Positions 1 through 64,000 of a DNA stretch of 64,000 nucleotides are shown in pieces. The stretch covers positions 372,001 to 436,000 of the forward strand of contig NZ_JANQOO010000021.1 of assembly GCF_028285715.1 (NCBI RefSeq), given 5' to 3'. The notes under the pieces are model-generated. The model did not search any database and was not told where the DNA came from. It saw nothing but the letters and a program-made list of their open reading frames with translations. The translations under genes were made by a program, and so were the position numbers. Each line of letters opens with the position of its first letter. The first letter of the stretch is position 1. The DNA comes from Ulvibacterium sp. (GTDB taxonomy: Bacteria > Bacteroidota > Bacteroidia > Flavobacteriales > Flavobacteriaceae).

Positions 1-1
1 G

Positions 2-1114
2 AAAAACCTAATCATATTTGGAACACGTCCCGAGGCTATAAAAATGGCGCCATTGGTCAAAGCCTTTTTAAAAAATGAAACTTTTGAAACCAAGGTGTGT
101 GTTACCGCGCAGCACCGTGAAATGTTGGATCAGGTACTGGATTTTTTCGAAATTTCTCCGGATTACGACCTTAACCTTATGAAACCCGGTCAGAATTTAT
201 ACGGATTGACCGCCGCTATCATTACGGGATTACAGCCCGTTCTTGAAGAATTCAAACCAGATTATGTTTATGTGCATGGGGACACCACTACAACAATGGG
301 ATCCAGTATCGCGGGATTCTATTCCGGTGCAAAGATATGTCATGTTGAAGCAGGACTACGTACCTTTAATAAATTGGCCCCTTTTCCGGAAGAAATAAAC
401 CGAACCATTACCGGGCATATTGCAGACTATCATTTTGCACCAACACAGACTTCGTTTGATAATTTGCGGAACGAAGGAATTCCAAAGGATAATATTTTAA
501 TTACCGGCAATACCGTAATTGATGCCCTTTTTGAGAGTGTTTCCAGAGTAGATACTATTGAGGACCATGAAATAACACAGTTGAAGAATGAGCTTGATTT
601 CACAAAACGAATTGTTTTGGTTACGGGTCATCGAAGGGAAAATCATGGGCAGGGTTTTATCAATATTTGTGAAGCATTAAAGAAAATAGGGGAAGTAGTT
701 GAAAATGTGCAAATCGTATATCCTGTGCATTTGAATCCCAAAGTACAAAAACCAGTATATGATATTCTTGGAGAGCAAAAAAGTATTAAACTAATTGCTC
801 CCCTAGCCTATCCTGCATTTGTTTGGTTAATGAATAAATGTGAGCTCGTAATTACGGATAGCGGGGGCGTTCAGGAAGAAGCTCCCAGTCTTGGTAAACC
901 GGTATTGGTAATGCGGGATACGACCGAAAGACCGGAGGCCGTTGATGCCGGTACGGTTATACTTGTTGGTACCGACAAAGCGAAAATTGTAAACGAAACC
1001 ATAGATTTAATGGGGAACCCTGAACGTTATGGGAAAATGAGCAAATTGCACAACCCCTATGGGGATGGAAAAGCATGTCAACGAATTGTGAAATTTATAG
1101 AAAACTTAGATTAA
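2..1114 (+). CDS. wecB: UDP-N-acetylglucosamine 2-epimerase (non-hydrolysing), 5' end cut by window
   Basis: This enzyme interconverts UDP-GlcNAc and UDP-ManNAc in the cytoplasm, giving the precursor that the next gene oxidises. The frame is open from base 2 and reads IIFGTRPEAIKMAPLV, the family's N-terminal nucleotide-binding motif, so the real start lies upstream of the window and the ATG at 44 is internal. Other family marks are HVEAGLRTFNKLAPFPEEIN, VTGHRRENHG and TDSGGVQEEAPSLGKPVLV near the C-terminus. Its stop codon shares one base with the ATG of the dehydrogenase that follows, so the two are translationally coupled. The pair points to a surface polysaccharide locus continuing to the left. 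Family assignment is secure. The exact glycan is not known. Confidence 0.95.
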   Translation, partial: KNLIIFGTRPEAIKMAPLVKAFLKNETFETKVCVTAQHREMLDQVLDFFEISPDYDLNLMKPGQNLYGLTAAIITGLQPVLEEFKPDYVYVHGDTTTTMGSSIAGFYSGAKICHVEAGLRTFNKLAPFPEEINRTITGHIADYHFAPTQTSFDNLRNEGIPKDNILITGNTVIDALFESVSRVDTIEDHEITQLKNELDFTKRIVLVTGHRRENHGQGFINICEALKKIGEVVENVQIVYPVHLNPKVQKPVYDILGEQKSIKLIAPLAYPAFVWLMNKCELVITDSGGVQEEAPSLGKPVLVMRDTTERPEAVDAGTVILVGTDKAKIVNETIDLMGNPERYGKMSKLHNPYGDGKACQRIVKFIENLD

Positions 1115-2325
1115 TGAACAATCCAGAAGTAGTAATGATAGGCCTAGGCTATATTGGCCTGCCTACAGCAGCATTGATTGCGGAAGGGGGAACCTATGTC
1201 CATGGCGTGGACATTAACCAGAAAGTTGTGGACACCATAAACCGAGGTGAAATTCATATTGTAGAACCTTCTTTGGATACTGCGGTTTCAAAAGCTGTGG
1301 GTGGAGGTTTTTTAAAAGCCGATACAACTCCTGTAGCGGCGGATAACTACCTGATAGTAGTACCCACGCCCTTTAAGGACAAAAATGAACCCGACATTTC
1401 TTTCGTCCATGCCGCAACGAAAGCGATACTACCCTTACTCAAGGAAGGTGATCTATATATCATTGAATCTACCTCGCCTGTTGGAACCACAGAGAAGATG
1501 ATGCAGTACATTTATGAAGAACGTCCGGAACTAAATGGAAAGTTGCATATTGCATATTGTCCAGAACGTGTATTACCGGGTAATGTAATGTATGAATTAG
1601 TACATAATGATAGGGTCATTGGTGGAGTCGATGAGGCCTCAACTGAGAAGGCGGTAGCTTTTTATGCCAAATACGTTAAAGGTGAATTGCACAAGACCAA
1701 TGCCCGGACCGCCGAAATGTGTAAATTGGTGGAAAATTCTTCTAGGGATGTACAAATCGCTTTTGCCAACGAGTTATCATTAATTTCAGACAAAGCCGAT
1801 ATTAATGTCTGGGAATTGATAAACTTGGCCAACAAGCACCCAAGAGTAAATATCTTGCAACCCGGATGCGGTGTGGGCGGCCATTGCATCGCAGTAGACC
1901 CTTATTTCATCGTTTCCGACTATCCTATGGAGTCCAAAATAATAGGTACGGCCAGGGAGGTGAACAACTATAAATCATTTTGGTGTGCGGAGAAGGTCCA
2001 AAATACCAAGCTACAATTTGAATTGCAACATGGGAGAAAGCCCAAAATTGCCTTAATGGGCTTGGCTTTTAAACCAAATATTGATGATTTAAGAGAGTCC
2101 CCGGCAAAATACATTGTTCAGCGCGTATTACAAAATGCGAATAACGAGCAATATTATATCGTGGAACCCAATATAAATGAGCATAATGTGTTCAAACTCA
2201 CAGGCTATAAAACAGCATTTAAGAAGGCGGACATTGTTGTTTTTCTGGTCGCCCATGAAGAGTTTAAATCCTTACCTAAAAGTCCGGAGAAGGTTGTATT
2301 GGATTTTTGTGGAATCCTTAGGTAG
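1114..2325 (+). CDS. wecC: UDP-N-acetyl-D-mannosaminuronate dehydrogenase
   Basis: This NAD-dependent enzyme oxidises UDP-ManNAc twice to UDP-ManNAcA, a building block for capsule or O-antigen-like glycans. The N-terminal Rossmann motif is VVMIGLGYIGLPTAALIAEG, the middle carries YCPERVLPGN, and the catalytic Cys (about residue 258) lies in CGVGGHCIAVDPYF. The C-terminal UDP-binding domain has MGLAFKPNIDDLRESPA. The start was placed at 1114 because the Rossmann motif follows within nine residues and the ATG overlaps the wecB stop. An ATG at 1075 would add residues that only repeat the wecB end in another frame. At 403 residues it has the normal length for the family. It ends a tight wecB-wecC pair; the next gene is 230 bases away. 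Confidence 0.94.
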   Translation: MNNPEVVMIGLGYIGLPTAALIAEGGTYVHGVDINQKVVDTINRGEIHIVEPSLDTAVSKAVGGGFLKADTTPVAADNYLIVVPTPFKDKNEPDISFVHAATKAILPLLKEGDLYIIESTSPVGTTEKMMQYIYEERPELNGKLHIAYCPERVLPGNVMYELVHNDRVIGGVDEASTEKAVAFYAKYVKGELHKTNARTAEMCKLVENSSRDVQIAFANELSLISDKADINVWELINLANKHPRVNILQPGCGVGGHCIAVDPYFIVSDYPMESKIIGTAREVNNYKSFWCAEKVQNTKLQFELQHGRKPKIALMGLAFKPNIDDLRESPAKYIVQRVLQNANNEQYYIVEPNINEHNVFKLTGYKTAFKKADIVVFLVAHEEFKSLPKSPEKVVLDFCGILR

Positions 2326-2557
2326 ATTTTTAACTTATTTGTAATTCATATTTTTGATAGCTGATCTTTTAGTAACTAAAGATTAGTCTTAACTCAACTA
2401 TACTATTTGCTTGGAGAATTATATTATGGTTTGATATGGAATGTAAATGAATTCTCAATCCTTGATTCATCTTAATAGGACAAAAATGTTTTTTAGTCGA
2501 AAAAATAAGGTTTGAAAGTAAAGCCTCCATATCTTTATCTAAAGATAAATATTACTT
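2326..2557 (+). promoter_or_regulatory. Intergenic region with two ATCTTT/AAAGAT inverted repeats
   Basis: This gap separates wecC from the adenylation-enzyme gene. It holds two inverted repeats with the same arms: one at 2364-2383 (ATCTTT and AAAGAT around an inner AG-TAA-CT) and one at 2531-2546 (ATCTTTA-TC-TAAAGAT, a perfect 7-base arm). The second lies just before the GTG start at 2558. Neither is followed by a T-run, so they are not typical terminators. They could be operator sites or mRNA hairpins. I saw no clear TAnnTTTG promoter box. Confidence 0.3.
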
Positions 2558-4084
2558 GTGAACATTAACATCATTGATTATTTCAACCGCACTACAGATA
2601 CATATCCCCAAAAAATTGCGGTAAAAGATATGGAGGGAGAGCTTAGTTTTTCTGAATTAAAGACTAGGGCGCAAAATCTTGGGCATAAAATTAATCAGAA
2701 ATATGAAGGAGTTAATGCTCCTATAGCGATTTTCCTACCTAAATCTACGATTGCTATTACCGCCATACTTGGGACACTATATAGTGGGAATATCTATGCG
2801 CCACTGGATATTCACAATCCAGCTGATCGCATTCATGCAATTTGTGGGCAGCTACAACCAGCTTGTATTATCACTAATTCTCAAAACGAGTCAAAACTAC
2901 ATAACCTTAAAGATCAATTCCCTATTATTAATCTGGATCAACTCAATTTCAACAATGACGATGAGGCACCAGTTGGTTATATGGAATGCATTGATACTGA
3001 CCCTGCATATATTATTCATACCTCTGGGTCGACAGGAGTACCGAAGGGTGTCGTCATTTCGCACCGTTCAATATTTGATTATATCAATTGGGCCATTGAC
3101 ACCTTTGACATCAGTCAGCAAGAGATAATTGGCAATCAGGCCCCACTGGTTTTTGACAATTCGACTTTGGATATCCATTTAATGGTATTTACGGGAGCAA
3201 CCCTATGTCTTATTCCAGAACAACTCTTTGCGTTTCCTGCCAAATTGCTCGAATACATCAATGAACATAAGGTGAACTTTGTTTTCTGGGTACCTTCTGT
3301 CTTGATAAACGTAGCCAAAATGAGATTACTAGAGAGCATTAAAATACCTTCGCTTAGAAAATTGCTGTTTGCAGGAGAGGTAATGCCCATGAAACCCTTA
3401 AATTATTGGATATACAATACCGATGACGAAGTGCTCTTCGCAAACCTCTATGGCCCCACCGAAATCACGGTTGATTGTACTTTCTACATTGTAGATAGAA
3501 AGTTCGAAGATGACGAAGTCCTTCCCATAGGAAAGGCCTGTAAAAATAGTGATGTACTGATTTTAAACCAACAGAACAAACCATGTACTATCAATGAAGA
3601 GGGCGAATTATGCGTTCGAGGGTCTTCCCTTGCCCTGGGATATTGGAAAAATCCTGATAAGACGTCTTCAGTTTTTGTACAAAACCCCCTTAATACTTCC
3701 TATCCTGAAAAAATTTATAGAACCGGGGATGTGGTCTACAAAAACGATGCAGGGGAAATTATCTTTGTTGGGAGAATAGATAATCAAATCAAACATTTGG
3801 GATATCGCATCGAATTGGGTGAGATCGAGCACGCGATTTCAAGCAGTTTTGAAGGTATTATTGCCTGCGTGCTCTATGATTATGACTACAAAAAAATCAT
3901 CTTGATTTACGAGTCCGAAAATGAGATCCCGGTCGCGGAATTCAGAAAACAACTCATTAAAGGACTTTCAAAGTACATGATTCCATCACAATATTTCAGA
4001 TTGGAGAAAATGCCTTTGAACGCCAGTGGAAAAATTGATAGAAAAGCCTTGTCAAATAGACTTAAAAAAAAAGAATTTACATAA
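2558..4084 (+). CDS. Stand-alone amino-acid adenylation enzyme (DltA/NRPS A-domain type)
   Basis: This is an AMP-forming ligase that should activate a carboxylic acid, probably an amino acid, and load it onto a carrier protein. It shows the A-domain core motifs in order: TSGSTGVPKGV (residues 155-165), VFDNSTLD with Asp200, NLYGPTEIT, YRTGDVV, GRIDNQIKHLGYRIELGEIE and NASGKIDRK with the catalytic Lys492. In NRPS and DltA enzymes the Asp of the FD.S motif holds the substrate amino group, which favours an amino acid over a fatty acid. There is no fused carrier or condensation domain. The start is a GTG; no upstream in-frame ATG fits. The next gene, a carrier protein, follows after 9 bases. The substrate cannot be read from sequence with confidence. 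Confidence 0.88.
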   Translation: MNINIIDYFNRTTDTYPQKIAVKDMEGELSFSELKTRAQNLGHKINQKYEGVNAPIAIFLPKSTIAITAILGTLYSGNIYAPLDIHNPADRIHAICGQLQPACIITNSQNESKLHNLKDQFPIINLDQLNFNNDDEAPVGYMECIDTDPAYIIHTSGSTGVPKGVVISHRSIFDYINWAIDTFDISQQEIIGNQAPLVFDNSTLDIHLMVFTGATLCLIPEQLFAFPAKLLEYINEHKVNFVFWVPSVLINVAKMRLLESIKIPSLRKLLFAGEVMPMKPLNYWIYNTDDEVLFANLYGPTEITVDCTFYIVDRKFEDDEVLPIGKACKNSDVLILNQQNKPCTINEEGELCVRGSSLALGYWKNPDKTSSVFVQNPLNTSYPEKIYRTGDVVYKNDAGEIIFVGRIDNQIKHLGYRIELGEIEHAISSSFEGIIACVLYDYDYKKIILIYESENEIPVAEFRKQLIKGLSKYMIPSQYFRLEKMPLNASGKIDRKALSNRLKKKEFT

Positions 4085-4093
4085 AACTTTAAT

Positions 4094-4336
4094 ATGAACA
4101 CAGTAGAGGATAAGATTCTTACACTATTGCAAGAGGCCCGTCCAGAATTCGACTTTGAGGATTCTGAAGATTTCATTACCGATGGAATGTTGGATTCTTT
4201 CGATGTTGTGCAATTGGTTACCAGTCTGGACGAAACTTTTGGCATTTCCATCGATGGCACGGACATATTGCCTGAAAATTTCGGTTCCGTCGATAAGATA
4301 ATGGCATTGTTACATAAAAATGGGGTTACCACATGA
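4094..4336 (+). CDS. Acyl/peptidyl carrier protein 1
   Basis: This is an 80-residue acidic carrier protein that should carry the activated acid on a phosphopantetheine arm. The attachment Ser is Ser35 in DGMLDSFDVVQLV, close to the DSF motif seen in DltC-type carriers. It lies immediately after the adenylation enzyme and its TGA overlaps the ATG of the ketosynthase gene by four bases (ATGA), so expression is coupled. The DSF motif and position fit loading by the adenylation enzyme; the pairing itself is inferred. Confidence 0.88.
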   Translation: MNTVEDKILTLLQEARPEFDFEDSEDFITDGMLDSFDVVQLVTSLDETFGISIDGTDILPENFGSVDKIMALLHKNGVTT

Positions 4337-5397
4337 AACTGAAATTCAACAATAAAAAAATAACGGGAATACTAAACATTCTGCCCTCCAGAGAGGTACA
4401 GTTTGAAGATAATATTGACAACTACAATTTCTCTAGGGCTCAATCGATGAAGCTTAAGCTCATCATGGGTTATGACAAGAGAAGAATTGTAAAAGAAGAA
4501 ACCGTATCAGATCTATGTATTTGTGGATTCAATTATCTTTTTCAGAAAGGGGTACTTAAAAAAGATGATTTGGATGCCTTGATTTTGGTCACACAATCCC
4601 CGGATTACTTTATGCCCCCAACCAGCCATGTGATCCATGGTGCTTTAGGGCTCAAACAAGATATGGTCTGTATGGATATCAATCAAGGTTGCTCAGGTTA
4701 TGTAATTGGACTTAACCAAGCCTTTCAATTGCTCAATCAAGAGGAAATCAATAAGGTAGCGCTCCTTAATGCAGATACCCTAAGCAAAAAAGTTTCTCCC
4801 AAAGATCGCAACAACAACCCACAAATTGGGGACGGTGCTTCAATTACCATAATTGAAAAGGATCAGAAAGAAAGTACGATTTATGGTACTGTAAAGGTCG
4901 AAGGAAAAGGAGCTGACGTGCTAATCATTCCTGCAGGTGGCTATAAGACACCTTCAACGGCCGAGACGTCGTTGATGAAAGAGGACGATGCAGGTAATGT
5001 CAGATCTTTAGACCATCTTATGATGAAAGGAGATGAGGTGTTCAACTTTGTTCAAAGGGAGATTCCAACTATGGTTGAGGAACTCTTGGCCGAGGCAAAT
5101 ACCGAAAAAAGCGAAGTAGACTACTTCATGTTTCATCAACCCAATAAGTTCATGTTAAAAAAACTGGCTGACAAAATGAAAGTTGCCTATCAAAAAATGC
5201 CGAACAACATTGTAGAAAGATTTGGCAATTCAAGCGGTGTTTCGATTCCGACGACAATTGCATTCAATATTGGTGAAAAATTGGAAAAGGAGTCTTTTTC
5301 GATTTGTTTGGCCGGCTTTGGTGTTGGATTAAGTTGGGCATCGATCCTTTTACGTCTGGGGCCGTTAGATTTTTGTGAAATAATTGATTATAAATAA
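4333..5397 (+). CDS. KASIII-type 3-oxoacyl-ACP synthase
   Basis: This is a FabH-like thiolase-fold enzyme of 354 residues. The full KASIII triad is present: Cys120 in INQGCSGYVIGL, His268 in MFHQPNKFMLKKLA and Asn299 in RFGNSSGVSIPT. It should therefore be catalytically active, either condensing a carrier-bound acyl group with malonyl-ACP or transferring an acyl group, as some KASIII relatives do. It sits between two carrier-protein genes, with a four-base overlap with the first. Housekeeping fabH in this group normally lies with plsX and rpmF, so this copy is more likely dedicated to the local pathway. The substrate is unknown. Confidence 0.85.
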   Translation: MKLKFNNKKITGILNILPSREVQFEDNIDNYNFSRAQSMKLKLIMGYDKRRIVKEETVSDLCICGFNYLFQKGVLKKDDLDALILVTQSPDYFMPPTSHVIHGALGLKQDMVCMDINQGCSGYVIGLNQAFQLLNQEEINKVALLNADTLSKKVSPKDRNNNPQIGDGASITIIEKDQKESTIYGTVKVEGKGADVLIIPAGGYKTPSTAETSLMKEDDAGNVRSLDHLMMKGDEVFNFVQREIPTMVEELLAEANTEKSEVDYFMFHQPNKFMLKKLADKMKVAYQKMPNNIVERFGNSSGVSIPTTIAFNIGEKLEKESFSICLAGFGVGLSWASILLRLGPLDFCEIIDYK

Positions 5398-5401
5398 TAT
5401 A

Positions 5402-5617
5402 ATGGAAGGTTTTGAAAACGCAATAGCAGAGTTGTTAGAGGTAGATTCTATTTCCCTCGAGGATGAACTTACTTCTTTTGAGGTATGGGATTCCCTAACA
5501 ATTTTATCAATAATCGCCTACTGCGATTCGGAATTCAAGGTCGCATTATCCAACGATGAGATAAATGACTCTAATACAATAGGAGGCTTAAAGGAACTTA
5601 TACAAAGTAAGATATAG
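5402..5617 (+). CDS. Acyl carrier protein 2
   Basis: This is a second, shorter carrier protein of about 71 residues. The phosphopantetheine site is Ser31 in FEVWDSLTILSI, a WDS variant that differs from the DSF site of the first carrier. An ATG at 5384 lies inside the ketosynthase gene and would add six residues (MIINNI) unlike a carrier N-terminus. The ATG at 5402, five bases after that stop, was preferred. Two different carriers in one short operon suggest one is charged by the adenylation enzyme and the other carries the ketosynthase partner or product. That division of labour is inferred. Confidence 0.8.
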   Translation: MEGFENAIAELLEVDSISLEDELTSFEVWDSLTILSIIAYCDSEFKVALSNDEINDSNTIGGLKELIQSKI

Positions 5618-5702
5618 GTCATTTGCAACAAGAGTAAAAACTACAATAGAGCTGTTTATGAAAATTACTAATATTAAGTATCAACAAACAAATTAACTAG
5701 CA

Positions 5703-6362
5703 ATGAGAAATGTAGTAATTGTTGGAACCGGCGGATGCGCATCCGAGGTTACCTTCTATATCGAAGACAACAACTCCAAAGTGAATGCAGAAGAGCAAAT
5801 AAACATTCTGGGATACCTAGAATATGAGGAAAACCTTACTAAATATTATAACAAATATCCCTACAAAGCAGCCATATTAGGGGATATAGATTCATACATC
5901 CCGGAATCTGGCCACGAAGTATTGATTTGTATTGCGGATGTTGATTTTAGAAAAAAAATTATTGAAATTTTGGAAAAAAAGAAGGCCCATATAGGAAGCT
6001 TTATACACTCTAGTTCTATTGTTCCGAAAAATGCCGATTTGGGAAAGGGAATCATAATGTATCCTTTTTGTGTCATTGAAGACCATGCCACTATAGGGGA
6101 TTATAACATTTTGACCACCTACAGTTTCATTAGCCATGATTGTATAGTCGGAAGAAATAATTTCTTGTCGACTTCGGGTATAGCTGGACATGTCAAAATT
6201 GGGGATGACAACTATTTCGGAATTCGATCTACCGTGGTTCCTAGGGTTGAAATTGGAAATCACAATGTTATTCAGGCTGGCATGATCGTCAATAGAAGTG
6301 TAAAAGATGATACTACGGTCTTTTATCGATATAAAGAGCAAGTTTTGGCGATTCCAAAATAA
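5703..6362 (+). CDS. NeuD/PglD-type sugar O- or N-acyltransferase
   Basis: This is a 219-residue hexapeptide-repeat acyltransferase. The N-terminal domain begins VVIVGTGGCASEV, the nucleotide-sugar binding type seen in NeuD and PglD. The C-terminal left-handed beta-helix carries repeats such as GIIMYPF, HDCIVGRNNF and HVKIGDDNYFGIRS. The probable catalytic His is His145 in SFISHDCIVG. Relatives transfer acetyl from acetyl-CoA to sugar amino or hydroxyl groups in glycan precursors. Here it follows the carrier-protein block by 85 bases, so it could instead accept an acyl group built by that block. It is near-normal in length and looks intact. Confidence 0.82.
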   Translation: MRNVVIVGTGGCASEVTFYIEDNNSKVNAEEQINILGYLEYEENLTKYYNKYPYKAAILGDIDSYIPESGHEVLICIADVDFRKKIIEILEKKKAHIGSFIHSSSIVPKNADLGKGIIMYPFCVIEDHATIGDYNILTTYSFISHDCIVGRNNFLSTSGIAGHVKIGDDNYFGIRSTVVPRVEIGNHNVIQAGMIVNRSVKDDTTVFYRYKEQVLAIPK

Positions 6363-6427
6363 TATATGCCATAGTTTTATAAATCGAAATAAAAAATAAT
6401 CAACACCCTGTAAATTGTAACCAAAAA

Positions 6428-6898
6428 ATGGAAAATAAATATAAAGAAAATGTAAGTTCTATTGATGCAATCATAGAGACGTTATATTCCGTTATCAGCG
6501 GACAAAAAGGCGAGAAAAGAGACTGGGATCTCTTCAGATATCTTTTTCTTGAGGATGCAAAATGTGTACTTTACGAAAGAGACCTTGAAGGAATCGTGCG
6601 CCCGCGCTATTTGTCCCCTGACGATTACGTAAACGGCATTGGCGATTGGTTGGAAAATAAAAGAACCACGGATTTTTTTGAAAACGAACTTCATAAGACT
6701 GTTGAGGTTTTTGGTCCGATAGCCCACGGATGGAGTACCTATGAATCGTTTCACAGCAAAGAAGATGAAGTTCCTTACATGAGAGGCATTAATAGTTTTC
6801 AGTTGTTGTTCCATGACAATAGGTGGTGGATTGTTAATCTTTATTGGACACGCGAAACACCTCAAAACCCAATACCAAAAAAATACCTTCCCAAATAA
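6428..6898 (+). CDS. NTF2-like / SnoaL-like protein
   Basis: This is a 156-residue protein with the look of the NTF2-like fold: an N-terminal helix with WDLFRYLFLEDAKCVLY, a middle segment ending EVFGPIAHGWSTYES, and a final strand pair FQLLFHDNRWWIVNLYWTRE. Members of this superfamily include small cyclases, isomerases and ligand-binding proteins, so no reaction can be assigned. It is the last gene of the plus-strand polysaccharide/acyl block, 65 bases after the acetyltransferase. It may act on the product of that block, but this rests only on position. Confidence 0.6.
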   Translation: MENKYKENVSSIDAIIETLYSVISGQKGEKRDWDLFRYLFLEDAKCVLYERDLEGIVRPRYLSPDDYVNGIGDWLENKRTTDFFENELHKTVEVFGPIAHGWSTYESFHSKEDEVPYMRGINSFQLLFHDNRWWIVNLYWTRETPQNPIPKKYLPK

Positions 6899-7167
6899 AA
6901 GCCACTAAGGTGCATGCTTCAAAAGTTTTAGGTTATAATCATGCATTAGGAATTTGAATGGAAACATTAGCACCAACCTTTTCAAGGCAAAACTGGAGTT
7001 GAGATATAAATCCTTATAGGAAAACATTCTTACCAGGGAAGAAGGGTTATTTTTCGGATACTTTGGGGATAGTGTAAATTAAACTCTGTCAAATGTTTAT
7101 AATTCCCCTCATCCTTAGGGCAGTTTTCTTTAAAAATAAATGTCTTGATGATGACCTCCTCCCATAT

Positions 7168-7690
7168 TTAGGTACCAGTGCTAACTAGAGAATCCAAGCT
7201 ATTTTGATTCATTTCAATGTACTCCATGGGACATATCCCCAACGAGCTGTGCGGTCTAAAACCATTGTAATCCTCTCTCCAAATATCGAACTTTTCCTAT
7301 GCATCTTCCAAAGAAAAGAATCAGTTGGCATTCAAGCATTCGTCCCTGATTGAGCTATTGAAACTTTCTATGAATGGGTTTTCAGTAGGTATGCCTGGTC
7401 TTGAGAAGTCTAATTCCACGTCGTTCCAGTATGCCCACTTGTCCAATATTATACTGATGAACTCGCTCCCGTTATGCACTATGATGCGTTTAGGGAGTAC
7501 TTCGTTCCCTAAACTAATGGTTTCCATCACCTATACGACATCACTTCCCTTAAGCGACTTTCCCACATGGGTCGCAAGACACCTGCGACTATAATTAGCC
7601 ACTACGGCCAAGGCCCTGAAATGTCTACCATTATAGAGCTGGTAGCACACAAAATCCCCGTCTGCCGAGAGGTGGGCATGCTCCAACACT
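7168..7690 (-). pseudogene. IS3 OrfB transposase, catalytic half (broken)
   Basis: Read on the minus strand, this holds the integrase-core part of an IS3 OrfB: DFVCYQLYNGRHFRALAVV, then IIVHNGSEFISIILDKWAY, VELDFSRPGIPTENPFIES and a C-terminal DYNGFRPHSSLG before a TAA at 7168-7170. The frame is broken by three in-frame stops: TAG at 7531-7533, TGA at 7321-7323 and TAG at 7297-7299. The second catalytic Asp of the DDE triad, normally in a V-D-N-G motif, is His here (VHNGSEF). The first Asp and the Glu are still visible. It is clearly inactive. Confidence 0.8.
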
Positions 7691-7699
7691 CGTTCAAAC

Positions 7700-7885
7700 T
7701 TAAGGCGTTACCCTCATTTGGTCGTCTATGTAAGGCGGAACGGTTGCACTATGGGTTCTGGCGTATCCATATCCTTTTAAGGCGAGAAGGCTTTATGGAC
7801 AATCTCAAGCGCATGTATACGGGTTTATTTGTGAGGAAGGACTGAATCTAAGGTCAAAACGTCCGAAACGCAATCGTACGGAAGC
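7700..7885 (+). pseudogene. IS3 OrfB N-terminal (HTH_21) segment, inverted
   Basis: On the plus strand this stretch reads LHYGFWRIHILLRREGF, then, after a frame change near 7826, CEEGLNLRSKRPKRNR. This is the region that normally lies just before the catalytic core of IS3 OrfB (typical form YGYRRI..LLRREG...NKRV.RLY.EEGL). The rest of the transposase reads on the minus strand, so this piece is inverted in place. Breakpoints lie roughly at 7680-7720 and 7885-7920. Confidence 0.72.
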
Positions 7886-7919
7886 AATCTCGTTCATCCA
7901 AATACAAAAAAGTTCATCA

Positions 7920-8309
7920 CTACCCCCCTTTGGCCTTATAATAGAACACGCTTTTGTGCAGCAATACGGGCTCACAGCAACGCTGAATGGAGATGTTGTA
8001 CTTCATCCTGATGTTATTGACCATCCCGGGCTTTCGGGAAGGTTTCAGAACTTTCTTCAGCACGTCCTTCAAGATTTGTTTATCCAAACTCAGGTCGGCT
8101 ACCAGTTTCTTTAACTGTGAATTCTCCTCTCTGAGGTTCTTCAACCTATGTAGTTCCGAGACCCCCAGGCCACCGTATTTCTTCTTCCAATCGTAGAACG
8201 TGGCCTCGCTGATACCCATCTTCCGACAGACCTGTTGGATACGCGTGTCTGTCTCCACCTGTTTGATCGCAAATACGATTTGCGACTCCGAATACTTTGA
8301 TCGTTTCAT
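7920..8309 (-). pseudogene. IS3 OrfA-like protein fused to start of OrfB
   Basis: This reads as the helix-turn-helix OrfA of IS3 elements: MKRSKYSESQIVFAIKQ, then VCRKMGISEATFYDWKKKYG and a leucine-zipper-like stretch LREENSQLKKLVADLSLDKQ. After the usual OrfA end (LKPSRK) the frame continues into the beginning of OrfB (MVNNIRMKYNISIQRCC, FYYKAK) and then stops at 7920. In active IS3 elements that join usually needs a programmed frameshift, so a small indel has probably merged the frames. An ATG at 8315 is two codons upstream of the usual MKRS start. It is part of the decayed element, though the DNA-binding half itself could still be expressed. Confidence 0.75.
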
Positions 8310-8458
8310 AAGCAAATACTTGTTTAAAGTTAAACATTTATTCGCCCGGAATCCTCTAAATTAAAACTGTACGGTTTAAAGAGAGGGGGTCATTTTAGGG
8401 AGGGTTACACTTAGTTTAGCTTTAAAGCATTTGATTATTGTTACAAACTACAATGTTC

Positions 8459-9136
8459 TTATTCAAGTCGACATAAGTTTTTGGCACCTGTCTTTAGACT
8501 ACCGTAATAATAATCGCTAAAACCGGCCCTTTTCATTAGTTGAAATACTTTTTCCATATCGTACTCAACACGATGCAATGATATAGAATCATCCTCGACA
8601 ATAGCAAATGCCGCTTTTGGGTTATTATCCCGTGGCTGTCCTACGGACCCGGGATTACAATATGTTTTGTCTCCGTATTGTTGTAGTACTTGAATATGCG
8701 TATGGCCGGACATAAATACTTTACCAGCAATTTTTGAAAAATAGTCCTTGGAAGGTTCCCAGATATATTCGTCAATTGGATTGGACCAACCTCCATGTAC
8801 CATATGAATGTTCCTAACAAATCTCTGAATTTGGCTTTTTCTCAACCAATCCATATTAGCCTTGGTGATTACCTTCTTCTGATACTCTAGGCAATCATTG
8901 ACACTTCTACTTCTCGAACAAAAGCCACCACTGCACAAATACCAGTCATGATTGCCCATTAAATTTGGGATTTCACGTTTAATGAGTTCTTCACAACACT
9001 CATTGACTTGGGAAAAATAGCCTACTACGTCCCCTAAACTATAAACTTCCGACACTCCCAATCTGTCCAATTCACGCAATACCGATTTAAGTGCCTCGTA
9101 ATTTCCATGTATGTCCGATATAACTCCTATTTTCAT
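8459..9136 (-). CDS. Metallophosphoesterase (YfcE/MJ0936 type)
   Basis: This is a calcineurin-like phosphoesterase of 225 residues. It carries the metal-binding motifs in order: GVISDIHGNYEAL, YSLGDVVGYF, LMGNHDW, MVHGGW and MSGHTHIQ, followed by CNPGSVGQPRD. This group usually splits phosphodiesters or small phosphate esters. The substrate is not readable from sequence. Its ATG overlaps the TGA of the upstream ATP-grasp gene by four bases, so the two are co-translated and probably act in one pathway. No signal peptide is seen, so it is cytoplasmic. The gene is complete; its 3' end lies 50 bases from the candidate IS end. Confidence 0.85.
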   Translation of the reverse strand: MKIGVISDIHGNYEALKSVLRELDRLGVSEVYSLGDVVGYFSQVNECCEELIKREIPNLMGNHDWYLCSGGFCSRSRSVNDCLEYQKKVITKANMDWLRKSQIQRFVRNIHMVHGGWSNPIDEYIWEPSKDYFSKIAGKVFMSGHTHIQVLQQYGDKTYCNPGSVGQPRDNNPKAAFAIVEDDSISLHRVEYDMEKVFQLMKRAGFSDYYYGSLKTGAKNLCRLE

Positions 9137-10095
9137 GAGTAAACTATGTAGTCTTCAATATATCTAATTGCCTTTCCGTTTCTAATTTTTGGTTGTCCCG
9201 GAATTTTTTCATCCAAAAAATATTCGATTGACATTAAGGCGTCATTATACCCAAAGGCATATCGCATTGATGTTGACGAGGAAAAACGCGGATTGATCTC
9301 TAATAGATAAACCGCTCCATTGTGTATCCTAAACTGAAAGTTTGTGGGACCAATGGGCTTCAAAATCTTGCAGATGTTACGAACAGCTGCTTTAATCTGA
9401 TTGTTATCAACAACCTCTGCCAAATTGGTGTACCCTCCCTTGGACAATTCTCTCTTTAGGGTAATTATCGCATAATATCCGCCTTTTCCATCACAAAATG
9501 CGCTGGTTGTGAACTCCTCATCATCCTTGCCAATTAGGGGCTGGACCATTAAATTCTTGCCAATCTGCCCTTTGTGAAGTTCAAAATCCTCTTCCTTCAA
9601 AACCCTAACAATCCCCTTGGAAGCATTGCCCCTTCTTGGTTTTAATAGTAGTGGCAGACCAAATTTGCTCTCCAATTCCCTAAACTCAGAAGAAAGCGAA
9701 CTAGGTATAACATGGGGACAAGCACTATTTTCCAATACTTGGTAAAATTCCCATTTGTCCTTACATAAACAAACCAAGTCTTGAGTATTCAGAACTAATT
9801 TCGCACCAGTTGACTCTATTTGTTCTCGATGGTCAGTTAGAAAAAAGACATCTTCTTCAAAACTGGGAATTACCAAATCTATATTATGGTCTTTAATTAC
9901 TGAAATAACCCAGTCGATATAGCCGTCCGTACCGCTAAAAGGTGCTTTAATGCAAATATCCGTAAAAGCTGGTGCAATGGAGTCTTTATGAATTGTAGTA
10001 CCGATTAATCTGTACGGTTTCTTTGTGCTCCTAATTGATTTTAAAATTCCATATCCTATAAGTGAACTCGCACCCGTTACCCAAATATTGGCCAT
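9133..10095 (-). CDS. ATP-grasp enzyme (CarB-like)
   Basis: This 320-residue protein has an N-terminal Rossmann-like domain (IWVTGASSLIGYGILKSI) followed by an ATP-grasp fold. ATP-binding parts include LLLKPRRGNASKGIVRV and the metal-binding segment VYLLEINPRFSSSTSM. ATP-grasp enzymes join a carboxylate to an amine, thiol or similar group through an acyl phosphate. Single-domain, CarB-like members like this often sit in surface-sugar clusters, which agrees with the polysaccharide genes on the other side of the dead IS element. The coupled phosphoesterase downstream suggests a two-step modification. The substrate is unknown. Confidence 0.82.
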   Translation of the reverse strand: MANIWVTGASSLIGYGILKSIRSTKKPYRLIGTTIHKDSIAPAFTDICIKAPFSGTDGYIDWVISVIKDHNIDLVIPSFEEDVFFLTDHREQIESTGAKLVLNTQDLVCLCKDKWEFYQVLENSACPHVIPSSLSSEFRELESKFGLPLLLKPRRGNASKGIVRVLKEEDFELHKGQIGKNLMVQPLIGKDDEEFTTSAFCDGKGGYYAIITLKRELSKGGYTNLAEVVDNNQIKAAVRNICKILKPIGPTNFQFRIHNGAVYLLEINPRFSSSTSMRYAFGYNDALMSIEYFLDEKIPGQPKIRNGKAIRYIEDYIVYS

Positions 10096-10114
10096 GTATA
10101 ATTCATTCGATTTA

Positions 10115-10122
10115 CAAATTTA
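10115..10122 (-). promoter_or_regulatory. Candidate -7 box (TAAATTTG)
   Basis: On the minus strand TAAATTTG matches the Bacteroidota -7 consensus TAnnTTTG exactly and lies about 20 bases before the ATG of the ATP-grasp gene. I see no clear TTTG box at the usual -33 spacing, so the call rests on one element. Confidence 0.35.
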
Positions 10123-10198
10123 TTTATAAACATGACATACACACGTTATAGTCCATAGAAAACCGACCATACATCATAAAAACAAGGTCTGCCAGTTA

Positions 10199-11371
10199 TT
10201 AATAAAATATCAGAATGAATTCGGACCTCCTATTGATTCTGTGCTTCGCTTCGGGGCAATAGGTGTTATCATCACACTCATTTAGTAGATTGTCCTCACC
10301 ATAGGCCTCTGTGGATAGTTTGGCAGCATCTATTCCTAAACTCAATAGATAGTCCCTGGTACTCGCAACACGTCTCTCGGAAAGTCCTAAATTGTAAGTA
10401 GATGGTCCCCTTGAGTCCGTACCCGAGGCGATTTTGATTTTAAGGTCAGGATTTTCCTTTAGAATATTTGCCAATCCTTCAAGGGCTTTTTTGGAATCGT
10501 TGTTTAGGGAGTGGGAATCAAAATTGAAATATACGTGCCCAAGTTCCTTTATTTTATCTTCTATGCGTTGCCTTCGCTGTTTCTCTGCCTCAATCCTCGC
10601 CTTTTCCGCTAAGGCCCTTTCTTTTTCCTCCGCCAATCGTTGGGCTAGTGCCGCTTCCTCCTTCGCCCGATTCGCTGCAGCTATGGAATCATTTACACGT
10701 TGTTTCTCTTTTTCCATTGCTTCAATGAGGGCTAGTTTTTCCAACCCTTTTTTGGACAATTCCTTTTTTATCCCAAATCTATAAACCACCGCCGCTGAAT
10801 GCTGTAATTGTTTTGTAGACTCCTCTGGAATTCCCCATTTGCCCATAGTATTAAAATTTAAACCCCATCGATCGCTAAACCAAGTATTAAAGCCAAAACC
10901 GGCATTTGCCGTACTTCTCCCAACCGAGCCTATTGAGCTATAGCCGACACCAACATGAAGATAAGGGTCAAACCATCCGGTTTCTCCGATAATCTTGTTG
11001 ACATCATAACTGATCTTTCCATCAATAGCAAAGTATTCCCTAAGACTGTTATTTATGGCACCATCCACAATCTTACCTTCCTTATATCTATTGTAGGTGC
11101 CAATAGCTTCTACGCCAATTCCATTTCTAAAAAACCTACCAATACTTATTCTGGAAGGATACGGAACCGTGTGCCAAGTATCACCAATATCCAAAATGCC
11201 TTCTCCAAAGGGTGTAGCGGAATCATCTACAATGTTAATGCCCAGACCTACCACCCAGGAACTAACGACAACGCTATCCTTAGAGGTGAGTTCCAGATTC
11301 TCTTCTTGTGAAAAAGCAGGATTAAAAACAAATGAGATTAGTACAAATAAATGTAGGGCATAGCATTTCAT
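10199..11371 (-). CDS. OmpA-family outer membrane protein
   Basis: This is a 390-residue envelope protein. It begins with a signal peptide (MKCYALHLFVLISFVFNPAFS), followed by an eight-strand-like beta-barrel region of about 180 residues with alternating aromatic strands. A charged Ala/Glu/Lys/Arg coiled-coil linker follows (about residues 220-275, EEAALAQRLAEEKERAL). It ends in an OmpA C-terminal peptidoglycan-binding domain with YFNFDSHSLNNDSKKAL and NLGLSERRVASTRDYLLSLG. Two Cys pairs near the end (NECDDNTYC) are common in Bacteroidota versions. It should anchor the outer membrane to the cell wall. It is a single-gene unit on the minus strand and appears complete. Confidence 0.9.
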   Translation of the reverse strand: MKCYALHLFVLISFVFNPAFSQEENLELTSKDSVVVSSWVVGLGINIVDDSATPFGEGILDIGDTWHTVPYPSRISIGRFFRNGIGVEAIGTYNRYKEGKIVDGAINNSLREYFAIDGKISYDVNKIIGETGWFDPYLHVGVGYSSIGSVGRSTANAGFGFNTWFSDRWGLNFNTMGKWGIPEESTKQLQHSAAVVYRFGIKKELSKKGLEKLALIEAMEKEKQRVNDSIAAANRAKEEAALAQRLAEEKERALAEKARIEAEKQRRQRIEDKIKELGHVYFNFDSHSLNNDSKKALEGLANILKENPDLKIKIASGTDSRGPSTYNLGLSERRVASTRDYLLSLGIDAAKLSTEAYGEDNLLNECDDNTYCPEAKHRINRRSEFILIFY

Positions 11372-11484
11372 AGGTTCAAAAATTTAGGACTAATACTAAG
11401 GTAAAGGTATGGCAAACAGTTATTTACTAAAAGCCTTAGCCATGAAAAGCGATTTTTTTCGATGGACTACATGAGGGTTTTCGT

Positions 11485-11997
11485 TCATCGATTTTTTTGG
11501 AAGATAATCTTCTTTTGGGTAGAAGGTATTTTGTAAATGCTAAATGGGCTTGTAATGACGAGGGAAGCACCTTTTTTTTGCTTCTCTTCCAAAGTGGGAG
11601 TTATAATGATGGAATGGTCCGTTACATCCGCTATGGACAGTTTGGGCCGGACATGTTGATTTATTTCACCGCTACAATAAATTAGGACTGTCTCCTTTGA
11701 AAAATCAACTTCTGGCAGAGGAAGGCCCGGTTTTCTGGTTCTATTTACATTTACAAAAAAAGCTTGTAGTGTTTTGGTGTTGGTGATAATACTTGTTTCC
11801 TCAATATCCAAACCGCTGTAATCATCCTGCAACAATAAGGTAAGTATAGGGTCTGTATTTGATTTTTCCTGATCTTGCTCCAATGCTCTCTTTTGACCAT
11901 AACAGGAAAGTAGAAACAAGGTTAAAAGAGCAATAAAGCTACTACCTAGTATCCTACATAAAGGAATTCTTGTATCTGCTTTTATAGGCTTTCTCAT
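11485..11997 (-). CDS. Putative lipoprotein, PrcB-C-like
   Basis: This is a small lipoprotein candidate. A hydrophobic stretch SFIALLTLFLLSC ends in a lipobox Cys, followed by a domain of about 130 residues with LPEVDFSKETVLIYCSGE and a late SPFSIYKIP. That pattern resembles the C-terminal domain of PrcB-like protease-complex subunits, but the match is made by eye. The start at 11997 (MRKPIK) was chosen; an ATG four codons earlier at 12009 is equally possible. Either way its 5' end overlaps the 3' end of bshA by about 44 bases, so the two genes are coupled. Function is unknown. Confidence 0.6.
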   Translation of the reverse strand: MRKPIKADTRIPLCRILGSSFIALLTLFLLSCYGQKRALEQDQEKSNTDPILTLLLQDDYSGLDIEETSIITNTKTLQAFFVNVNRTRKPGLPLPEVDFSKETVLIYCSGEINQHVRPKLSIADVTDHSIIITPTLEEKQKKGASLVITSPFSIYKIPSTQKKIIFQKNR

Positions 11998-13099
11998 AAA
12001 TGGCCTCATATAAGGGCAATACTTTTAGAATATCGAACTTCAACGCTACGTTATAAGCATTTTGTTTAAATTCCTCCAACCGTTTTTCATCCTCAAGGAT
12101 TTTTATTGCATTCCTGGCCATGTCTTCCACATCACCCACCTCACTTAAAAAACCGGTTATACCATGCTGATTTACCTCGGGAATTCCACCAGTATTGCTA
12201 GAAATTATGGCCACTTTGTTGATCATAGCTTCCAAAGCGGCTAAACCAAAACTCTCCGACTTTGAAGGTAAAAGGAAGAGATCCGAAAAACAAAGTATCC
12301 TATCTATTTCGTGGCTATTCCCTAAAAAAATTACCTTTTCACTTATCCCAAGGCGATCACAAAGTAGTTCTGCATTCTCTTTTTCGGGTCCTTCTCCGAC
12401 CATAATCAACTTTGCCGGCATTTCTTCCTGTATCCGATAAAAAATATGAATGACATCGGGGATATGCTTTACCTTTCTAAAGTTACTTATGTGCGTGATA
12501 ATCTTTTCTTCATCCTTGGCCATCAAGGATCTTTGGCAATCCTTAAAAGAGACACTATACTTACTTTTATCAATAAAATTGGGGATTACTTCTATTTCCC
12601 TTTGGATATCAAAAAACTCCAGTGTACGTTGCTTTAAATTTTCAGAGACCGAAGTAACGACATCGGATTGATTGATACTAAAGGTTACCGCCGGCTTGTA
12701 AAACGGATGATTGCCTACCAAGGTAATGTCCGTGCCATGTAAAGTAGTAATCATAGGTACAAAAATACCCTCCTCTTCCAGCATCTTTTTGGCCATGTAT
12801 CCGGCATAGGCATGCGGGATTGCATAATGTACATGCAATAGCTCTATGCCATATAATTTTATGGTATCCACCAGTTTACTGGATAGGGCCAGTTCATAAG
12901 GCTGGTAATGAAATAAGGGATATTCCGGAACATGGACTTCATGAAAGTGTATCCTATTGCCAAGAAGTTCCAAGCGTACCGGTTGTCTGTAAGTGACAAA
13001 ATGTACCTCGTGGCCCCTTCCGGCCAAAGCTATTCCCAGTTCCGTGGCTACAACACCACTACCCCCAAAAGTAGGGTAACATACTATAGCGATTTTCAT
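11954..13099 (-). CDS. bshA: N-acetyl-alpha-D-glucosaminyl L-malate synthase
   Basis: This GT4-family enzyme makes GlcNAc-malate from UDP-GlcNAc and L-malate, the first step in bacillithiol synthesis. The start MKIAIVCYPTFGGSGVVATE is highly typical of BshA. The middle has LHGTDITLVGNHPFYKPAV and the C-terminal donor-binding part has LLPSKSESFGLAALEAM. At 381 residues it matches the family. It lies between a large GH3-serine hydrolase gene upstream and a small lipoprotein gene downstream on the same strand. A TACATTTG sequence four bases before the ATG is too close to act as a normal promoter. The assignment is strong. Confidence 0.93.
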   Translation of the reverse strand: MKIAIVCYPTFGGSGVVATELGIALAGRGHEVHFVTYRQPVRLELLGNRIHFHEVHVPEYPLFHYQPYELALSSKLVDTIKLYGIELLHVHYAIPHAYAGYMAKKMLEEEGIFVPMITTLHGTDITLVGNHPFYKPAVTFSINQSDVVTSVSENLKQRTLEFFDIQREIEVIPNFIDKSKYSVSFKDCQRSLMAKDEEKIITHISNFRKVKHIPDVIHIFYRIQEEMPAKLIMVGEGPEKENAELLCDRLGISEKVIFLGNSHEIDRILCFSDLFLLPSKSESFGLAALEAMINKVAIISSNTGGIPEVNQHGITGFLSEVGDVEDMARNAIKILEDEKRLEEFKQNAYNVALKFDILKVLPLYEAIYEKAYKSRYKNSFM

Positions 13100-13219
13100 T
13101 TTTCAAATGTAATGAAAACGAAATTGTCGATTAGTATGGCAGTTGGTAATTAAGGAAAGTTTATGAGTTTAGAAATTAACGGTCCTTGAGTATTGCAGTA
13201 TACCGATTTAAAACTTCAA

Positions 13220-16132
13220 TTAATCGATAATGGCATCATAGATCGCTTGCTGAATTCTTGTTCTCAGTCCCGATTTGACCAAAAGGGTATTGGAGGCAGT
13301 TGGGTATGTCCTATTGGATAAAAAAACATATACCATTTCCTCCTCGGGATCGGCCCATGTATAAGTGCCTGTAAAACCACTATGGCCAAAGCTTTTTCGA
13401 GAAACACATCCGCAAGTAGGTCCCTTATCCTTTAGTTGAGGTTTATCAAAGCCCACTCCCCTACGTACGTCCTTATCACAAAAATAACAGGTATTAAATT
13501 TTTTGACCGTCCTTGAATCCAAGAATCTCGTTCCACCATAAAATCCGCCTTGCAAGTACATCTGCATTATCTTGGCTACATCATTAGCATTGCTAAAAAG
13601 CCCTGCATGTCCACCAATACCTCCCTGCATGGCAGCCCCCATATCGTGAACATACCCTTGTATTATTTGATAACGAAAATATTCATCGACTTCGGAAGGC
13701 ACAACTCGGTTTCTGGGAAATCTATTTAAAGGATTAAAACTTGTATTAAAGGCTCCTAGGGGCCTATATAAGAAGTCATTGGCCAATTTGTCCAAGCGGG
13801 TTCGATAGGCCTCCTCGATGTATTTTTTCATTACAAAATAGGCCACGTCGCTATAGCGATATCTATTGGACTTTAATCTTTGTCTACCAATTCTATTATA
13901 AATGGAATCCTGATAGGCATCCGTTAGATAAAGATTATCCGAAACCTTAAAGGAAAAACCATCCGCAGGCTCATTTCTATAAAAATCCTTGGAAGGCTTC
14001 CTATCCTTGTCCAGTGTGTCTACATAAAAAGCTATCCATGCCGGAAGCCGCCCATAATGGGATAAAGCCTTTAAAACCGTGACGTTTTTCAGTTCTGTAT
14101 CCGAATATTCCGGCACAAGCTCCTGAAAGGTGTTGTTCAAAGCAATTTTCCCCTCTTCCTCCATTTTCATTACCAAAGGCAAAGTAGCCAGTATCTTGGT
14201 AAGGGACGCCAAGTCATAGATATGGTCCGATGTAATATTCTCGGTAGATTTATAAGTTGGCCTTCCAAATCCTTTATTATAAATCACTTTACCCTTTCTT
14301 GCGATCAAAACTTGGGCTCCCGGATACATCAATGAGTCCAGACCATCCGATACCAATCTATCTATTTCGGCTAATTTCGTTGAACTCATACCCACACTTT
14401 CAGGGAAACTATATCCCAATCGCTTTAATGGCTCAAGACGGATAGAAGTATTTACCGGAAAATCCGGGTGCGCTGTTACTGGAAGGATTCCTTTGGCAGG
14501 TATGGCTCCAAAAATAAGTTGGGCGGTTTTTCTTTGGGCCATATCACTGTTCTGATAGGCAACTACTACCCCATCAATGCTCTTAAAAGATGGCACATCC
14601 ATTAAGGCATAAGGTTTGGTAAAAACCGCCAAAATTGTATTTGATGTTCGCTGCTTTGCGATTTCCGACAACCATACGCGCTCTCTTTCCGAAAGTTTAT
14701 AGGGTTTCCATGGACTATCATTGCTCCTATGATATCCGATGATGATCAAGTTATAATCCGTAAGTTTTCTTTTCAGAGTTACGATATCCTTCCCGTTGAT
14801 CTGGGCTACCGAGGCATATTTATTCAATTCTTCAAAAAAGGGGTCACTATCAGCATCTCCAAATTTAACATAGGCTATCTTCTTGTTTTCCAATTTCTTG
14901 ATGCCCATAAGGTGAAAATTATTCTTGACCACGGTAATGGCATTTTCGATGGCTTCCTCATAGACCAAATCATCTCTTAAGGAATTTAAATCCTTATAAA
15001 GGTTCTGTACCTGTACAGGTTCGTAGTTGTTTAGTCCCACCTTATATTTGGCCATCAGGATTTTTTTTACCGATGTCGATAGTCGCTTTTCCGTGATTCG
15101 ACCCCTTTGATAGGCCTCCAAAAGCTTTTCCTTTGCTTTTATAATATTACCGGGCATTAATAGGATGTCATTGCCTGCCAAAAATGCTGCCAATTCCACT
15201 TCGCCCTCATCACGGGTAGCGGTTACCCCCTTCATATTCAGGGCATCGGTAAAAACCAATCCGTTGAATCCCATTTCCTCCTTTAGAAGGCCCGATATAA
15301 TCTGTTCGGATAGGGATGAGGGAAGATTTTCTTTTATTTCCAGGGCCGGAACATTAAGATGGGCCACCATAACACTACTAAGACCTTCATCAATAAGCTT
15401 TTGAAAGGGATATAGTTCAATGCTATCCAATCTTTGCCGGGTGACATTAATAAGGGGTAGCGCATGATGTGAATCCGTGGCCGTATCCCCATGTCCTGGA
15501 AAATGTTTACCACTTGACAGTATCCCTGCCCTATGCATGCCCCTCATAAACATAATCCCCTTTTGGGCCACGTTTTCTTTGTCCTCACCAAAAGACCGAT
15601 TGCCAATAATCGGGTTTTGTGGATTTATATTGATGTCCACATCCGGGGCAAAATTGATATGAACTCCTAACCGTTTTGCATGTAATCCTATCCGATAGCC
15701 CACCTTCTCCAAAATAGAGCTATCTCCAATGGCCCCCAAGGTCATGTTCCAGGGAAAGGCATATGTGGAATCCAAACGCATGGACAATCCCCATTCCGCA
15801 TCCATACCCACAAGCAAAGGGAGTTCGGAAATAGCTTGATATTCGTTGGTAAGCTTGGCCTGCCTTTGCGGGCCTCCGGTAGAAAAAATAACACCCCCAA
15901 TTCCATGTTCTTTTATGAAATCCTTTAGCTTGTCCGTACTCGTTTTACCTCGATTTGAAGCTACGCTTATCATGAACAATTGACCAATTTTTTCTTCCAA
16001 GGTCATCTTATTATATTGTTCATCTACCCAAGAAGATTGTGCCAAACTATCTTTTGCAACCAAAGGGTTCCTTTGTCCTTGGACATCTAAAACAACAAGA
16101 AAGAACAAAGAAATAACTAAGCAGAATCGCAT
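13220..16132 (-). CDS. GH3 beta-N-acetylhexosaminidase fused to a serine hydrolase (beta-lactamase fold)
   Basis: This is a 970-residue two-enzyme fusion with a signal peptide (MRFCLVISLFFLVVLDVQG). The first half is a GH3 hexosaminidase of NagZ type with SGKHFPGHGDTATDSHHALP, which carries the family's catalytic His/Asp loop, and FTDALNMKGV. A linker domain of GH3 C-terminal type follows (about residues 395-560). The second half is a class C beta-lactamase-like hydrolase with SLTK (S-x-x-K nucleophile), YSDVAYF and HSGFTGT in place of the KTG box. This arrangement recurs in Bacteroidota and probably acts on peptidoglycan fragments in the periplasm or at the surface. It is upstream of bshA, 120 bases away. 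Confidence 0.88.
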   Translation of the reverse strand: MRFCLVISLFFLVVLDVQGQRNPLVAKDSLAQSSWVDEQYNKMTLEEKIGQLFMISVASNRGKTSTDKLKDFIKEHGIGGVIFSTGGPQRQAKLTNEYQAISELPLLVGMDAEWGLSMRLDSTYAFPWNMTLGAIGDSSILEKVGYRIGLHAKRLGVHINFAPDVDININPQNPIIGNRSFGEDKENVAQKGIMFMRGMHRAGILSSGKHFPGHGDTATDSHHALPLINVTRQRLDSIELYPFQKLIDEGLSSVMVAHLNVPALEIKENLPSSLSEQIISGLLKEEMGFNGLVFTDALNMKGVTATRDEGEVELAAFLAGNDILLMPGNIIKAKEKLLEAYQRGRITEKRLSTSVKKILMAKYKVGLNNYEPVQVQNLYKDLNSLRDDLVYEEAIENAITVVKNNFHLMGIKKLENKKIAYVKFGDADSDPFFEELNKYASVAQINGKDIVTLKRKLTDYNLIIIGYHRSNDSPWKPYKLSERERVWLSEIAKQRTSNTILAVFTKPYALMDVPSFKSIDGVVVAYQNSDMAQRKTAQLIFGAIPAKGILPVTAHPDFPVNTSIRLEPLKRLGYSFPESVGMSSTKLAEIDRLVSDGLDSLMYPGAQVLIARKGKVIYNKGFGRPTYKSTENITSDHIYDLASLTKILATLPLVMKMEEEGKIALNNTFQELVPEYSDTELKNVTVLKALSHYGRLPAWIAFYVDTLDKDRKPSKDFYRNEPADGFSFKVSDNLYLTDAYQDSIYNRIGRQRLKSNRYRYSDVAYFVMKKYIEEAYRTRLDKLANDFLYRPLGAFNTSFNPLNRFPRNRVVPSEVDEYFRYQIIQGYVHDMGAAMQGGIGGHAGLFSNANDVAKIMQMYLQGGFYGGTRFLDSRTVKKFNTCYFCDKDVRRGVGFDKPQLKDKGPTCGCVSRKSFGHSGFTGTYTWADPEEEMVYVFLSNRTYPTASNTLLVKSGLRTRIQQAIYDAIID

Positions 16133-16241
16133 ATAAAAATATCTAAGGGGAAAAACTGAAAACCAAAAAAATTATTGCATTATATCTATTTGATGATATG
16201 GGCATCTTGCGCTTAGCACAACTTTTACACCAACCGGCAAA

Positions 16242-16724
16242 TCACATAAATCGGGCATGCCAGCTCTCCGATGCCGGCACTTCCCAATGTTCTTTGTACT
16301 CCGCTTTGTTGGTTACCAAATTATTGAAAACAATAGTCTTTTCGGATACCGCCTTTTGCTTGGCCATTTTTTTGAAATCCATCAAAGGTTTGTAGGCTAT
16401 ATATTCCCCTTGTTTGTAGGACACGTTCATTTTATCCAATAACACCACGTTATATTTTTTTTCCAAATGTTGCATAAAGTGAACGGATGCATCTATAGAG
16501 CAGCCTGAAGCGGCATTTTTGGACTGATCCAAACCGATAACAATAAAACGGCCATAAGGAATCTCATAACCCGCCTTTAATTCACTGCCATGGGCTGTCC
16601 AATTCTGGATAAAATCGTCCATTTCCTGCTGTAGATGCTCCAACTCCTGTTGGCTAAAGCTCCTACTCGCTTGATAGATCCAGATTCTGGAGGTATTCGG
16701 CAAATCGTTGAAATGCACTAACAT
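16242..16724 (-). CDS. Conserved Bacteroidota protein of unknown function
   Basis: This is a 160-residue protein of a type that database entries often label 'ABC transporter ATPase'. I see no Walker A, Walker B or signature motif, so that label is not supported here. Features that can be seen are SRIWIYQASRSFSQQELEHL near the start, GYEIPYGRFIVIGLDQSKNAASGCSIDASV in two parts in the middle, and FNNLVTNKAEY towards the end. No signal peptide or membrane segment is present, so it is cytoplasmic. It is the last gene of the minus-strand envelope operon, 73 bases after the Fe-S protein. The function is unknown. Confidence 0.7.
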   Translation of the reverse strand: MLVHFNDLPNTSRIWIYQASRSFSQQELEHLQQEMDDFIQNWTAHGSELKAGYEIPYGRFIVIGLDQSKNAASGCSIDASVHFMQHLEKKYNVVLLDKMNVSYKQGEYIAYKPLMDFKKMAKQKAVSEKTIVFNNLVTNKAEYKEHWEVPASESWHARFM

Positions 16725-16797
16725 ATTTTGTAGAATTACTGATTAAAAATATAAACTCCAAACCAAATCCCAAAGGGATTATTACAGTGCCCGAGGT

Positions 16798-17589
16798 TTA
16801 AGGGTCTTCCGAATTGGCAATTAATTCGGCTACATCCATAACCCTTATGGCACCTTCCTTTTCCTTATTCTTAACTCCGTCCGTCATCATAGTATTACAA
16901 AAAGGACAAGCCGCGGCAATGATATCCGGTTTTGTCTCGAGGGCCTGTTCCGTCCGCTCAATGTTCACATCCTTATCCCCTTTTTCCGGCTCCTTGAACA
17001 TTTGCGCTCCACCCGCACCGCAACATAATCCTTTCTTTTTGCAATTTTTCATTTCGACCAATTCAGCGTCCAACTTCGCTATCAAATCCCTAGGTGCTTG
17101 ATAAACGTTATTTGCCCTACCCAAATAACAGGGATCGTGATAGGTTATCCGTTTCCCTTTAAATTTCCCTCCTTCCAAGGTAATCTTGCCATTCTTTATC
17201 AATTCATCCAGAAATTGGGTATGGTGCATTACTTGGTAATTCCCTCCAAGTTCAGGATATTCGTTTTTCAGGGTGTTGAAACAGTGTGGGCAAGCGGTGA
17301 CCACTTTTTTAATTTCGTACGCATTTAGGACTTCTATGTTGGACACGGCCTGCATTTGAAATAAAAATTCGTTGCCCGCCCTTTTGGCCGGATCTCCAGT
17401 ACAGCTTTCCTCCGTCCCCAAAACGGCGAAGGATACTTGTGCCCGATTCAAGATTTTCACAAATGCCTTGGTTATTCTTTTGGCACGGTCATCAAAACTT
17501 CCGGCACACCCCACCCAAAATAGAACTTCCGGTTGTTGTCCTGTAGCAGATAGCTCTGCCATGGTAGGCACCTTTAATTCGCTTTCCAT
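16798..17589 (-). CDS. CCG-domain (Fe-S) oxidoreductase subunit, HdrB/GlpC-like
   Basis: This is a 263-residue cytoplasmic protein with two Cys-rich CCG domains, as in heterodisulfide reductase HdrB, GlpC and LutA. Visible clusters are FWVGCAGSFD, TACPHCFNTLKNEYP, YHDPCYLGR, GLCCGAGGAQMF and AACPFCNTMM. These domains bind Fe-S clusters and pass electrons between carriers. It starts one base after the stop of the partner gene, a membrane Fe-S protein, so the two form a unit. The pair is common in Flavobacteriia and is thought to be a quinone-linked redox complex of unknown substrate. Confidence 0.88.
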   Translation of the reverse strand: MESELKVPTMAELSATGQQPEVLFWVGCAGSFDDRAKRITKAFVKILNRAQVSFAVLGTEESCTGDPAKRAGNEFLFQMQAVSNIEVLNAYEIKKVVTACPHCFNTLKNEYPELGGNYQVMHHTQFLDELIKNGKITLEGGKFKGKRITYHDPCYLGRANNVYQAPRDLIAKLDAELVEMKNCKKKGLCCGAGGAQMFKEPEKGDKDVNIERTEQALETKPDIIAAACPFCNTMMTDGVKNKEKEGAIRVMDVAELIANSEDP

Positions 17590-17590
17590 A

Positions 17591-18922
17591 CTAATCTTCT
17601 TTTGCCCAATTGAGTCGATCCATTTGATTGAATGGCCATGGAGCTCCGTTATTCTCTATATTGCCCATCATATTGTTAAGTTCGGAGGGCGCCGCGGATT
17701 GCTCCATCACCAAGTATTGTCGCATGTCCATTATGATCGACAAAGGGTCTATACTTACGGGACAGGCCTCCACACATGCATTACAGGAAGTACAAGCCCA
17801 AAGTTCTTCTCGAGTTATATAATCGTCGAGCAATTGTTTTCCATCATTCTCGAATATCCCTTTGTTGGCATCCAAATTTTTTCCCACCTCTTCCAATCTA
17901 TCCCGAGTATCCATCATGATTTTTCTTGGGGACAGTTTTTTACCGGTCTGATTGGCAGGGCACTCGTTGGTACAGCGGCCGCATTCGGTACAGGTGTAGG
18001 CATTTAACAACTGTATTCTTGTCAGGTCCATTACATCGGAGGCACCAAATTTAGGGACTTCCTCTCCAGTTTCAACTTCGGAGGAATTGGCATAGGGATC
18101 CGCTGAAGGGTCCATCATCAACCTTACTTCATTGGTAACAGACTCCAAATTATTAAACTTCCCTTTTGGGCCCAATTTACCAAAGTAGGTATTTGGAAAG
18201 GCTAACAGGATATGAAGATGCTTGGAATAATACAGATAATTTAAAAAGAAAAGGATTCCCAAAATATGGAGCCACCAAGCACTACGCTCAATCAAAATCA
18301 AAGAAGACATGGACATGCCATCAAAAAAAGTTGTGAAGAATTGACTTATGGGAAAAGCCCCTGCCTTGGTATAATGGGCAGCATCCAAATGCTGCAATTG
18401 ATAATCCGCCCCGTTCATGGTCAAAAAGAGAACCATAAGAATCAACTCTATATAAAGAATCCAGTTTGCATCGGTCTTGGGCCAGCCAGTCATTTCCGGC
18501 TTTATAAAGCGTCTTAAACGGATAAGGTTTCTGCGTACCCAAAAAATAACTACGGCAATAATAACCAACAGGGCCAATATTTCAAAGGTGGCGATAAGAA
18601 AGTCGTAAATCCGTCCCAAAGAGGAAAAAATGCGATGGGTTCCCAAAACACCGTCAATAATGATTTCCAGGACTTCTATATTAATGATTATGAAACCTAA
18701 ATAAACGATGATATGAAGCAATCCCGGAATCGGCCTAACGACCATCTTGGTCTGTCCGAGTGCTATCCTTAACATATTCTTCCAGCGCATGGAGGTATTG
18801 TCCGTTATAACCGCCTTTTTACCCAATTTTATATTCCGGGCCAATTTCTTAACATTTCGGATAAAAAATCCAATACCTGCTACCAAGGCAGCAACAAACA
18901 AAATATTGGGAAGATATTGCAT
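17591..18922 (-). CDS. Membrane-bound 4Fe-4S ferredoxin-type protein, partner of the CCG protein
   Basis: This is a 443-residue protein with about five to six membrane segments in the first 300 residues (for example LPNILFVAALVAGIGFFI and ILALLVIIAVVIFWV). Two 4Fe-4S motifs follow: CTECGRCTNECPAN and CTSCNACVEACPVS. The membrane half resembles the cytochrome b-like gamma subunit of nitrate reductase and HdrE-type proteins, so it probably exchanges electrons with the quinone pool. It abuts the CCG-domain gene downstream and starts right at the end of the MlaD gene. Heme-binding His residues are plausible but cannot be proven by eye. Confidence 0.87.
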   Translation of the reverse strand: MQYLPNILFVAALVAGIGFFIRNVKKLARNIKLGKKAVITDNTSMRWKNMLRIALGQTKMVVRPIPGLLHIIVYLGFIIINIEVLEIIIDGVLGTHRIFSSLGRIYDFLIATFEILALLVIIAVVIFWVRRNLIRLRRFIKPEMTGWPKTDANWILYIELILMVLFLTMNGADYQLQHLDAAHYTKAGAFPISQFFTTFFDGMSMSSLILIERSAWWLHILGILFFLNYLYYSKHLHILLAFPNTYFGKLGPKGKFNNLESVTNEVRLMMDPSADPYANSSEVETGEEVPKFGASDVMDLTRIQLLNAYTCTECGRCTNECPANQTGKKLSPRKIMMDTRDRLEEVGKNLDANKGIFENDGKQLLDDYITREELWACTSCNACVEACPVSIDPLSIIMDMRQYLVMEQSAAPSELNNMMGNIENNGAPWPFNQMDRLNWAKED

Positions 18923-19891
18923 TTATTGTTCATCTGTTTTCTCAGCAGGGTCGTTCTCCGGAACAGTATACTCCTTTTGCTTTTTACCGAATACGGAAAC
19001 ATTGACATAGCGTTTGGGATTTAACCGGAAATCCTGTAAAAGCAAATCCAATTCCCTTGAGGCATTGCTCAAATTAATGTACAACTCTTCGTTATTCATA
19101 AGTTTGCCCAAGGTTCCATCACCCTCCTCTATTTTGGACATTACCTTATCTAAACTGGCCATAGTGGATTCTAGATTGGCCAGGGTTCTTCCCAAACCTG
19201 CATTGTTCAGGGAATCTGAAAGTTTTGAGAAATTATGGGTAAGCTCCTTGAAATTGGTCAAAGAACTATCTAGCTTACCTTCATTATTCTTTAATAACCT
19301 GTTGAGCACCTCGGCACTTCCCTGAAGGCTATTTACCAAGCCGCTGAGGCCATGTATGGCATCCCTTAGATCACCTCTGGCCCTGTCATCCAGCACATCG
19401 TTTACATTCATTAGTACAGAATCCGCATCGGTAACCGCTGACTCAAACTTCTTGAATAATGGGGTTAGTTTTTGTTGTGCCAATTCCGTCAAGCCGGGCC
19501 TGGTCTTTGTGGGTAGCGTGTCATATTTGGTAACCATGGGAGCCCCATCAAAAATCGGGTTTATCTGCAAGCCCTTGCCCCCAATGATTCCGGTATCATA
19601 AAGTTCTACAGAGCTGTTTTTTGAAAACTCAAAATCACTTTTTACCGAAAAGGTAACCAATAATCTCCCTGAATCATCACTAAATCGAATGTCATTGACC
19701 GTTCCTACATTGTAACCGTTGATGGAAACAGGGGTCCCGGGCTGTAATCCACCAACATTGTCATAAATCGCGTAAAGCGTTATGTTGTCATCAAAAAGAG
19801 GAGTCGATTTTAAGTAACTAAATCCTAAGACAAACAACAGGATTCCGCCAATAACAATGATTCCTGTTTTGATTTCCCTAGACAGCTTCAA
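18923..19891 (-). CDS. MlaD family (MCE domain) lipid-transport protein
   Basis: This is a 322-residue protein with one N-terminal membrane anchor (TGIIVIGGILLFVLGFSYL), an MCE domain (YDNVGGLQPGTPVSINGYNV, then DTGIIGGKGLQI) and a long helical tail. MCE proteins form hexameric rings or tubes that move phospholipids between inner and outer membranes. The MlaE/MlaF partners are not in this window. It lies between the amidase and the Fe-S genes in a tight minus-strand operon, ending at the base before the Fe-S gene begins. The family call is firm. Confidence 0.88.
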   Translation of the reverse strand: MKLSREIKTGIIVIGGILLFVLGFSYLKSTPLFDDNITLYAIYDNVGGLQPGTPVSINGYNVGTVNDIRFSDDSGRLLVTFSVKSDFEFSKNSSVELYDTGIIGGKGLQINPIFDGAPMVTKYDTLPTKTRPGLTELAQQKLTPLFKKFESAVTDADSVLMNVNDVLDDRARGDLRDAIHGLSGLVNSLQGSAEVLNRLLKNNEGKLDSSLTNFKELTHNFSKLSDSLNNAGLGRTLANLESTMASLDKVMSKIEEGDGTLGKLMNNEELYINLSNASRELDLLLQDFRLNPKRYVNVSVFGKKQKEYTVPENDPAEKTDEQ

Positions 19892-19945
19892 AAGGATAAA
19901 TTTTCTATTGCCAACAAAATTAGAAATAAATTTTGAAGACGAGAG

Positions 19946-21304
19946 TTATTCGGAAACGTATTTTAAGGCTTCAGGAACAGAAATACGCTTCCCATCCTTA
20001 TAGGCGACTATAAAGGATGTTGTGTACCCTTTTAAATCCGCATTAGATTTTAACATTTCTGCTTCTTTATAAGAATTAGTGCTGCCATACAAGTATCTAA
20101 AAAGGTTCAAGTAGGGTTCTTTGGAAATTTTATTAAGACCTTTAAAATTACCCGGTGTAGGGCTTAAGTCCTTTGAGCTTGCCATTAATTGTATCTTAAA
20201 CACGATACTGGCCAAAGATTTAATGGACGTCTCCTTACTCTTAGGAGGCGTCATGCTCTTCGGATTTTCAATGGTACTGCTACTGCTATTCTGCTGAGGG
20301 GTTTCTTCTTGGGCAATCTCAATGGCCTTGGGAGTATCTTCCGGTGTTTTTGAGGGTGGGATATCCTTTTTTTGCGTTTCTCCCAATGGGGTACCTGATT
20401 CCTTTATATCGGACACATCCTCTTTAGTCTGTTCCATTTCTGCCTCCATAACAACCTCATTGTTTGATGGCGGTACTTCAGGTGTAGGTGTGGCTTGTAC
20501 CTGTATTGGGACATTTGACGTATTGGCTTCTACGTTACCCTTGTATTTCAGGATGGCTTCAGCAATAGCCGTACCCATTTCGCTTTGTCCTTTTTGTGAA
20601 TTTAGATAGGCTCCTTCGGACCTATTGGTTAAAAACCCGGTCTCCACCAATACACTGGGCATAAATGTTTGGTGCAATACAATGAATCCTGCTTGTTTAA
20701 CTTTCCTATCATTTCTTTTTAGTTTCTCGGAAAACTTTTCCTGCATTATTTTGGCAAGTAATATACTTTGATCTAAAAATTCTTCCTGCATAATGGTCAA
20801 TCCAATAATGGATTCGGGAGAATTGATATCGTAATCCGCATATCTCGTTTCATAATTATCCTCCAAATAGATTACCGAGTTTTCCTTTTTGGCTATTTCA
20901 AAGTTTTGTTTGTTGGCGTGTAATCCAAGTACAAAGGTCCCAGCTCCGTGGGCGTCTGAAGAATGTGAATCACAATGTACGGATACAAAAAGGTCCGCAT
21001 TGGCTTTGTTGGCTATCTCACCTCTTACGAATAAATCTACAAACGTATCATCTTTCCGGGTGTATACCACCTTAATATCCGGATGGCGTTCCAACATCTC
21101 CCCAACCTTTAGGACAATTCCTAGGGCGATGTTTTTTTCCAAATATCCATTTCCTAGGTTTCCGGGATCATGGCCGCCATGACCGGCATCCAAAACAACA
21201 ACAAATGGGTCATTATTATCCGGTTCGGTACTGTTCTTGTTGAAGGCAATAAGTAGTGGCGCCGACAATAAAAAAATGATAGGAAGAAACCGTTTTACTT
21301 TCAT
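19946..21304 (-). CDS. N-acetylmuramoyl-L-alanine amidase with SPOR-like C-terminal domain
   Basis: This exported cell-wall enzyme cleaves the amide bond between MurNAc and the stem peptide, likely during division. After a signal sequence (PIIFLLSAPLLIAFN) comes an Amidase_3 domain with VVLDAGHGGHDPGN, LEKNIAL, FVSVHCDSHSS and VLVETGFLTN, which hold the zinc ligands and the catalytic Glu. A Pro/Thr/Glu-rich linker follows (about residues 260-350), then a C-terminal part FKIQLMASSKDLSP that resembles a SPOR-like peptidoglycan-binding domain. It is the first gene of the envelope operon and is divergent from lptD, with about 140 bases between them. Confidence 0.92.
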   Translation of the reverse strand: MKVKRFLPIIFLLSAPLLIAFNKNSTEPDNNDPFVVVLDAGHGGHDPGNLGNGYLEKNIALGIVLKVGEMLERHPDIKVVYTRKDDTFVDLFVRGEIANKANADLFVSVHCDSHSSDAHGAGTFVLGLHANKQNFEIAKKENSVIYLEDNYETRYADYDINSPESIIGLTIMQEEFLDQSILLAKIMQEKFSEKLKRNDRKVKQAGFIVLHQTFMPSVLVETGFLTNRSEGAYLNSQKGQSEMGTAIAEAILKYKGNVEANTSNVPIQVQATPTPEVPPSNNEVVMEAEMEQTKEDVSDIKESGTPLGETQKKDIPPSKTPEDTPKAIEIAQEETPQQNSSSSTIENPKSMTPPKSKETSIKSLASIVFKIQLMASSKDLSPTPGNFKGLNKISKEPYLNLFRYLYGSTNSYKEAEMLKSNADLKGYTTSFIVAYKDGKRISVPEALKYVSE

Positions 21305-21380
21305 AATAACGTAGCGTTTTGATGCTCCCTACTTGGTTAAATTTATGGTAATACCCTATTAGGGGAACAAAAAATATATG

Positions 21381-21388
21381 TAAGTTTG
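21381..21388 (+). promoter_or_regulatory. Candidate -7 box (TAAGTTTG) before lptD
   Basis: TAAGTTTG fits the TAnnTTTG consensus exactly, about 60 bases before the lptD start in the divergent amidase/lptD gap. I found no matching -33 box, so this is tentative. Confidence 0.33.
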
Positions 21389-21446
21389 ATCTCCAATCCC
21401 AAAGCTAGGGGGAAGCCAAACCTTTACAAAAATAGGATATATAGCC

Positions 21447-24164
21447 TTGCAATCAAATAAACATTTTCTTTTCCTATTGCTGCTTTTGGTTGGTTCAATT
21501 TGGCTAAACGCCCAAGAAGACCAAATTATTCCATTGCCCATAAAAGCGCAAAAGGACACTATAATAGCCCCCCTATTTCCCATTACTGCCTTACAGGATA
21601 GTATCCCCAATGATTCTACCCAGACGGACTCCTTAAATAGGAAGGAATCCATTCTACTGGATCAAATTAAATATAAGGCCAAGGATTATGTTAAGTTGAG
21701 CCAAAAAGACCAAAAAATATATTTGTACAATGAAGCCGAAATCTACTATCAAGACACCGAACTAAAGGCGGGCATCATTATCCTGGATTACATAAAAAAC
21801 GAGGTTTACGCCGGCCGCATTAAAGATTCCTTAGGCAATTACACGCAAATTCCTTTTTTTAAACAGGGAAGTAATGAGGTAATACCAGATTCTATCCGTT
21901 TTAACTTTGATACCCAAAAAGCATTGATATGGAATTCACGTACCGAGCAACAGGCCGGTCTAGGTCAATTGGGAAGTGATGCCATGAAGGTATACGCAGA
22001 GATTACCAAAAAGGAAAACGACTCTGTATATTTTTTAAACGAGGGAAAACTAACCACATCCAAGGACACCATAGATCCCGATTATTACATTAGGGTTAGA
22101 AAGGCCAAATTTGTACCCAAAAAAAAGGTTATTGCCGGGTTTAGCAACCTTTATATTGCGGATGTCCCCACACCCATAGCCTTGCCCTTTGCCTATTTCC
22201 CTCTTACTGTTGGCCGTACTGCAGGATTAATGATGCCTACCTTTGGAAATGATCCGGACCGTGGGTATTTTCTTCAAGGCGGTGGATATTATTTTCCCAT
22301 AAGCGACTATGTAGATCTCACCCTTACAGGTGACTTTTATACCAATGGAAGTTATGGCTTTAGGGGTGTATCCATTTATTCCAAACGCTATAGATATCAG
22401 GGAAATATCAATTTCAGATATGAAAATCTAGTCACCAGTCAAAGAGGTTTCAGCGATTATAGCAGACAGACTATATATAATATTCAAATACGTCATTCCC
22501 AGGATGCCAAAGCCAATCCCAATTCGCGCCTCCAAGCCTCAGTGAACTTAGGGAGTAGCACCTATTTTCAGAACTCGTTATTACAACAAAACCTACCCAA
22601 TACCCAGAATAATAGCTTAAATTCATCCATCTCGTATTCCAAGACTTTTCCGGAATATCCTTCGGTAAATTTAAGTCTTACGGCCACGCATAACCAGAAT
22701 ACGAGCCCTAATGCCCCTGAGGATAATATTCAAATGACCCTGCCCACGTTTCAAGGTAGTCTAGAGCGAATATTCCCCTTCGCCAAACGCGATGGAATTA
22801 AAAAAGGTGTAATCCAAAATATCAATTTTCAATACGATGTAAATGCGCGAAATAGCCTTACCACAAACGATGATGATTTTTTGACAGGGAGGATGTTCGA
22901 CAATGCCAGGGTTGGGGCACGGCACAGGATTCCCATAAGCACTAACTTTAAGGTAGCCAAATTTTTTAGTGTAAGTGTAGGAGGAAATTATGAGGATGTA
23001 TGGACCCTTGAGACCTTTAATCAGCGCTTTGATGCAGAGGAGGATCGTGTTGTACGTGATACGATAAGCGGATTTGACCGTTACAATACCTACAATTTTA
23101 GTGCAAGTATAGGTACTACGCTCTATGGAACATTCAATTTCGGGGAGGATAAAAAAATACAGGCCATCCGTCATGTCATGCGACCTTCACTAAGTTATGG
23201 TTTCGCTCCTTCCTTTGAACAGTTTTATGATGAGTATATAGATGGAGATGGAGAAGTAGTGCAATACAGTAGGTTTCAAGGGACCTTAAACGGAGCTCCT
23301 AGTTTGGGGAGATCTAATAATATAGGATTTTCACTGGCCAATGTCTTTGAGGCCAAGGTGAGGGATAAGGATTCGACGGCCACGGAACCTAAAAAGATTC
23401 CGCTACTTAGCAATCTAAACTTGTCCACAGGTTATAATTTTGAGGCAGATTCGTTACGATTAAGCCCTTTGAACATTAATGGGGGTACCAATATTCTGAA
23501 CAATAAAATGGCCATTAACTTCTCAGCCGGCTTGGATCCTTATGCCATAGATAATAATGGTCGCCGGATAAACACCTTTAACATAGATAATGGGGGCAGT
23601 CTTTTTCGATTGACCAGGGCCAATGTTAACATTGGGTATTCCATTGACAGCGAGACATTTGGTAAAAAAAAGAAGGAGGAAGGTGAAGAGGATGATGAAA
23701 ACCCTTATGATTATGTCGCTCAAAGTGGCGGTAGGACCGATGACCTTTTTGGTCGTGCGGATCAATTCAATGAACCGCCCAGGGGGGGAGACGAAAGGGA
23801 ATCCGAAGATGTGGAAAATCCGGTTTACGGCACCAAAATTCCATGGAATTTTAGATTGGCCTATTCCGCCACATATGCGAACAACCAGCGCCAAAATGAA
23901 TTTAGCAGTCATTCCCTTATGTTTTCTGGAGATATTCAATTATCCCCTAGGTGGAAGGTCGGTGGCTCCTCCGGATACGATTTTAAGAACAAAGGGTTTA
24001 CCCTAACCCAGCTTCGTTTTGAACGGGATTTAAAAAGTTTCCAGCTCCGTTTTAACTGGACACCCTTTGGAAATTTTGAACGCTGGTATTTCTTTATCGG
24101 AATAAAAAGCTCCATACTCAGCGATTTAAAATGGGAAAACCGAAGTCAACCGCCTCCTAGATAA
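21447..24164 (+). CDS. lptD: LptD-like LPS assembly outer membrane protein
   Basis: This is a 905-residue protein with a signal peptide (KHFLFLLLLLVGSIWLNAQ). A periplasmic OstA/LptA-like domain in the first ~250 residues includes IYLYNEAEIYYQDTELKAG. It ends in a large outer membrane beta-barrel rich in alternating aromatic strands. The last strand region ends FNWTPFGNFERWYFFIGIK. In Bacteroidota this gene type is annotated as putative LPS assembly protein LptD and inserts LPS into the outer leaflet. A short Glu/Asp-rich loop (KKKKEEGEEDDEN) is visible near residue 740. The start is a TTG; no in-frame ATG precedes the signal peptide. ridA follows by 47 bases, as in other flavobacteria. Confidence 0.87.
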   Translation: MQSNKHFLFLLLLLVGSIWLNAQEDQIIPLPIKAQKDTIIAPLFPITALQDSIPNDSTQTDSLNRKESILLDQIKYKAKDYVKLSQKDQKIYLYNEAEIYYQDTELKAGIIILDYIKNEVYAGRIKDSLGNYTQIPFFKQGSNEVIPDSIRFNFDTQKALIWNSRTEQQAGLGQLGSDAMKVYAEITKKENDSVYFLNEGKLTTSKDTIDPDYYIRVRKAKFVPKKKVIAGFSNLYIADVPTPIALPFAYFPLTVGRTAGLMMPTFGNDPDRGYFLQGGGYYFPISDYVDLTLTGDFYTNGSYGFRGVSIYSKRYRYQGNINFRYENLVTSQRGFSDYSRQTIYNIQIRHSQDAKANPNSRLQASVNLGSSTYFQNSLLQQNLPNTQNNSLNSSISYSKTFPEYPSVNLSLTATHNQNTSPNAPEDNIQMTLPTFQGSLERIFPFAKRDGIKKGVIQNINFQYDVNARNSLTTNDDDFLTGRMFDNARVGARHRIPISTNFKVAKFFSVSVGGNYEDVWTLETFNQRFDAEEDRVVRDTISGFDRYNTYNFSASIGTTLYGTFNFGEDKKIQAIRHVMRPSLSYGFAPSFEQFYDEYIDGDGEVVQYSRFQGTLNGAPSLGRSNNIGFSLANVFEAKVRDKDSTATEPKKIPLLSNLNLSTGYNFEADSLRLSPLNINGGTNILNNKMAINFSAGLDPYAIDNNGRRINTFNIDNGGSLFRLTRANVNIGYSIDSETFGKKKKEEGEEDDENPYDYVAQSGGRTDDLFGRADQFNEPPRGGDERESEDVENPVYGTKIPWNFRLAYSATYANNQRQNEFSSHSLMFSGDIQLSPRWKVGGSSGYDFKNKGFTLTQLRFERDLKSFQLRFNWTPFGNFERWYFFIGIKSSILSDLKWENRSQPPPR

Positions 24165-24211
24165 GGTGAAACAATATTCATTTTTTACAAAACGGCTTAA
24201 ACCAAACTACA

Positions 24212-24592
24212 ATGAAAAAAATCATAAGCACTTCCAAAGCTCCCGCCCCAATCGGTCCTTATAATCAGGCAATATTAAGTGGCGACACTTTGTATGTTTC
24301 CGGACAGATTCCGATAGACCCTAATACTGGACAATTGGTAAAAGGGGATATTTTTAAGGAAACCCATCAATCCATGAAAAATCTTGCGGCTATTTTGGAC
24401 GAGGCCGGAATGAATTTTGAAAATGTAGTCAAAACCTCGATTTTTTTAAAGGACATGCATCAGTTCAAACAAGTTAATGAGGCATATGCATCCTATTTTA
24501 ACGCGGATACCGCTCCAGCCCGAGAAACCGTGGAAGTTGCCAATCTGCCCAAATTTGTAAACGTAGAGATTTCTATGATAGCCGTTAAATAG
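24212..24592 (+). CDS. ridA: RidA family enamine/imine deaminase
   Basis: This is a 126-residue RidA protein that hydrolyses reactive enamine and imine intermediates from PLP enzymes to keto acids and ammonia. Family marks are KAPAPIGPYNQAI, LYVSGQIPIDP, NLAAILDEAG and APARETVEVANLPK, which includes the Arg that binds the substrate carboxylate. It probably forms a trimer in the cytoplasm. It is co-directional with lptD and overlaps the convergent GlcNAc kinase gene at its 3' end by eight bases. Confidence 0.94.
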   Translation: MKKIISTSKAPAPIGPYNQAILSGDTLYVSGQIPIDPNTGQLVKGDIFKETHQSMKNLAAILDEAGMNFENVVKTSIFLKDMHQFKQVNEAYASYFNADTAPARETVEVANLPKFVNVEISMIAVK

Positions 24593-25436
24593 TCTGTTTG
24601 TGAAATTCAACCAGTCCATCAATAGGACGCTGACGAATAACACCTAAAACCAAATCATTCCTTTCTACCACTGCTTTGAGTTCGTCCTTTAAATAATGGG
24701 CGATACTGCCAACAAAATGTACGGGAACTTTGGTAGCCAGCTCAAACTGCATTACATGGTTGTTAATAAACTGCTGAAATCCTTTGTCAATTACACCTTT
24801 ACAATAGGGATGGTCCTTATTTTCCACTAAAAACCTTGCAAAAGTGGCCAGATATGTATTGGGATTGGGCTGTTTATACAAGTTTTCCTTAATGACATCC
24901 GCATCCAAGTTATATTCCGTAGAAAACTTCATGGCCAAATCTTGAGGCATTTTGTGATAATAATAATCACGTATCAATTTCCTACCAAAAAAATTACCAC
25001 TTCCATCGTCCATAGGAATATAGCCAAGGGAAACTACCTTTTGAAACATTTGATGTCCATCGTAATAGCTACAATTAGAACCTGTCCCTAGAATGCAGAC
25101 AATACCTTGATGCCCCACCTTTGTAGTGGAATAAATGGCCGCGTAAGTGTCCTCCCTTACCTCGGCTTTGGCATTGGGGAAAAACACCTTGAAAATTTTC
25201 TTTAGAAATCTTCTCATGCGCTCGGTCCCACATCCGGCCCCGTAAAAAAACAGGTGCTTTACCTTTTTGCTGTTCTTGGAAAGCTCAAAGTTATTGGCCA
25301 ACCTATCCTCGATTACCTCACGTGTCAATACTTCGGGACTTAGTCCCAAAGTTTGCGTAAAAAACACCTGTTCCCCCTTATCGTCCAAAGCTATCCAGTC
25401 CGCTTTGGTAGCTCCACTGTCGACAATTACTACCAT
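24585..25436 (-). CDS. N-acetylglucosamine kinase (BadF/BadG/BcrA/BcrD ATPase family)
   Basis: This is a 283-residue sugar kinase of the ASKHA fold that likely phosphorylates GlcNAc from cell-wall or chitin recycling. The phosphate-1 loop is IVDSGATKADWIALD, the second phosphate loop is CILGTGSNCSYYDG, and GYIPMDDGSGNFFGRKLI is typical of this group in Bacteroidota. The start at 25436 (MVVIVDSG) was chosen. An ATG at 25472 would add twelve residues (MYFQDSFFKRIY) ahead of the conserved start. It lies downstream of gap on the same strand, 79 bases away, and is convergent with ridA. Confidence 0.87.
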   Translation of the reverse strand: MVVIVDSGATKADWIALDDKGEQVFFTQTLGLSPEVLTREVIEDRLANNFELSKNSKKVKHLFFYGAGCGTERMRRFLKKIFKVFFPNAKAEVREDTYAAIYSTTKVGHQGIVCILGTGSNCSYYDGHQMFQKVVSLGYIPMDDGSGNFFGRKLIRDYYYHKMPQDLAMKFSTEYNLDADVIKENLYKQPNPNTYLATFARFLVENKDHPYCKGVIDKGFQQFINNHVMQFELATKVPVHFVGSIAHYLKDELKAVVERNDLVLGVIRQRPIDGLVEFHKQTI

Positions 25437-25515
25437 ATATATCCTTTTAAAAAAAGAATCCTGAAAATACACAAAATACGGTATATTTTCAGGAAAACTT
25501 TTTTTGTATCAAAAC

Positions 25516-27527
<2,012 letters not shown>

Positions 27528-27553
27528 CGAAAATTTTAAGCTAGCAAAATTAG

Positions 27554-27561
27554 CAAACTTA
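27554..27561 (-). promoter_or_regulatory. Candidate -7 box (TAAGTTTG) before pfkA
   Basis: On the minus strand TAAGTTTGC matches TAnnTTTG exactly and lies about 27 bases before the pfkA ATG, a normal distance. No clear -33 element is seen. Confidence 0.38.
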
Positions 27562-27683
27562 TTTCAAATTAGGAATTGTTAATGTCCATAATTTAGGTAA
27601 CGAAATTAGCTATATCGTTTTCGTGCATCCCCCATATTTTTGAAGTTTAAAATATAACATTGGGGCTTTTTTCCACGAGATAT

Positions 27684-30600
27684 TTAACGGCGACCCTTGG
27701 TCTTTGGATAGAACCTTAACAAGCTGTCCTTGCCCATTACCGAACTGGGTAATCCATCGGTATCGGGAAATCTGTTTTCCTGCGTTTCCGTTTTGCCCAC
27801 CACTTTTTTAAAAAGCTCTTTGAAACTGTTGAAATCAACTTCGTAGGAAAGACCCGCTCCTTGGGTATAGCCCTGTCTCTGAGCAAAAAATTCTTGGATT
27901 TCATTCTCCCTATTAAAGAATTTGGCACTTAGGGTACCTTCCTCGTTAAGAAGCAATTGAATTTCAAAATCACCGGCAACAACCGTTTCACTAGCCCCTC
28001 CTACCGGTACCCCTACCCTTCCGTTGAATAATATCCTTTCACTTATTTGGGTAGAGACCGTTACTCCTATCCTATTCTCCGTCTGCACATCTGCATTTCT
28101 ATCGAGCACCCCTTGCTCATAGGAAAGTCCCAGGTTAAATTTATCGTTTTCACTGCCCAAAACCTGATTCAATAGTCCAGAGGCCGATTGTAACAAGTTA
28201 CCCGTTACTGCTTGTCGGTTTATTCCGTTCTGATCACTCACAAAGGAGCCTTGTGCCAATAAAAAGAGAGCGTTTCTTTCTTCGACCGTAGGATCTTGCA
28301 ATCGGTATTCCAGTTCTGATTGGACAATAGTATTGGTACCCGGAAACTCCACATTAAATTCAATATCAGGACTCTCCAATTCCCCGGTCAATTTGGTTAC
28401 CACTTGTGTTGGAATGCGCCTGGTATACCCCGGGTCATCCAATAAGGGTGCAGGATTGGCATTCAAGGAATATACGGCCTCCAGTTGCAACTCGGCTTCT
28501 AAAGGTTCCCTATCCCATATAATGGTCCCGCCGGGCCTAACGGTAAACGTTTTATCTATTATTCCACCAAACCGATAGTTGTATTCCCCTGTTACCACGA
28601 CAAAGTCCCCGAACATTTCAAATTTTCCACGAGTATTGATACGTATCAGTAAAATACCTTCCCCAGTTCCTTTAAGTGAACTACCTGTCTTTCGGTCGGT
28701 CACGATTTCAACCTCGGCATCCGGAGTGACTACTAAATCGAATTCTAGCTCCAATCCCTCAAAATCCTCTAAAACACGCTGTTCCTCTATTGTTTTTATG
28801 CTGTTGCGTTCTATGAAATTTATAAAGGAGTAATCGCCCACAGAAGCCACATCGCTCAATGGTATTTTAAGGGAAGTGCCCTCGGCCGTTTCTGCATCCA
28901 CTTTAATCGTCAAAGCATTGGTAGGTCCAAAAATTCTGCCCTGACCATTTATAAAACCAGTACCGTAATAGAGTACTTCTTCCTCAAACGCCGTATCCAA
29001 AATCAAAAAGGGATTATTATTGGTATCGATATTCAAATCCAAAAACCAATCCTCGAAATATCTATGGGTTATAGTGCCGTCCAAGACCGCTTTTGTTCTT
29101 TTTGCGACATCGGTAATGCGGATTTGATCAAAATCAAAAGTCTGATCTCGTAAGTCTATCCTAGAATTGGGAGCAAAGCTATAATCCACGTTTAGGTAAG
29201 GAACGGCCAAACCGGCATTGTCCAAAGTAAGAATACCACTGAATTCCGGATTGTCTACACCCCCCCTTATTCTAGCACTTCCACTTAAATCGCCTCGAAT
29301 ATTGGTGATAACATCCTCTCCCAGGGGACTAAAGGGTTCAAGATCTAGTTTATTGAAGTTTATTAAAAGATTGGCCTGTGGAATCTCCCCTTCATTCTTA
29401 ATATTCCCTACAATACCCAATTTTTCTATGCCGTTATCCGTAATCTGTGAATTGACCACAAAATCGGTCAAATCCCTATTCCCCACTATCCCAATGGTAA
29501 GATCTCCCATTCTCATATCATTGATGGCAAAATCGGCAATGGCCAAATTGGAGGAAGGCAAATAGACATCGTCTTTCTGTAATACGTTTAGCGTTCCGTT
29601 GACTTCACCCTGAAGTTTTAGGCTATCTATAGATGGGGTAATCTTGTTTAGGGAGACAATCTTAAATTGAAGTTCCAAATCTTTATAGGTAGAATCCGCC
29701 AGTTGGCCTTTGAGCCGTATTTGTTCCTGCTCATAATTGTTCATCACAATTTCCTCTATCCAAATACTGTCCAAGGTTCGATTGAGAATTACCTTATTTT
29801 GGCGATTTCCGTCTTTGTTCAAAATCCATTGGTTGCCCTTAAAACTTACATCCGATGTCTTTAGGCCGATGACGGATTTGTTTTCTTGATTGAATGTGTG
29901 ATAAAAATTCAGGTTATAGCTATCATCAAATTCACTGCCTCCTTTAAATTCTGTCCTAAAAAAAAGGGTATCCTTTAAAGTGGTATTAATGAGACTAAAA
30001 TCCCTAACATCATAATAGCTTGTTGAAAGATCTGCCACGGAGACATATGTATTGAACAACGGATTCTTATTATCGATTTTTATATCGATACTATCCGCAA
30101 CGTTACCATAGGCCTGTATTTTGGGCGATTTGAAGTTCAATTTAAAATCGCCTTTGTCCGCAATTATATTTCCCCTAATAAAAGTATTCGGGTCAAACTG
30201 GACCTCAGGGAAAAAAACATCCACAATTTTGTTATATATCTTAAAGTTAAAGGACACCGTCTGCCCTTCGGAAATCTCAAAAGGCCTATAATTGGTATAA
30301 ATACTTCCAATAGAATTCTGCATTAACCTACCGAGTTCCTTTACTTTGAAATTACCTTTCATGTAACCAGTAATGATATCCGGGGAGTTTATATCGATTA
30401 CCCTAATGGAGTCATTTTCAAAAGTGGAGGAAACCTTAAAATCGTCAAAATAGTAGGTATCGTTCTTATTCTGAAAAATGGTCTTGGTAAACTTGATGTC
30501 ACCTATCAAGTTGTCCAAGGTATTCCCAGTTACATCCATGTTTACGTTACCTTTAAAAATGGATATGCTATCATTTATAAAGTTCAATTTTTTGAGGTCG

Positions 30601-32114
30601 GCATAATCCACAGAGGCAATAAAATTGAAGTTGTTGCTTTCTTCACCAAAATCAGCCAGCCCCTTAAAATTAAATTGAAGGTTTTCATCATTGCTTACCA
30701 AGCTACCATCAAACAACTGTTCCTTTAAAATTCCAGAAACCTTAATGTCCTTATAGTCATACCCATTAAAATTCACGGAATAAATCTGCCCTATTACTTC
30801 GGTATTAATATCCTGAACAAAGCCCTGCCCCTCAACATTAAAATCCAGTGTTGTTTTTCCTAATTTCTTATTGTCCAAAAAATCCCCTAAGTCAAAGTCG
30901 ATAAGGGACACAAAACCCTCATAGGTTGCATTGTCGATGTTATTGATATTGGTCAACTCCAAATCGGTATAGCTACTTCCAATGGCCGTATTGATATTCA
31001 CCTTGGCATCAATGGAGGTTTCTGTAATATCTGCATCTCCGCGAATCGTAAACTGCCCCAATTTTTGAAATAAGGAGGGTATTGATTTACCAAGAATATC
31101 AGGCATCAATGATCTGAGTTCATAATAGCTGCTCGTTACGTTCTTCATATTGGCACGCATGGAGAACGTTTCCGATTTACTGAAAAGGTTCTTAAAATTA
31201 AAATCTCCGCGAATACCCGTATTATCCGATTGCAGAAAGAACTGTTCCGCATTCAAATCGTTTAGGACCCCATTGAAAGAAGAGGAAAAAATTGCTTCCT
31301 TTTCCTTTCCAAATTGATCGTATAATTGATTTATTTCGTTAAAGGCAACCTTGGAATCCTGAAAGCTGGCGACCAGGTTCACTTTGTCCGTAAAATCGGC
31401 AAAATCCTTTCGTTCATAGTTGAAAACTAAATTTCCTTTTAAGTCGGACCCGGGTGTTTTTATACGTAGGGAGTCAAAACGCATTTGTTGTTTGGTATAT
31501 TTGAATACCGTGGCCAATTTTTCCACTTCCAGATTCCTCTTGCTTTTAAAAGACAGTGCCTCAATTTCAGTAGTTACCTCCGGCCCTAGTATCTGAAAAT
31601 CGGAAGCGGATATATTTAAATCCTTAAAATCCAGGATTTTCCCTGTTTCTGTATTTTCATCTATAAGCTTAAAATTACTTTGGGAAATCTCTACATCGGA
31701 GGAAGAGAAAAAAAACGGCGGCGTTCCGGGTTTTCTTGGTTTGCCATCATCCAGCTTGTCAATAAAAACCTCCAAATTGGTATTCTTCTCATCTTTGTAA
31801 GTCTTTAGCTTAAAATTCAAGCGTTCCATATCTATTTCACCAAATTCCAATTTGCCATTGGCCAAATTTCTGATGCTCAGAATGGAGGTGGTAAGCTCAT
31901 CTATAAAAAAAAGAGTATCCTTCCTATAGTCCTCAACGTAAACATGTTGTAATGAAGTATCCCAGGAAATAAGGGAGACCCTAAGACGATCTATGTTAAT
32001 ATTGGTCCCGAATTCATTGTTTATGGTTGTTGTGGCATACTGGGCAAATTGGGTCTGAACCACAGGCAAGGAAAGGATTATGGTGCCCAAAATGCATATT
32101 AAAATAAACACCAA
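27684..32114 (-). CDS. tamB: TamB-like translocation/assembly module protein (DUF490)
   Basis: This is a 1476-residue AsmA/TamB-type protein. It has one N-terminal membrane anchor (FILICILGTIILSLPVV), a very long periplasmic beta-taco region, and a C-terminal DUF490 domain with GEYNYRFGGIIDKTFTVRPG and late barrel-like strands. TamB-type proteins bridge the envelope and are linked to outer membrane protein or lipid transport. The start is uncertain. The listed codon is a TTG at 32114, but the frame stays open upstream to 32156 and reads KKLRKILIRIL, the basic stretch expected before the anchor, without any ATG. The gene is divergent from tsaD. Confidence 0.88.
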   Translation of the reverse strand: MVFILICILGTIILSLPVVQTQFAQYATTTINNEFGTNINIDRLRVSLISWDTSLQHVYVEDYRKDTLFFIDELTTSILSIRNLANGKLEFGEIDMERLNFKLKTYKDEKNTNLEVFIDKLDDGKPRKPGTPPFFFSSSDVEISQSNFKLIDENTETGKILDFKDLNISASDFQILGPEVTTEIEALSFKSKRNLEVEKLATVFKYTKQQMRFDSLRIKTPGSDLKGNLVFNYERKDFADFTDKVNLVASFQDSKVAFNEINQLYDQFGKEKEAIFSSSFNGVLNDLNAEQFFLQSDNTGIRGDFNFKNLFSKSETFSMRANMKNVTSSYYELRSLMPDILGKSIPSLFQKLGQFTIRGDADITETSIDAKVNINTAIGSSYTDLELTNINNIDNATYEGFVSLIDFDLGDFLDNKKLGKTTLDFNVEGQGFVQDINTEVIGQIYSVNFNGYDYKDIKVSGILKEQLFDGSLVSNDENLQFNFKGLADFGEESNNFNFIASVDYADLKKLNFINDSISIFKGNVNMDVTGNTLDNLIGDIKFTKTIFQNKNDTYYFDDFKVSSTFENDSIRVIDINSPDIITGYMKGNFKVKELGRLMQNSIGSIYTNYRPFEISEGQTVSFNFKIYNKIVDVFFPEVQFDPNTFIRGNIIADKGDFKLNFKSPKIQAYGNVADSIDIKIDNKNPLFNTYVSVADLSTSYYDVRDFSLINTTLKDTLFFRTEFKGGSEFDDSYNLNFYHTFNQENKSVIGLKTSDVSFKGNQWILNKDGNRQNKVILNRTLDSIWIEEIVMNNYEQEQIRLKGQLADSTYKDLELQFKIVSLNKITPSIDSLKLQGEVNGTLNVLQKDDVYLPSSNLAIADFAINDMRMGDLTIGIVGNRDLTDFVVNSQITDNGIEKLGIVGNIKNEGEIPQANLLINFNKLDLEPFSPLGEDVITNIRGDLSGSARIRGGVDNPEFSGILTLDNAGLAVPYLNVDYSFAPNSRIDLRDQTFDFDQIRITDVAKRTKAVLDGTITHRYFEDWFLDLNIDTNNNPFLILDTAFEEEVLYYGTGFINGQGRIFGPTNALTIKVDAETAEGTSLKIPLSDVASVGDYSFINFIERNSIKTIEEQRVLEDFEGLELEFDLVVTPDAEVEIVTDRKTGSSLKGTGEGILLIRINTRGKFEMFGDFVVVTGEYNYRFGGIIDKTFTVRPGGTIIWDREPLEAELQLEAVYSLNANPAPLLDDPGYTRRIPTQVVTKLTGELESPDIEFNVEFPGTNTIVQSELEYRLQDPTVEERNALFLLAQGSFVSDQNGINRQAVTGNLLQSASGLLNQVLGSENDKFNLGLSYEQGVLDRNADVQTENRIGVTVSTQISERILFNGRVGVPVGGASETVVAGDFEIQLLLNEEGTLSAKFFNRENEIQEFFAQRQGYTQGAGLSYEVDFNSFKELFKKVVGKTETQENRFPDTDGLPSSVMGKDSLLRFYPKTKGRR

Positions 32115-32144
32115 GAGAATTCTAATCAGTATTTTCCTCAGTTT

Positions 32145-32172
32145 TTTGATAGGGCTTTATGTTTTACCTTTG
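32145..32172 (+). promoter_or_regulatory. Candidate tsaD promoter (TTTG ... TACCTTTG)
   Basis: TTTG at 32145-32148 and TACCTTTG at 32165-32172 fit the two Bacteroidota promoter boxes, with 16 bases between them. The second box ends on the GTG at 32172, so that codon cannot be the start of a transcript made from here. The GTG at 32199 fits instead. Confidence 0.5.
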
Positions 32173-32198
32173 TGTATCCAATTTTTGTTCCAAACCGG

Positions 32199-33221
32199 GT
32201 GGAAAACAAAACTATTTATATTCTGGCCATTGAATCTTCCTGTGATGATACTTCAGCTGCTGTACTAAAGAACAAAAAAGTACTGAGCAATATTGTGGCC
32301 TCTCAAAAAATACATCAGGAATACGGGGGTGTTGTTCCCGAACTTGCCTCCCGGGCACATCAACAGAACATCGTTCCTGTTGTGCACCAGGCATTAATGA
32401 GAGCAAATATCGATAAAAAACTACTATCGGCCATAGCATTCACACGGGGACCTGGACTATTGGGGTCTTTGTTGGTAGGTACCTCCTTTGCCAAGTCCTT
32501 GGCTTTGGGCTTACATATTCCCCTAATTGAGGTGAACCATATGCAAGCCCATATTTTGGCCCATTTTATAGAAGGACAAAATTACAGGCCTCCCAGTTTT
32601 CCTTTTCTGGCATTGACCCTTAGTGGGGGGCACACGCAAATTGTTTTGGTCAAAGATTATTTTGATATGGAAATCTTGGGTGAGACCCTGGATGATGCCG
32701 TTGGCGAAGCTTTTGATAAAAGTGCAAAAATATTGGGATTGCCTTATCCAGGAGGGCCTCTAATCGATACATACGCGCAATTGGGAAACCCTACGGCCTT
32801 TCCATTTCCAAAACCAAAAGTAGGTGGACTTAATTTTAGCTTTAGTGGATTAAAAACCAGTATCTTATATTTTATTCAAAAAGAAACCAAGACAAACCCT
32901 GACTTTATATTGGAAAATCGGAATGACATTTGTGCATCCATACAGCATACCATAATCAATATTTTGATAGATAAAATAAAAGAGGCCGTGAAATATGCCA
33001 GAGTGAAACAAATTGCGATTGGAGGTGGTGTTTCAGCAAACTCCGGGATACGTAATGCCTTGAAATCGGCCGAAAAAGAACTTGGTTGGCATACCTATTT
33101 GCCCAAACTCGAATATTGTACGGACAATGCCGCAATGATTGGAATAACCGGATATCTTAAGTTCAGGGAAAATAGGCTTACCAATCAAAACATATCAGCC
33201 AAGGCGCGATACAAAATATAA
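32199..33221 (+). CDS. tsaD: tRNA N6-threonylcarbamoyladenosine transferase subunit TsaD
   Basis: This enzyme transfers the threonylcarbamoyl group to A37 of ANN-decoding tRNAs, with TsaB and TsaE. It begins IYILAIESSCDDTSAAVL, carries the metal-binding His pair in HMQAHILAH and ends with CTDNAAMIGITGYL. Other marks are LTLSGGHTQIVLV and GEAFDKSAKILGLPYPGGP. The start was set at the GTG at 32199 (MENKTIYIL), giving 340 residues, the normal length. A GTG at 32172 would overlap the promoter box seen there. It is divergent from tamB, and the gap between them is short. Confidence 0.93.
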   Translation: MENKTIYILAIESSCDDTSAAVLKNKKVLSNIVASQKIHQEYGGVVPELASRAHQQNIVPVVHQALMRANIDKKLLSAIAFTRGPGLLGSLLVGTSFAKSLALGLHIPLIEVNHMQAHILAHFIEGQNYRPPSFPFLALTLSGGHTQIVLVKDYFDMEILGETLDDAVGEAFDKSAKILGLPYPGGPLIDTYAQLGNPTAFPFPKPKVGGLNFSFSGLKTSILYFIQKETKTNPDFILENRNDICASIQHTIINILIDKIKEAVKYARVKQIAIGGGVSANSGIRNALKSAEKELGWHTYLPKLEYCTDNAAMIGITGYLKFRENRLTNQNISAKARYKI

Positions 33222-33334
33222 ATGTATTTGATCAAGGGCAACAAAAATTGATACTTGCCATAAGTATTGGTCTTGGCCATAACTTAAAAACAACATCATC
33301 GGATTGACTATTTCCCAATCCTAAATAAGATGCC

Positions 33335-34042
33335 ATGCAACTATTTTACAACCCCACTTTGGACACTAGTGTCTCGCAGTTTGTCCTTAACCAGGAAGAG
33401 AGTCGGCATATCGTTAAAGTACTTCGGAAAAAAGAAGGCGATATTTTGCAAATTACCAATGGTAAAGGGTATTTGTTCCAAGCTAAAATACTCCTTGCGG
33501 ATTTAAAAAAATGTTCGGCCGAAATTGTTTCGACTACCAAAAAACATCCAAAAAGGTACGCGCTGCATTTAGCGGTAGCACCGACCAAGAATATCGATCG
33601 GTTTGAATGGTTTTTGGAAAAAGCCACGGAAATTGGTATCGATGAAATAACACCGATTCTTTGCAAGCGATCTGAACGGAAAGCGATCAAGCGAGAACGA
33701 TTGGAAAAAATAATCATTTCGGCGATGAAGCAATCCTTACAGACCTATCTTCCTAAATTGAATGATCCCATGCCTTACGAAAATTTCATTGAAAGTACCC
33801 CTGAGGGGCTTCTTTTTATAGCGCATTGTGAAAATGAGGAAAAGCTGGACCTAAAAAGAAGGGTAGCTCCAGATAAGGATATTACCATATTGATAGGTCC
33901 GGAAGGGGATTTCTCTTCCTCCGAGATCAAACAGGCCTATGAAAAAGGATTTTTGCCCGTTTCACTTGGAAAGAATCGTTTGCGAACGGAGACCGCTGCC
34001 CTGGTAGGCTGTACTATAGTTACTACAATTAACAATGGTTAA
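33335..34042 (+). CDS. rsmE: 16S rRNA m3U1498 methyltransferase RsmE
   Basis: This SPOUT-class enzyme methylates U1498 of 16S rRNA. The N-terminal PUA-like part has LNQEESRHIVKVLRKKEGD. The C-terminal SPOUT knot has ILIGPEGDFSSSEI and LGKNRLRTETAALVG, which form the SAM-binding site. At 235 residues it is normal. It is co-directional with tsaD, 113 bases downstream, and convergent with the DUF1223 gene across a terminator. Confidence 0.94.
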   Translation: MQLFYNPTLDTSVSQFVLNQEESRHIVKVLRKKEGDILQITNGKGYLFQAKILLADLKKCSAEIVSTTKKHPKRYALHLAVAPTKNIDRFEWFLEKATEIGIDEITPILCKRSERKAIKRERLEKIIISAMKQSLQTYLPKLNDPMPYENFIESTPEGLLFIAHCENEEKLDLKRRVAPDKDITILIGPEGDFSSSEIKQAYEKGFLPVSLGKNRLRTETAALVGCTIVTTINNG

Positions 34043-34049
34043 AATAAAA

Positions 34050-34090
34050 AACCTCGCATGGAATTGTTACAATTCTCCCTACGAGGCTTT
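34050..34090. terminator. Bidirectional intrinsic terminator
   Basis: CCTCG (34052-34056) pairs with CGAGG (34082-34086), and an inner hairpin GAATTG-TTA-CAATTC lies at 34061-34075. On the minus strand the stem is followed by a T-rich run (from AAAATAAAAAA at 34041-34051). On the plus strand the run is shorter. It sits between convergent rsmE and the DUF1223 gene. Confidence 0.65.
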
Positions 34091-34111
34091 AAAAACAAAC
34101 AACATCTTAAT

Positions 34112-34894
34112 TCATCGAATGGCATTCTTGGCAGCTCCGGTTATTCCATAACTCGAATCTTGTACCAATGCTATTACGTATTTTTTTTCGTTGGGCTCAA
34201 CGATTTTTGGAATAGATAAGGCCAGCCTTCCTTTTGAATCGGTAAGAGCGATTTTTTTCTCGGCCACAACGATGTTGCTATTGGTTAAGGTCCTATTCCT
34301 ATTTTCCCCCCTGGGTACTTCCGTTCGGCGTTGATCCAAAACCAACAGGAGCCTGAGTTCTTTGTTTCCTAAATCACCTTCGATATCATATTCAAAAGAA
34401 ACATTTTGTCCATCACGATCAATTTTAGATAATTTAACCCCGTTCTCTACCTTTCTCTCTTTGTATTGATCAATCTTGCTATAGAGCAAAGAGGCATTTG
34501 ACCCAACAAAATGTTCCTTTCCATTAATAACCATTTGCGGGGTATAATTACTTCTATTGCGAAATTGTATATTGTATTCTTTTTGCTTTTTGGCATAATC
34601 AGGCTTGCTAAAGGGATCTTCCCAGCCTATATAATTCCAATAGTCCACGTGGTAGGAAAGTGCAAAGACTTCATTCGTGAATTCATTTTTGACCTTATTC
34701 AAAAGTGCGTCAGCAGGAGGGCAACTGGAACAACCCTGTGAAGTGAATAGTTCCAAAACAACAATGGGTTCAAAAGTCGCAATCGCACTATTGGTTTTGT
34801 CCGAATAATCATTTTCCAAAGAGTTGGTGTTTGTAAATGCCACAAAAACAAGACTGCCCAAAACTAATATCGTCGCTAAGATTTTTTTCAACAT
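34112..34894 (-). CDS. DUF1223 family protein with thioredoxin-like CxxC motif
   Basis: This is a 260-residue exported protein. An N-terminal hydrophobic signal (ILATILVLGSLVFVAF) is followed by a DUF1223 domain that opens VVLELFTSQGCSSCPPADAL. The CSSC motif and surroundings look like a thioredoxin fold, so a thiol redox role in the periplasm is plausible. The family is not well defined by experiment. Further conserved parts are LSYHVDYWNYIGWEDPFSKP and TPQMVINGKEHFVGS. It is a single-gene unit between convergent rsmE and the divergent DUF4159 gene. Confidence 0.82.
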   Translation of the reverse strand: MLKKILATILVLGSLVFVAFTNTNSLENDYSDKTNSAIATFEPIVVLELFTSQGCSSCPPADALLNKVKNEFTNEVFALSYHVDYWNYIGWEDPFSKPDYAKKQKEYNIQFRNRSNYTPQMVINGKEHFVGSNASLLYSKIDQYKERKVENGVKLSKIDRDGQNVSFEYDIEGDLGNKELRLLLVLDQRRTEVPRGENRNRTLTNSNIVVAEKKIALTDSKGRLALSIPKIVEPNEKKYVIALVQDSSYGITGAAKNAIR

Positions 34895-34904
34895 GGATAA
34901 TACT

Positions 34905-34912
34905 TAAATTTG
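34905..34912 (+). promoter_or_regulatory. Candidate -7 box (TAAATTTG) before the DUF4159 gene
   Basis: TAAATTTG fits the TAnnTTTG consensus exactly and lies 29 bases before the ATG at 34941. No clear -33 box is seen. Confidence 0.38.
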
Positions 34913-34940
34913 ATACCGTTGCTTTTTAGTTCGATAGTTT

Positions 34941-35591
34941 ATGAAGTTACTTACATCATTATTATTTATTTTTTACCTTGGTGTGTCTTCTTCTTTGATA
35001 GCACAAGAAATTGCCATACTAAAATATAATGGTGGTGGGGATTGGTATTCCAATCCAACCGCTTTGCCAAATCTCATTCGCTTTTGCAACGAGAACATAG
35101 GAACCAGCATCAAGGAAAAACCAGCGACCGTAAATGTGGGGGGCACAAATATTTTCCAATACCCCTTTTTATATATGACAGGGCATGGTAATGTGGTTTT
35201 TTCCAAAGAGGATGGGGATAATTTAAGAGCGTACTTATTATCGGGAGGTTTTTTGCATATTGATGATAACTATGGTATGGCACCCTATCTTAGAAAGGAG
35301 TTGGATAAGGTTTTTCCGAATATGGAGTTGGAAGAGTTGGGCAAAGATCATCCAATTTTTAAACAAGAGTACAATTTTCCGGAAGGACTTCCCAAAATAC
35401 ATGAACACGATGGGCAACGACCGCAAGCCTTGGGTATCTTCAACGAAAATAGGCTTATTCTCCTTTTTACTTTTGAAAGTGACTTGGGAGATGGCTGGGA
35501 AGACCCTAGCGTGCACAATAACCCAGAGGATATCCGGGAAAAGGCACTTCGGATGGGAGCGAATATCATTTCGTACGCATTCAGAAATTGA
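34941..35591 (+). CDS. DUF4159 family exported protein
   Basis: This is a 216-residue protein with a signal peptide (LLTSLLFIFYLGVSSSLIAQ) and a DUF4159 domain. Visible marks are LKYNGGGDWYSNPTALPNL, FLYMTGHGNVVFS, GGFLHIDDNYGM and DGWEDPSVHNNPEDIREKAL. DUF4159 proteins are widespread in Bacteroidota and resemble a glutamine-amidotransferase-like fold, but no function is established. The gene is complete. It is followed by the AI-2E-family permease on the same strand after 95 bases. Confidence 0.83.
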   Translation: MKLLTSLLFIFYLGVSSSLIAQEIAILKYNGGGDWYSNPTALPNLIRFCNENIGTSIKEKPATVNVGGTNIFQYPFLYMTGHGNVVFSKEDGDNLRAYLLSGGFLHIDDNYGMAPYLRKELDKVFPNMELEELGKDHPIFKQEYNFPEGLPKIHEHDGQRPQALGIFNENRLILLFTFESDLGDGWEDPSVHNNPEDIREKALRMGANIISYAFRN

Positions 35592-35686
35592 AAAAGTCTT
35601 TGGCAAATCACCAATTTGGACTTATCTCGATCTAGAATGAAAGCGTATGCGCAAAAGGAAGGGGATTCAATAAAGACTACGAAAAA

Positions 35687-36787
35687 ATGAACGCAAGGAT
35701 TATATCACAAGGTATATTAAGGGCCATCGGTATTCTAACGGGTATTGTGCTGGTTCTATTTTTTTTGTACAAAATACAATCCGTATTGGTCTATTTGGCC
35801 TTTGCCGCGGTCATTGCCCTTATTGGAAGGCCCATTGTACTTTTTCTTAGAAGAAAAATCAAATTACCGAACACTCTGGCGGTAATCCTTACCATGGTAC
35901 TTATGATAAGTTTATTGGGCGGTATAATTGCACTGTTTATTCCCCTGATAACCGAACAGGGCAAGAATCTTTCTTTGTTGGATATCGATAAGTTACAACA
36001 TAATTTAAATTCCCTCTACAAAGAGATTACCCTTTATTTTGGGGCTTCTCCAGAAGTCGTTACCGGAATAATCAAGGAAAGTGAATTGGAAAAAAACCTT
36101 CTGGAAGGTTTTGATATAGGTTTTATCCCCAACTTCCTGAATTCTTTTGTTGATGTGCTCAGTACATTTAGTATTGGGTTGTTTTCCGTTTTGTTCGTTT
36201 CCTTTTTCTTTCTCAAGGACAGCAAGCTTTTTCAAAAGGGTTTGTTGACCTTTGTTCCCAGGGACAAGGAGAGCGGCATGGTAAAGTCCATAGATAAAAT
36301 AAACAATCTATTGTCCAGGTACTTTGTTGGGTTACTTTTACAGATATTTATCCTTTTTGTCATTTACACTATCGTGTTACTTATTGTAGGAATAGAAAAT
36401 GCTGTTGTAATTGCGTTTTTGTGTGCTCTTTTTAACATTATTCCATACATAGGGCCTATTATTGGCGGGGTAATTATGATTCTGCTTACGATGACCAGCA
36501 ATTTAGGTGCCGATTTCAGTACGGTAATATTGCCCAAAGCCGGTTATGTCTTAATTGGATTGGTCATTGGTCAGTTGATAGATAATTTTTTTTCCCAGCC
36601 CTTTATTTTTTCGAACAGTGTAAAATCCCATCCTTTAGAAATTTTTTTGGTCATCATCATTGCCGGACTCCTCTTTGGGGTTGTGGGAATGATCGTAGCG
36701 GTACCTGGTTATACCGCTATTAAGGTAATTTTAAAAGAGTTTTTATCAGAAAATAAAATTGTGAAATCTTTGACTGAAGACCTTTAG
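35687..36787 (+). CDS. AI-2E family transporter (PerM/TqsA type)
   Basis: This is a 366-residue inner-membrane protein with about seven to eight membrane segments: two near the start (ILRAIGILTGIVLVLFFLY and VYLAFAAVIALIGRPIVLFL), one near residues 67-90, a soluble central part, and a late group including FNIIPYIGPIIGGVIMILL. The PYIGP motif is typical. Members include a quorum-signal exporter and ion or proton antiporters, so the substrate is open. The next gene starts 8 bases later, so the two are co-transcribed. Confidence 0.88.
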   Translation: MNARIISQGILRAIGILTGIVLVLFFLYKIQSVLVYLAFAAVIALIGRPIVLFLRRKIKLPNTLAVILTMVLMISLLGGIIALFIPLITEQGKNLSLLDIDKLQHNLNSLYKEITLYFGASPEVVTGIIKESELEKNLLEGFDIGFIPNFLNSFVDVLSTFSIGLFSVLFVSFFFLKDSKLFQKGLLTFVPRDKESGMVKSIDKINNLLSRYFVGLLLQIFILFVIYTIVLLIVGIENAVVIAFLCALFNIIPYIGPIIGGVIMILLTMTSNLGADFSTVILPKAGYVLIGLVIGQLIDNFFSQPFIFSNSVKSHPLEIFLVIIIAGLLFGVVGMIVAVPGYTAIKVILKEFLSENKIVKSLTEDL

Positions 36788-36794
36788 CAATATT

Positions 36795-37970
36795 TTGAAC
36801 AAAAATCTACTAAACCCTGAAATACAGGAATTCATATCAAAAAATACCGATACGGATGTAGTATCCCTTTTATTGAAAAAGCCATTTTTTGTTGGGGCTT
36901 CGAACAAGGAACTGGCGCAGCAGATTGTTTCCAGGAAAAAAACAAAAACAAAACTTCCTACGTGGTATAATACACCAAACATTTATTTCCCGGATAAATT
37001 ACATATTGAACAGGCTTCTTCCGAAATCACGGCCAAGTATAAAGCTACCCTGGTAAGCGGCAATTCCCTTGTGGATGTCACCGGCGGGTTCGGTGTGGAC
37101 ACCTATTTCTTTTCCCTCAAAATAGATAACGTTCAGCATTGTGAGACAAACAGGAATTTATCGGAAATAGTTGCCCATAATTTTAAAGTTTTTGGAAGAA
37201 AGAATATTAGTATCATACCCGGAGATGGATTGGTTTTTTTGGAGAAATCCCAATTTGGGTTCGATTGGGTATATCTAGATCCCTCCCGACGGAATGATCA
37301 AAAAGGAAAAGTCTTTTTCTTGAAAGATTGTTTCCCGAATGTTATCGAGCATTTGGATTTACTTTTTAAAAAATCCAATAATGTAATGCTAAAAACCTCC
37401 CCTATCCTGGATATGTCGGTCGGAATGAACGAACTCAGGTTCGTAAAGGAAATCCATATTGTAGCCCTCAAGAATGAGGTTAAGGAACTGTTATGGATTT
37501 TGCAGGCCGGCTTCGATGGGGAAACAACTATTAAGACGGTAAACTTTGATCAACAAAAAACAGATACTTTCAACTTTGCACTCCAAGAAGAAAAAAAGGC
37601 CGTTCCCAACTTTAGTGCACCACAAAACTATCTTTATGAGCCCAATTCGGCCATTTTAAAATCAGGAGCATTTTCACTTATAGCAGAGCGATATGCACTG
37701 GGTAAGATTCATAAGCATTCCCAGCTCTATACCTCAAAGGAATTGAAAGATTTCCCTGGAAGGGCATTTAGGATTGAAAAAGTATGGCCTTTTTCAAAAA
37801 AAACCATGAAAGCCCTGAAGCTTAAAAAGGCGAATATCACTGTTCGAAATTTTCCCCATAGTGTGGATGCTATCAGAAAACGATTTAACATTTTGTCCGG
37901 AGGGGCAGACTACCTTTTCTTCACTACTCATCACAATAGTGAGAAGATCATTATTCATTGTAAAAAGTAA
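36795..37970 (+). CDS. Class I SAM-dependent methyltransferase with THUMP-like C-terminal domain
   Basis: This is a 391-residue putative RNA methyltransferase. The SAM-binding motif is LVDVTGGFGVDTYFFS, and a DWVYLDPSRRN motif stands in the place of the usual catalytic loop. The C-terminal domain (AFRIEKVWPFSKKTMKALK, then VRNFPHSVDAIRKRF) is THUMP-like, which points to RNA, but the target is unknown. The start is a TTG at 36795, with no in-frame ATG near the conserved beginning. It follows the transporter by 8 bases. The next 476 bases to susC hold no gene. Confidence 0.82.
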   Translation: MNKNLLNPEIQEFISKNTDTDVVSLLLKKPFFVGASNKELAQQIVSRKKTKTKLPTWYNTPNIYFPDKLHIEQASSEITAKYKATLVSGNSLVDVTGGFGVDTYFFSLKIDNVQHCETNRNLSEIVAHNFKVFGRKNISIIPGDGLVFLEKSQFGFDWVYLDPSRRNDQKGKVFFLKDCFPNVIEHLDLLFKKSNNVMLKTSPILDMSVGMNELRFVKEIHIVALKNEVKELLWILQAGFDGETTIKTVNFDQQKTDTFNFALQEEKKAVPNFSAPQNYLYEPNSAILKSGAFSLIAERYALGKIHKHSQLYTSKELKDFPGRAFRIEKVWPFSKKTMKALKLKKANITVRNFPHSVDAIRKRFNILSGGADYLFFTTHHNSEKIIIHCKK

Positions 37971-38446
37971 TACATCTGCAATGCATCAGTTCAAGGGGTC
38001 CATGCCTTTTTTTTACATAGAAAATTGCGCTGATATTTGTTAGCAAAACTTTGTGAAAGTTTAACGTTTTTTAAGTTAACAAACCCTAAAAATAGGGCTC
38101 AACTCCAACGTTATAGATTCCCCGTTTCCAGCGAGGTAATGAGAGAAAATACCTAACAAATTGGGTTTTGTTTGTGATTCCTGAAAATTCCAAATACTTG
38201 AAAAATCAGCTACCATAATTACCATTTTGCCAAATAAAACAGGGGCTTTATCGCAATAGTCCTTATATTTTAACATTTGCGAAAGCGGTGTCATTTGGGA
38301 AATTATTGCAAATTGGGTGTTTATAATTCACATAATTTTGTTATTATTACCCGGAATTTGGGTTTTCCTTAACATTTTGGTGTGCCGTCAAGTGTTGAAA
38401 AACCTGAAAAATCAAGATTAATTTAAACTAACAAACAACAAGGATT
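37971..38446 (+). other. Non-coding stretch upstream of susC
   Basis: This gap of 476 bases holds no convincing gene. Near its left end are a small hairpin CCCTA-aaaa-TAGGG (38083-38096) and the sequence GTTTAAC-N9-GTTAAC (38059-38080). The susC promoter lies to the right. A 72-residue minus-strand reading frame (38076-38294) has no recognisable features and was not accepted. Confidence 0.55.
38312..38340 (+). promoter_or_regulatory. Candidate susC promoter
   Basis: TAATTTTG at 38333-38340 matches TAnnTTTG, with ATTG at 38312-38315 upstream as a possible -33 box. It leaves a leader of about 100 bases before the susC ATG at 38447. Confidence 0.5.
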
Positions 38447-41400
38447 ATGAATCAAAAACGAGATTACAATTCGTTAAGACCCCGGGGAAAGTTTTCTTTC
38501 TTCACTATAGGGTTTTTGTCGATGTTGATTTGTTTGGGAACACAAATGGCCCAGGCAAACGAAATTACTATTGAAGCGGAAAATATTTTCCAAACCACCG
38601 TTTCGGGTACAATTACAGATTCCGGTGGAGTGCCACTTCCTGGAGCCAACGTTGTTGAAAAAGGAACAACTAACGGAACCCAAACCGATTTTGATGGAAA
38701 TTATACGTTAAATGTAGATTCCAATGCCACTTTGGTTGTCAGCTATCTGGGGTTTTTGACCCAAGAAGTTGCGGTTAATGGACGATCTACGGTTGATGTC
38801 ACCTTGGCAGAAGACGCCGCGGCACTTGATGAGGTCATCGTTACGGGTTACCAAACAGAGAGCAAACGGGAAACTACTGCTGCCGTTTCCATTGTGAAGG
38901 CTGAGGAATTGGCGGCCATACCTTCCGGTAACGTAGAACAGCAATTGGCCGGTAGGGTCGCTGGGGTCACCGTTGTAACCAATGGTCAGCCGGGTACAAC
39001 CTCCCAGATTCGGGTACGTGGTTTCGGAGCTTTTGGGGGTAATGAACCTTTATATGTTGTGGATGGGGTTCCTATCCTAAACATCGATTTCTTAAGCCCG
39101 GACGATATTGAGACGACCACAGTACTAAAAGACGCAGCCGCGGCTTCCATCTATGGAGCTAGGGCAGCGAATGGGGTAATCGTTTATACCACAAAACAAG
39201 GAAAAAAAGGAAAAAGGAAGACCAATGTAACCCTGAACATCCAAAGCGGGGTTACCGATCCCAATGTTGGTGGTTCGCCGGAGATGTTGAATCCTCAGGA
39301 TATGGCCAGATATACGCACATCGCCTATGAAAACAATGCTGCGGCTACTGGCACGGCGCCTCAGTATACACATCCACAGTATGGATCTAATCCTACCCCT
39401 CGTTTTCCGGACTATTTGCATGCCGACGGTCTAAACGGAGTTTTTGAATCGGATGTAAATTTGGCGCAAATCCGTGCCAACTTTGAGGCGGATCCTGAAA
39501 ATGTGTTTTTAATCCGACCTAATCTAGCAGGTACTAACTGGTATAAGGAAATTACACGGATTGCACCGATTAGCCGTATTAGTCTGGGCTTTGATGGAGG
39601 TACCGAGGACGGCCGTTACTATTTTGGTGTCGCCGCCCAAACTCAATCTGGTATTTTATTGGAAAATGAGCTTGAAAGATACACGGCCCGTTTCAACTCG
39701 GAATGGGATGTAACGCCTTGGTTGTCCATTGGAGAGAATTTCCAAGCCACCTATCGATCTGTGGTAGGTCAACAAGGTGCCGCCGGGGGTGCAGGTATCG
39801 CGGATGAAGAATCCGAGGTACTTTCCGCCTATCGGATGCCGACTATTATTCCGGTGTTCGATGAATTTGGTAGCTATGCCAGTACCCGAGCAGCCGGATT
39901 CAACAATCCACGGAATCCGGTAAGGCGTTTGGTACAGGATAATGGAAGTGATGTAGCTTTTTCAGTGGAGGCCTTTGGTAATATTTATGCCAATCTTAAA
40001 CTGGCCGATGGCCTTTCGGTCCGCTCCAGCTTAGGTGGGCAATATTTTAATTTTACACGACAGAATTATAATTTCAGATATTTAGGGGATTCCGAGCCTC
40101 AGGCCAGTAATGGTTTTCAGGAAGAATGGCTCTACGGTTTCCAATGGGTTTTTTCCAATACGGTAAACTTTAAAAAGACCTATGGAAAGCATGGTATTAC
40201 GGCATTGGCCGGTATTGAAGCTATCAACGGGGCCAGTTCCCCAAGAACTCCTTCAAGGGGGAGACGTATTTTTGGTTCAGGTATCAATCCTTTCTCAACG
40301 GATATTGATTTTATTACTATGTCCACGGTGCAAAGTCCTGTCGTCCAAGGAAATATTTTCACTGGGGTAAACTTCAGTTCGCTATTCGGAAAACTGGATT
40401 ATAATTTTGATGAAAAATACTACGTGAGTGGTGTAATTCGTCGTGATGGTTCCTCCGTATTCGGTGAAAATAACCGATATGGGGTATTCCCGGCGGTATC
40501 GGGCGCATGGACGGTTAGCGGAGAACCTTTTATGCAAAACCAGAATTTCATTTCTGATTTGAGAATCCGCGCTGGTTGGGGTGAAATGGGTAACTCCAAC
40601 AATGTGGATCCGAGTAATCAATTCTCCTTGGCCGCTGCTAATTTGGGCAGAACCTTTTATCCTATAGGTGGACAAAATAGTGGTGCAGACGAAGGGTTTG
40701 CCACGAGTCGAATCGGAAATCCAGATGCGAAGTGGGAAACCAGTACTACATTGAACATTGGTTTTGACCTTTCCCTTCTGGACAACAAAATAGAAGTACA
40801 GTTCGACTGGTGGAAAAAGGATACCGAAGATCTGTTGTTCCAGGTTCCTTTGGCCGGGGTTACAGGAAACGATGCCGATGCGCCTTCCGTAAACGTAGGA
40901 TCCATGTTGAATCAAGGGGTTGATTTCCAGATTGTAGGCCGCGGTAATTTTACCGAAGATCTTTCTTTCCAAATCACTACCAACCACTCCTTCTTGAAAA
41001 ATGAGGTGGTGGAATTTGCTCCAGGTATCGATTTCTTGGATGGTATTGGTTTTAGGGGAATTACCCCTACCCGAAACCAAATCGGGAGACCACTTTCCTC
41101 CTTCTTTGGTTACAATGTAATCGGTTATTTCAACTCACAGGCTGAGGTAGACAATTCTCCCGCTCAGGACGGTAAAGGGTTAGGACGTTTCCGCTACGAA
41201 GATGTAAACGGCGATGGTGCCATTACTCCGGATGACAGAACGTATTTGGGTGATCCCGTTCCTTCTTATACAGGTGGAGCTGTTTTTGAACTCAACTACA
41301 AACAACTTAAGATGGAAATGTTCTGGAATTGGTCCGTAGGAAATGAGATTTTCAACCAATCAAAATGGTTTAGAGATTTCTTTGGGACCTTTGAAGGTTC

Positions 41401-41767
41401 CGCCAAGGGGGTTGCTGCATTTAGATCTTGGACTCCGGAATTGGGGAACAATGCCGCCGCACCCATTTGGGAAAGTGTTTCCAACTTGAGTACTAGCGGC
41501 GCCTCCAACTCTTGGTATGTTGAGGACGGTTCTTACGCAAGATTACAACGTTTAGCTTTGGTATATTCTTTTGATGACAAAGTAAAGGATGCTTTAGGTC
41601 TAAGCAAATTTGAAGTAGGTATCTCTGCAAACAACATTTGGACCATTACTAATTATAGTGGTTTAGACCCCGTCGTTGGTGGTGATGTGGATACCCGCTT
41701 CGGAATCGATGTGGGGAACTACCCAGCCACACCGCAATACCTGCTTAACGTAAATTTAGGCTTGTGA
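38447..41767 (+). CDS. SusC/RagA-type TonB-linked outer membrane transporter
   Basis: This is a 1106-residue TonB-dependent importer for glycans or peptides. After a signal peptide comes a carboxypeptidase-regulatory-like domain (VSGTITDSGGVPLPGANVV) with the FDGNYTLNV segment. The plug follows, with VIVTGYQTESKRETTAAVS and EPLYVVDGVPI, and then the outer membrane barrel to the C-terminal YLLNVNLGL. It pairs with the susD gene 55 bases downstream. The substrate is not readable; the genes to the right (GH9, sulfatase, esterase) suggest a polysaccharide. Length and domains are normal. Confidence 0.95.
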   Translation: MNQKRDYNSLRPRGKFSFFTIGFLSMLICLGTQMAQANEITIEAENIFQTTVSGTITDSGGVPLPGANVVEKGTTNGTQTDFDGNYTLNVDSNATLVVSYLGFLTQEVAVNGRSTVDVTLAEDAAALDEVIVTGYQTESKRETTAAVSIVKAEELAAIPSGNVEQQLAGRVAGVTVVTNGQPGTTSQIRVRGFGAFGGNEPLYVVDGVPILNIDFLSPDDIETTTVLKDAAAASIYGARAANGVIVYTTKQGKKGKRKTNVTLNIQSGVTDPNVGGSPEMLNPQDMARYTHIAYENNAAATGTAPQYTHPQYGSNPTPRFPDYLHADGLNGVFESDVNLAQIRANFEADPENVFLIRPNLAGTNWYKEITRIAPISRISLGFDGGTEDGRYYFGVAAQTQSGILLENELERYTARFNSEWDVTPWLSIGENFQATYRSVVGQQGAAGGAGIADEESEVLSAYRMPTIIPVFDEFGSYASTRAAGFNNPRNPVRRLVQDNGSDVAFSVEAFGNIYANLKLADGLSVRSSLGGQYFNFTRQNYNFRYLGDSEPQASNGFQEEWLYGFQWVFSNTVNFKKTYGKHGITALAGIEAINGASSPRTPSRGRRIFGSGINPFSTDIDFITMSTVQSPVVQGNIFTGVNFSSLFGKLDYNFDEKYYVSGVIRRDGSSVFGENNRYGVFPAVSGAWTVSGEPFMQNQNFISDLRIRAGWGEMGNSNNVDPSNQFSLAAANLGRTFYPIGGQNSGADEGFATSRIGNPDAKWETSTTLNIGFDLSLLDNKIEVQFDWWKKDTEDLLFQVPLAGVTGNDADAPSVNVGSMLNQGVDFQIVGRGNFTEDLSFQITTNHSFLKNEVVEFAPGIDFLDGIGFRGITPTRNQIGRPLSSFFGYNVIGYFNSQAEVDNSPAQDGKGLGRFRYEDVNGDGAITPDDRTYLGDPVPSYTGGAVFELNYKQLKMEMFWNWSVGNEIFNQSKWFRDFFGTFEGSAKGVAAFRSWTPELGNNAAAPIWESVSNLSTSGASNSWYVEDGSYARLQRLALVYSFDDKVKDALGLSKFEVGISANNIWTITNYSGLDPVVGGDVDTRFGIDVGNYPATPQYLLNVNLGL

Positions 41768-41822
41768 TAGCTTTGTGATATTTAAAAGAAAAATTATTTA
41801 TATATTTAAGCAAAAATTAACT

Positions 41823-43586
41823 ATGAAAACTATGTACAGATTAAGAAAATTACCTGTTTTTATAGCGATGGTCCTTATGATAGGGGTCTCCTGTAATGAC
41901 GAATTTTTGGAAGTACCTCCGACAGGTTCCTTGGGAGCCGCCCAATTGGAAAATCAAGCTGGTGCTGACGGTTTATTAATAGGGGCCTATTCGGCCTTGA
42001 ACGGTGTATTTGGTAACCGTTTCGAAGGTCCTAACCATTGGGTTACAGGGTCCATTTGTGGAGGAGAGGCCAACAAAGGAACTGATGCCGGGGATTATTC
42101 CGCTATCAATCCGGTACAACGATATGAAATAGATCCCACCAGTGGGGATATCAATAATTTTTGGAATGGTCGTTATGAAGGCGTTGTGCGCTGTAACAAT
42201 GTAATTGCTACAGTACAATCGGCTGGTGACAATATAGTCGCAGCAGAGGCAACACGTATTATTGCCGAGGCAAGAATGCTTAGAGGACATTTCTATTTTG
42301 ACCTCAAAAAGCACTTGAACAGTATCCCTTATTTCGATGAAACCGTTGCTCCAACCGATGTTGTTGCCATATCCAATACTCCAGATGTTTGGGGCAATAT
42401 AGAAGCGGATTTCCAATTTGCTTATGATAACTTGGGAAGTGAAACCGGTGCAGGTCGCGTAAATAAATGGGCTGCCAGGGCTTATCTTGGTAAAGCACAA
42501 TTATATCAAGGAAAATTTGCTGAAGCCAAAGCTTCATTTGACGATGTTATTGCCAATGGAGTTACTTCCAATGGTCTAAAATATGCATTGTTGGATGACT
42601 ATGCCCAAATTTATAACGCGGAGAATGATAATCATGCGGAAGCGGTTATGGATGTTGAATCGGCCAATAATACGGGAAGCACCCAAAATGCTAACTATTT
42701 TGATGATTTGAATTACCCCTATAATACAGGACCGGATGGCCCAGGAAACTGCTGTGGCTTCTTCCAGCCTAGTATTGAGTTGGGCAATTCCTTTAGAACC
42801 ACTCCAGAAGGCTTGCCATTATTGGACGGCTCCTACAATGACCCTGCCAACGAAGTTGCCAACAACTATGCATGGGTAGTGGTAGATGGAAACGCTGAAG
42901 AGGATTTTGTTGAGGATGCAGGCCCACTTGATCCACGTATTGACCATTCCATCGGACGTATAGGTATTCCTTATCTAGACTGGATAGATCACCCCGGGTC
43001 TGCTTGGATTCGAAGTTTTCCTTATGCGGGACCTTATTCACCTAAGAAATACATTTACTATAGGTCTCAGGAAAATAGCTTTACGGATGGTAGTTCTTGG
43101 ACTCGAGGTTATGCTTTAATGAATTATACCATTATCCGGTATGCAGATGTATTGTTAATGGCTGCAGAAGCGGAAATTGAGGCAGGTTCTTTGGAGCAAG
43201 CTAGGACCTATGTAAACCAGGTTAGGGCACGAGCGGCCAATTCAGAACACTGGGTAAAAGAATACGATTCTGGTGAAGATGCCGCCAATTACGTAATTGC
43301 CGAATATCCACCTTCCCAATTTGCTTCTCAGGAAGATGCCCGTACCGCGGTACGCTTCGAACGTAAGTTGGAACTGTCAGGAGAAGGTCACCGTTTCTTT
43401 GACTTGGTACGATGGGGAATAGCCGCCGATGTTTTGAACGACTATTTGGCCTACGAATCCCAATACTTGGTAACAAAGTTTGGAGGGGCTAGCTTTACAG
43501 CTGGGAAGAATGAATATTTCCCTATCCCGCAAGCCCAAATAGATATTCAAGGTTCTGACGTATTGACACAAAACCCAGGATACTAA
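41823..43586 (+). CDS. SusD/RagB-type surface glycan-binding lipoprotein
   Basis: This is a 587-residue lipoprotein that caps the SusC barrel and binds substrate at the cell surface. The start was set at 41823 (MKTMYRLRKLPV), which gives a normal signal with a lipobox ending at Cys24 (LMIGVSC). An upstream in-frame ATG at 41775 would add a strange basic stretch. The beginning has NDEFLEVPPTGSL and a TPR-like helical region. The end has ARTAVRFERKLELSGEGHRF and FFDLVRWGI, then EYFPIPQAQI, all typical. A strong terminator follows 30 bases after the stop. Confidence 0.95.
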   Translation: MKTMYRLRKLPVFIAMVLMIGVSCNDEFLEVPPTGSLGAAQLENQAGADGLLIGAYSALNGVFGNRFEGPNHWVTGSICGGEANKGTDAGDYSAINPVQRYEIDPTSGDINNFWNGRYEGVVRCNNVIATVQSAGDNIVAAEATRIIAEARMLRGHFYFDLKKHLNSIPYFDETVAPTDVVAISNTPDVWGNIEADFQFAYDNLGSETGAGRVNKWAARAYLGKAQLYQGKFAEAKASFDDVIANGVTSNGLKYALLDDYAQIYNAENDNHAEAVMDVESANNTGSTQNANYFDDLNYPYNTGPDGPGNCCGFFQPSIELGNSFRTTPEGLPLLDGSYNDPANEVANNYAWVVVDGNAEEDFVEDAGPLDPRIDHSIGRIGIPYLDWIDHPGSAWIRSFPYAGPYSPKKYIYYRSQENSFTDGSSWTRGYALMNYTIIRYADVLLMAAEAEIEAGSLEQARTYVNQVRARAANSEHWVKEYDSGEDAANYVIAEYPPSQFASQEDARTAVRFERKLELSGEGHRFFDLVRWGIAADVLNDYLAYESQYLVTKFGGASFTAGKNEYFPIPQAQIDIQGSDVLTQNPGY

Positions 43587-43615
43587 GTAATATACAATAG
43601 AAAAAGAAAGCAAAA

Positions 43616-43645
43616 AGAGCCGCTCAGTTGAGCGGCTCTTTTTTT
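43616..43645. terminator. Strong intrinsic terminator after susD (bidirectional)
   Basis: AGAGCCGCTCA (43616-43626) pairs perfectly with TGAGCGGCTCT (43629-43639), followed by a T-run to 43645. On the minus strand the same stem is followed by TTTTTG, so it can also end the XRE regulator transcript. It forms a clean boundary between the susCD unit and the peptide island. Confidence 0.85.
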
Positions 43646-43720
43646 GTGGTTATTTTTTATCTTTATTCCTTCGGAATTCGTTTTTCAATTAAGCTGGAAT
43701 TACCATAAGTATACTACAAG

Positions 43721-44023
43721 TTACTCGTGCTTTATTCTATCGATTGTTGTCTTCAGATACCCGATTATTTCTTCCTTGGCCGATAACAGTTCCTTCAGTA
43801 AAGCCAGTTCATCTACCTCTGATGCAGATTTTGACTCCGGGATTTGTGAATCCATCAATTCCTTAATTCGCTCAAGATGCTTTCCGGAAGGACTCACTTT
43901 TTTCGACTCCCAGTTGGAAACAGTAGCCTGTTTTACACCCACCAATTTTCCAAAATCAGCCTGACTGATCCTTTTTTCCTTTCTGTACTTTAGAATCGAA
44001 ATATCTATCTCTGCTTGGGGCAT
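43721..44023 (-). CDS. XRE-family helix-turn-helix regulator
   Basis: This is a 100-residue DNA-binding protein. The N-terminal part holds a five-helix HTH_3 (Cro/C1) fold: LKYRKEKRISQADFGKLVGV and KQATVSNWESKKVSPSG. The C-terminal 40 residues form a charged helix (ELALLKELLSAKEEI) suited to dimer formation. It is transcribed away from the peptide genes and shares with them a very AT-rich gap of almost 500 bases. By position it is the best local candidate to control the peptide genes, but no direct evidence links it to the palindrome found there. Confidence 0.78.
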   Translation of the reverse strand: MPQAEIDISILKYRKEKRISQADFGKLVGVKQATVSNWESKKVSPSGKHLERIKELMDSQIPESKSASEVDELALLKELLSAKEEIIGYLKTTIDRIKHE

Positions 44024-44510
44024 GACGGAACGGTATAAAAAGAAAAATATGTCAGGTTAATATAAGAAAAATATAATAATGTAGTATTAAACTTATAAAT
44101 AATATAAGAAAATAATAATTATTGTTATTAAACAGGTTCAACCCGCTTAGAATACTTTATCCCACACATTTCCACTCGCATCAGGGTCCTTATGACTTTA
44201 ATAAAGAAGATTATCAGCTTTATAAGTAAAATCCAGATATTCTAAAGCTCAATCTTATAAATTGATAACTGTAAATCATCTGTTTTAAATTCTTAAATCT
44301 AAGTACAATATAATTTATCAAGTTGAAGATGTATTTGATGATCACTCGCTTCGTACTCTTTGGGGGATACCGCCAGGAAGTTTTTATCCAAAATAGTAGA
44401 AGTAAAGTACTTAATCAACCTTCCTAAGGAACTATGAAACCAACGAATATTGGGTATGGATTTGCAAATCGTTCACAATAAATGAAGTATTAATCCAAAA
44501 ATGAAAAAAA
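44024..44510. promoter_or_regulatory. AT-rich divergent control region between the regulator and peptide gene 1
   Basis: The region has no gene but several possible signals. Two near-copies of AATATAAGAAAA-(A)-TATAATAAT lie at 44059-44080 and 44101-44119, 42 bases apart (about four helix turns), just upstream of the XRE regulator. CTAAGTACAAT at 44299-44309 and ATGGATTTGCAAATC at 44456-44470 both recur upstream of peptide gene 3. Confidence 0.45.
44459..44470. promoter_or_regulatory. 12-base palindrome GATTTGCAAATC (copy 1)
   Basis: GATTTGCAAATC is its own reverse complement. It lies 41 bases before the ATG of peptide gene 1. The shared 15-base block ATGGATTTGCAAATC also occurs before peptide gene 3. 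It may be an operator. It could also overlap a degenerate -7 box (TGGATTTG). Confidence 0.5.
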
Positions 44511-44687
44511 ATGAAAAAAATCATTTCCAAGTTTTCGGACAAATTATTGTCCAAGGAACGTTTAAAAACCGTTAAGGGTGGAGCCACTCCTTATTGTTTT
44601 TGTGTAAGCAGTGGAGCTTATATTAATTGTCCATGGGGTTATGGACCGGGAAGTCAAGTACCTCATGGTGTAGGGGACTGTTGGTAG
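44511..44687 (+). CDS. Double-glycine leader peptide 1 (candidate modified/secreted peptide)
   Basis: This is a 58-residue precursor. The 24-residue leader ends LSKERLKTVKGG, a double-glycine leader of the type cleaved by C39 peptidase-ABC transporters, one of which lies downstream. The 34-residue core begins ATPYCFCVSSGA and has four Cys (core positions 5, 7, 16 and 33), with Pro, Gly and Tyr frequent and a final CW. Its leader is almost the same as those of the two sister genes at 44812 and 45880. The core has Ser and Thr residues that could be glycosylated by the enzyme encoded at 46193. The gene is too short for standard callers. An out-of-frame ATG sits 10 bases upstream. Confidence 0.88.
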   Translation: MKKIISKFSDKLLSKERLKTVKGGATPYCFCVSSGAYINCPWGYGPGSQVPHGVGDCW

Positions 44688-44811
44688 TTAAATTTAAAGG
44701 GGAATTGTCTACGGCAATTAAGTTATCCTTTTGTTTAACGAGATAGATTTCCGCCAGAAAAAGGTGTTACGGATTTTCAGACTTAAATTATTAATCTAAT
44801 AAGTAGAGAAA

Positions 44812-44979
44812 ATGAAAAAAATAATTTCAAAACTGTCCGACAAATTATTGTCAAAGGAACAATTAAAAACCGTTAAAGGCGGTACTCCATATTGTTTTTG
44901 CTGTGGTAGTCCTGTGGCTTGCCCCCCAGGATATCCGCCAGGAGGTGAAGCTCCATTTCCATGGTGCTGTGGTGGATGA
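44812..44979 (+). CDS. Double-glycine leader peptide 2 (candidate modified/secreted peptide)
   Basis: This is a 55-residue precursor with the same leader type (ending LSKEQLKTVKGG). The 31-residue core begins TPYCFCCGSPVACPPG and ends PWCCGG. It has six Cys (core positions 4, 6, 7, 13, 28 and 29) and is rich in Pro and Gly, with only one Thr and one Ser. The Tyr-Cys-x-Cys start is shared with the other two cores. A terminator hairpin follows at 45021-45042. It is probably co-transcribed with peptide gene 1, 124 bases upstream. Confidence 0.88.
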   Translation: MKKIISKLSDKLLSKEQLKTVKGGTPYCFCCGSPVACPPGYPPGGEAPFPWCCGG

Positions 44980-45020
44980 TATTAAAGAATAAAATATCAA
45001 TATACTTATTTGACTTTTTT

Positions 45021-45050
45021 GGCCCCAAAAAAATTTGGGGCCAATTTTTA
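45021..45050 (+). terminator. Intrinsic terminator after peptide gene 2
   Basis: GGCCCCAAA (45021-45029) pairs perfectly with TTTGGGGCC (45034-45042) around an AAAA loop, followed by AATTTTTA. It separates peptide genes 1 and 2 from peptide gene 3. Confidence 0.78.
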
Positions 45051-45821
45051 TTACCACTTTTTATTCGTTTCTGATTTTAAACGTAGTTGAGTAATTATTT
45101 ATCGTATATCACAGGATAACAGCTATATCTTAAGTCATCTACGAATCAAAAAAGGATAAGTCAACGTTATCCTTTAAATCTCATTCATAAATATTTCTAA
45201 TGAGTATCATAAAAAGATCTCAATAGCCATTTAACAGAATTTTAAACATAATATTATAAAATTATTCATTACTTTATGTAAGTAAATTACTATTATATGA
45301 AATTTATGAGACTAGGAATTCATATAGAAATCCATCCGGATTCTTGATTCTGTACATTTTTTCATACAAGGGTAACAATGGTTAATGTCCATATTCCTAA
45401 CAAGCGTAAAATTTGTCATAATGTGTTTCAAAATGTCCTATCCTAATAGCCAGTTCTTGGTGCAATTCATAACCAAGATACAGTAGGAGACGAATCAGAT
45501 ATAAAAAACAGGAAAATTATCGAATGTGAGATTACTTTCATTTCAAGTCGAAATTCCAATGAACTTCTATGCCAATTCGCAAGAAAATCGGTATACCAAA
45601 AAATTCGAAAAAGAAAGCCGCTAAAACAATGGTAAAAAAGGATTTTAAGACTAGGAACAACTGAGTTAACCAACTTTAAAACAGGTCGCAAATATAGGTT
45701 AAAAGAAGTTGATATTAATGGAGGTTATAAGATGTTTTGTAAGGTAAATCAGTACCTAAGTACAATTCAAGTGGAAGTTTTGATATCAGTGTTGACTTAT
45801 TCAACAGTGATCGCCCATAAC
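45051..45821. other. Long AT-rich non-coding spacer
   Basis: About 770 bases between the terminator and the control site of peptide gene 3. I see no convincing gene on either strand and no fourth copy of the leader motif. A plus-strand stretch near 45566-45660 encodes a Lys-rich fragment without a start and was not accepted. CTAAGTACAAT at 45756-45766 repeats a sequence upstream of peptide gene 1, so part of this spacer may be an old duplication of the peptide 1 control region. Confidence 0.5.
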
Positions 45822-45825
45822 AATG

Positions 45826-45837
45826 GATTTGCAAATC
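45826..45837. promoter_or_regulatory. 12-base palindrome GATTTGCAAATC (copy 2)
   Basis: This is the second perfect copy of the palindrome seen at 44459-44470, again inside ATGGATTTGCAAATC. It lies 43 bases before the ATG of peptide gene 3, almost the same spacing as at peptide gene 1 (41). Conservation of sequence and spacing in otherwise divergent DNA supports a regulatory role. Confidence 0.5.
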
Positions 45838-45879
45838 AGTGTATATAATTTATGTTTTAATCTTTAAAAATTAAAAAAA

Positions 45880-46080
45880 ATGAAAAAGCTCATTTCTCAA
45901 TTTTCGGACAGATTACTGTCCAAAGAACAATTGAAGACCGTTAAAGGAGGTACCCAATACTGCACTTGTGATGGAACTCTACAACCACTTACATGGCCGA
46001 CTTGCGAGCAGCAGTGCAGCGCAGGAGGTGGTGGATATGGTGAACTTTGCCAACAGCCAAATCCACCTTTCGGATGCTAG
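45880..46080 (+). CDS. Double-glycine leader peptide 3 (candidate modified/secreted peptide)
   Basis: This is a 66-residue precursor. The leader (start MKKLISQFSDRLLSKEQ, end LKTVKGG) matches those of peptides 1 and 2. The 42-residue core begins TQYCTCDGTLQP, has six Cys (core positions 4, 6, 18, 22, 33 and 42), a Gly run (AGGGGYGE) and ends PPFGC. It has five Thr and one Ser, more potential O-glycosylation sites than the other two. It has its own upstream palindrome and lies directly before the glycosyltransferase gene, so it may lead the operon for the modification and export genes. Confidence 0.9.
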   Translation: MKKLISQFSDRLLSKEQLKTVKGGTQYCTCDGTLQPLTWPTCEQQCSAGGGGYGELCQQPNPPFGC

Positions 46081-46156
46081 TTAAAATCTTATAATATCCA
46101 TATTATCCTTTCATGGTAATCAAAGGATTGTGGTCAAAGATTTTGATTTTGTAATT

Positions 46157-46177
46157 GGCTCTGTCGAACACAGAGCC
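46157..46177 (+). promoter_or_regulatory. Perfect hairpin before the glycosyltransferase start
   Basis: GGCTCTGT (46157-46164) pairs perfectly with ACAGAGCC (46170-46177), loop CGAAC. It ends 15 bases before the chosen ATG at 46193 and has no T-run, so it is more likely an mRNA stability or translation control element than a full terminator. It could lower expression of the enzyme genes relative to peptide 3. Confidence 0.42.
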
Positions 46178-46192
46178 AAATTTCGTGAACGG

Positions 46193-47440
46193 ATGAACTT
46201 ATTTATAATACAACCCTTTCAAAGTCACTTGTATCCTGTATTTGGTTTGGCTCATAAGTTTGAGAGCCAAGGTAAAAAGGTGGTATTTACCACCACCCCC
46301 CAGCTCATTGGAATCTTAAAAAATGAAGGTTTCGAATATTGGGAATTTGCCTACCTATCCGAGTATATAATCAAGAACTATAAATCCTTTCTGGGTTTGC
46401 TCTTAAAAAGTTCGGTTTCAAAAGCGTTTTATAGGGAACGAAAAAAAGAGTTTGGAAATGCGTTTCGGCACACCCAAAAACTAATCGAGGAACTCAAGCC
46501 AACTCATGTATTTATAGATCAAAGTCTGGCTGAATACTATTTTTTCTTTAGACCTTTTGTCTCGAATATCACCATAGTACATACCAAAGTATACTCAGGA
46601 AAGACCAAAGGCATTCCCCCGATGAACTCAACGGTGATTCCAGAAACGAGCCTATTTTCAAAAATAAAAATTGAGCTTTTATGGATTAGGGAATTGTGGA
46701 AGCAACGATTTCGGGAACTAGTCTTAAAAACTGCTTTCTTAGGAAAGGATGAGACTTACTTCTGGAAAGAACATTGCAGGAAATATGGAATGCAATGGAA
46801 CAGACAAGTAGATTTAAATCATTCCCTGAACAGAGGGGTTAAAAATGTTGATCACCTCTTACTCCTACCTAGGGAATTGGAATTCCCACGTTTTAAGAAA
46901 CCCAAACATGTACGTTTTTTTGAAAAATTATCTCAAAAAAACGAAAGTGTTTACTATACCCCAACTTATTCTGACCTAAAAAGGAAATACCTTCTTGGAA
47001 ACAGTTTAAAGGTAATATATATGGCTTTTGGCACCTTAGCCCAAGGGGCAAAGGTCACTAACTTCTTCAATACGGTAATTTCAGTAGTCGGGGAGTTCTC
47101 GGAAACCGTACTCATTATTTCCAAAGGCAATCACAAAATGGAGTTGAAAAAAGCGAATAATGCATTCTCTTTTGATTATCTCCCCCAACAGGACGTGTTG
47201 TCCCATGCCGATTTGTTCATTACCCATGGAGGGTTGGGTTCGGTGAAAGAGGCCTTCCACAATAATGTACCCATGCTCGTTGTCCCCATGAATAAATTTA
47301 TAGACCAAAACGGCAATGCAGCTAGGGTAAAGGCCAATGGTCTTGGTGATTATATAAATATTGACAAGTATTCGAGGTCAGAGGTAATGAAAAAAATAAA
47401 AATGTTGTTGCCAGACCTCAAAGTTCAAATTGCCATTTAA
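46193..47440 (+). CDS. GT1-type (MGT/UGT-like) glycosyltransferase
   Basis: This is a 415-residue GT-B fold enzyme that should move a sugar from a nucleotide-sugar donor. The N-terminal MNLFIIQPFQSHLYPVFGLA holds the catalytic-type His12. The donor-binding motif near the end is THGGLGSVKEAFHNN, followed by PMNKFIDQNGNAARV. The start at 46193 was chosen because the fold begins there and a hairpin lies just upstream. A start at 46130 would add 21 residues unlike the family. It sits between peptide gene 3 and the C39 exporter, which makes the Cys-rich cores the likely acceptors. This is inferred. No other RiPP-type modifying enzyme is seen nearby. It could instead act on a small molecule or surface sugar. 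Confidence 0.84.
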   Translation: MNLFIIQPFQSHLYPVFGLAHKFESQGKKVVFTTTPQLIGILKNEGFEYWEFAYLSEYIIKNYKSFLGLLLKSSVSKAFYRERKKEFGNAFRHTQKLIEELKPTHVFIDQSLAEYYFFFRPFVSNITIVHTKVYSGKTKGIPPMNSTVIPETSLFSKIKIELLWIRELWKQRFRELVLKTAFLGKDETYFWKEHCRKYGMQWNRQVDLNHSLNRGVKNVDHLLLLPRELEFPRFKKPKHVRFFEKLSQKNESVYYTPTYSDLKRKYLLGNSLKVIYMAFGTLAQGAKVTNFFNTVISVVGEFSETVLIISKGNHKMELKKANNAFSFDYLPQQDVLSHADLFITHGGLGSVKEAFHNNVPMLVVPMNKFIDQNGNAARVKANGLGDYINIDKYSRSEVMKKIKMLLPDLKVQIAI

Positions 47441-47471
47441 AAAATGAAGTTTAAAATTTTGAAAACGGTCT

Positions 47472-49682
47472 ATGCCCAAAAAGTTTCCACACTACACCCA
47501 ACCCGATAGCAAGGACTGTGGACCTACATGTCTCAAGATTATTGCAAAACACTATGGTAAAACCGTTTCCCTGCCTCATATCCGGGAAATTAGTGAAACC
47601 ACAAGATCCGGGAGCAGCCTCTTGGATCTAAGTGACGCCGCTGAACACCTAGGCTTTAAAAGCCTTGGTGTAAAACTTTCCTATAAAGATCTTTTAAAGG
47701 CACCCCTACCCTGTATCCTACACTGGAACAAGGTACACTTTGTGGTATTGTATGGCGCGGAAACCAGCAAAAAAAATGGGGAAATGTTAAAAACTTCAGA
47801 TCCGGGTTATGGGCTATTGAACCACTCTAAAGAAGAATTGTTGAAATCATGGATTGGCAACAACGCCGACGAAAATACTGAAGAGGGTATAGCACTACTT
47901 TTGGAGCCTACTTCCAAATTCTATCAAAGTGAATTTAACGAAGGTCGGGTAAAACCTTTGGGACTATCCTTCCTAACAAGTTACTTGATTAAATATAAAA
48001 GGTTTATCTGGCAACTGGTCATTGGTCTTTTGGCCGGCAGCTTACTCCAGGTCATCTTCCCTTTCCTGACCCAAAGTATAGTAGATGTAGGAATCAAGAA
48101 TCAGGACATTAATTTTGTTTATCTCATTTTATTCGCTCAACTAGCCTTATTCTTGGGCAGGACGGGAGTGGAGGTAATCAGGAGTTGGATACTGTTACAC
48201 CTAAGCACGCGTATAAATATTTCCTTGGTATCCGATTTTTTCATCAAGCTTATGAAACTCCCGATATCATTTTTTGATACCCGAATGACCGGTGATATCC
48301 TTCAACGCATAAATGATCATAACCGTATTGAGCGAATACTAACAACTTCATCTTTGAACGTACTGTTTTCCATGATAAATGTGGTGGTATTTGGATTGGT
48401 CCTAGCCTACTATAGCCTTTTGATTTTCAGCATATTTTTGATAGGAAGCATTCTGTATTTCATTTGGATTATTGTTTTCTTGAAAAAACGGAGGGATTTG
48501 GACTATAAGCGATTTTCACAAATAAGCCAGGAACAAAGTAAAGTCATAGAGCTGATAAACGGGATGCAGACCATAAAACTGCATAATGCCGAGAAAAAGA
48601 AACGCTGGGGATGGGAGTTTCTTCAGGCCCGCCTGTTCAAAATTTCAATTGAAAGCCTGGCTTTGGAGCAGTATCAAAGCGTGGGTTCGGGTTTCATCAA
48701 TGAATTAAAGAATATTCTAATTACAGTTCTTTCCGCCAAATTGGTCATTGATGGGGATATTACTTTGGGGATGATGTTAGCCATTTCCTATATCGTCGGT
48801 CAATTGAATTCCCCTATTTCCCAGCTGATTAATTTCATAAAAGAAATCCAAGATGCCAAAATATCATTGGAACGCCTTGGTGAAATACATAATAAAAAAG
48901 ATGAGGAAGGTGACATCCGGGAAAAAATTAATGCTATTCCCGCTAATCTGGATTTTTTTATCAAGAATCTATCCTTCAGATATCGAGGTTCGGACAAGTT
49001 TGTCCTGCAAGGGTTGGATTTACATATTCCTTCTAATAAAGTAACAGCCATCGTAGGAACTAGCGGTAGTGGAAAGAGCACCCTAATGAAATTGCTTCTG
49101 CGGTTTTATGAGCCTTCTAAAGGCAAAATAAAATTTGGTACTTATGACACCAGGAATATATCCCAAAAAGTTTGGAGGGATAAATGCGGTGTGGTCATGC
49201 AAGAAGACTATATCTTCAATGATACCATTGCCAATAACATAGCTATAGGCGTAGACCATATTGATAAAAAACGCCTAAAATATGCTGTTGAAGTGGCTAA
49301 TATTGAGGAATATATCGAAGAACTGCCATTATCCTATAACACAAAAATTGGAATGGAAGGAATCGGTTTAAGTACCGGACAGAAACAAAGGTTACTCATA
49401 GCCAGGGCAGTATATAAAAACCCGGATTATTTATTTTTTGATGAGGCAACATCAGCACTTGATGCAAACAATGAGAAGGTAATTATGGAAAAGTTGGATC
49501 GATTCTTTACCAACAAAACGGTTTTGGTTATCGCGCATAGATTAAGTACCGTAAAAAATGCCCATCAAATTGTGGTATTGGACAATGGCAAGATAGTGGA
49601 GATAGGAAATCATCGTGCTTTGGTAAAGCAACAGGGAGCATACTTTAATTTGGTAAAAAATCAATTGGAATTAGGAAATTAA
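47472..49682 (+). CDS. C39 peptidase-containing ABC exporter (PCAT)
   Basis: This is a 736-residue bifunctional exporter that cuts the leader after Gly-Gly and exports the core peptide. The N-terminal C39 domain reads HYTQPDSKDCGPTCLKIIAK, with catalytic Cys16 and Gln10, and the His in ILHWNKVHFVVLYG. A six-helix membrane domain follows (about residues 170-450). The ATPase domain has Walker A GTSGSGKST (529-537), signature LSTGQKQRLL, Walker B DYLFFDEATSALD and H-loop VIAHRLS. All catalytic residues are present. It lies 31 bases after the glycosyltransferase and abuts the HlyD gene. The match between a C39 domain and the double-glycine leaders upstream is direct. Confidence 0.95.
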   Translation: MPKKFPHYTQPDSKDCGPTCLKIIAKHYGKTVSLPHIREISETTRSGSSLLDLSDAAEHLGFKSLGVKLSYKDLLKAPLPCILHWNKVHFVVLYGAETSKKNGEMLKTSDPGYGLLNHSKEELLKSWIGNNADENTEEGIALLLEPTSKFYQSEFNEGRVKPLGLSFLTSYLIKYKRFIWQLVIGLLAGSLLQVIFPFLTQSIVDVGIKNQDINFVYLILFAQLALFLGRTGVEVIRSWILLHLSTRINISLVSDFFIKLMKLPISFFDTRMTGDILQRINDHNRIERILTTSSLNVLFSMINVVVFGLVLAYYSLLIFSIFLIGSILYFIWIIVFLKKRRDLDYKRFSQISQEQSKVIELINGMQTIKLHNAEKKKRWGWEFLQARLFKISIESLALEQYQSVGSGFINELKNILITVLSAKLVIDGDITLGMMLAISYIVGQLNSPISQLINFIKEIQDAKISLERLGEIHNKKDEEGDIREKINAIPANLDFFIKNLSFRYRGSDKFVLQGLDLHIPSNKVTAIVGTSGSGKSTLMKLLLRFYEPSKGKIKFGTYDTRNISQKVWRDKCGVVMQEDYIFNDTIANNIAIGVDHIDKKRLKYAVEVANIEEYIEELPLSYNTKIGMEGIGLSTGQKQRLLIARAVYKNPDYLFFDEATSALDANNEKVIMEKLDRFFTNKTVLVIAHRLSTVKNAHQIVVLDNGKIVEIGNHRALVKQQGAYFNLVKNQLELGN

Positions 49683-50975
49683 ATGGGTGATACTTTAGAC
49701 AATATAAAATTACGGAGTGAAGAGGTTCAGGAGATACTTACCAGGGTTCCTCATTGGATGATACGCTGGGGCAGCACCTTGTTCTTATCCCTTATTGTTT
49801 TGGTATTGGCCATCTCATGGTTTATTAAATATCCCGATTTAATAATGTCCCAAGCGATCATCACCACCAAAACCCCTCCACAAAAGGAGTTTGCGATGGT
49901 TTCTGCAAAATTTGACTCAATACATGTGATTGAATCTCAAGAGGTAAATAAGAACTCTGTTTTGGCGGTCTTGGAAAATACGGCCAACACAGAAGATGTT
50001 CTATATCTACAATCCATACTTGATACCATTAAGATATCGGATAAATCCATTGAATTTCCTTTTGATAGTCTTCCTATTCTATTTTTAGGAGACATAAACC
50101 AAAGTTTTGCATTGTTCGAAAACAGCTATTTTCAATACAAATTGAATAAACGATTACAACCTTTTTCCAACGAGGCAATTGCCAATGAGATTTCCCTTGC
50201 GGAACTGAGAAAGAGGCTCTCCAGTTTGGAAGATCAATTTGCCCTTAGTAAATCTGAATTGGCTTTTAAGAAATCTGATCTGAATCGCCACGAGGGCTTG
50301 TACGAAAAAGGAGTAATCTCCCAACAGGAATTTGAAAACAAGAAGCTGGAAGTATTGTCCTCTGAAAGGAATACAAAAACACTTGGGGCCTCAATTTCCC
50401 AAATACGAGAGGCCATAGGAGGGGCCAAGAAAACATCAAAAGAAACCGAGATTTCAAGGACCAGAGAGGAAGTGCAATTGTTGAAGACTACTATCCAAGC
50501 CTTTAATCAATTAAAGCAGGCCATTAAGGATTGGGAAAACACCTTTGTATTCAAGTCAGAAATTAAGGGCAAGGTTTCCTTTATGAACTATTGGGACCAA
50601 AACCAGTCCGTATTTCAAGGAGATCTTGTCTTTACCATAATACCTTCCGACAATTTAGATTATGTGGCAAAATTGAAGACACCTTCTCAAAATTCGGGGA
50701 AAATTAAGTTAGGACAATCCGTTAATGTGAAACTTGAAAACTATCCAGAAACCGAATTTGGCATCTTAAAGGGAGAAGTTGAAAATATTTCCCTAACACC
50801 GGACAAGGACGGCTTTTATTTGGTGGACGTCTCCCTACCGAAGGAAATGATTACGAGCTATGGCAAGGAAATTGATTTTAAGCAGGAAATGCGCGGGGGA
50901 GCCGAGATCATTACAGAGGATTTGAGACTTCTAGAACGATTTTTTTATCAGTTTAAGGAAGCCTTCGAAAGATAA
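49683..50975 (+). CDS. HlyD-family membrane fusion (periplasmic adaptor) protein
   Basis: This is a 430-residue adaptor that links the ABC exporter to an outer membrane channel. One N-terminal membrane helix (GSTLFLSLIVLVLAISWFI) is followed by a lipoyl-like half, a long coiled-coil hairpin (about residues 165-285, including LAELRKRLSSLEDQFALSKS) and a beta-barrel domain with KLKTPSQNSGKIKLGQSVNV. Its ATG follows the exporter stop without a gap. No TolC-like gene is in the island, so a shared outer membrane protein encoded elsewhere is likely used. Confidence 0.9.
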   Translation: MGDTLDNIKLRSEEVQEILTRVPHWMIRWGSTLFLSLIVLVLAISWFIKYPDLIMSQAIITTKTPPQKEFAMVSAKFDSIHVIESQEVNKNSVLAVLENTANTEDVLYLQSILDTIKISDKSIEFPFDSLPILFLGDINQSFALFENSYFQYKLNKRLQPFSNEAIANEISLAELRKRLSSLEDQFALSKSELAFKKSDLNRHEGLYEKGVISQQEFENKKLEVLSSERNTKTLGASISQIREAIGGAKKTSKETEISRTREEVQLLKTTIQAFNQLKQAIKDWENTFVFKSEIKGKVSFMNYWDQNQSVFQGDLVFTIIPSDNLDYVAKLKTPSQNSGKIKLGQSVNVKLENYPETEFGILKGEVENISLTPDKDGFYLVDVSLPKEMITSYGKEIDFKQEMRGGAEIITEDLRLLERFFYQFKEAFER

Positions 50976-51126
50976 TCCACATCCAAATTTCCCACCTAAT
51001 TTCTTTGATGTAACCAGGAAAGCAATTTTCCAAGATTCCACAAATTAAGAGCGTCCTTTTTTGTTTCTTTCACTGTCTTCTTGCATCTTTGCATGCTGAC
51101 CACTTTAGACCTCAACAATAAAGCTC

Positions 51127-54100
51127 ATGAAGAATTTAACTTCCGGGAATTCCGTATCCCTAGGGATTACCCTCTTAATACTTCTTATATCTTGTGGACA
51201 AAAGGACACCCCTCCTACCCTTTTTTCTAAAATTGAACCCTCACAATCCGGAATCCATTTCCATAACCGACTCATGGAGAACGATTCTATAAATATTATA
51301 GACAATGAGTTTGTGTACAACGGGGCCGGGGTAGCTTTAGGCGACTTAAATGGCGACGGGTTGGATGATATTTTTTTTGCCGGAAACCAAGTGGACAATA
51401 CACTGTTTTTAAATGAGGGTAATCTAAAATTCGAGGATATTTCCCAGGAGGCACAAATAGGAAAACCAGATTCACTTCTTTGGTCTTCTGGAGTATCCAT
51501 AGTTGATATTAATGCTGATGGCAAAAAGGATATTTATATTTGTAATACCTTTTACAGGGACTCATTAAGACGAAAAAATCTACTTTATATCAATCAGGGA
51601 TCAGATGGATCGGGCGTCCCTCGGTTTAAGGAAATGGGAGAGACTTATGGCGTTGACGACGAGACCTATTCTTCCCACTCCCAATTTTTTGATTACGACA
51701 ATGATGGTGACCTAGACCTTTTTATAGGTGTGAATCGGATTGAGGGAATAGACCCAAGTGAGTTTCGTCCTTTGGAGGATGATGGCACCTCTATGAGTAA
51801 GGATAAACTCTATGAAAACCAATGGAACGACAGTTTGCAACATCCCATTTTTGTTGATGTCTCCGAAAAAGCGGGCATTCGCTACCACGGTTATAGCCAC
51901 AGTACATTAATCAATGATTTTAATGAGGACGGTTGGTTGGATATTTACGTGGCCAACGATTTTTTGAGTAACGACCTGATGTATATCAATAATCAGGATG
52001 GCACCTTTACCAATCGTGCTGGAGAGGCCTTTCAACACTTCAGTCTTTCCTCTATGGGCAGTGATATTGCCGATATTGATAATGACGGACGTTTGGACAT
52101 CTACATTACGGAAATGCAACCCTATTACAACAAACGAAAAAAATTATTTCAGGGTCCCAGTAGTTATCAAAAGGAAATTTTCACCAAAAGGTATGGGTAT
52201 GAGAGTCAATATGCCAGAAATACCATGCAATTGAATTTGGGAATAAATCCCGAAACCGGAATCCCCATTTTTGGGGATATGGGTATGTATGCCGGAATCC
52301 AGGAAACGGATTGGAGCTGGGCACCACTTTTTGCGGATTTGGACAATGATGGCTGGCAGGATTTGTTTATTACAAACGGCTTCCCCAAGGACGTAACCGA
52401 TAGGGATTTTGGCGATTTCAGGGTTACCGCTAGTCGCTTGGTGAGCAAAGAAACCTTGATTGCCGCTATCCCAGAGATAAAAATCCCAAATTTTGCCTTT
52501 AAGAATCAAGGAGACCTTGGATTTACGGATGCTACCCAGGAATGGGGTCTAAACTTTGGCACTTATTCCAGCGGAGCGGCTTACGGGGATTTGGATATGG
52601 ACGGTGATCTGGACTTGGTCATTAACAACATTAATGAGCCAGCATTGTTGTTGCAGAATAACTTGGATTTGATGGCTACCAATAACCATTATCTGCGCAT
52701 TGCCCTGGTTGGGGAAGAAAGCAATCCGGCAGCAATAGGTACGGTTGTTGCCCTTTATGCGGATGGGGCCGTTCAGAAGAAATCCGTATTGTCCGGAAGG
52801 GGGTATCTTTCTCAACCGGAACAAGTACTACATTTTGGATTGGGTGAAACTTCCATGGCAGATAGTATCATTATCCAGTGGCCAGGGAAAGCCAGACAAA
52901 AGTTGACCCAGATAGCCGCTGATTCAGTGCTTCGGATTACGTACCGGGCTTCGAGTTCACCAACAGGCTCTTCAAAGCAAAATATGGAAAAATCCATGTT
53001 TAAGGAGGTTTCCAAAGTATACGACCTTGACCACCTGAGTACGGATCATGATTTTATCGATTTTAATTTTCAGCGAACACTGCCGCATAAATTTTCCCAA
53101 TATGGACCTTCCTTGGCTGTCGGGGATGTCAATAACGATGGCTTGGACGATATGTTCGTGGCAGCAAGTAGAGAATTCAAGCAAAAATGGTTCATACAGC
53201 AGAGAGATGGTTCATTTAAACAGAGCGAGGTTACCTATAAAAAGGACCTTGAATTACATGAGGAAGATGCAGGGACCTTGCTTTTTGATGCGGATAACGA
53301 TGGTGACCTAGATTTGTATATTGCCCGCGGCTGCGGACAATATCCTGCTGGACACGAGTTTTATAAGGATATGCTTTTTATCAATGATGGAGAGGGCAAT
53401 TTTTCGGAAAGTATCGAATCACTTCCAAGTATTACAGCAAATTCCTCAGCGGTAAAAGCAGCCGATTATGACCGTGACGGTGATTTGGATCTATTTGTGG
53501 GGAGTAGGGTTTTGCCTTTTTCCTATCCCTTGTCAGATCGTTCCTATATCCTACAAAATCAAAGCACACAGGGGAATCCAAAATTTGTTGATGTAACTAG
53601 TGATGTTTTCCCCGAAACCAGTCTGGGATTGATAAGTGATGCGCTTTGGACAGATTTCAATGGAGACTTCTGGCCAGATTTGATTTTGGCAGGAGAATGG
53701 ATGCCTCTTCGTTTTTTTAGAAACGACAATGGAAAATTGATAGAAGTTACGAAGGAATCCGGTATCGCAGACAATACGGGTTGGTGGAACAGCCTTGCAG
53801 CAGCAGATCTGGACAATGATGGTGATACCGATTATATAGCGGGCAATTCCGGGAAAAATATATATTTCAAAGGTAGTGTGGACGAGCCTGTTCGTGTATA
53901 TGCAAAGGATTTGGACAATAATGGCACTGTGGATCCCTTAATTTCCTATTATTTAAGGGATAGCCTCGGTACACGAAAGGAGTATTTATACCATCCGTGG
54001 CAAGACGTAACCAAGCAATTCGTAGGTATCCGTAAAAAGTTCAATTCGTTCGGTGAATTTGGAGAATCAACACTTCCCGAGATGTTTTCTGATGGTCTGT

Positions 54101-54708
54101 TGGATGATGCCACGGTTTTGTCCTTCAACTATATGCAATCCTCGTGGATAGAAAATCTAGGAAACGGAAAATTTAAAATCCATCCGCTGCCCACGGCCGC
54201 GCAACTGGCACCTATCTATGGAATAGTGCCAAAATATTTGGATGACGATAACTTCATAGATCTATTGTTGATAGGCAATGATTATGGTATGGAGGTGCAA
54301 CAGGGTCCTGCGGATGCCCTGGTAGGTTTGGCTCTTAGAAACACAGGGAAAGGAGACTTCGTTCCTATTTCTTTGGAGAAAAGCCATTTTCTTGTGCCAG
54401 GTGATGGAAAAAGCTTGGTTACCTTAAACATTGCCAATGAAAAAATGCTTGTGGTGGCCTCGCAAAACAACGATTCCCTTCGGGTTTTCGAACCTAGAAA
54501 AAAGCTAATTAGGGAATTGATAAAACTGGAACCTACCGAAATAAAGACCCAAATCAAATTGAAGGATGGTTCCCAAAACGTTCAGGAGTTTTATTGGGGT
54601 AGTTCCTTCCAATCGCAGTCAAGCAGAACCTTGGTTATCAATCCCAAAGCTACAGAAGTACGCATTTTTGATTACCTAGGAAATGAGACACGCAAAATTG
54701 ATTTTTGA
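51127..54708 (+). CDS. FG-GAP/VCBS repeat lipoprotein with ASPIC/UnbV domain
   Basis: This is a 1193-residue surface lipoprotein. A signal (GITLLILLISCGQ) ends in a lipobox Cys. Many Ca-binding FG-GAP repeats follow, for example DYDNDGDLDLFIG, DIDNDGRLDIYITE, DLDMDGDLDLVINN and DADNDGDLDLYIARG, which form beta-propellers. An ASPIC/UnbV-type domain sits in the middle (LSGRGYLSQPEQVLHFGLGE). Such proteins often accompany SusC/SusD pairs and may bind glycans, but no reaction is known. Here it is separated from susCD by the peptide island. It is convergent with the sulfatase gene, 13 bases apart. Confidence 0.9.
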   Translation: MKNLTSGNSVSLGITLLILLISCGQKDTPPTLFSKIEPSQSGIHFHNRLMENDSINIIDNEFVYNGAGVALGDLNGDGLDDIFFAGNQVDNTLFLNEGNLKFEDISQEAQIGKPDSLLWSSGVSIVDINADGKKDIYICNTFYRDSLRRKNLLYINQGSDGSGVPRFKEMGETYGVDDETYSSHSQFFDYDNDGDLDLFIGVNRIEGIDPSEFRPLEDDGTSMSKDKLYENQWNDSLQHPIFVDVSEKAGIRYHGYSHSTLINDFNEDGWLDIYVANDFLSNDLMYINNQDGTFTNRAGEAFQHFSLSSMGSDIADIDNDGRLDIYITEMQPYYNKRKKLFQGPSSYQKEIFTKRYGYESQYARNTMQLNLGINPETGIPIFGDMGMYAGIQETDWSWAPLFADLDNDGWQDLFITNGFPKDVTDRDFGDFRVTASRLVSKETLIAAIPEIKIPNFAFKNQGDLGFTDATQEWGLNFGTYSSGAAYGDLDMDGDLDLVINNINEPALLLQNNLDLMATNNHYLRIALVGEESNPAAIGTVVALYADGAVQKKSVLSGRGYLSQPEQVLHFGLGETSMADSIIIQWPGKARQKLTQIAADSVLRITYRASSSPTGSSKQNMEKSMFKEVSKVYDLDHLSTDHDFIDFNFQRTLPHKFSQYGPSLAVGDVNNDGLDDMFVAASREFKQKWFIQQRDGSFKQSEVTYKKDLELHEEDAGTLLFDADNDGDLDLYIARGCGQYPAGHEFYKDMLFINDGEGNFSESIESLPSITANSSAVKAADYDRDGDLDLFVGSRVLPFSYPLSDRSYILQNQSTQGNPKFVDVTSDVFPETSLGLISDALWTDFNGDFWPDLILAGEWMPLRFFRNDNGKLIEVTKESGIADNTGWWNSLAAADLDNDGDTDYIAGNSGKNIYFKGSVDEPVRVYAKDLDNNGTVDPLISYYLRDSLGTRKEYLYHPWQDVTKQFVGIRKKFNSFGEFGESTLPEMFSDGLLDDATVLSFNYMQSSWIENLGNGKFKIHPLPTAAQLAPIYGIVPKYLDDDNFIDLLLIGNDYGMEVQQGPADALVGLALRNTGKGDFVPISLEKSHFLVPGDGKSLVTLNIANEKMLVVASQNNDSLRVFEPRKKLIRELIKLEPTEIKTQIKLKDGSQNVQEFYWGSSFQSQSSRTLVINPKATEVRIFDYLGNETRKIDF

Positions 54709-54721
54709 AAGCAGTTTTCCC

Positions 54722-56212
54722 TTAGTATTCGTTTTCATGTTTATAATCGCCATAGCGATACTTAATGGTTCGTTTTAGGGGAATATTCATTCCTTGCGTT
54801 TCTTCCTGCCAATCATAAATGGCAGTAGCCATGGATTTTACAATTTCCTGCTTGTCGGGATCGGCTATGAGATTGTACATTTCATCGGGGTCGTTTTCCA
54901 AATCATAGAGTTCGTTTCTATCCCACAGCCCATGATACTTGATATATTTATATTTATCGGTGCGCATTCCAAATACCGTGGGCGTCATCGGAAAATCATA
55001 TTCCCAATAGTATTCATAAAATACTTCTTTACGGGCGGGAGCATTCGAATCGCCGGTCAAAATGGGAATAAAGGAAACCCCGGGCATATTCTCCGGTTTT
55101 TGCACGCTGGCTACATCAAAAACTGTTGGGGCTATATCTATATTTTGTACCATCTGTTTTGGGGTCTTGCCCCCTTGGAATAATTCCGGGCAACGTACCA
55201 ATAAAGGAACTTTAACGGATTCCTCATAGAAATGGCGCTTGTCTATCAACCCATGCTCGCCCCAACTAAAACCATTATCACCCATATAGATGACCAAGGT
55301 GGACTCATCCAGACCTTCCTTTTCCAAGTAGTCCATAACGGCACCGACGCTATCGTCCACCCCCAAAAGTGTTTCACAGTAGTCTACCACCATTGCATGT
55401 AAATCCCGGTTGTCATGATACATATAATCCACGCCATGCCAGCTTATGCGTTGATCGGCAACCCATTGTGGCCATTTGAGGTCTCTGTATTCTCCTGTCT
55501 TGGTCTGATCATAAGTTTTTGGTAAAGTGATTTTCCTTCCTTTGTACCGTCCTTTGTGACGTCTAGCTGGTTGAAAACCGGCATGCACAGCCTTGTGGGA
55601 TAAATAGAGAAAAAAAGGTTTCTTTTTGTTCCGTTTCTTTAACCAATCCAACGCATGTTCGGTTAACAAATCGGTAATGTAGGTAGAGTCCTTATAAGCA
55701 ACTCTAGTTCCGTTGATGTTCAAGGTGGGATTGTAATACACCCCTTGTCCTGGGAAGCTCTCCCAATGCGAAAAACCGGGCTGGGGTTCGTCCCCATGAT
55801 CTCCCATATGCCATTTTCCAAAAAAACCGGTCTGATAGCCCGCTTTCTGTAAATATTGTGGGAAATAGGTAAGGTTTCCCGGGTCGGGCGCTTGGTTATC
55901 AACAATGGTATGGGAGTGTGAAAACTGTCCTGTAAGAATGGAGGCCCTACTAGGGGAGCATAACGATGTAGTTACAAAAGCATTGGGTAAATAGGCCCCT
56001 TCAGCGGCCAATCTGTCCATATTTGGGGTTTCCAACCACGGTACTTTCCCTGTGAAACCCATATAATCATATCTGTGATCATCCGTAAGAATAAAAATCA
56101 CATTACGAGGTTTCTTTTTTATCGGTTCCTCGGGATTGTAATTGGCAAAAGTGCCTGAACTATAAGACATGAAGCCCAAGGCCACGCTCAAAAAAAGAAT
56201 TGTGTTTTTCAT
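54722..56212 (-). CDS. Sulfatase (S1 family, Cys-type)
   Basis: This is a 496-residue exported sulfatase that removes sulfate esters from a glycan. After a signal peptide comes NVIFILTDDHRYDYMGF with the metal-binding Asp pair, and the signature SLCSPSRASILTGQ, in which Cys85 is converted to formylglycine by a maturase encoded elsewhere. Further marks are VIYMGDNGFSWGEHG and DKRHFYEESVKVPLL. It is the last gene of the minus-strand glycan operon, 28 bases after the GH9 gene. It implies that the target polysaccharide is sulfated, as many algal glycans are. The sulfate position cannot be read. Confidence 0.93.
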   Translation of the reverse strand: MKNTILFLSVALGFMSYSSGTFANYNPEEPIKKKPRNVIFILTDDHRYDYMGFTGKVPWLETPNMDRLAAEGAYLPNAFVTTSLCSPSRASILTGQFSHSHTIVDNQAPDPGNLTYFPQYLQKAGYQTGFFGKWHMGDHGDEPQPGFSHWESFPGQGVYYNPTLNINGTRVAYKDSTYITDLLTEHALDWLKKRNKKKPFFLYLSHKAVHAGFQPARRHKGRYKGRKITLPKTYDQTKTGEYRDLKWPQWVADQRISWHGVDYMYHDNRDLHAMVVDYCETLLGVDDSVGAVMDYLEKEGLDESTLVIYMGDNGFSWGEHGLIDKRHFYEESVKVPLLVRCPELFQGGKTPKQMVQNIDIAPTVFDVASVQKPENMPGVSFIPILTGDSNAPARKEVFYEYYWEYDFPMTPTVFGMRTDKYKYIKYHGLWDRNELYDLENDPDEMYNLIADPDKQEIVKSMATAIYDWQEETQGMNIPLKRTIKYRYGDYKHENEY

Positions 56213-56240
56213 GGGTTTAAAATTTATTCACTTTAGTATT

Positions 56241-57974
56241 CTATTTCGATTCCTGCTCAAGAAAACCAAGTACATAGGTCATAGGTGCGTTCCAATTTAA
56301 ACAAATTTCATTGCTCGCATAACTGGGTTCTTGATCCACCCAGCTTTTCATGGGTGCAGGGTTTTTAGGATAAACCGCCCCTCCAACGGTATCCTGCAAA
56401 CGGCTATTGGGTCCACCGGATAGCAACCCTGGAACTGGTTCTGGTATGCCATCGGCAGCACTTTGCCGATGATGGATAAACATTGGAGTTTTGTCCCCAA
56501 AACCGGTGAGGTAGCTAAGGCCCATGGCATTATGGCCCAAAACATAATCCATGGCTTGTTGTACACCGACCAAATACTCCTCCTTCTTTTCCAATCTATA
56601 GGCTTGTGCCATTATCATGGCGGCATTCAGTACATCGCTATTGGAGCCCCAATGAAAATCATCGATGGGTTGAAAATAGTCTAATTTTTTGGCTTTCTCC
56701 ACCAATACGTTGGCTGATCCCATAATTCCGCTTCTTAATCTTTGATACAAATCTGGTGGAACCACTTCCCTATTCTCCAAAAGCGAGAACATTCCCAAAA
56801 AACGCATATATCCCGTCCAGCTTTCAGCTGGTTTAAATGTAAAATCAATCGAATCTGTATTTAAATGATCTAGATAGGATGGATTCTTTGTGGTGATGAA
56901 AAGTTCAGCATCCGCCCAAAACCATTCATCATCAAAATTTGTATCCCCATACTGTCCTGTGGAGATATCCAGAGGGTTTACAAACTCAATTTGGGGATTT
57001 TTCAAGGCCCAAGCATAGGCCCGTTTTGAAGCCTCCAGACATTTTGCCGCATAATCGGCATCCTGTTCCCTAAAAATACGATAGGCTTGTGCCGCACAAG
57101 CCGAAAAATCCAAGGTAGCGGCAGTTCCTTTACCAACAATATAACGCTGGCCAGTAGCTTCATGGGGCATTACCATGGGTTCAAAATTCTTTGTAGTCAG
57201 CTTATGAAACAATCCACCGTCGGTATCCTGCATGGTCAAAAGCCAATCCATTTCATATCGTAGCTCATCCAAATAATCACTAATGCCATTCCCACTTTCT
57301 GGAATAACAAGCTCTTTGTCCTCAATAATTCCGGGATATTGCTCTTCCAGCAGAAATAACTGTCCCAAGGGAAAACTACCATTCACTACATATTTATTAT
57401 AGTCCCCGGCATCATACCATCCGCCTGGAGAGGAAAGGGACCCCTTAGTCCTACCGCTTGAAGGATGATAAAGCACGCTGTCGTCCGAATGCGCCATGGG
57501 TCTTTGCCATTGGCCCGCGTGTTCTTCGCGCAATGCAATACCCATCCTTTGGTAATACAATCCTTTTATAGAACCCAAAAACGTGCTATCCAAAACACTG
57601 TTACGAATTTCAAAAGGATATGAATATCCCAAACCTTCCACGAGTATCATATAAGTACCTGCGTCCTTAATACTGCTGAAATCGGCCACCCGAGCGGTTT
57701 CCCCTGCCAAGTCCCAATCATGGGGCTGCGAGAGTTTTCCAGTATGGATTACCTCCATCTTATACTTATCCACTATCTTGAATTCTTCTTTCCCTTCCCC
57801 TTGGAGAACAGTTGCCTTTTTAACCGCAGTGGGATAATATCCTATCTGGTTCAATCGGATATTTGGAGTATATTCATTGGCAAAGGGTGTCGCGGGGTCC
57901 ACACATGAATCAGCAAGAAATAATACGGCTGAAGCTAAAAAAACAAAAGTCCTTCTAAATCGGTAATCCTTCAT
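56241..57974 (-). CDS. GH9 glycoside hydrolase, lipoprotein
   Basis: This is a 577-residue glycosidase of the endoglucanase/cellobiosidase family GH9. The start at 57974 was chosen to give a signal with a lipobox ending in Cys24 (LFLADSC). An upstream ATG at 58013 would place 13 residues before it. An N-terminal Ig-like domain (RLNQIGYYPTAVKKATVL) precedes the (alpha/alpha)6 barrel with GGWYDAGDYNKYVVNGSFP (the catalytic Asp pair), a late HHRQSAADG and NEICLNWNAPMTYVLGF with the catalytic Glu. It should cut beta-glucan or a related chain. Two neighbours, the sulfatase and the esterase, suggest a decorated substrate. Confidence 0.9.
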   Translation of the reverse strand: MKDYRFRRTFVFLASAVLFLADSCVDPATPFANEYTPNIRLNQIGYYPTAVKKATVLQGEGKEEFKIVDKYKMEVIHTGKLSQPHDWDLAGETARVADFSSIKDAGTYMILVEGLGYSYPFEIRNSVLDSTFLGSIKGLYYQRMGIALREEHAGQWQRPMAHSDDSVLYHPSSGRTKGSLSSPGGWYDAGDYNKYVVNGSFPLGQLFLLEEQYPGIIEDKELVIPESGNGISDYLDELRYEMDWLLTMQDTDGGLFHKLTTKNFEPMVMPHEATGQRYIVGKGTAATLDFSACAAQAYRIFREQDADYAAKCLEASKRAYAWALKNPQIEFVNPLDISTGQYGDTNFDDEWFWADAELFITTKNPSYLDHLNTDSIDFTFKPAESWTGYMRFLGMFSLLENREVVPPDLYQRLRSGIMGSANVLVEKAKKLDYFQPIDDFHWGSNSDVLNAAMIMAQAYRLEKKEEYLVGVQQAMDYVLGHNAMGLSYLTGFGDKTPMFIHHRQSAADGIPEPVPGLLSGGPNSRLQDTVGGAVYPKNPAPMKSWVDQEPSYASNEICLNWNAPMTYVLGFLEQESK

Positions 57975-58068
57975 ATTGATGCTAAATGAAAAAGGCTCAA
58001 AATAATTCTGCAATAAAAATATCCAAAGTTAGAATCACTAAAAAGTAGAAATACCTTTATTCTAGATA

Positions 58069-58788
58069 TTAGTTCTCTCGTTCCTGCTCCATAAACCAAT
58101 CGTACAGCTCATCCGTATTGTAGGCTTGAATCCACGAATTATGGCCTACCCCGGGATAACGGGTAAAGCGGACGTCGTAACCCATTTTCTGTAATGTATT
58201 GACCATATCCTCCGATTCGGATATAGGGATTGATTTATCTTCTTCGCCATGAAACACCCATATGGGCATTTTCCTATCTATCCAGGAGGCATAGGGCACT
58301 GGAGTCATACCACATACAACGGCCATGGCAGCAAATTTTCCAGGGTATTGCACGGCCATTTCCCAGGCTGCTCCCCCACCACGACTTAGTCCGGTTAAAT
58401 AAATTCGATTTTTATCAACCCGATTGTTAAATACGATTGAATCCAACAATTGATTCACAGCACGTACGTTCCACCACTTTCTTTTATGGGGATTTTGGGG
58501 GGCCAATATCAAAAACGGAAACCGCTTTCCTTCCACAATAAGTTTGGGGGGACCATTCTTCTTTAGGGTTTGTAGGCTATCGCCGGATTCACCACCACCA
58601 TGAAGGAATAACAAGAGCGGAAATTTTTCAGAGGGATTGGATTCATAACCTTCGGGGTAATAGAGATAGTAACTTAATTTCTCCTTGGTCACGGTTTCTT
58701 GTTCCGCATCCAAAAGCAATGATTTGGATTGTGCTCCGCAACCTTGAAGGAACAGCAAACTCAAAACCAGATAAATACTTCTTTTCAA
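58069..58788 (-). CDS. Alpha/beta-hydrolase esterase, lipoprotein
   Basis: This is a 239-residue carboxylesterase/phospholipase-like protein with a lipobox (LVLSLLFLQGCGAQ). The alpha/beta-hydrolase core shows the oxyanion segment LLLFLHGGGESGD, the nucleophile in LTGLSRGGGAAWEMA, an Asp in FHGEEDKSIPISES and the His in YPGVGHNSW, a complete catalytic triad. It probably removes acyl groups from a glycan at the cell surface or in the periplasm. It lies between the GH9 gene and an FG-GAP gene in one minus-strand operon. Confidence 0.88.
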   Translation of the reverse strand: MKRSIYLVLSLLFLQGCGAQSKSLLLDAEQETVTKEKLSYYLYYPEGYESNPSEKFPLLLFLHGGGESGDSLQTLKKNGPPKLIVEGKRFPFLILAPQNPHKRKWWNVRAVNQLLDSIVFNNRVDKNRIYLTGLSRGGGAAWEMAVQYPGKFAAMAVVCGMTPVPYASWIDRKMPIWVFHGEEDKSIPISESEDMVNTLQKMGYDVRFTRYPGVGHNSWIQAYNTDELYDWFMEQEREN

Positions 58789-58807
58789 AATAATTCGAAT
58801 ATCGAGT

Positions 58808-60049
58808 TTAATTTATTTGATTCTCCAAAATAAAAAAGTCCGTGGCCTCATGGTCCGGATATCGGAAGATATCCATATCACCATCCCCATCGTAATCAAT
58901 GGCCTGTCCATTATAAATGCCATTGGTCTCGATTACCATTTCCTTGTAGTTCGTATAATCGCCTTCATTTAAAAATATGGAAACATCAAAATTCGTTTTG
59001 TCCAAATTTACGGCCCTGCCCTTATTAATACCGGCCATAATATCAAAATCTCCATCCAAATCGAAATCATGTACCTGTAATGTATGACATGCCGGAATGC
59101 TATCCGAAATGGTTACACTGTCCCAAGAATCCCCAGACCTCTTGTAGACCACTAAGGGATACCCTGCCCGTTCGGAATGCCCCATATAGATTTCCGCCGC
59201 TCCATCCCCATCTACATCCCGGACGAACGTTTTTGTTCCATTTCGGGACCAGTCCCCTTCTTGATTGTTCCATTGTTCGTCCAGATTCTCTTCTACCCAA
59301 GGTTGTGACAAATCCGAACCTGGGCTATAATAAATCATTCCTGTTGCTACAATATCGGGATGCCCGTCCTTATTTAAATCTCCTACATCCATACCCTCAT
59401 GCAGTACTTCATTCTCAATAAATTGTACTCGTTGCCAAGTATCGCGGTCTTCTTGTCGAAAAATGCTCAAGGTATGCTCGTCAAAAGTTAAAAGTGCCAT
59501 ATCTAATTTGCCATCGGAATCAAAATCGGCAAAGCTTACATCCTTTATGGCATCGGGCGCCGTTCCTATGGTATGTGGTTTCCAAGTTCCATTACTATTT
59601 TCATACCAAAAAATCTCTGCGGTTGCGCCCGCATCCGCCCATTCACCAGGATGTTTCACTGCAAAGACATCCGTATCCCCATCACCATCCATATCGGCAG
59701 CCTCAAGTTCACCGCTCGCAAAAAGTCCTCCAGTAATAGGTTTTTCAGCTATAATCTCCAATTCCCAAAGTCCATCTTCCTTCTGTCCTTTGTAGTACCC
59801 CAAGTAACCTCCTCCGGAATTGTTGTTGATGAAAAGTAAGTCGGCAATCTCATCCCCTGTTATATCCACTGGTGTATGTGCCCACCAATATTTAGCACTA
59901 TCCACAATTTTGCGCTGTTGAAAAGCTAGCTGCTTTTTTGCAACGGATTCGGTCGTAGCTTCCTTCTTTTTTTCTTGCTTACACGATTGGAAAATTCCTG
60001 TCATTGCCAAAAATCCTAATAGGAAAACATAGGTGACATCTTTTTTCAT
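58808..60049 (-). CDS. FG-GAP/VCBS repeat lipoprotein
   Basis: This is a 413-residue lipoprotein (signal FLLGFLAMTGIFQSCKQ) made of FG-GAP propeller blades with Ca-binding loops such as DMDGDGDTDVFAVK, DFDSDGKLDMALLTF, DLNKDGHPDIVATG, DVDGDGAAEIYMGH and DFDLDGDFDIMAGI. The size fits one propeller without an extra domain. It is preceded by another FG-GAP protein (9 bases) and followed by the esterase (19 bases), so it is a member of the glycan operon. A glycan-binding role is plausible, but no reaction is known. Confidence 0.87.
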   Translation of the reverse strand: MKKDVTYVFLLGFLAMTGIFQSCKQEKKKEATTESVAKKQLAFQQRKIVDSAKYWWAHTPVDITGDEIADLLFINNNSGGGYLGYYKGQKEDGLWELEIIAEKPITGGLFASGELEAADMDGDGDTDVFAVKHPGEWADAGATAEIFWYENSNGTWKPHTIGTAPDAIKDVSFADFDSDGKLDMALLTFDEHTLSIFRQEDRDTWQRVQFIENEVLHEGMDVGDLNKDGHPDIVATGMIYYSPGSDLSQPWVEENLDEQWNNQEGDWSRNGTKTFVRDVDGDGAAEIYMGHSERAGYPLVVYKRSGDSWDSVTISDSIPACHTLQVHDFDLDGDFDIMAGINKGRAVNLDKTNFDVSIFLNEGDYTNYKEMVIETNGIYNGQAIDYDGDGDMDIFRYPDHEATDFFILENQIN

Positions 60050-60058
60050 TACTTCTAT

Positions 60059-63000
60059 TTAGTGATTATGGTCTTTGATTAATTTGTTGATGTATTCCGC
60101 TATTTTTTGATGATTCCTCTCATCGGTGACGGCAAAATTTTGCATCCCAATGATAAATGAGTTTTTTCCCTTTAAGAGTGGTGTAGTATTTTCTCCTCGA
60201 CCAAAACCGAATACCGTCATTCCATCCTTGCTCTTTGCGCCTTCCGAGGTATTACCAAGATAGGACATCATATCCGTATGCCCATCCGCGTTGATTTGAG
60301 CCACGAAAAAGGTGGTGTCCAAACCTTTTTTATTGAAATAGGCCCAACGAAAGTTGTTAAAATCGATATCCCCTTTATAAAAATCAGGAATTTGTGAACT
60401 TGGCCCAGAGCGGTCTGTTCCATAGGTCGAAACTTCCGGTGAAAATGACCCACCCGGTGTTCCTTCATACAAAAACCAATACGGTGTGCCGTCCGTGCTC
60501 AAAACCTCCAAAACGGCATGGTCTTCCGAAAAAGTCCATTCCCATTCCCAAAAACCACTTTTTGTCCTTGTCCTGATCTTATTTTCCGATACAATCTCCG
60601 AGACGCATTTATCATGTCCAGGGTGACCTGCTCCTTTGTCGTTTTCCGATTTGAAGACTAGGTTGGGAAGTCCACGAAAGGCTGATGCTGCAGAAGCGGG
60701 GTATTGATCCCATGGTTCTGTCTTGTAGCTTACCCAGTCATTCCCATAGCTGTCCAATATTCTGGAAAACCCTCCACCCGCCTTATCGAAATAGTATGTG
60801 GCCCCTTTACCGTGTATAATAAAGTGTGGCCTATTTTCATAGATGCCCTCAGAGATTGCTATCGCATTTTTTAAAGGTATTTCCCTTCTGACCTTCACCA
60901 TTATACCGGGCCACTGAACTTCCATACCGTGCACCATTTTTCCATTATGAAGGGGCGTTTTCAACGTTTTTAAACGATTTTCCCCACGCTTCAAGGAAGT
61001 CATATTCTTTAGCTTTTCAGTATGCCAATAGGCATCATAACAAGGTAAGTCCGCATTATTTTCTTGTACAATTCCATTAACTTCCATCCCTTCTGAATAG
61101 CAGGGACTCCAACTGGTCCAGTATAATTCCACATTATCGTCCTTGGATGTTTGAAAAGGAATATCAAATAGCTGGGAATGCTCCCCATCACGTGTTGTCC
61201 AAAAAGGTTCCTGGGCATAGGGCTTCGCCAAGAGAACGCTGTGTTCTCTTTTGAGAGAAAGGTTTTCAATAAACGGAAGAACATGTGTAAACCCCTTATT
61301 GTCTCCTACCAGGGCCGTTACCGTTAGAGGGCCGTTTTGATCGGGAATCCATTCCGTATTCCAAACGACTTCAAAAGGAGCTTTGGAAGAGCTTCCTATA
61401 GACTTACCAAGCTTTCCCCTATAGTGCTTATATTGCCACTGTCGATACCTTCCGTCCCCTTGCACGTTTACATCTTCAAAATGCCCTATGTAGTCCACAG
61501 AGGTGATTTCCCCAAGCTGTTCCCCGGCTAGGGAGAGGATGACGTTATTACCCAAAACTTCATTGGATCGTATCCCGGAAATCTTGGCTATAGGATTTTT
61601 TTTTTCGTCGGATGAGTAATACACTCGAAGTACGATGCCATATACCAAATTCTGGGGCCAATCCCAGGATTGTTCCTTGGCCACGGTAAGCTTGAAATGA
61701 TTATCAAGTCCTTGCCTTAAATCGGAAAGTGGTATGGAAGCACGTACATTGGCATGGAACATGTAGTCCGTTGGAGGATTGGGAATGGTACCTGGTTCGG
61801 GTAACCTTAACGGTTTTCCATTGTTAAACTGTATTTTTAAATCCTTGGTGTCCTCATGGGATTGCACTCTTTCTACGATGACTTCAGCGCTTATAGCATT
61901 CTCAAGGTCCAATTCCTGATTTAGGGGAATAAAGCCATCTTTATGTCCATCTTCGGGAAAATGGTCCGCATTACTGGCATAATCCAATTTTCCACCAACA
62001 CGTAGAAATTTACCACGGTCACCTACCATTTCTGGAACCCATGGATATTCCTTGAATAACATTCCCGATTTTAAGGATTTTACGGCATCATTTCTCCAGA
62101 CATGCATATATTTATGTTGGTCCCAACCCGAACCTATAATGTCCAAATCGCCATCATTGTCCAAGTCTACGAATTGGGTTCCCAAATGATTTTCCTTTCC
62201 CGTATCGATTACAGTCTTCCTAAAATTTCCTTTTCCGTCATTTTTCCATAGTTGTAGTTCCAAATTTTCTCCCTTGTGTTCGGCAGTGAGCAAATCAATG
62301 TCCCCATCCCGATCGAGGTCCGTAATATCCAAATTGTTGATGGAAAATTGGGTAACTATTCTATGGCGCTCCCAATTACTTAGATCCTCTTGGGAGAACC
62401 ACCAAAAATTAGCATCCGGTTCCAGTCCTGGATAACGTTCCTCCGTTACAACGATGTCTGTCTTGCCATCTCCATTCAAGTCAGCAACTTCAACCCTGTC
62501 TATGGGATGTTCACTGCGGCCCACTATGATCTCTTCCCAAAGTGTTTCAATACTTCCCGGATTTTCATACCAAACCAAAATTTTTGGTTCATCTTCGCCA
62601 TCCGGCCTTCTACCGGCTGCAATATCCAAATCGCCATCTCCGTCTATATCCCCTACCCCTATGCCTTCATCCGAAGTATTCTCACAGATCATATGCACCT
62701 CCCAATTAACGGTATCGGCATTGGCTTCCGGTATTGAAATGGCGTAAATATTTCCATTTCCCGCAATAACAAACTCGGAACGCCCAGTAGCGACCAAATC
62801 TGCCTTTTCAAAACCTTGACTGTTAACATGGCTTGTAGCAGGCACCTTACCGATCAAACGTTTTTTATACTTAGTTCCTTCGGTATTCAGGGCTTCATAC
62901 CAGTATAAATTCGGTAAGGCCATTGCGATGATGTCCCCATAGGGATCACCGTCCACGTCTAGATAAAGAATGGCATCCACATTATCATCCAGAACCGTCC

Positions 63001-63262
63001 GTTTCCAATGACCTTCCATTCCCTTTCCAGGATTATGATAAACGTACCTCCCGGATATGATATCTAGATTACCATCATTGTTTACATCCCCAGCATCCAA
63101 TCCAAAGTATCGCAGCCAATTGGGTTCGTTCCAATCACCCCACATTTGTTTTGTACTGTCTATCTGAATATAGGTCCATCCTTCTAAAATATCTTGTTGT
63201 GAAAGGGAGTTCGTCGCGATATTAATTGTGCAAAGGATAAGAATGAATTTTTTGATTCTCAT
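60059..63262 (-). CDS. Large FG-GAP repeat protein with unclassified C-terminal half
   Basis: This is a 1067-residue exported protein (signal IKKFILILCTINIATNSLS). The first ~380 residues form an FG-GAP propeller with DVNNDGNLDIISG, DIDGDGDLDIAAG, DLNGDGKTDIVVTEE and DLDNDGDLDIIGSG. The rest does not match a family I can name. It contains a beta-rich middle and a last ~270 residues with HFIIHGKGATYYFDKAGGGF and FVAQINADGHTDMMSYLGN. No type IX sorting tail is seen. It is the first gene of the minus-strand glycan operon and may include a carbohydrate-active domain; that is only a guess. Confidence 0.82.
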   Translation of the reverse strand: MRIKKFILILCTINIATNSLSQQDILEGWTYIQIDSTKQMWGDWNEPNWLRYFGLDAGDVNNDGNLDIISGRYVYHNPGKGMEGHWKRTVLDDNVDAILYLDVDGDPYGDIIAMALPNLYWYEALNTEGTKYKKRLIGKVPATSHVNSQGFEKADLVATGRSEFVIAGNGNIYAISIPEANADTVNWEVHMICENTSDEGIGVGDIDGDGDLDIAAGRRPDGEDEPKILVWYENPGSIETLWEEIIVGRSEHPIDRVEVADLNGDGKTDIVVTEERYPGLEPDANFWWFSQEDLSNWERHRIVTQFSINNLDITDLDRDGDIDLLTAEHKGENLELQLWKNDGKGNFRKTVIDTGKENHLGTQFVDLDNDGDLDIIGSGWDQHKYMHVWRNDAVKSLKSGMLFKEYPWVPEMVGDRGKFLRVGGKLDYASNADHFPEDGHKDGFIPLNQELDLENAISAEVIVERVQSHEDTKDLKIQFNNGKPLRLPEPGTIPNPPTDYMFHANVRASIPLSDLRQGLDNHFKLTVAKEQSWDWPQNLVYGIVLRVYYSSDEKKNPIAKISGIRSNEVLGNNVILSLAGEQLGEITSVDYIGHFEDVNVQGDGRYRQWQYKHYRGKLGKSIGSSSKAPFEVVWNTEWIPDQNGPLTVTALVGDNKGFTHVLPFIENLSLKREHSVLLAKPYAQEPFWTTRDGEHSQLFDIPFQTSKDDNVELYWTSWSPCYSEGMEVNGIVQENNADLPCYDAYWHTEKLKNMTSLKRGENRLKTLKTPLHNGKMVHGMEVQWPGIMVKVRREIPLKNAIAISEGIYENRPHFIIHGKGATYYFDKAGGGFSRILDSYGNDWVSYKTEPWDQYPASAASAFRGLPNLVFKSENDKGAGHPGHDKCVSEIVSENKIRTRTKSGFWEWEWTFSEDHAVLEVLSTDGTPYWFLYEGTPGGSFSPEVSTYGTDRSGPSSQIPDFYKGDIDFNNFRWAYFNKKGLDTTFFVAQINADGHTDMMSYLGNTSEGAKSKDGMTVFGFGRGENTTPLLKGKNSFIIGMQNFAVTDERNHQKIAEYINKLIKDHNH

Positions 63263-63576
63263 TTATCGGTGTTCAAAATTTGTTGCATTTCAGTTTGAAA
63301 AGGATTCCGTGTTCTATTCCTCTAAATCGGGCTAAAAGGCCCTTTCTCCAAAGAAGTATTTCAACAATGCCCTGATTAAGCCCGTAAAGCATTCCGTTAA
63401 AAACATTATATCGGTTTTTTTAATTTCAAAATACTTCGAAAAGATGAAAATACTAAAAACCACCTTGCAAGCTTGGTATCATTTTATCAAAATAAGATAC
63501 GGAAAAATAAGAACAAAAAAGGTGGACATTTCAAAAATGCCCACCTGCAATTAGACTGTAGATTTTTTGGTAATAG
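63263..63576. other. Intergenic gap with terminator, no gene
   Basis: About 314 bases between the glycan operon and the type IX gene. It holds the terminator of the latter (63514-63546) and must hold the promoter of the minus-strand glycan operon. I saw no TAnnTTTG box that fits and no small gene. Confidence 0.5.
63514..63546 (-). terminator. Intrinsic terminator of the type IX secreted protein gene
   Basis: Read on the minus strand, AGGTGGGCATTT pairs with AAATGTCCACCT (one mismatched pair) and is followed by a T-run. It lies 31 bases after the stop of the gene that runs in from the right. Confidence 0.72.
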
Positions 63577-64000
63577 CTATCTATATAGCGTAAAGTGTCC
63601 TACGTAGCGTGTGTTTCTGGCATCATTTTGATTTACGACATACCAGTAATCCCCTGTTGGAAGTTCACTGCCCTCGTAGGTGCCGTCCCAGTTTTTTACT
63701 TGATCTAAAATCGCTACTACCCTACCATAACGATCATAAATCTTGACCTCAATATTAGGGAAAAATTCCCGCCCATTGATTACCCATAGGTCATTGTTAT
63801 TATCCCCGTCCGGTGTAAAGAAATTAGGGATTTCCAACATACCGGTAAATAGGAATGGGATCGGGGCCACGGCCACACAGCCGTTTTGATCTACCACGCG
63901 TACTTCCACTGTTCCGCTTACATTGGTCGTATAGATATTCTCAGTTCCGTAGGACTCCCCATCGAAAAAGAACTCGTATCCGCCAAAACCTCCCTCAGCC
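63577..64000 (-). CDS. Type IX secreted protein, gliding-motility type B sorting domain (C-terminal end only)
   Basis: Only the last 140 residues are in the window; the frame is open to the right edge (reading AEGGFGGYEFFFDG). The tail is a type B C-terminal sorting domain: PNFFTPDGDNNNDLWVI, KIYDRYGRVVAILDQ and NWDGTYEGSELPTGDYWYV, with the final HFTLYR. Such tails direct secretion by the type IX (Por) system and surface attachment in Bacteroidota. The function of the protein itself lies beyond the window. Confidence 0.9.
   Translation of the reverse strand, partial: AEGGFGGYEFFFDGESYGTENIYTTNVSGTVEVRVVDQNGCVAVAPIPFLFTGMLEIPNFFTPDGDNNNDLWVINGREFFPNIEVKIYDRYGRVVAILDQVKNWDGTYEGSELPTGDYWYVVNQNDARNTRYVGHFTLYR

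Follow-up and report, generated by a model that had tools for sequence, protein, structure and literature searches.

Few glycosylated RiPPs were known at the time of a 2021 review, namely NAI-112, cacaoidin and the glycocins (PMC8068269). In known glycocins the sugar sits on Ser, Thr or Cys (PMC12457901), and those known by 2019 contain five Cys (PMC6405829). Like the family described here, for which the disulfides are predicted, the glycocins sublancin, glycocin F and pallidocin combine in one cluster a precursor bearing a GG-type leader, one glycosyltransferase, a C39-ABC exporter and disulfides (PMC6405829). Cacaoidin, a RiPP of lanthipeptide class V, carries O-glycosylation on a tyrosine (PMC8068269), as is probable for the present peptides, but it differs in its lanthionine chemistry, in its proposed GT2/GT4 enzymes and in having no comparable C39/GG export. 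The bacteroidetocins are likewise Bacteroidota peptides with a GG leader and disulfides (PMC6671954); that paper, however, mentions no glycosyltransferase, and the likeness is drawn from its description rather than from core sequences.

Positions 43721–50975 of the window (the entire 64-kb stretch of DNA analyzed here, positions 372001–436000 of contig 19 in the genome of a marine flavobacterium of the Ulvibacterium group) contain three double-glycine precursor genes, a GT1 glycosyltransferase (GT) gene, a C39 peptidase-ABC exporter gene, an HlyD gene and a divergently oriented XRE gene. A sequence-only reading had placed the same genes here, with an intact C39 catalytic site and the XRE gene facing away, and all of these assignments were reproduced. 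We consider it likely that its products are exported peptides that are rich in disulfides and carry a sugar.

The precursors, all encoded on the + strand and recognized by a leader profile, share the 24-residue leader MKK(I/L)IS(K/Q)xSD(K/R)LLSKE(R/Q)LKTVKGG, with profile matches in the window genome as strong as E 1e-12. Precursor 1 (44511–44687), whose leader ends in LKTVKGG and which has syntenic homologs in the two genus relatives (L003 and L004), carries the 34-residue core ATPYCFCVSSGAYINCPWGYGPGSQVPHGVGDCW with four Cys; precursors 2 (44812–44979) and 3 (45880–46080) carry the cores TPYCFCCGSPVACPPGYPPGGEAPFPWCCGG and TQYCTCDGTLQPLTWPTCEQQCSAGGGGYGELCQQPNPPFGC of 31 and 42 residues, respectively, with six Cys each. 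The leaders resemble TIGR04149 (GG_sam_targ_CFB), yet their scores of 18.9–22.5 bits lie under the curated cut-off of 25, and a SPASM domain was found nowhere in the whole genome. We therefore do not assign the locus to the TIGR04149 radical-SAM systems, and radical-SAM tailoring in trans was rejected on the latter ground. The proposed absence of radical-SAM tailoring thus extends to the entire genome, while that of YcaO and lanthipeptide enzymes was borne out within the island.

The GT (46193–47440, + strand, 415 aa) lies in an open reading frame spanning 46130–47440, in which the start conserved among relatives is the ATG at 46193. It matches Pfam UDPGT (E 2e-15), is MGT-like by NCBIfam and finds OleD, YjiC and UGT structures in PDB profile searches; no SunS-type or Glycos_transf_2 match was obtained for this protein. 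Conserved residues include H12, D109, HGG 345–347 and D371, and the GT1/UGT signature, an N-terminal His plus HGG...P...D(Q/H), is present, with H12, HGG and D371 invariant across eight relatives. An AlphaFold model computed from three sequences reached a pLDDT of 44, too poor for use, and the GT1 assignment stands at the level of sequence.

Downstream on the same strand, the exporter (47472–49682, 736 aa) comprises Peptidase_C39 (E 3.7e-27), ABC_membrane and ABC_tran domains, the composition of a PCAT, and alignment to PCAT1 (4ry2) revealed all four C39 residues (Q10, C16, H89 and D110). It is followed by an HlyD-type periplasmic adaptor (49683–50975, + strand, 430 aa; HlyD_3 E 2e-11; type_I_hlyD). 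The GG-type leader and the C39-ABC exporter predicted to process it, as expected of a glycocin, are thus both found here, as judged from sequence. The island had been described as self-contained, which is only partly right: the C39-VKOR-thioredoxin enzyme that usually adjoins the GT in the cassettes of relatives is missing from the Ulvibacterium cluster, and the sole copy in the window genome is 28% identical and encoded outside the cluster. On the same contig as the window, near 94 kb, a second C39-ABC gene (31% identical) occurs with an HlyD-like gene, a GT2-like gene (recognized by eye) and a short GG open reading frame (MKELEIYGTTELSRMEIDELNGGG...), constituting another peptide export locus (L020:6428–12981).

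The element GGATTTGCAAATC occurs twice in the 64-kb window, each time upstream of a precursor gene on the + strand, namely at 44458–44470, 53 bp before precursor 1, and at 45825–45837, 55 bp before precursor 3; it is a likely promoter/operator. More broadly, a GGATTTGC(N)2ATC-type element precedes 11 of 12 precursor genes from Ulvibacterium and two other genera at -53 to -55 bp from the start codon. Judged from this element at 53–55 bp, each precursor carries its own predicted promoter-like module. The genes, described in the sequence-only reading as lying in one run, probably do not form a single transcription run. An intrinsic terminator-like hairpin (45019–45044, + strand; 11-bp stem and T tract) follows precursor 2, suggesting that precursors 1 and 2 probably form one unit and precursor 3, GT, ABC and HlyD another; the terminator count as such is no higher than in shuffles. 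The divergent XRE gene (43721–44023, - strand) encodes a DNA-binding protein of 100 aa (HTH_3 E 8e-11) that may act as a regulator. It is kept in both genus relatives, and in Chitinophagaceae clusters, too, HTH_3 genes are oriented away from the VKOR/GT unit. Binding of the GATTTGCAAATC element by the XRE protein was set aside as insufficiently supported, since the element is exact also in two loci in which an XRE gene was looked for in vain (L012 and L013). Searches for RNA families gave sub-threshold matches only, mostly at the terminator after SusD. A 70-nt noncoding stretch of the window (45229–45298) recurs with 84% identity in both L003 and L004, at the equivalent position among their precursor genes.

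The GT1-GG-C39-HlyD set is syntenic in all three genus genomes, including that of the window. Flanked by SusCD on one side and a VCBS-type gene on the other, the cluster keeps the window's gene order in both relatives; L003 has three precursors and L004 four. GT (dN/dS 0.07–0.13) as well as ABC and HlyD (0.03–0.06) are under purifying selection, and the precursor cores diverge faster than their leaders. Between the precursors, L003 contains a decayed fragment of an ABC exporter (7126–7362; 62% over 79 aa) and L004 one of a GT (approximately 6840–6950; 49% over 37 aa), remnants of earlier duplication and decay of the cassette.

Beyond the genus, GT matches were found in 7 of 397 Flavobacteriaceae genomes, five of them close (60% or more; four besides the window's own) and spread over three genera; the leader profile matched 4 of 373 Flavobacteriaceae genomes, all four with the GT. 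In two genomes of other genera, each with a GT of 60% identity, the gene order is C39-VKOR-thioredoxin, precursor, GT, ABC and HlyD (G110) or VKOR, precursor and GT, with the ABC gene elsewhere (G020). A phylum sample and a family search added Chitinophagaceae-type genomes, the family name being inferred from genus codes; GT matches at 1e-30 occurred in 59 of 222. About 50 gene orders from this group show a repeated cassette of an HTH_3 gene facing away, C39-VKOR-Trx, GT1, GG precursors, C39-ABC and HlyD; VKOR and redoxin/thioredoxin genes flank the GT, and redoxin/thioredoxin proteins are often encoded within the cassette. Forty-four GG open reading frames lie on the strand of the GT, in 29 of 51 loci, compared to two on the opposite strand (in two loci), both seemingly spurious. 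With a leader-only profile, partly trained on GT1-adjacent loci, 75 matches at 1e-4 were obtained in the 222 Chitinophagaceae genomes, 48 of them within 10 kb of a GT1 match (0.3 expected). A chance origin of the GG motifs was rejected on the basis of this strand bias and GT1 proximity.

This genome search with a leader profile, which the sequence-only reading had proposed as a check, thus showed leader and GT1 recurring together, and exporter and peptides are found side by side in the genus, in G110 and in the Chitinophagaceae cassettes. Peptide modification plus export, the suggested function, is strongly supported, since GT1, GG precursors and a C39 exporter were found together at many loci. 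No earlier description of GT1-VKOR-GG clusters was found in the open-access literature searched, and to that extent the idea that the island differs from the Bacteroidota clusters described so far is borne out; yet the island is not unique, with the family present in at least two Bacteroidota families. As a whole, the earlier reading is partly supported: it was mostly right, but too local.

A quick GT tree groups the window GT with relatives of the same cluster architecture. Counting against the peptide reading, not all members of the GT family are linked to peptides: a nested subclade (L079, L081–L083) and distant members (L014, L015) lack a neighboring GG precursor, and several of these adjoin large multidomain open reading frames. 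Five loci (L087, L088, L095, L096 and L098) pair GT1 relatives and C39-ABC with glycine-zipper-like GG peptides (e.g. ...GGSACSGALGASIGATVIAGAG...), without VKOR. A second, distant GT1 clade (clade II; L099, L103, L104, L176–L189) adjoins C39-VKOR, with precursors whose cores frequently terminate in a [YW]CCxSC-like motif. In addition, Chitinophagaceae have C39-VKOR/GG peptide/C39-ABC/HlyD clusters without GT1 (L140–L158, e.g. L141, L142, L144 and L145), seemingly a common system there for exporting disulfide peptides.

Comparison of the cores pointed to the chemistry of the product. The Cys number is even in 32 of 33 cores beside a clade-I GT, in 11/11 beside a clade-II GT and in 17/19 from GT-less sister clusters; the cysteines are therefore probably all engaged in disulfides, in agreement with the VKOR/thioredoxin neighbors, leaving no spare Cys for an S-linked sugar. 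A Tyr falls within core residues 1–6 in all 33 cores beside a clade-I GT, but in just 5 of the 19 cores from sister clusters lacking the GT (p 7e-9), although the Tyr hypothesis is post hoc and kinship among cores was only partly removed from these statistics. After collapsing similar cores, the counts were 23/23 and 4/17, with within-core shuffles giving a mean of 8 and a maximum of 16 of 23; including loci examined later, they were 35/36 beside GT1 and 8/23 without (p 2e-7). Three of four cores checked later as Tyr tests fit (L173, G966 and G963), while one located beyond an XRE gene (G934:6692805) does not, and three further cores have the Tyr without a clade-I GT in their vicinity (G940, G935 and G980). 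Only 5 of 11 cores beside clade-II GTs have the Tyr, and we therefore do not extend the site prediction to clade II. All Flavobacteriaceae cores contain T-x-Y-C, with the Tyr 3–4 residues past the cleavage site.

The sugar might instead reside on Ser/Thr or Cys, as in glycocins, with the conserved Tyr serving recognition or folding only. This alternative, which we regard as unlikely, gains from the Ser, Thr and Cys sites of known glycocins (PMC12457901) and from a Thr invariant in 12/12 Flavobacteriaceae cores, two residues N-terminal to the Tyr. However, Ser/Thr in the first six residues shows no association with the GT (24/33 with, 13/19 without), and an even Cys number leaves none spare, unlike the five Cys of the glycocins known by 2019 (PMC6405829). 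Given the GT-Tyr association, a correlation, and the lack of a Ser/Thr difference, we name Tyr the most likely acceptor and the invariant Thr the second choice.

It is rather improbable that the peptides go without modification, as disulfide bacteriocins resembling class II or as signaling peptides, with the GT acting on another substrate, e.g. a surface lipid. While the VKOR-GG-C39-HlyD cassette also exists without GT, and bacteroidetocins provide a precedent for exported, apparently unmodified disulfide GG peptides (PMC6671954), GT presence tracks a core feature, the Tyr, and the GT gene separates precursor from exporter in Ulvibacterium and G110, and VKOR from precursor in the majority of Chitinophagaceae loci. 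Least probable of all is a self-protection role, in which intracellular glycosylation keeps the peptides harmless (as with OleI/OleD and oleandomycin), while outside the cell the sugar is removed or plays no part. In its favor, the GT most resembles macrolide-type GTs in its C-terminal half, among them the self-immunity family OleI, and no other immunity gene was recognized in the island. Against it, all those matches fall far under the curated cut-offs, the conserved set has no partner glycosidase, sister clusters that share the exporter and VKOR manage without a GT, and some relatives have a second GT. One such gene, encoding a GT2-family glycosyltransferase, lies beside GT1 in a Chitinophagaceae cluster (L073:10758–11582) and perhaps adds a second sugar.

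In the preferred reading, glycosylation followed by export, the three precursors, each with its double-glycine leader, would be glycosylated in the cytoplasm by the GT1, with a nucleotide sugar as donor and the core as target; the prime candidate for the acceptor is the Tyr 3–4 residues after the cleavage site, followed by the neighboring Thr. As expected from the protein families, the C39 domain would then cut after GG, and ABC-HlyD would export the core together with a TolC-like protein encoded elsewhere. The four, six and six cysteines would pair as disulfides, a step probably catalyzed in relatives by the dedicated C39-VKOR-thioredoxin and here presumably by the distant copy elsewhere or a general oxidase. 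With all disulfides formed, the calculated neutral monoisotopic masses of the cores of precursors 1, 2 and 3 are 3573.467, 3113.177 and 4431.773, or 3735.520, 3275.230 and 4593.826 with one hexose added. By analogy to glycocins, a narrow-spectrum bacteriocin is the most likely role, the weakest step of the proposal, and no immunity gene was recognized.

Compared to glycocin clusters, the locus employs a GT1 instead of a SunS-like S-glycosyltransferase, adds an HlyD adaptor for the Gram-negative envelope, and encodes cores with even Cys numbers (4, 6 and 6) rather than five, with Tyr as the predicted acceptor. Glycocin clusters encode thioredoxin and DsbB-type oxidoreductases (PMC6405829), whereas most relatives of the present cluster have a VKOR-thioredoxin fused to a C39-like domain and the window cluster has none locally. 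As both the SunS-type enzyme and the five-Cys core are absent, we do not file the locus as a glycocin; we predict, however, that it works functionally like a glycocin cluster, as a Gram-negative counterpart with an unrelated glycosyltransferase and redox module. More tentatively, and with some doubt, we suggest that exported, disulfide-rich peptides glycosylated by a GT1 of the antibiotic/UGT type, on a Tyr next to the leader cleavage site, form a class that spans the Bacteroidota and arose independently of the Gram-positive glycocins.

The interest of the locus centers on this wider family and on the testable Tyr/even-Cys rule. If true, Bacteroidota would hold dozens more glycosylated RiPPs, made by a different enzyme family, and a simple rule (a Tyr near the cut plus an even Cys number) would predict product masses. 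The genes for precursor, GT and exporter are few enough to be transferred to E. coli as a set, and the GT would become a candidate for a UGT-type enzyme that glycosylates peptides under the guidance of a leader.
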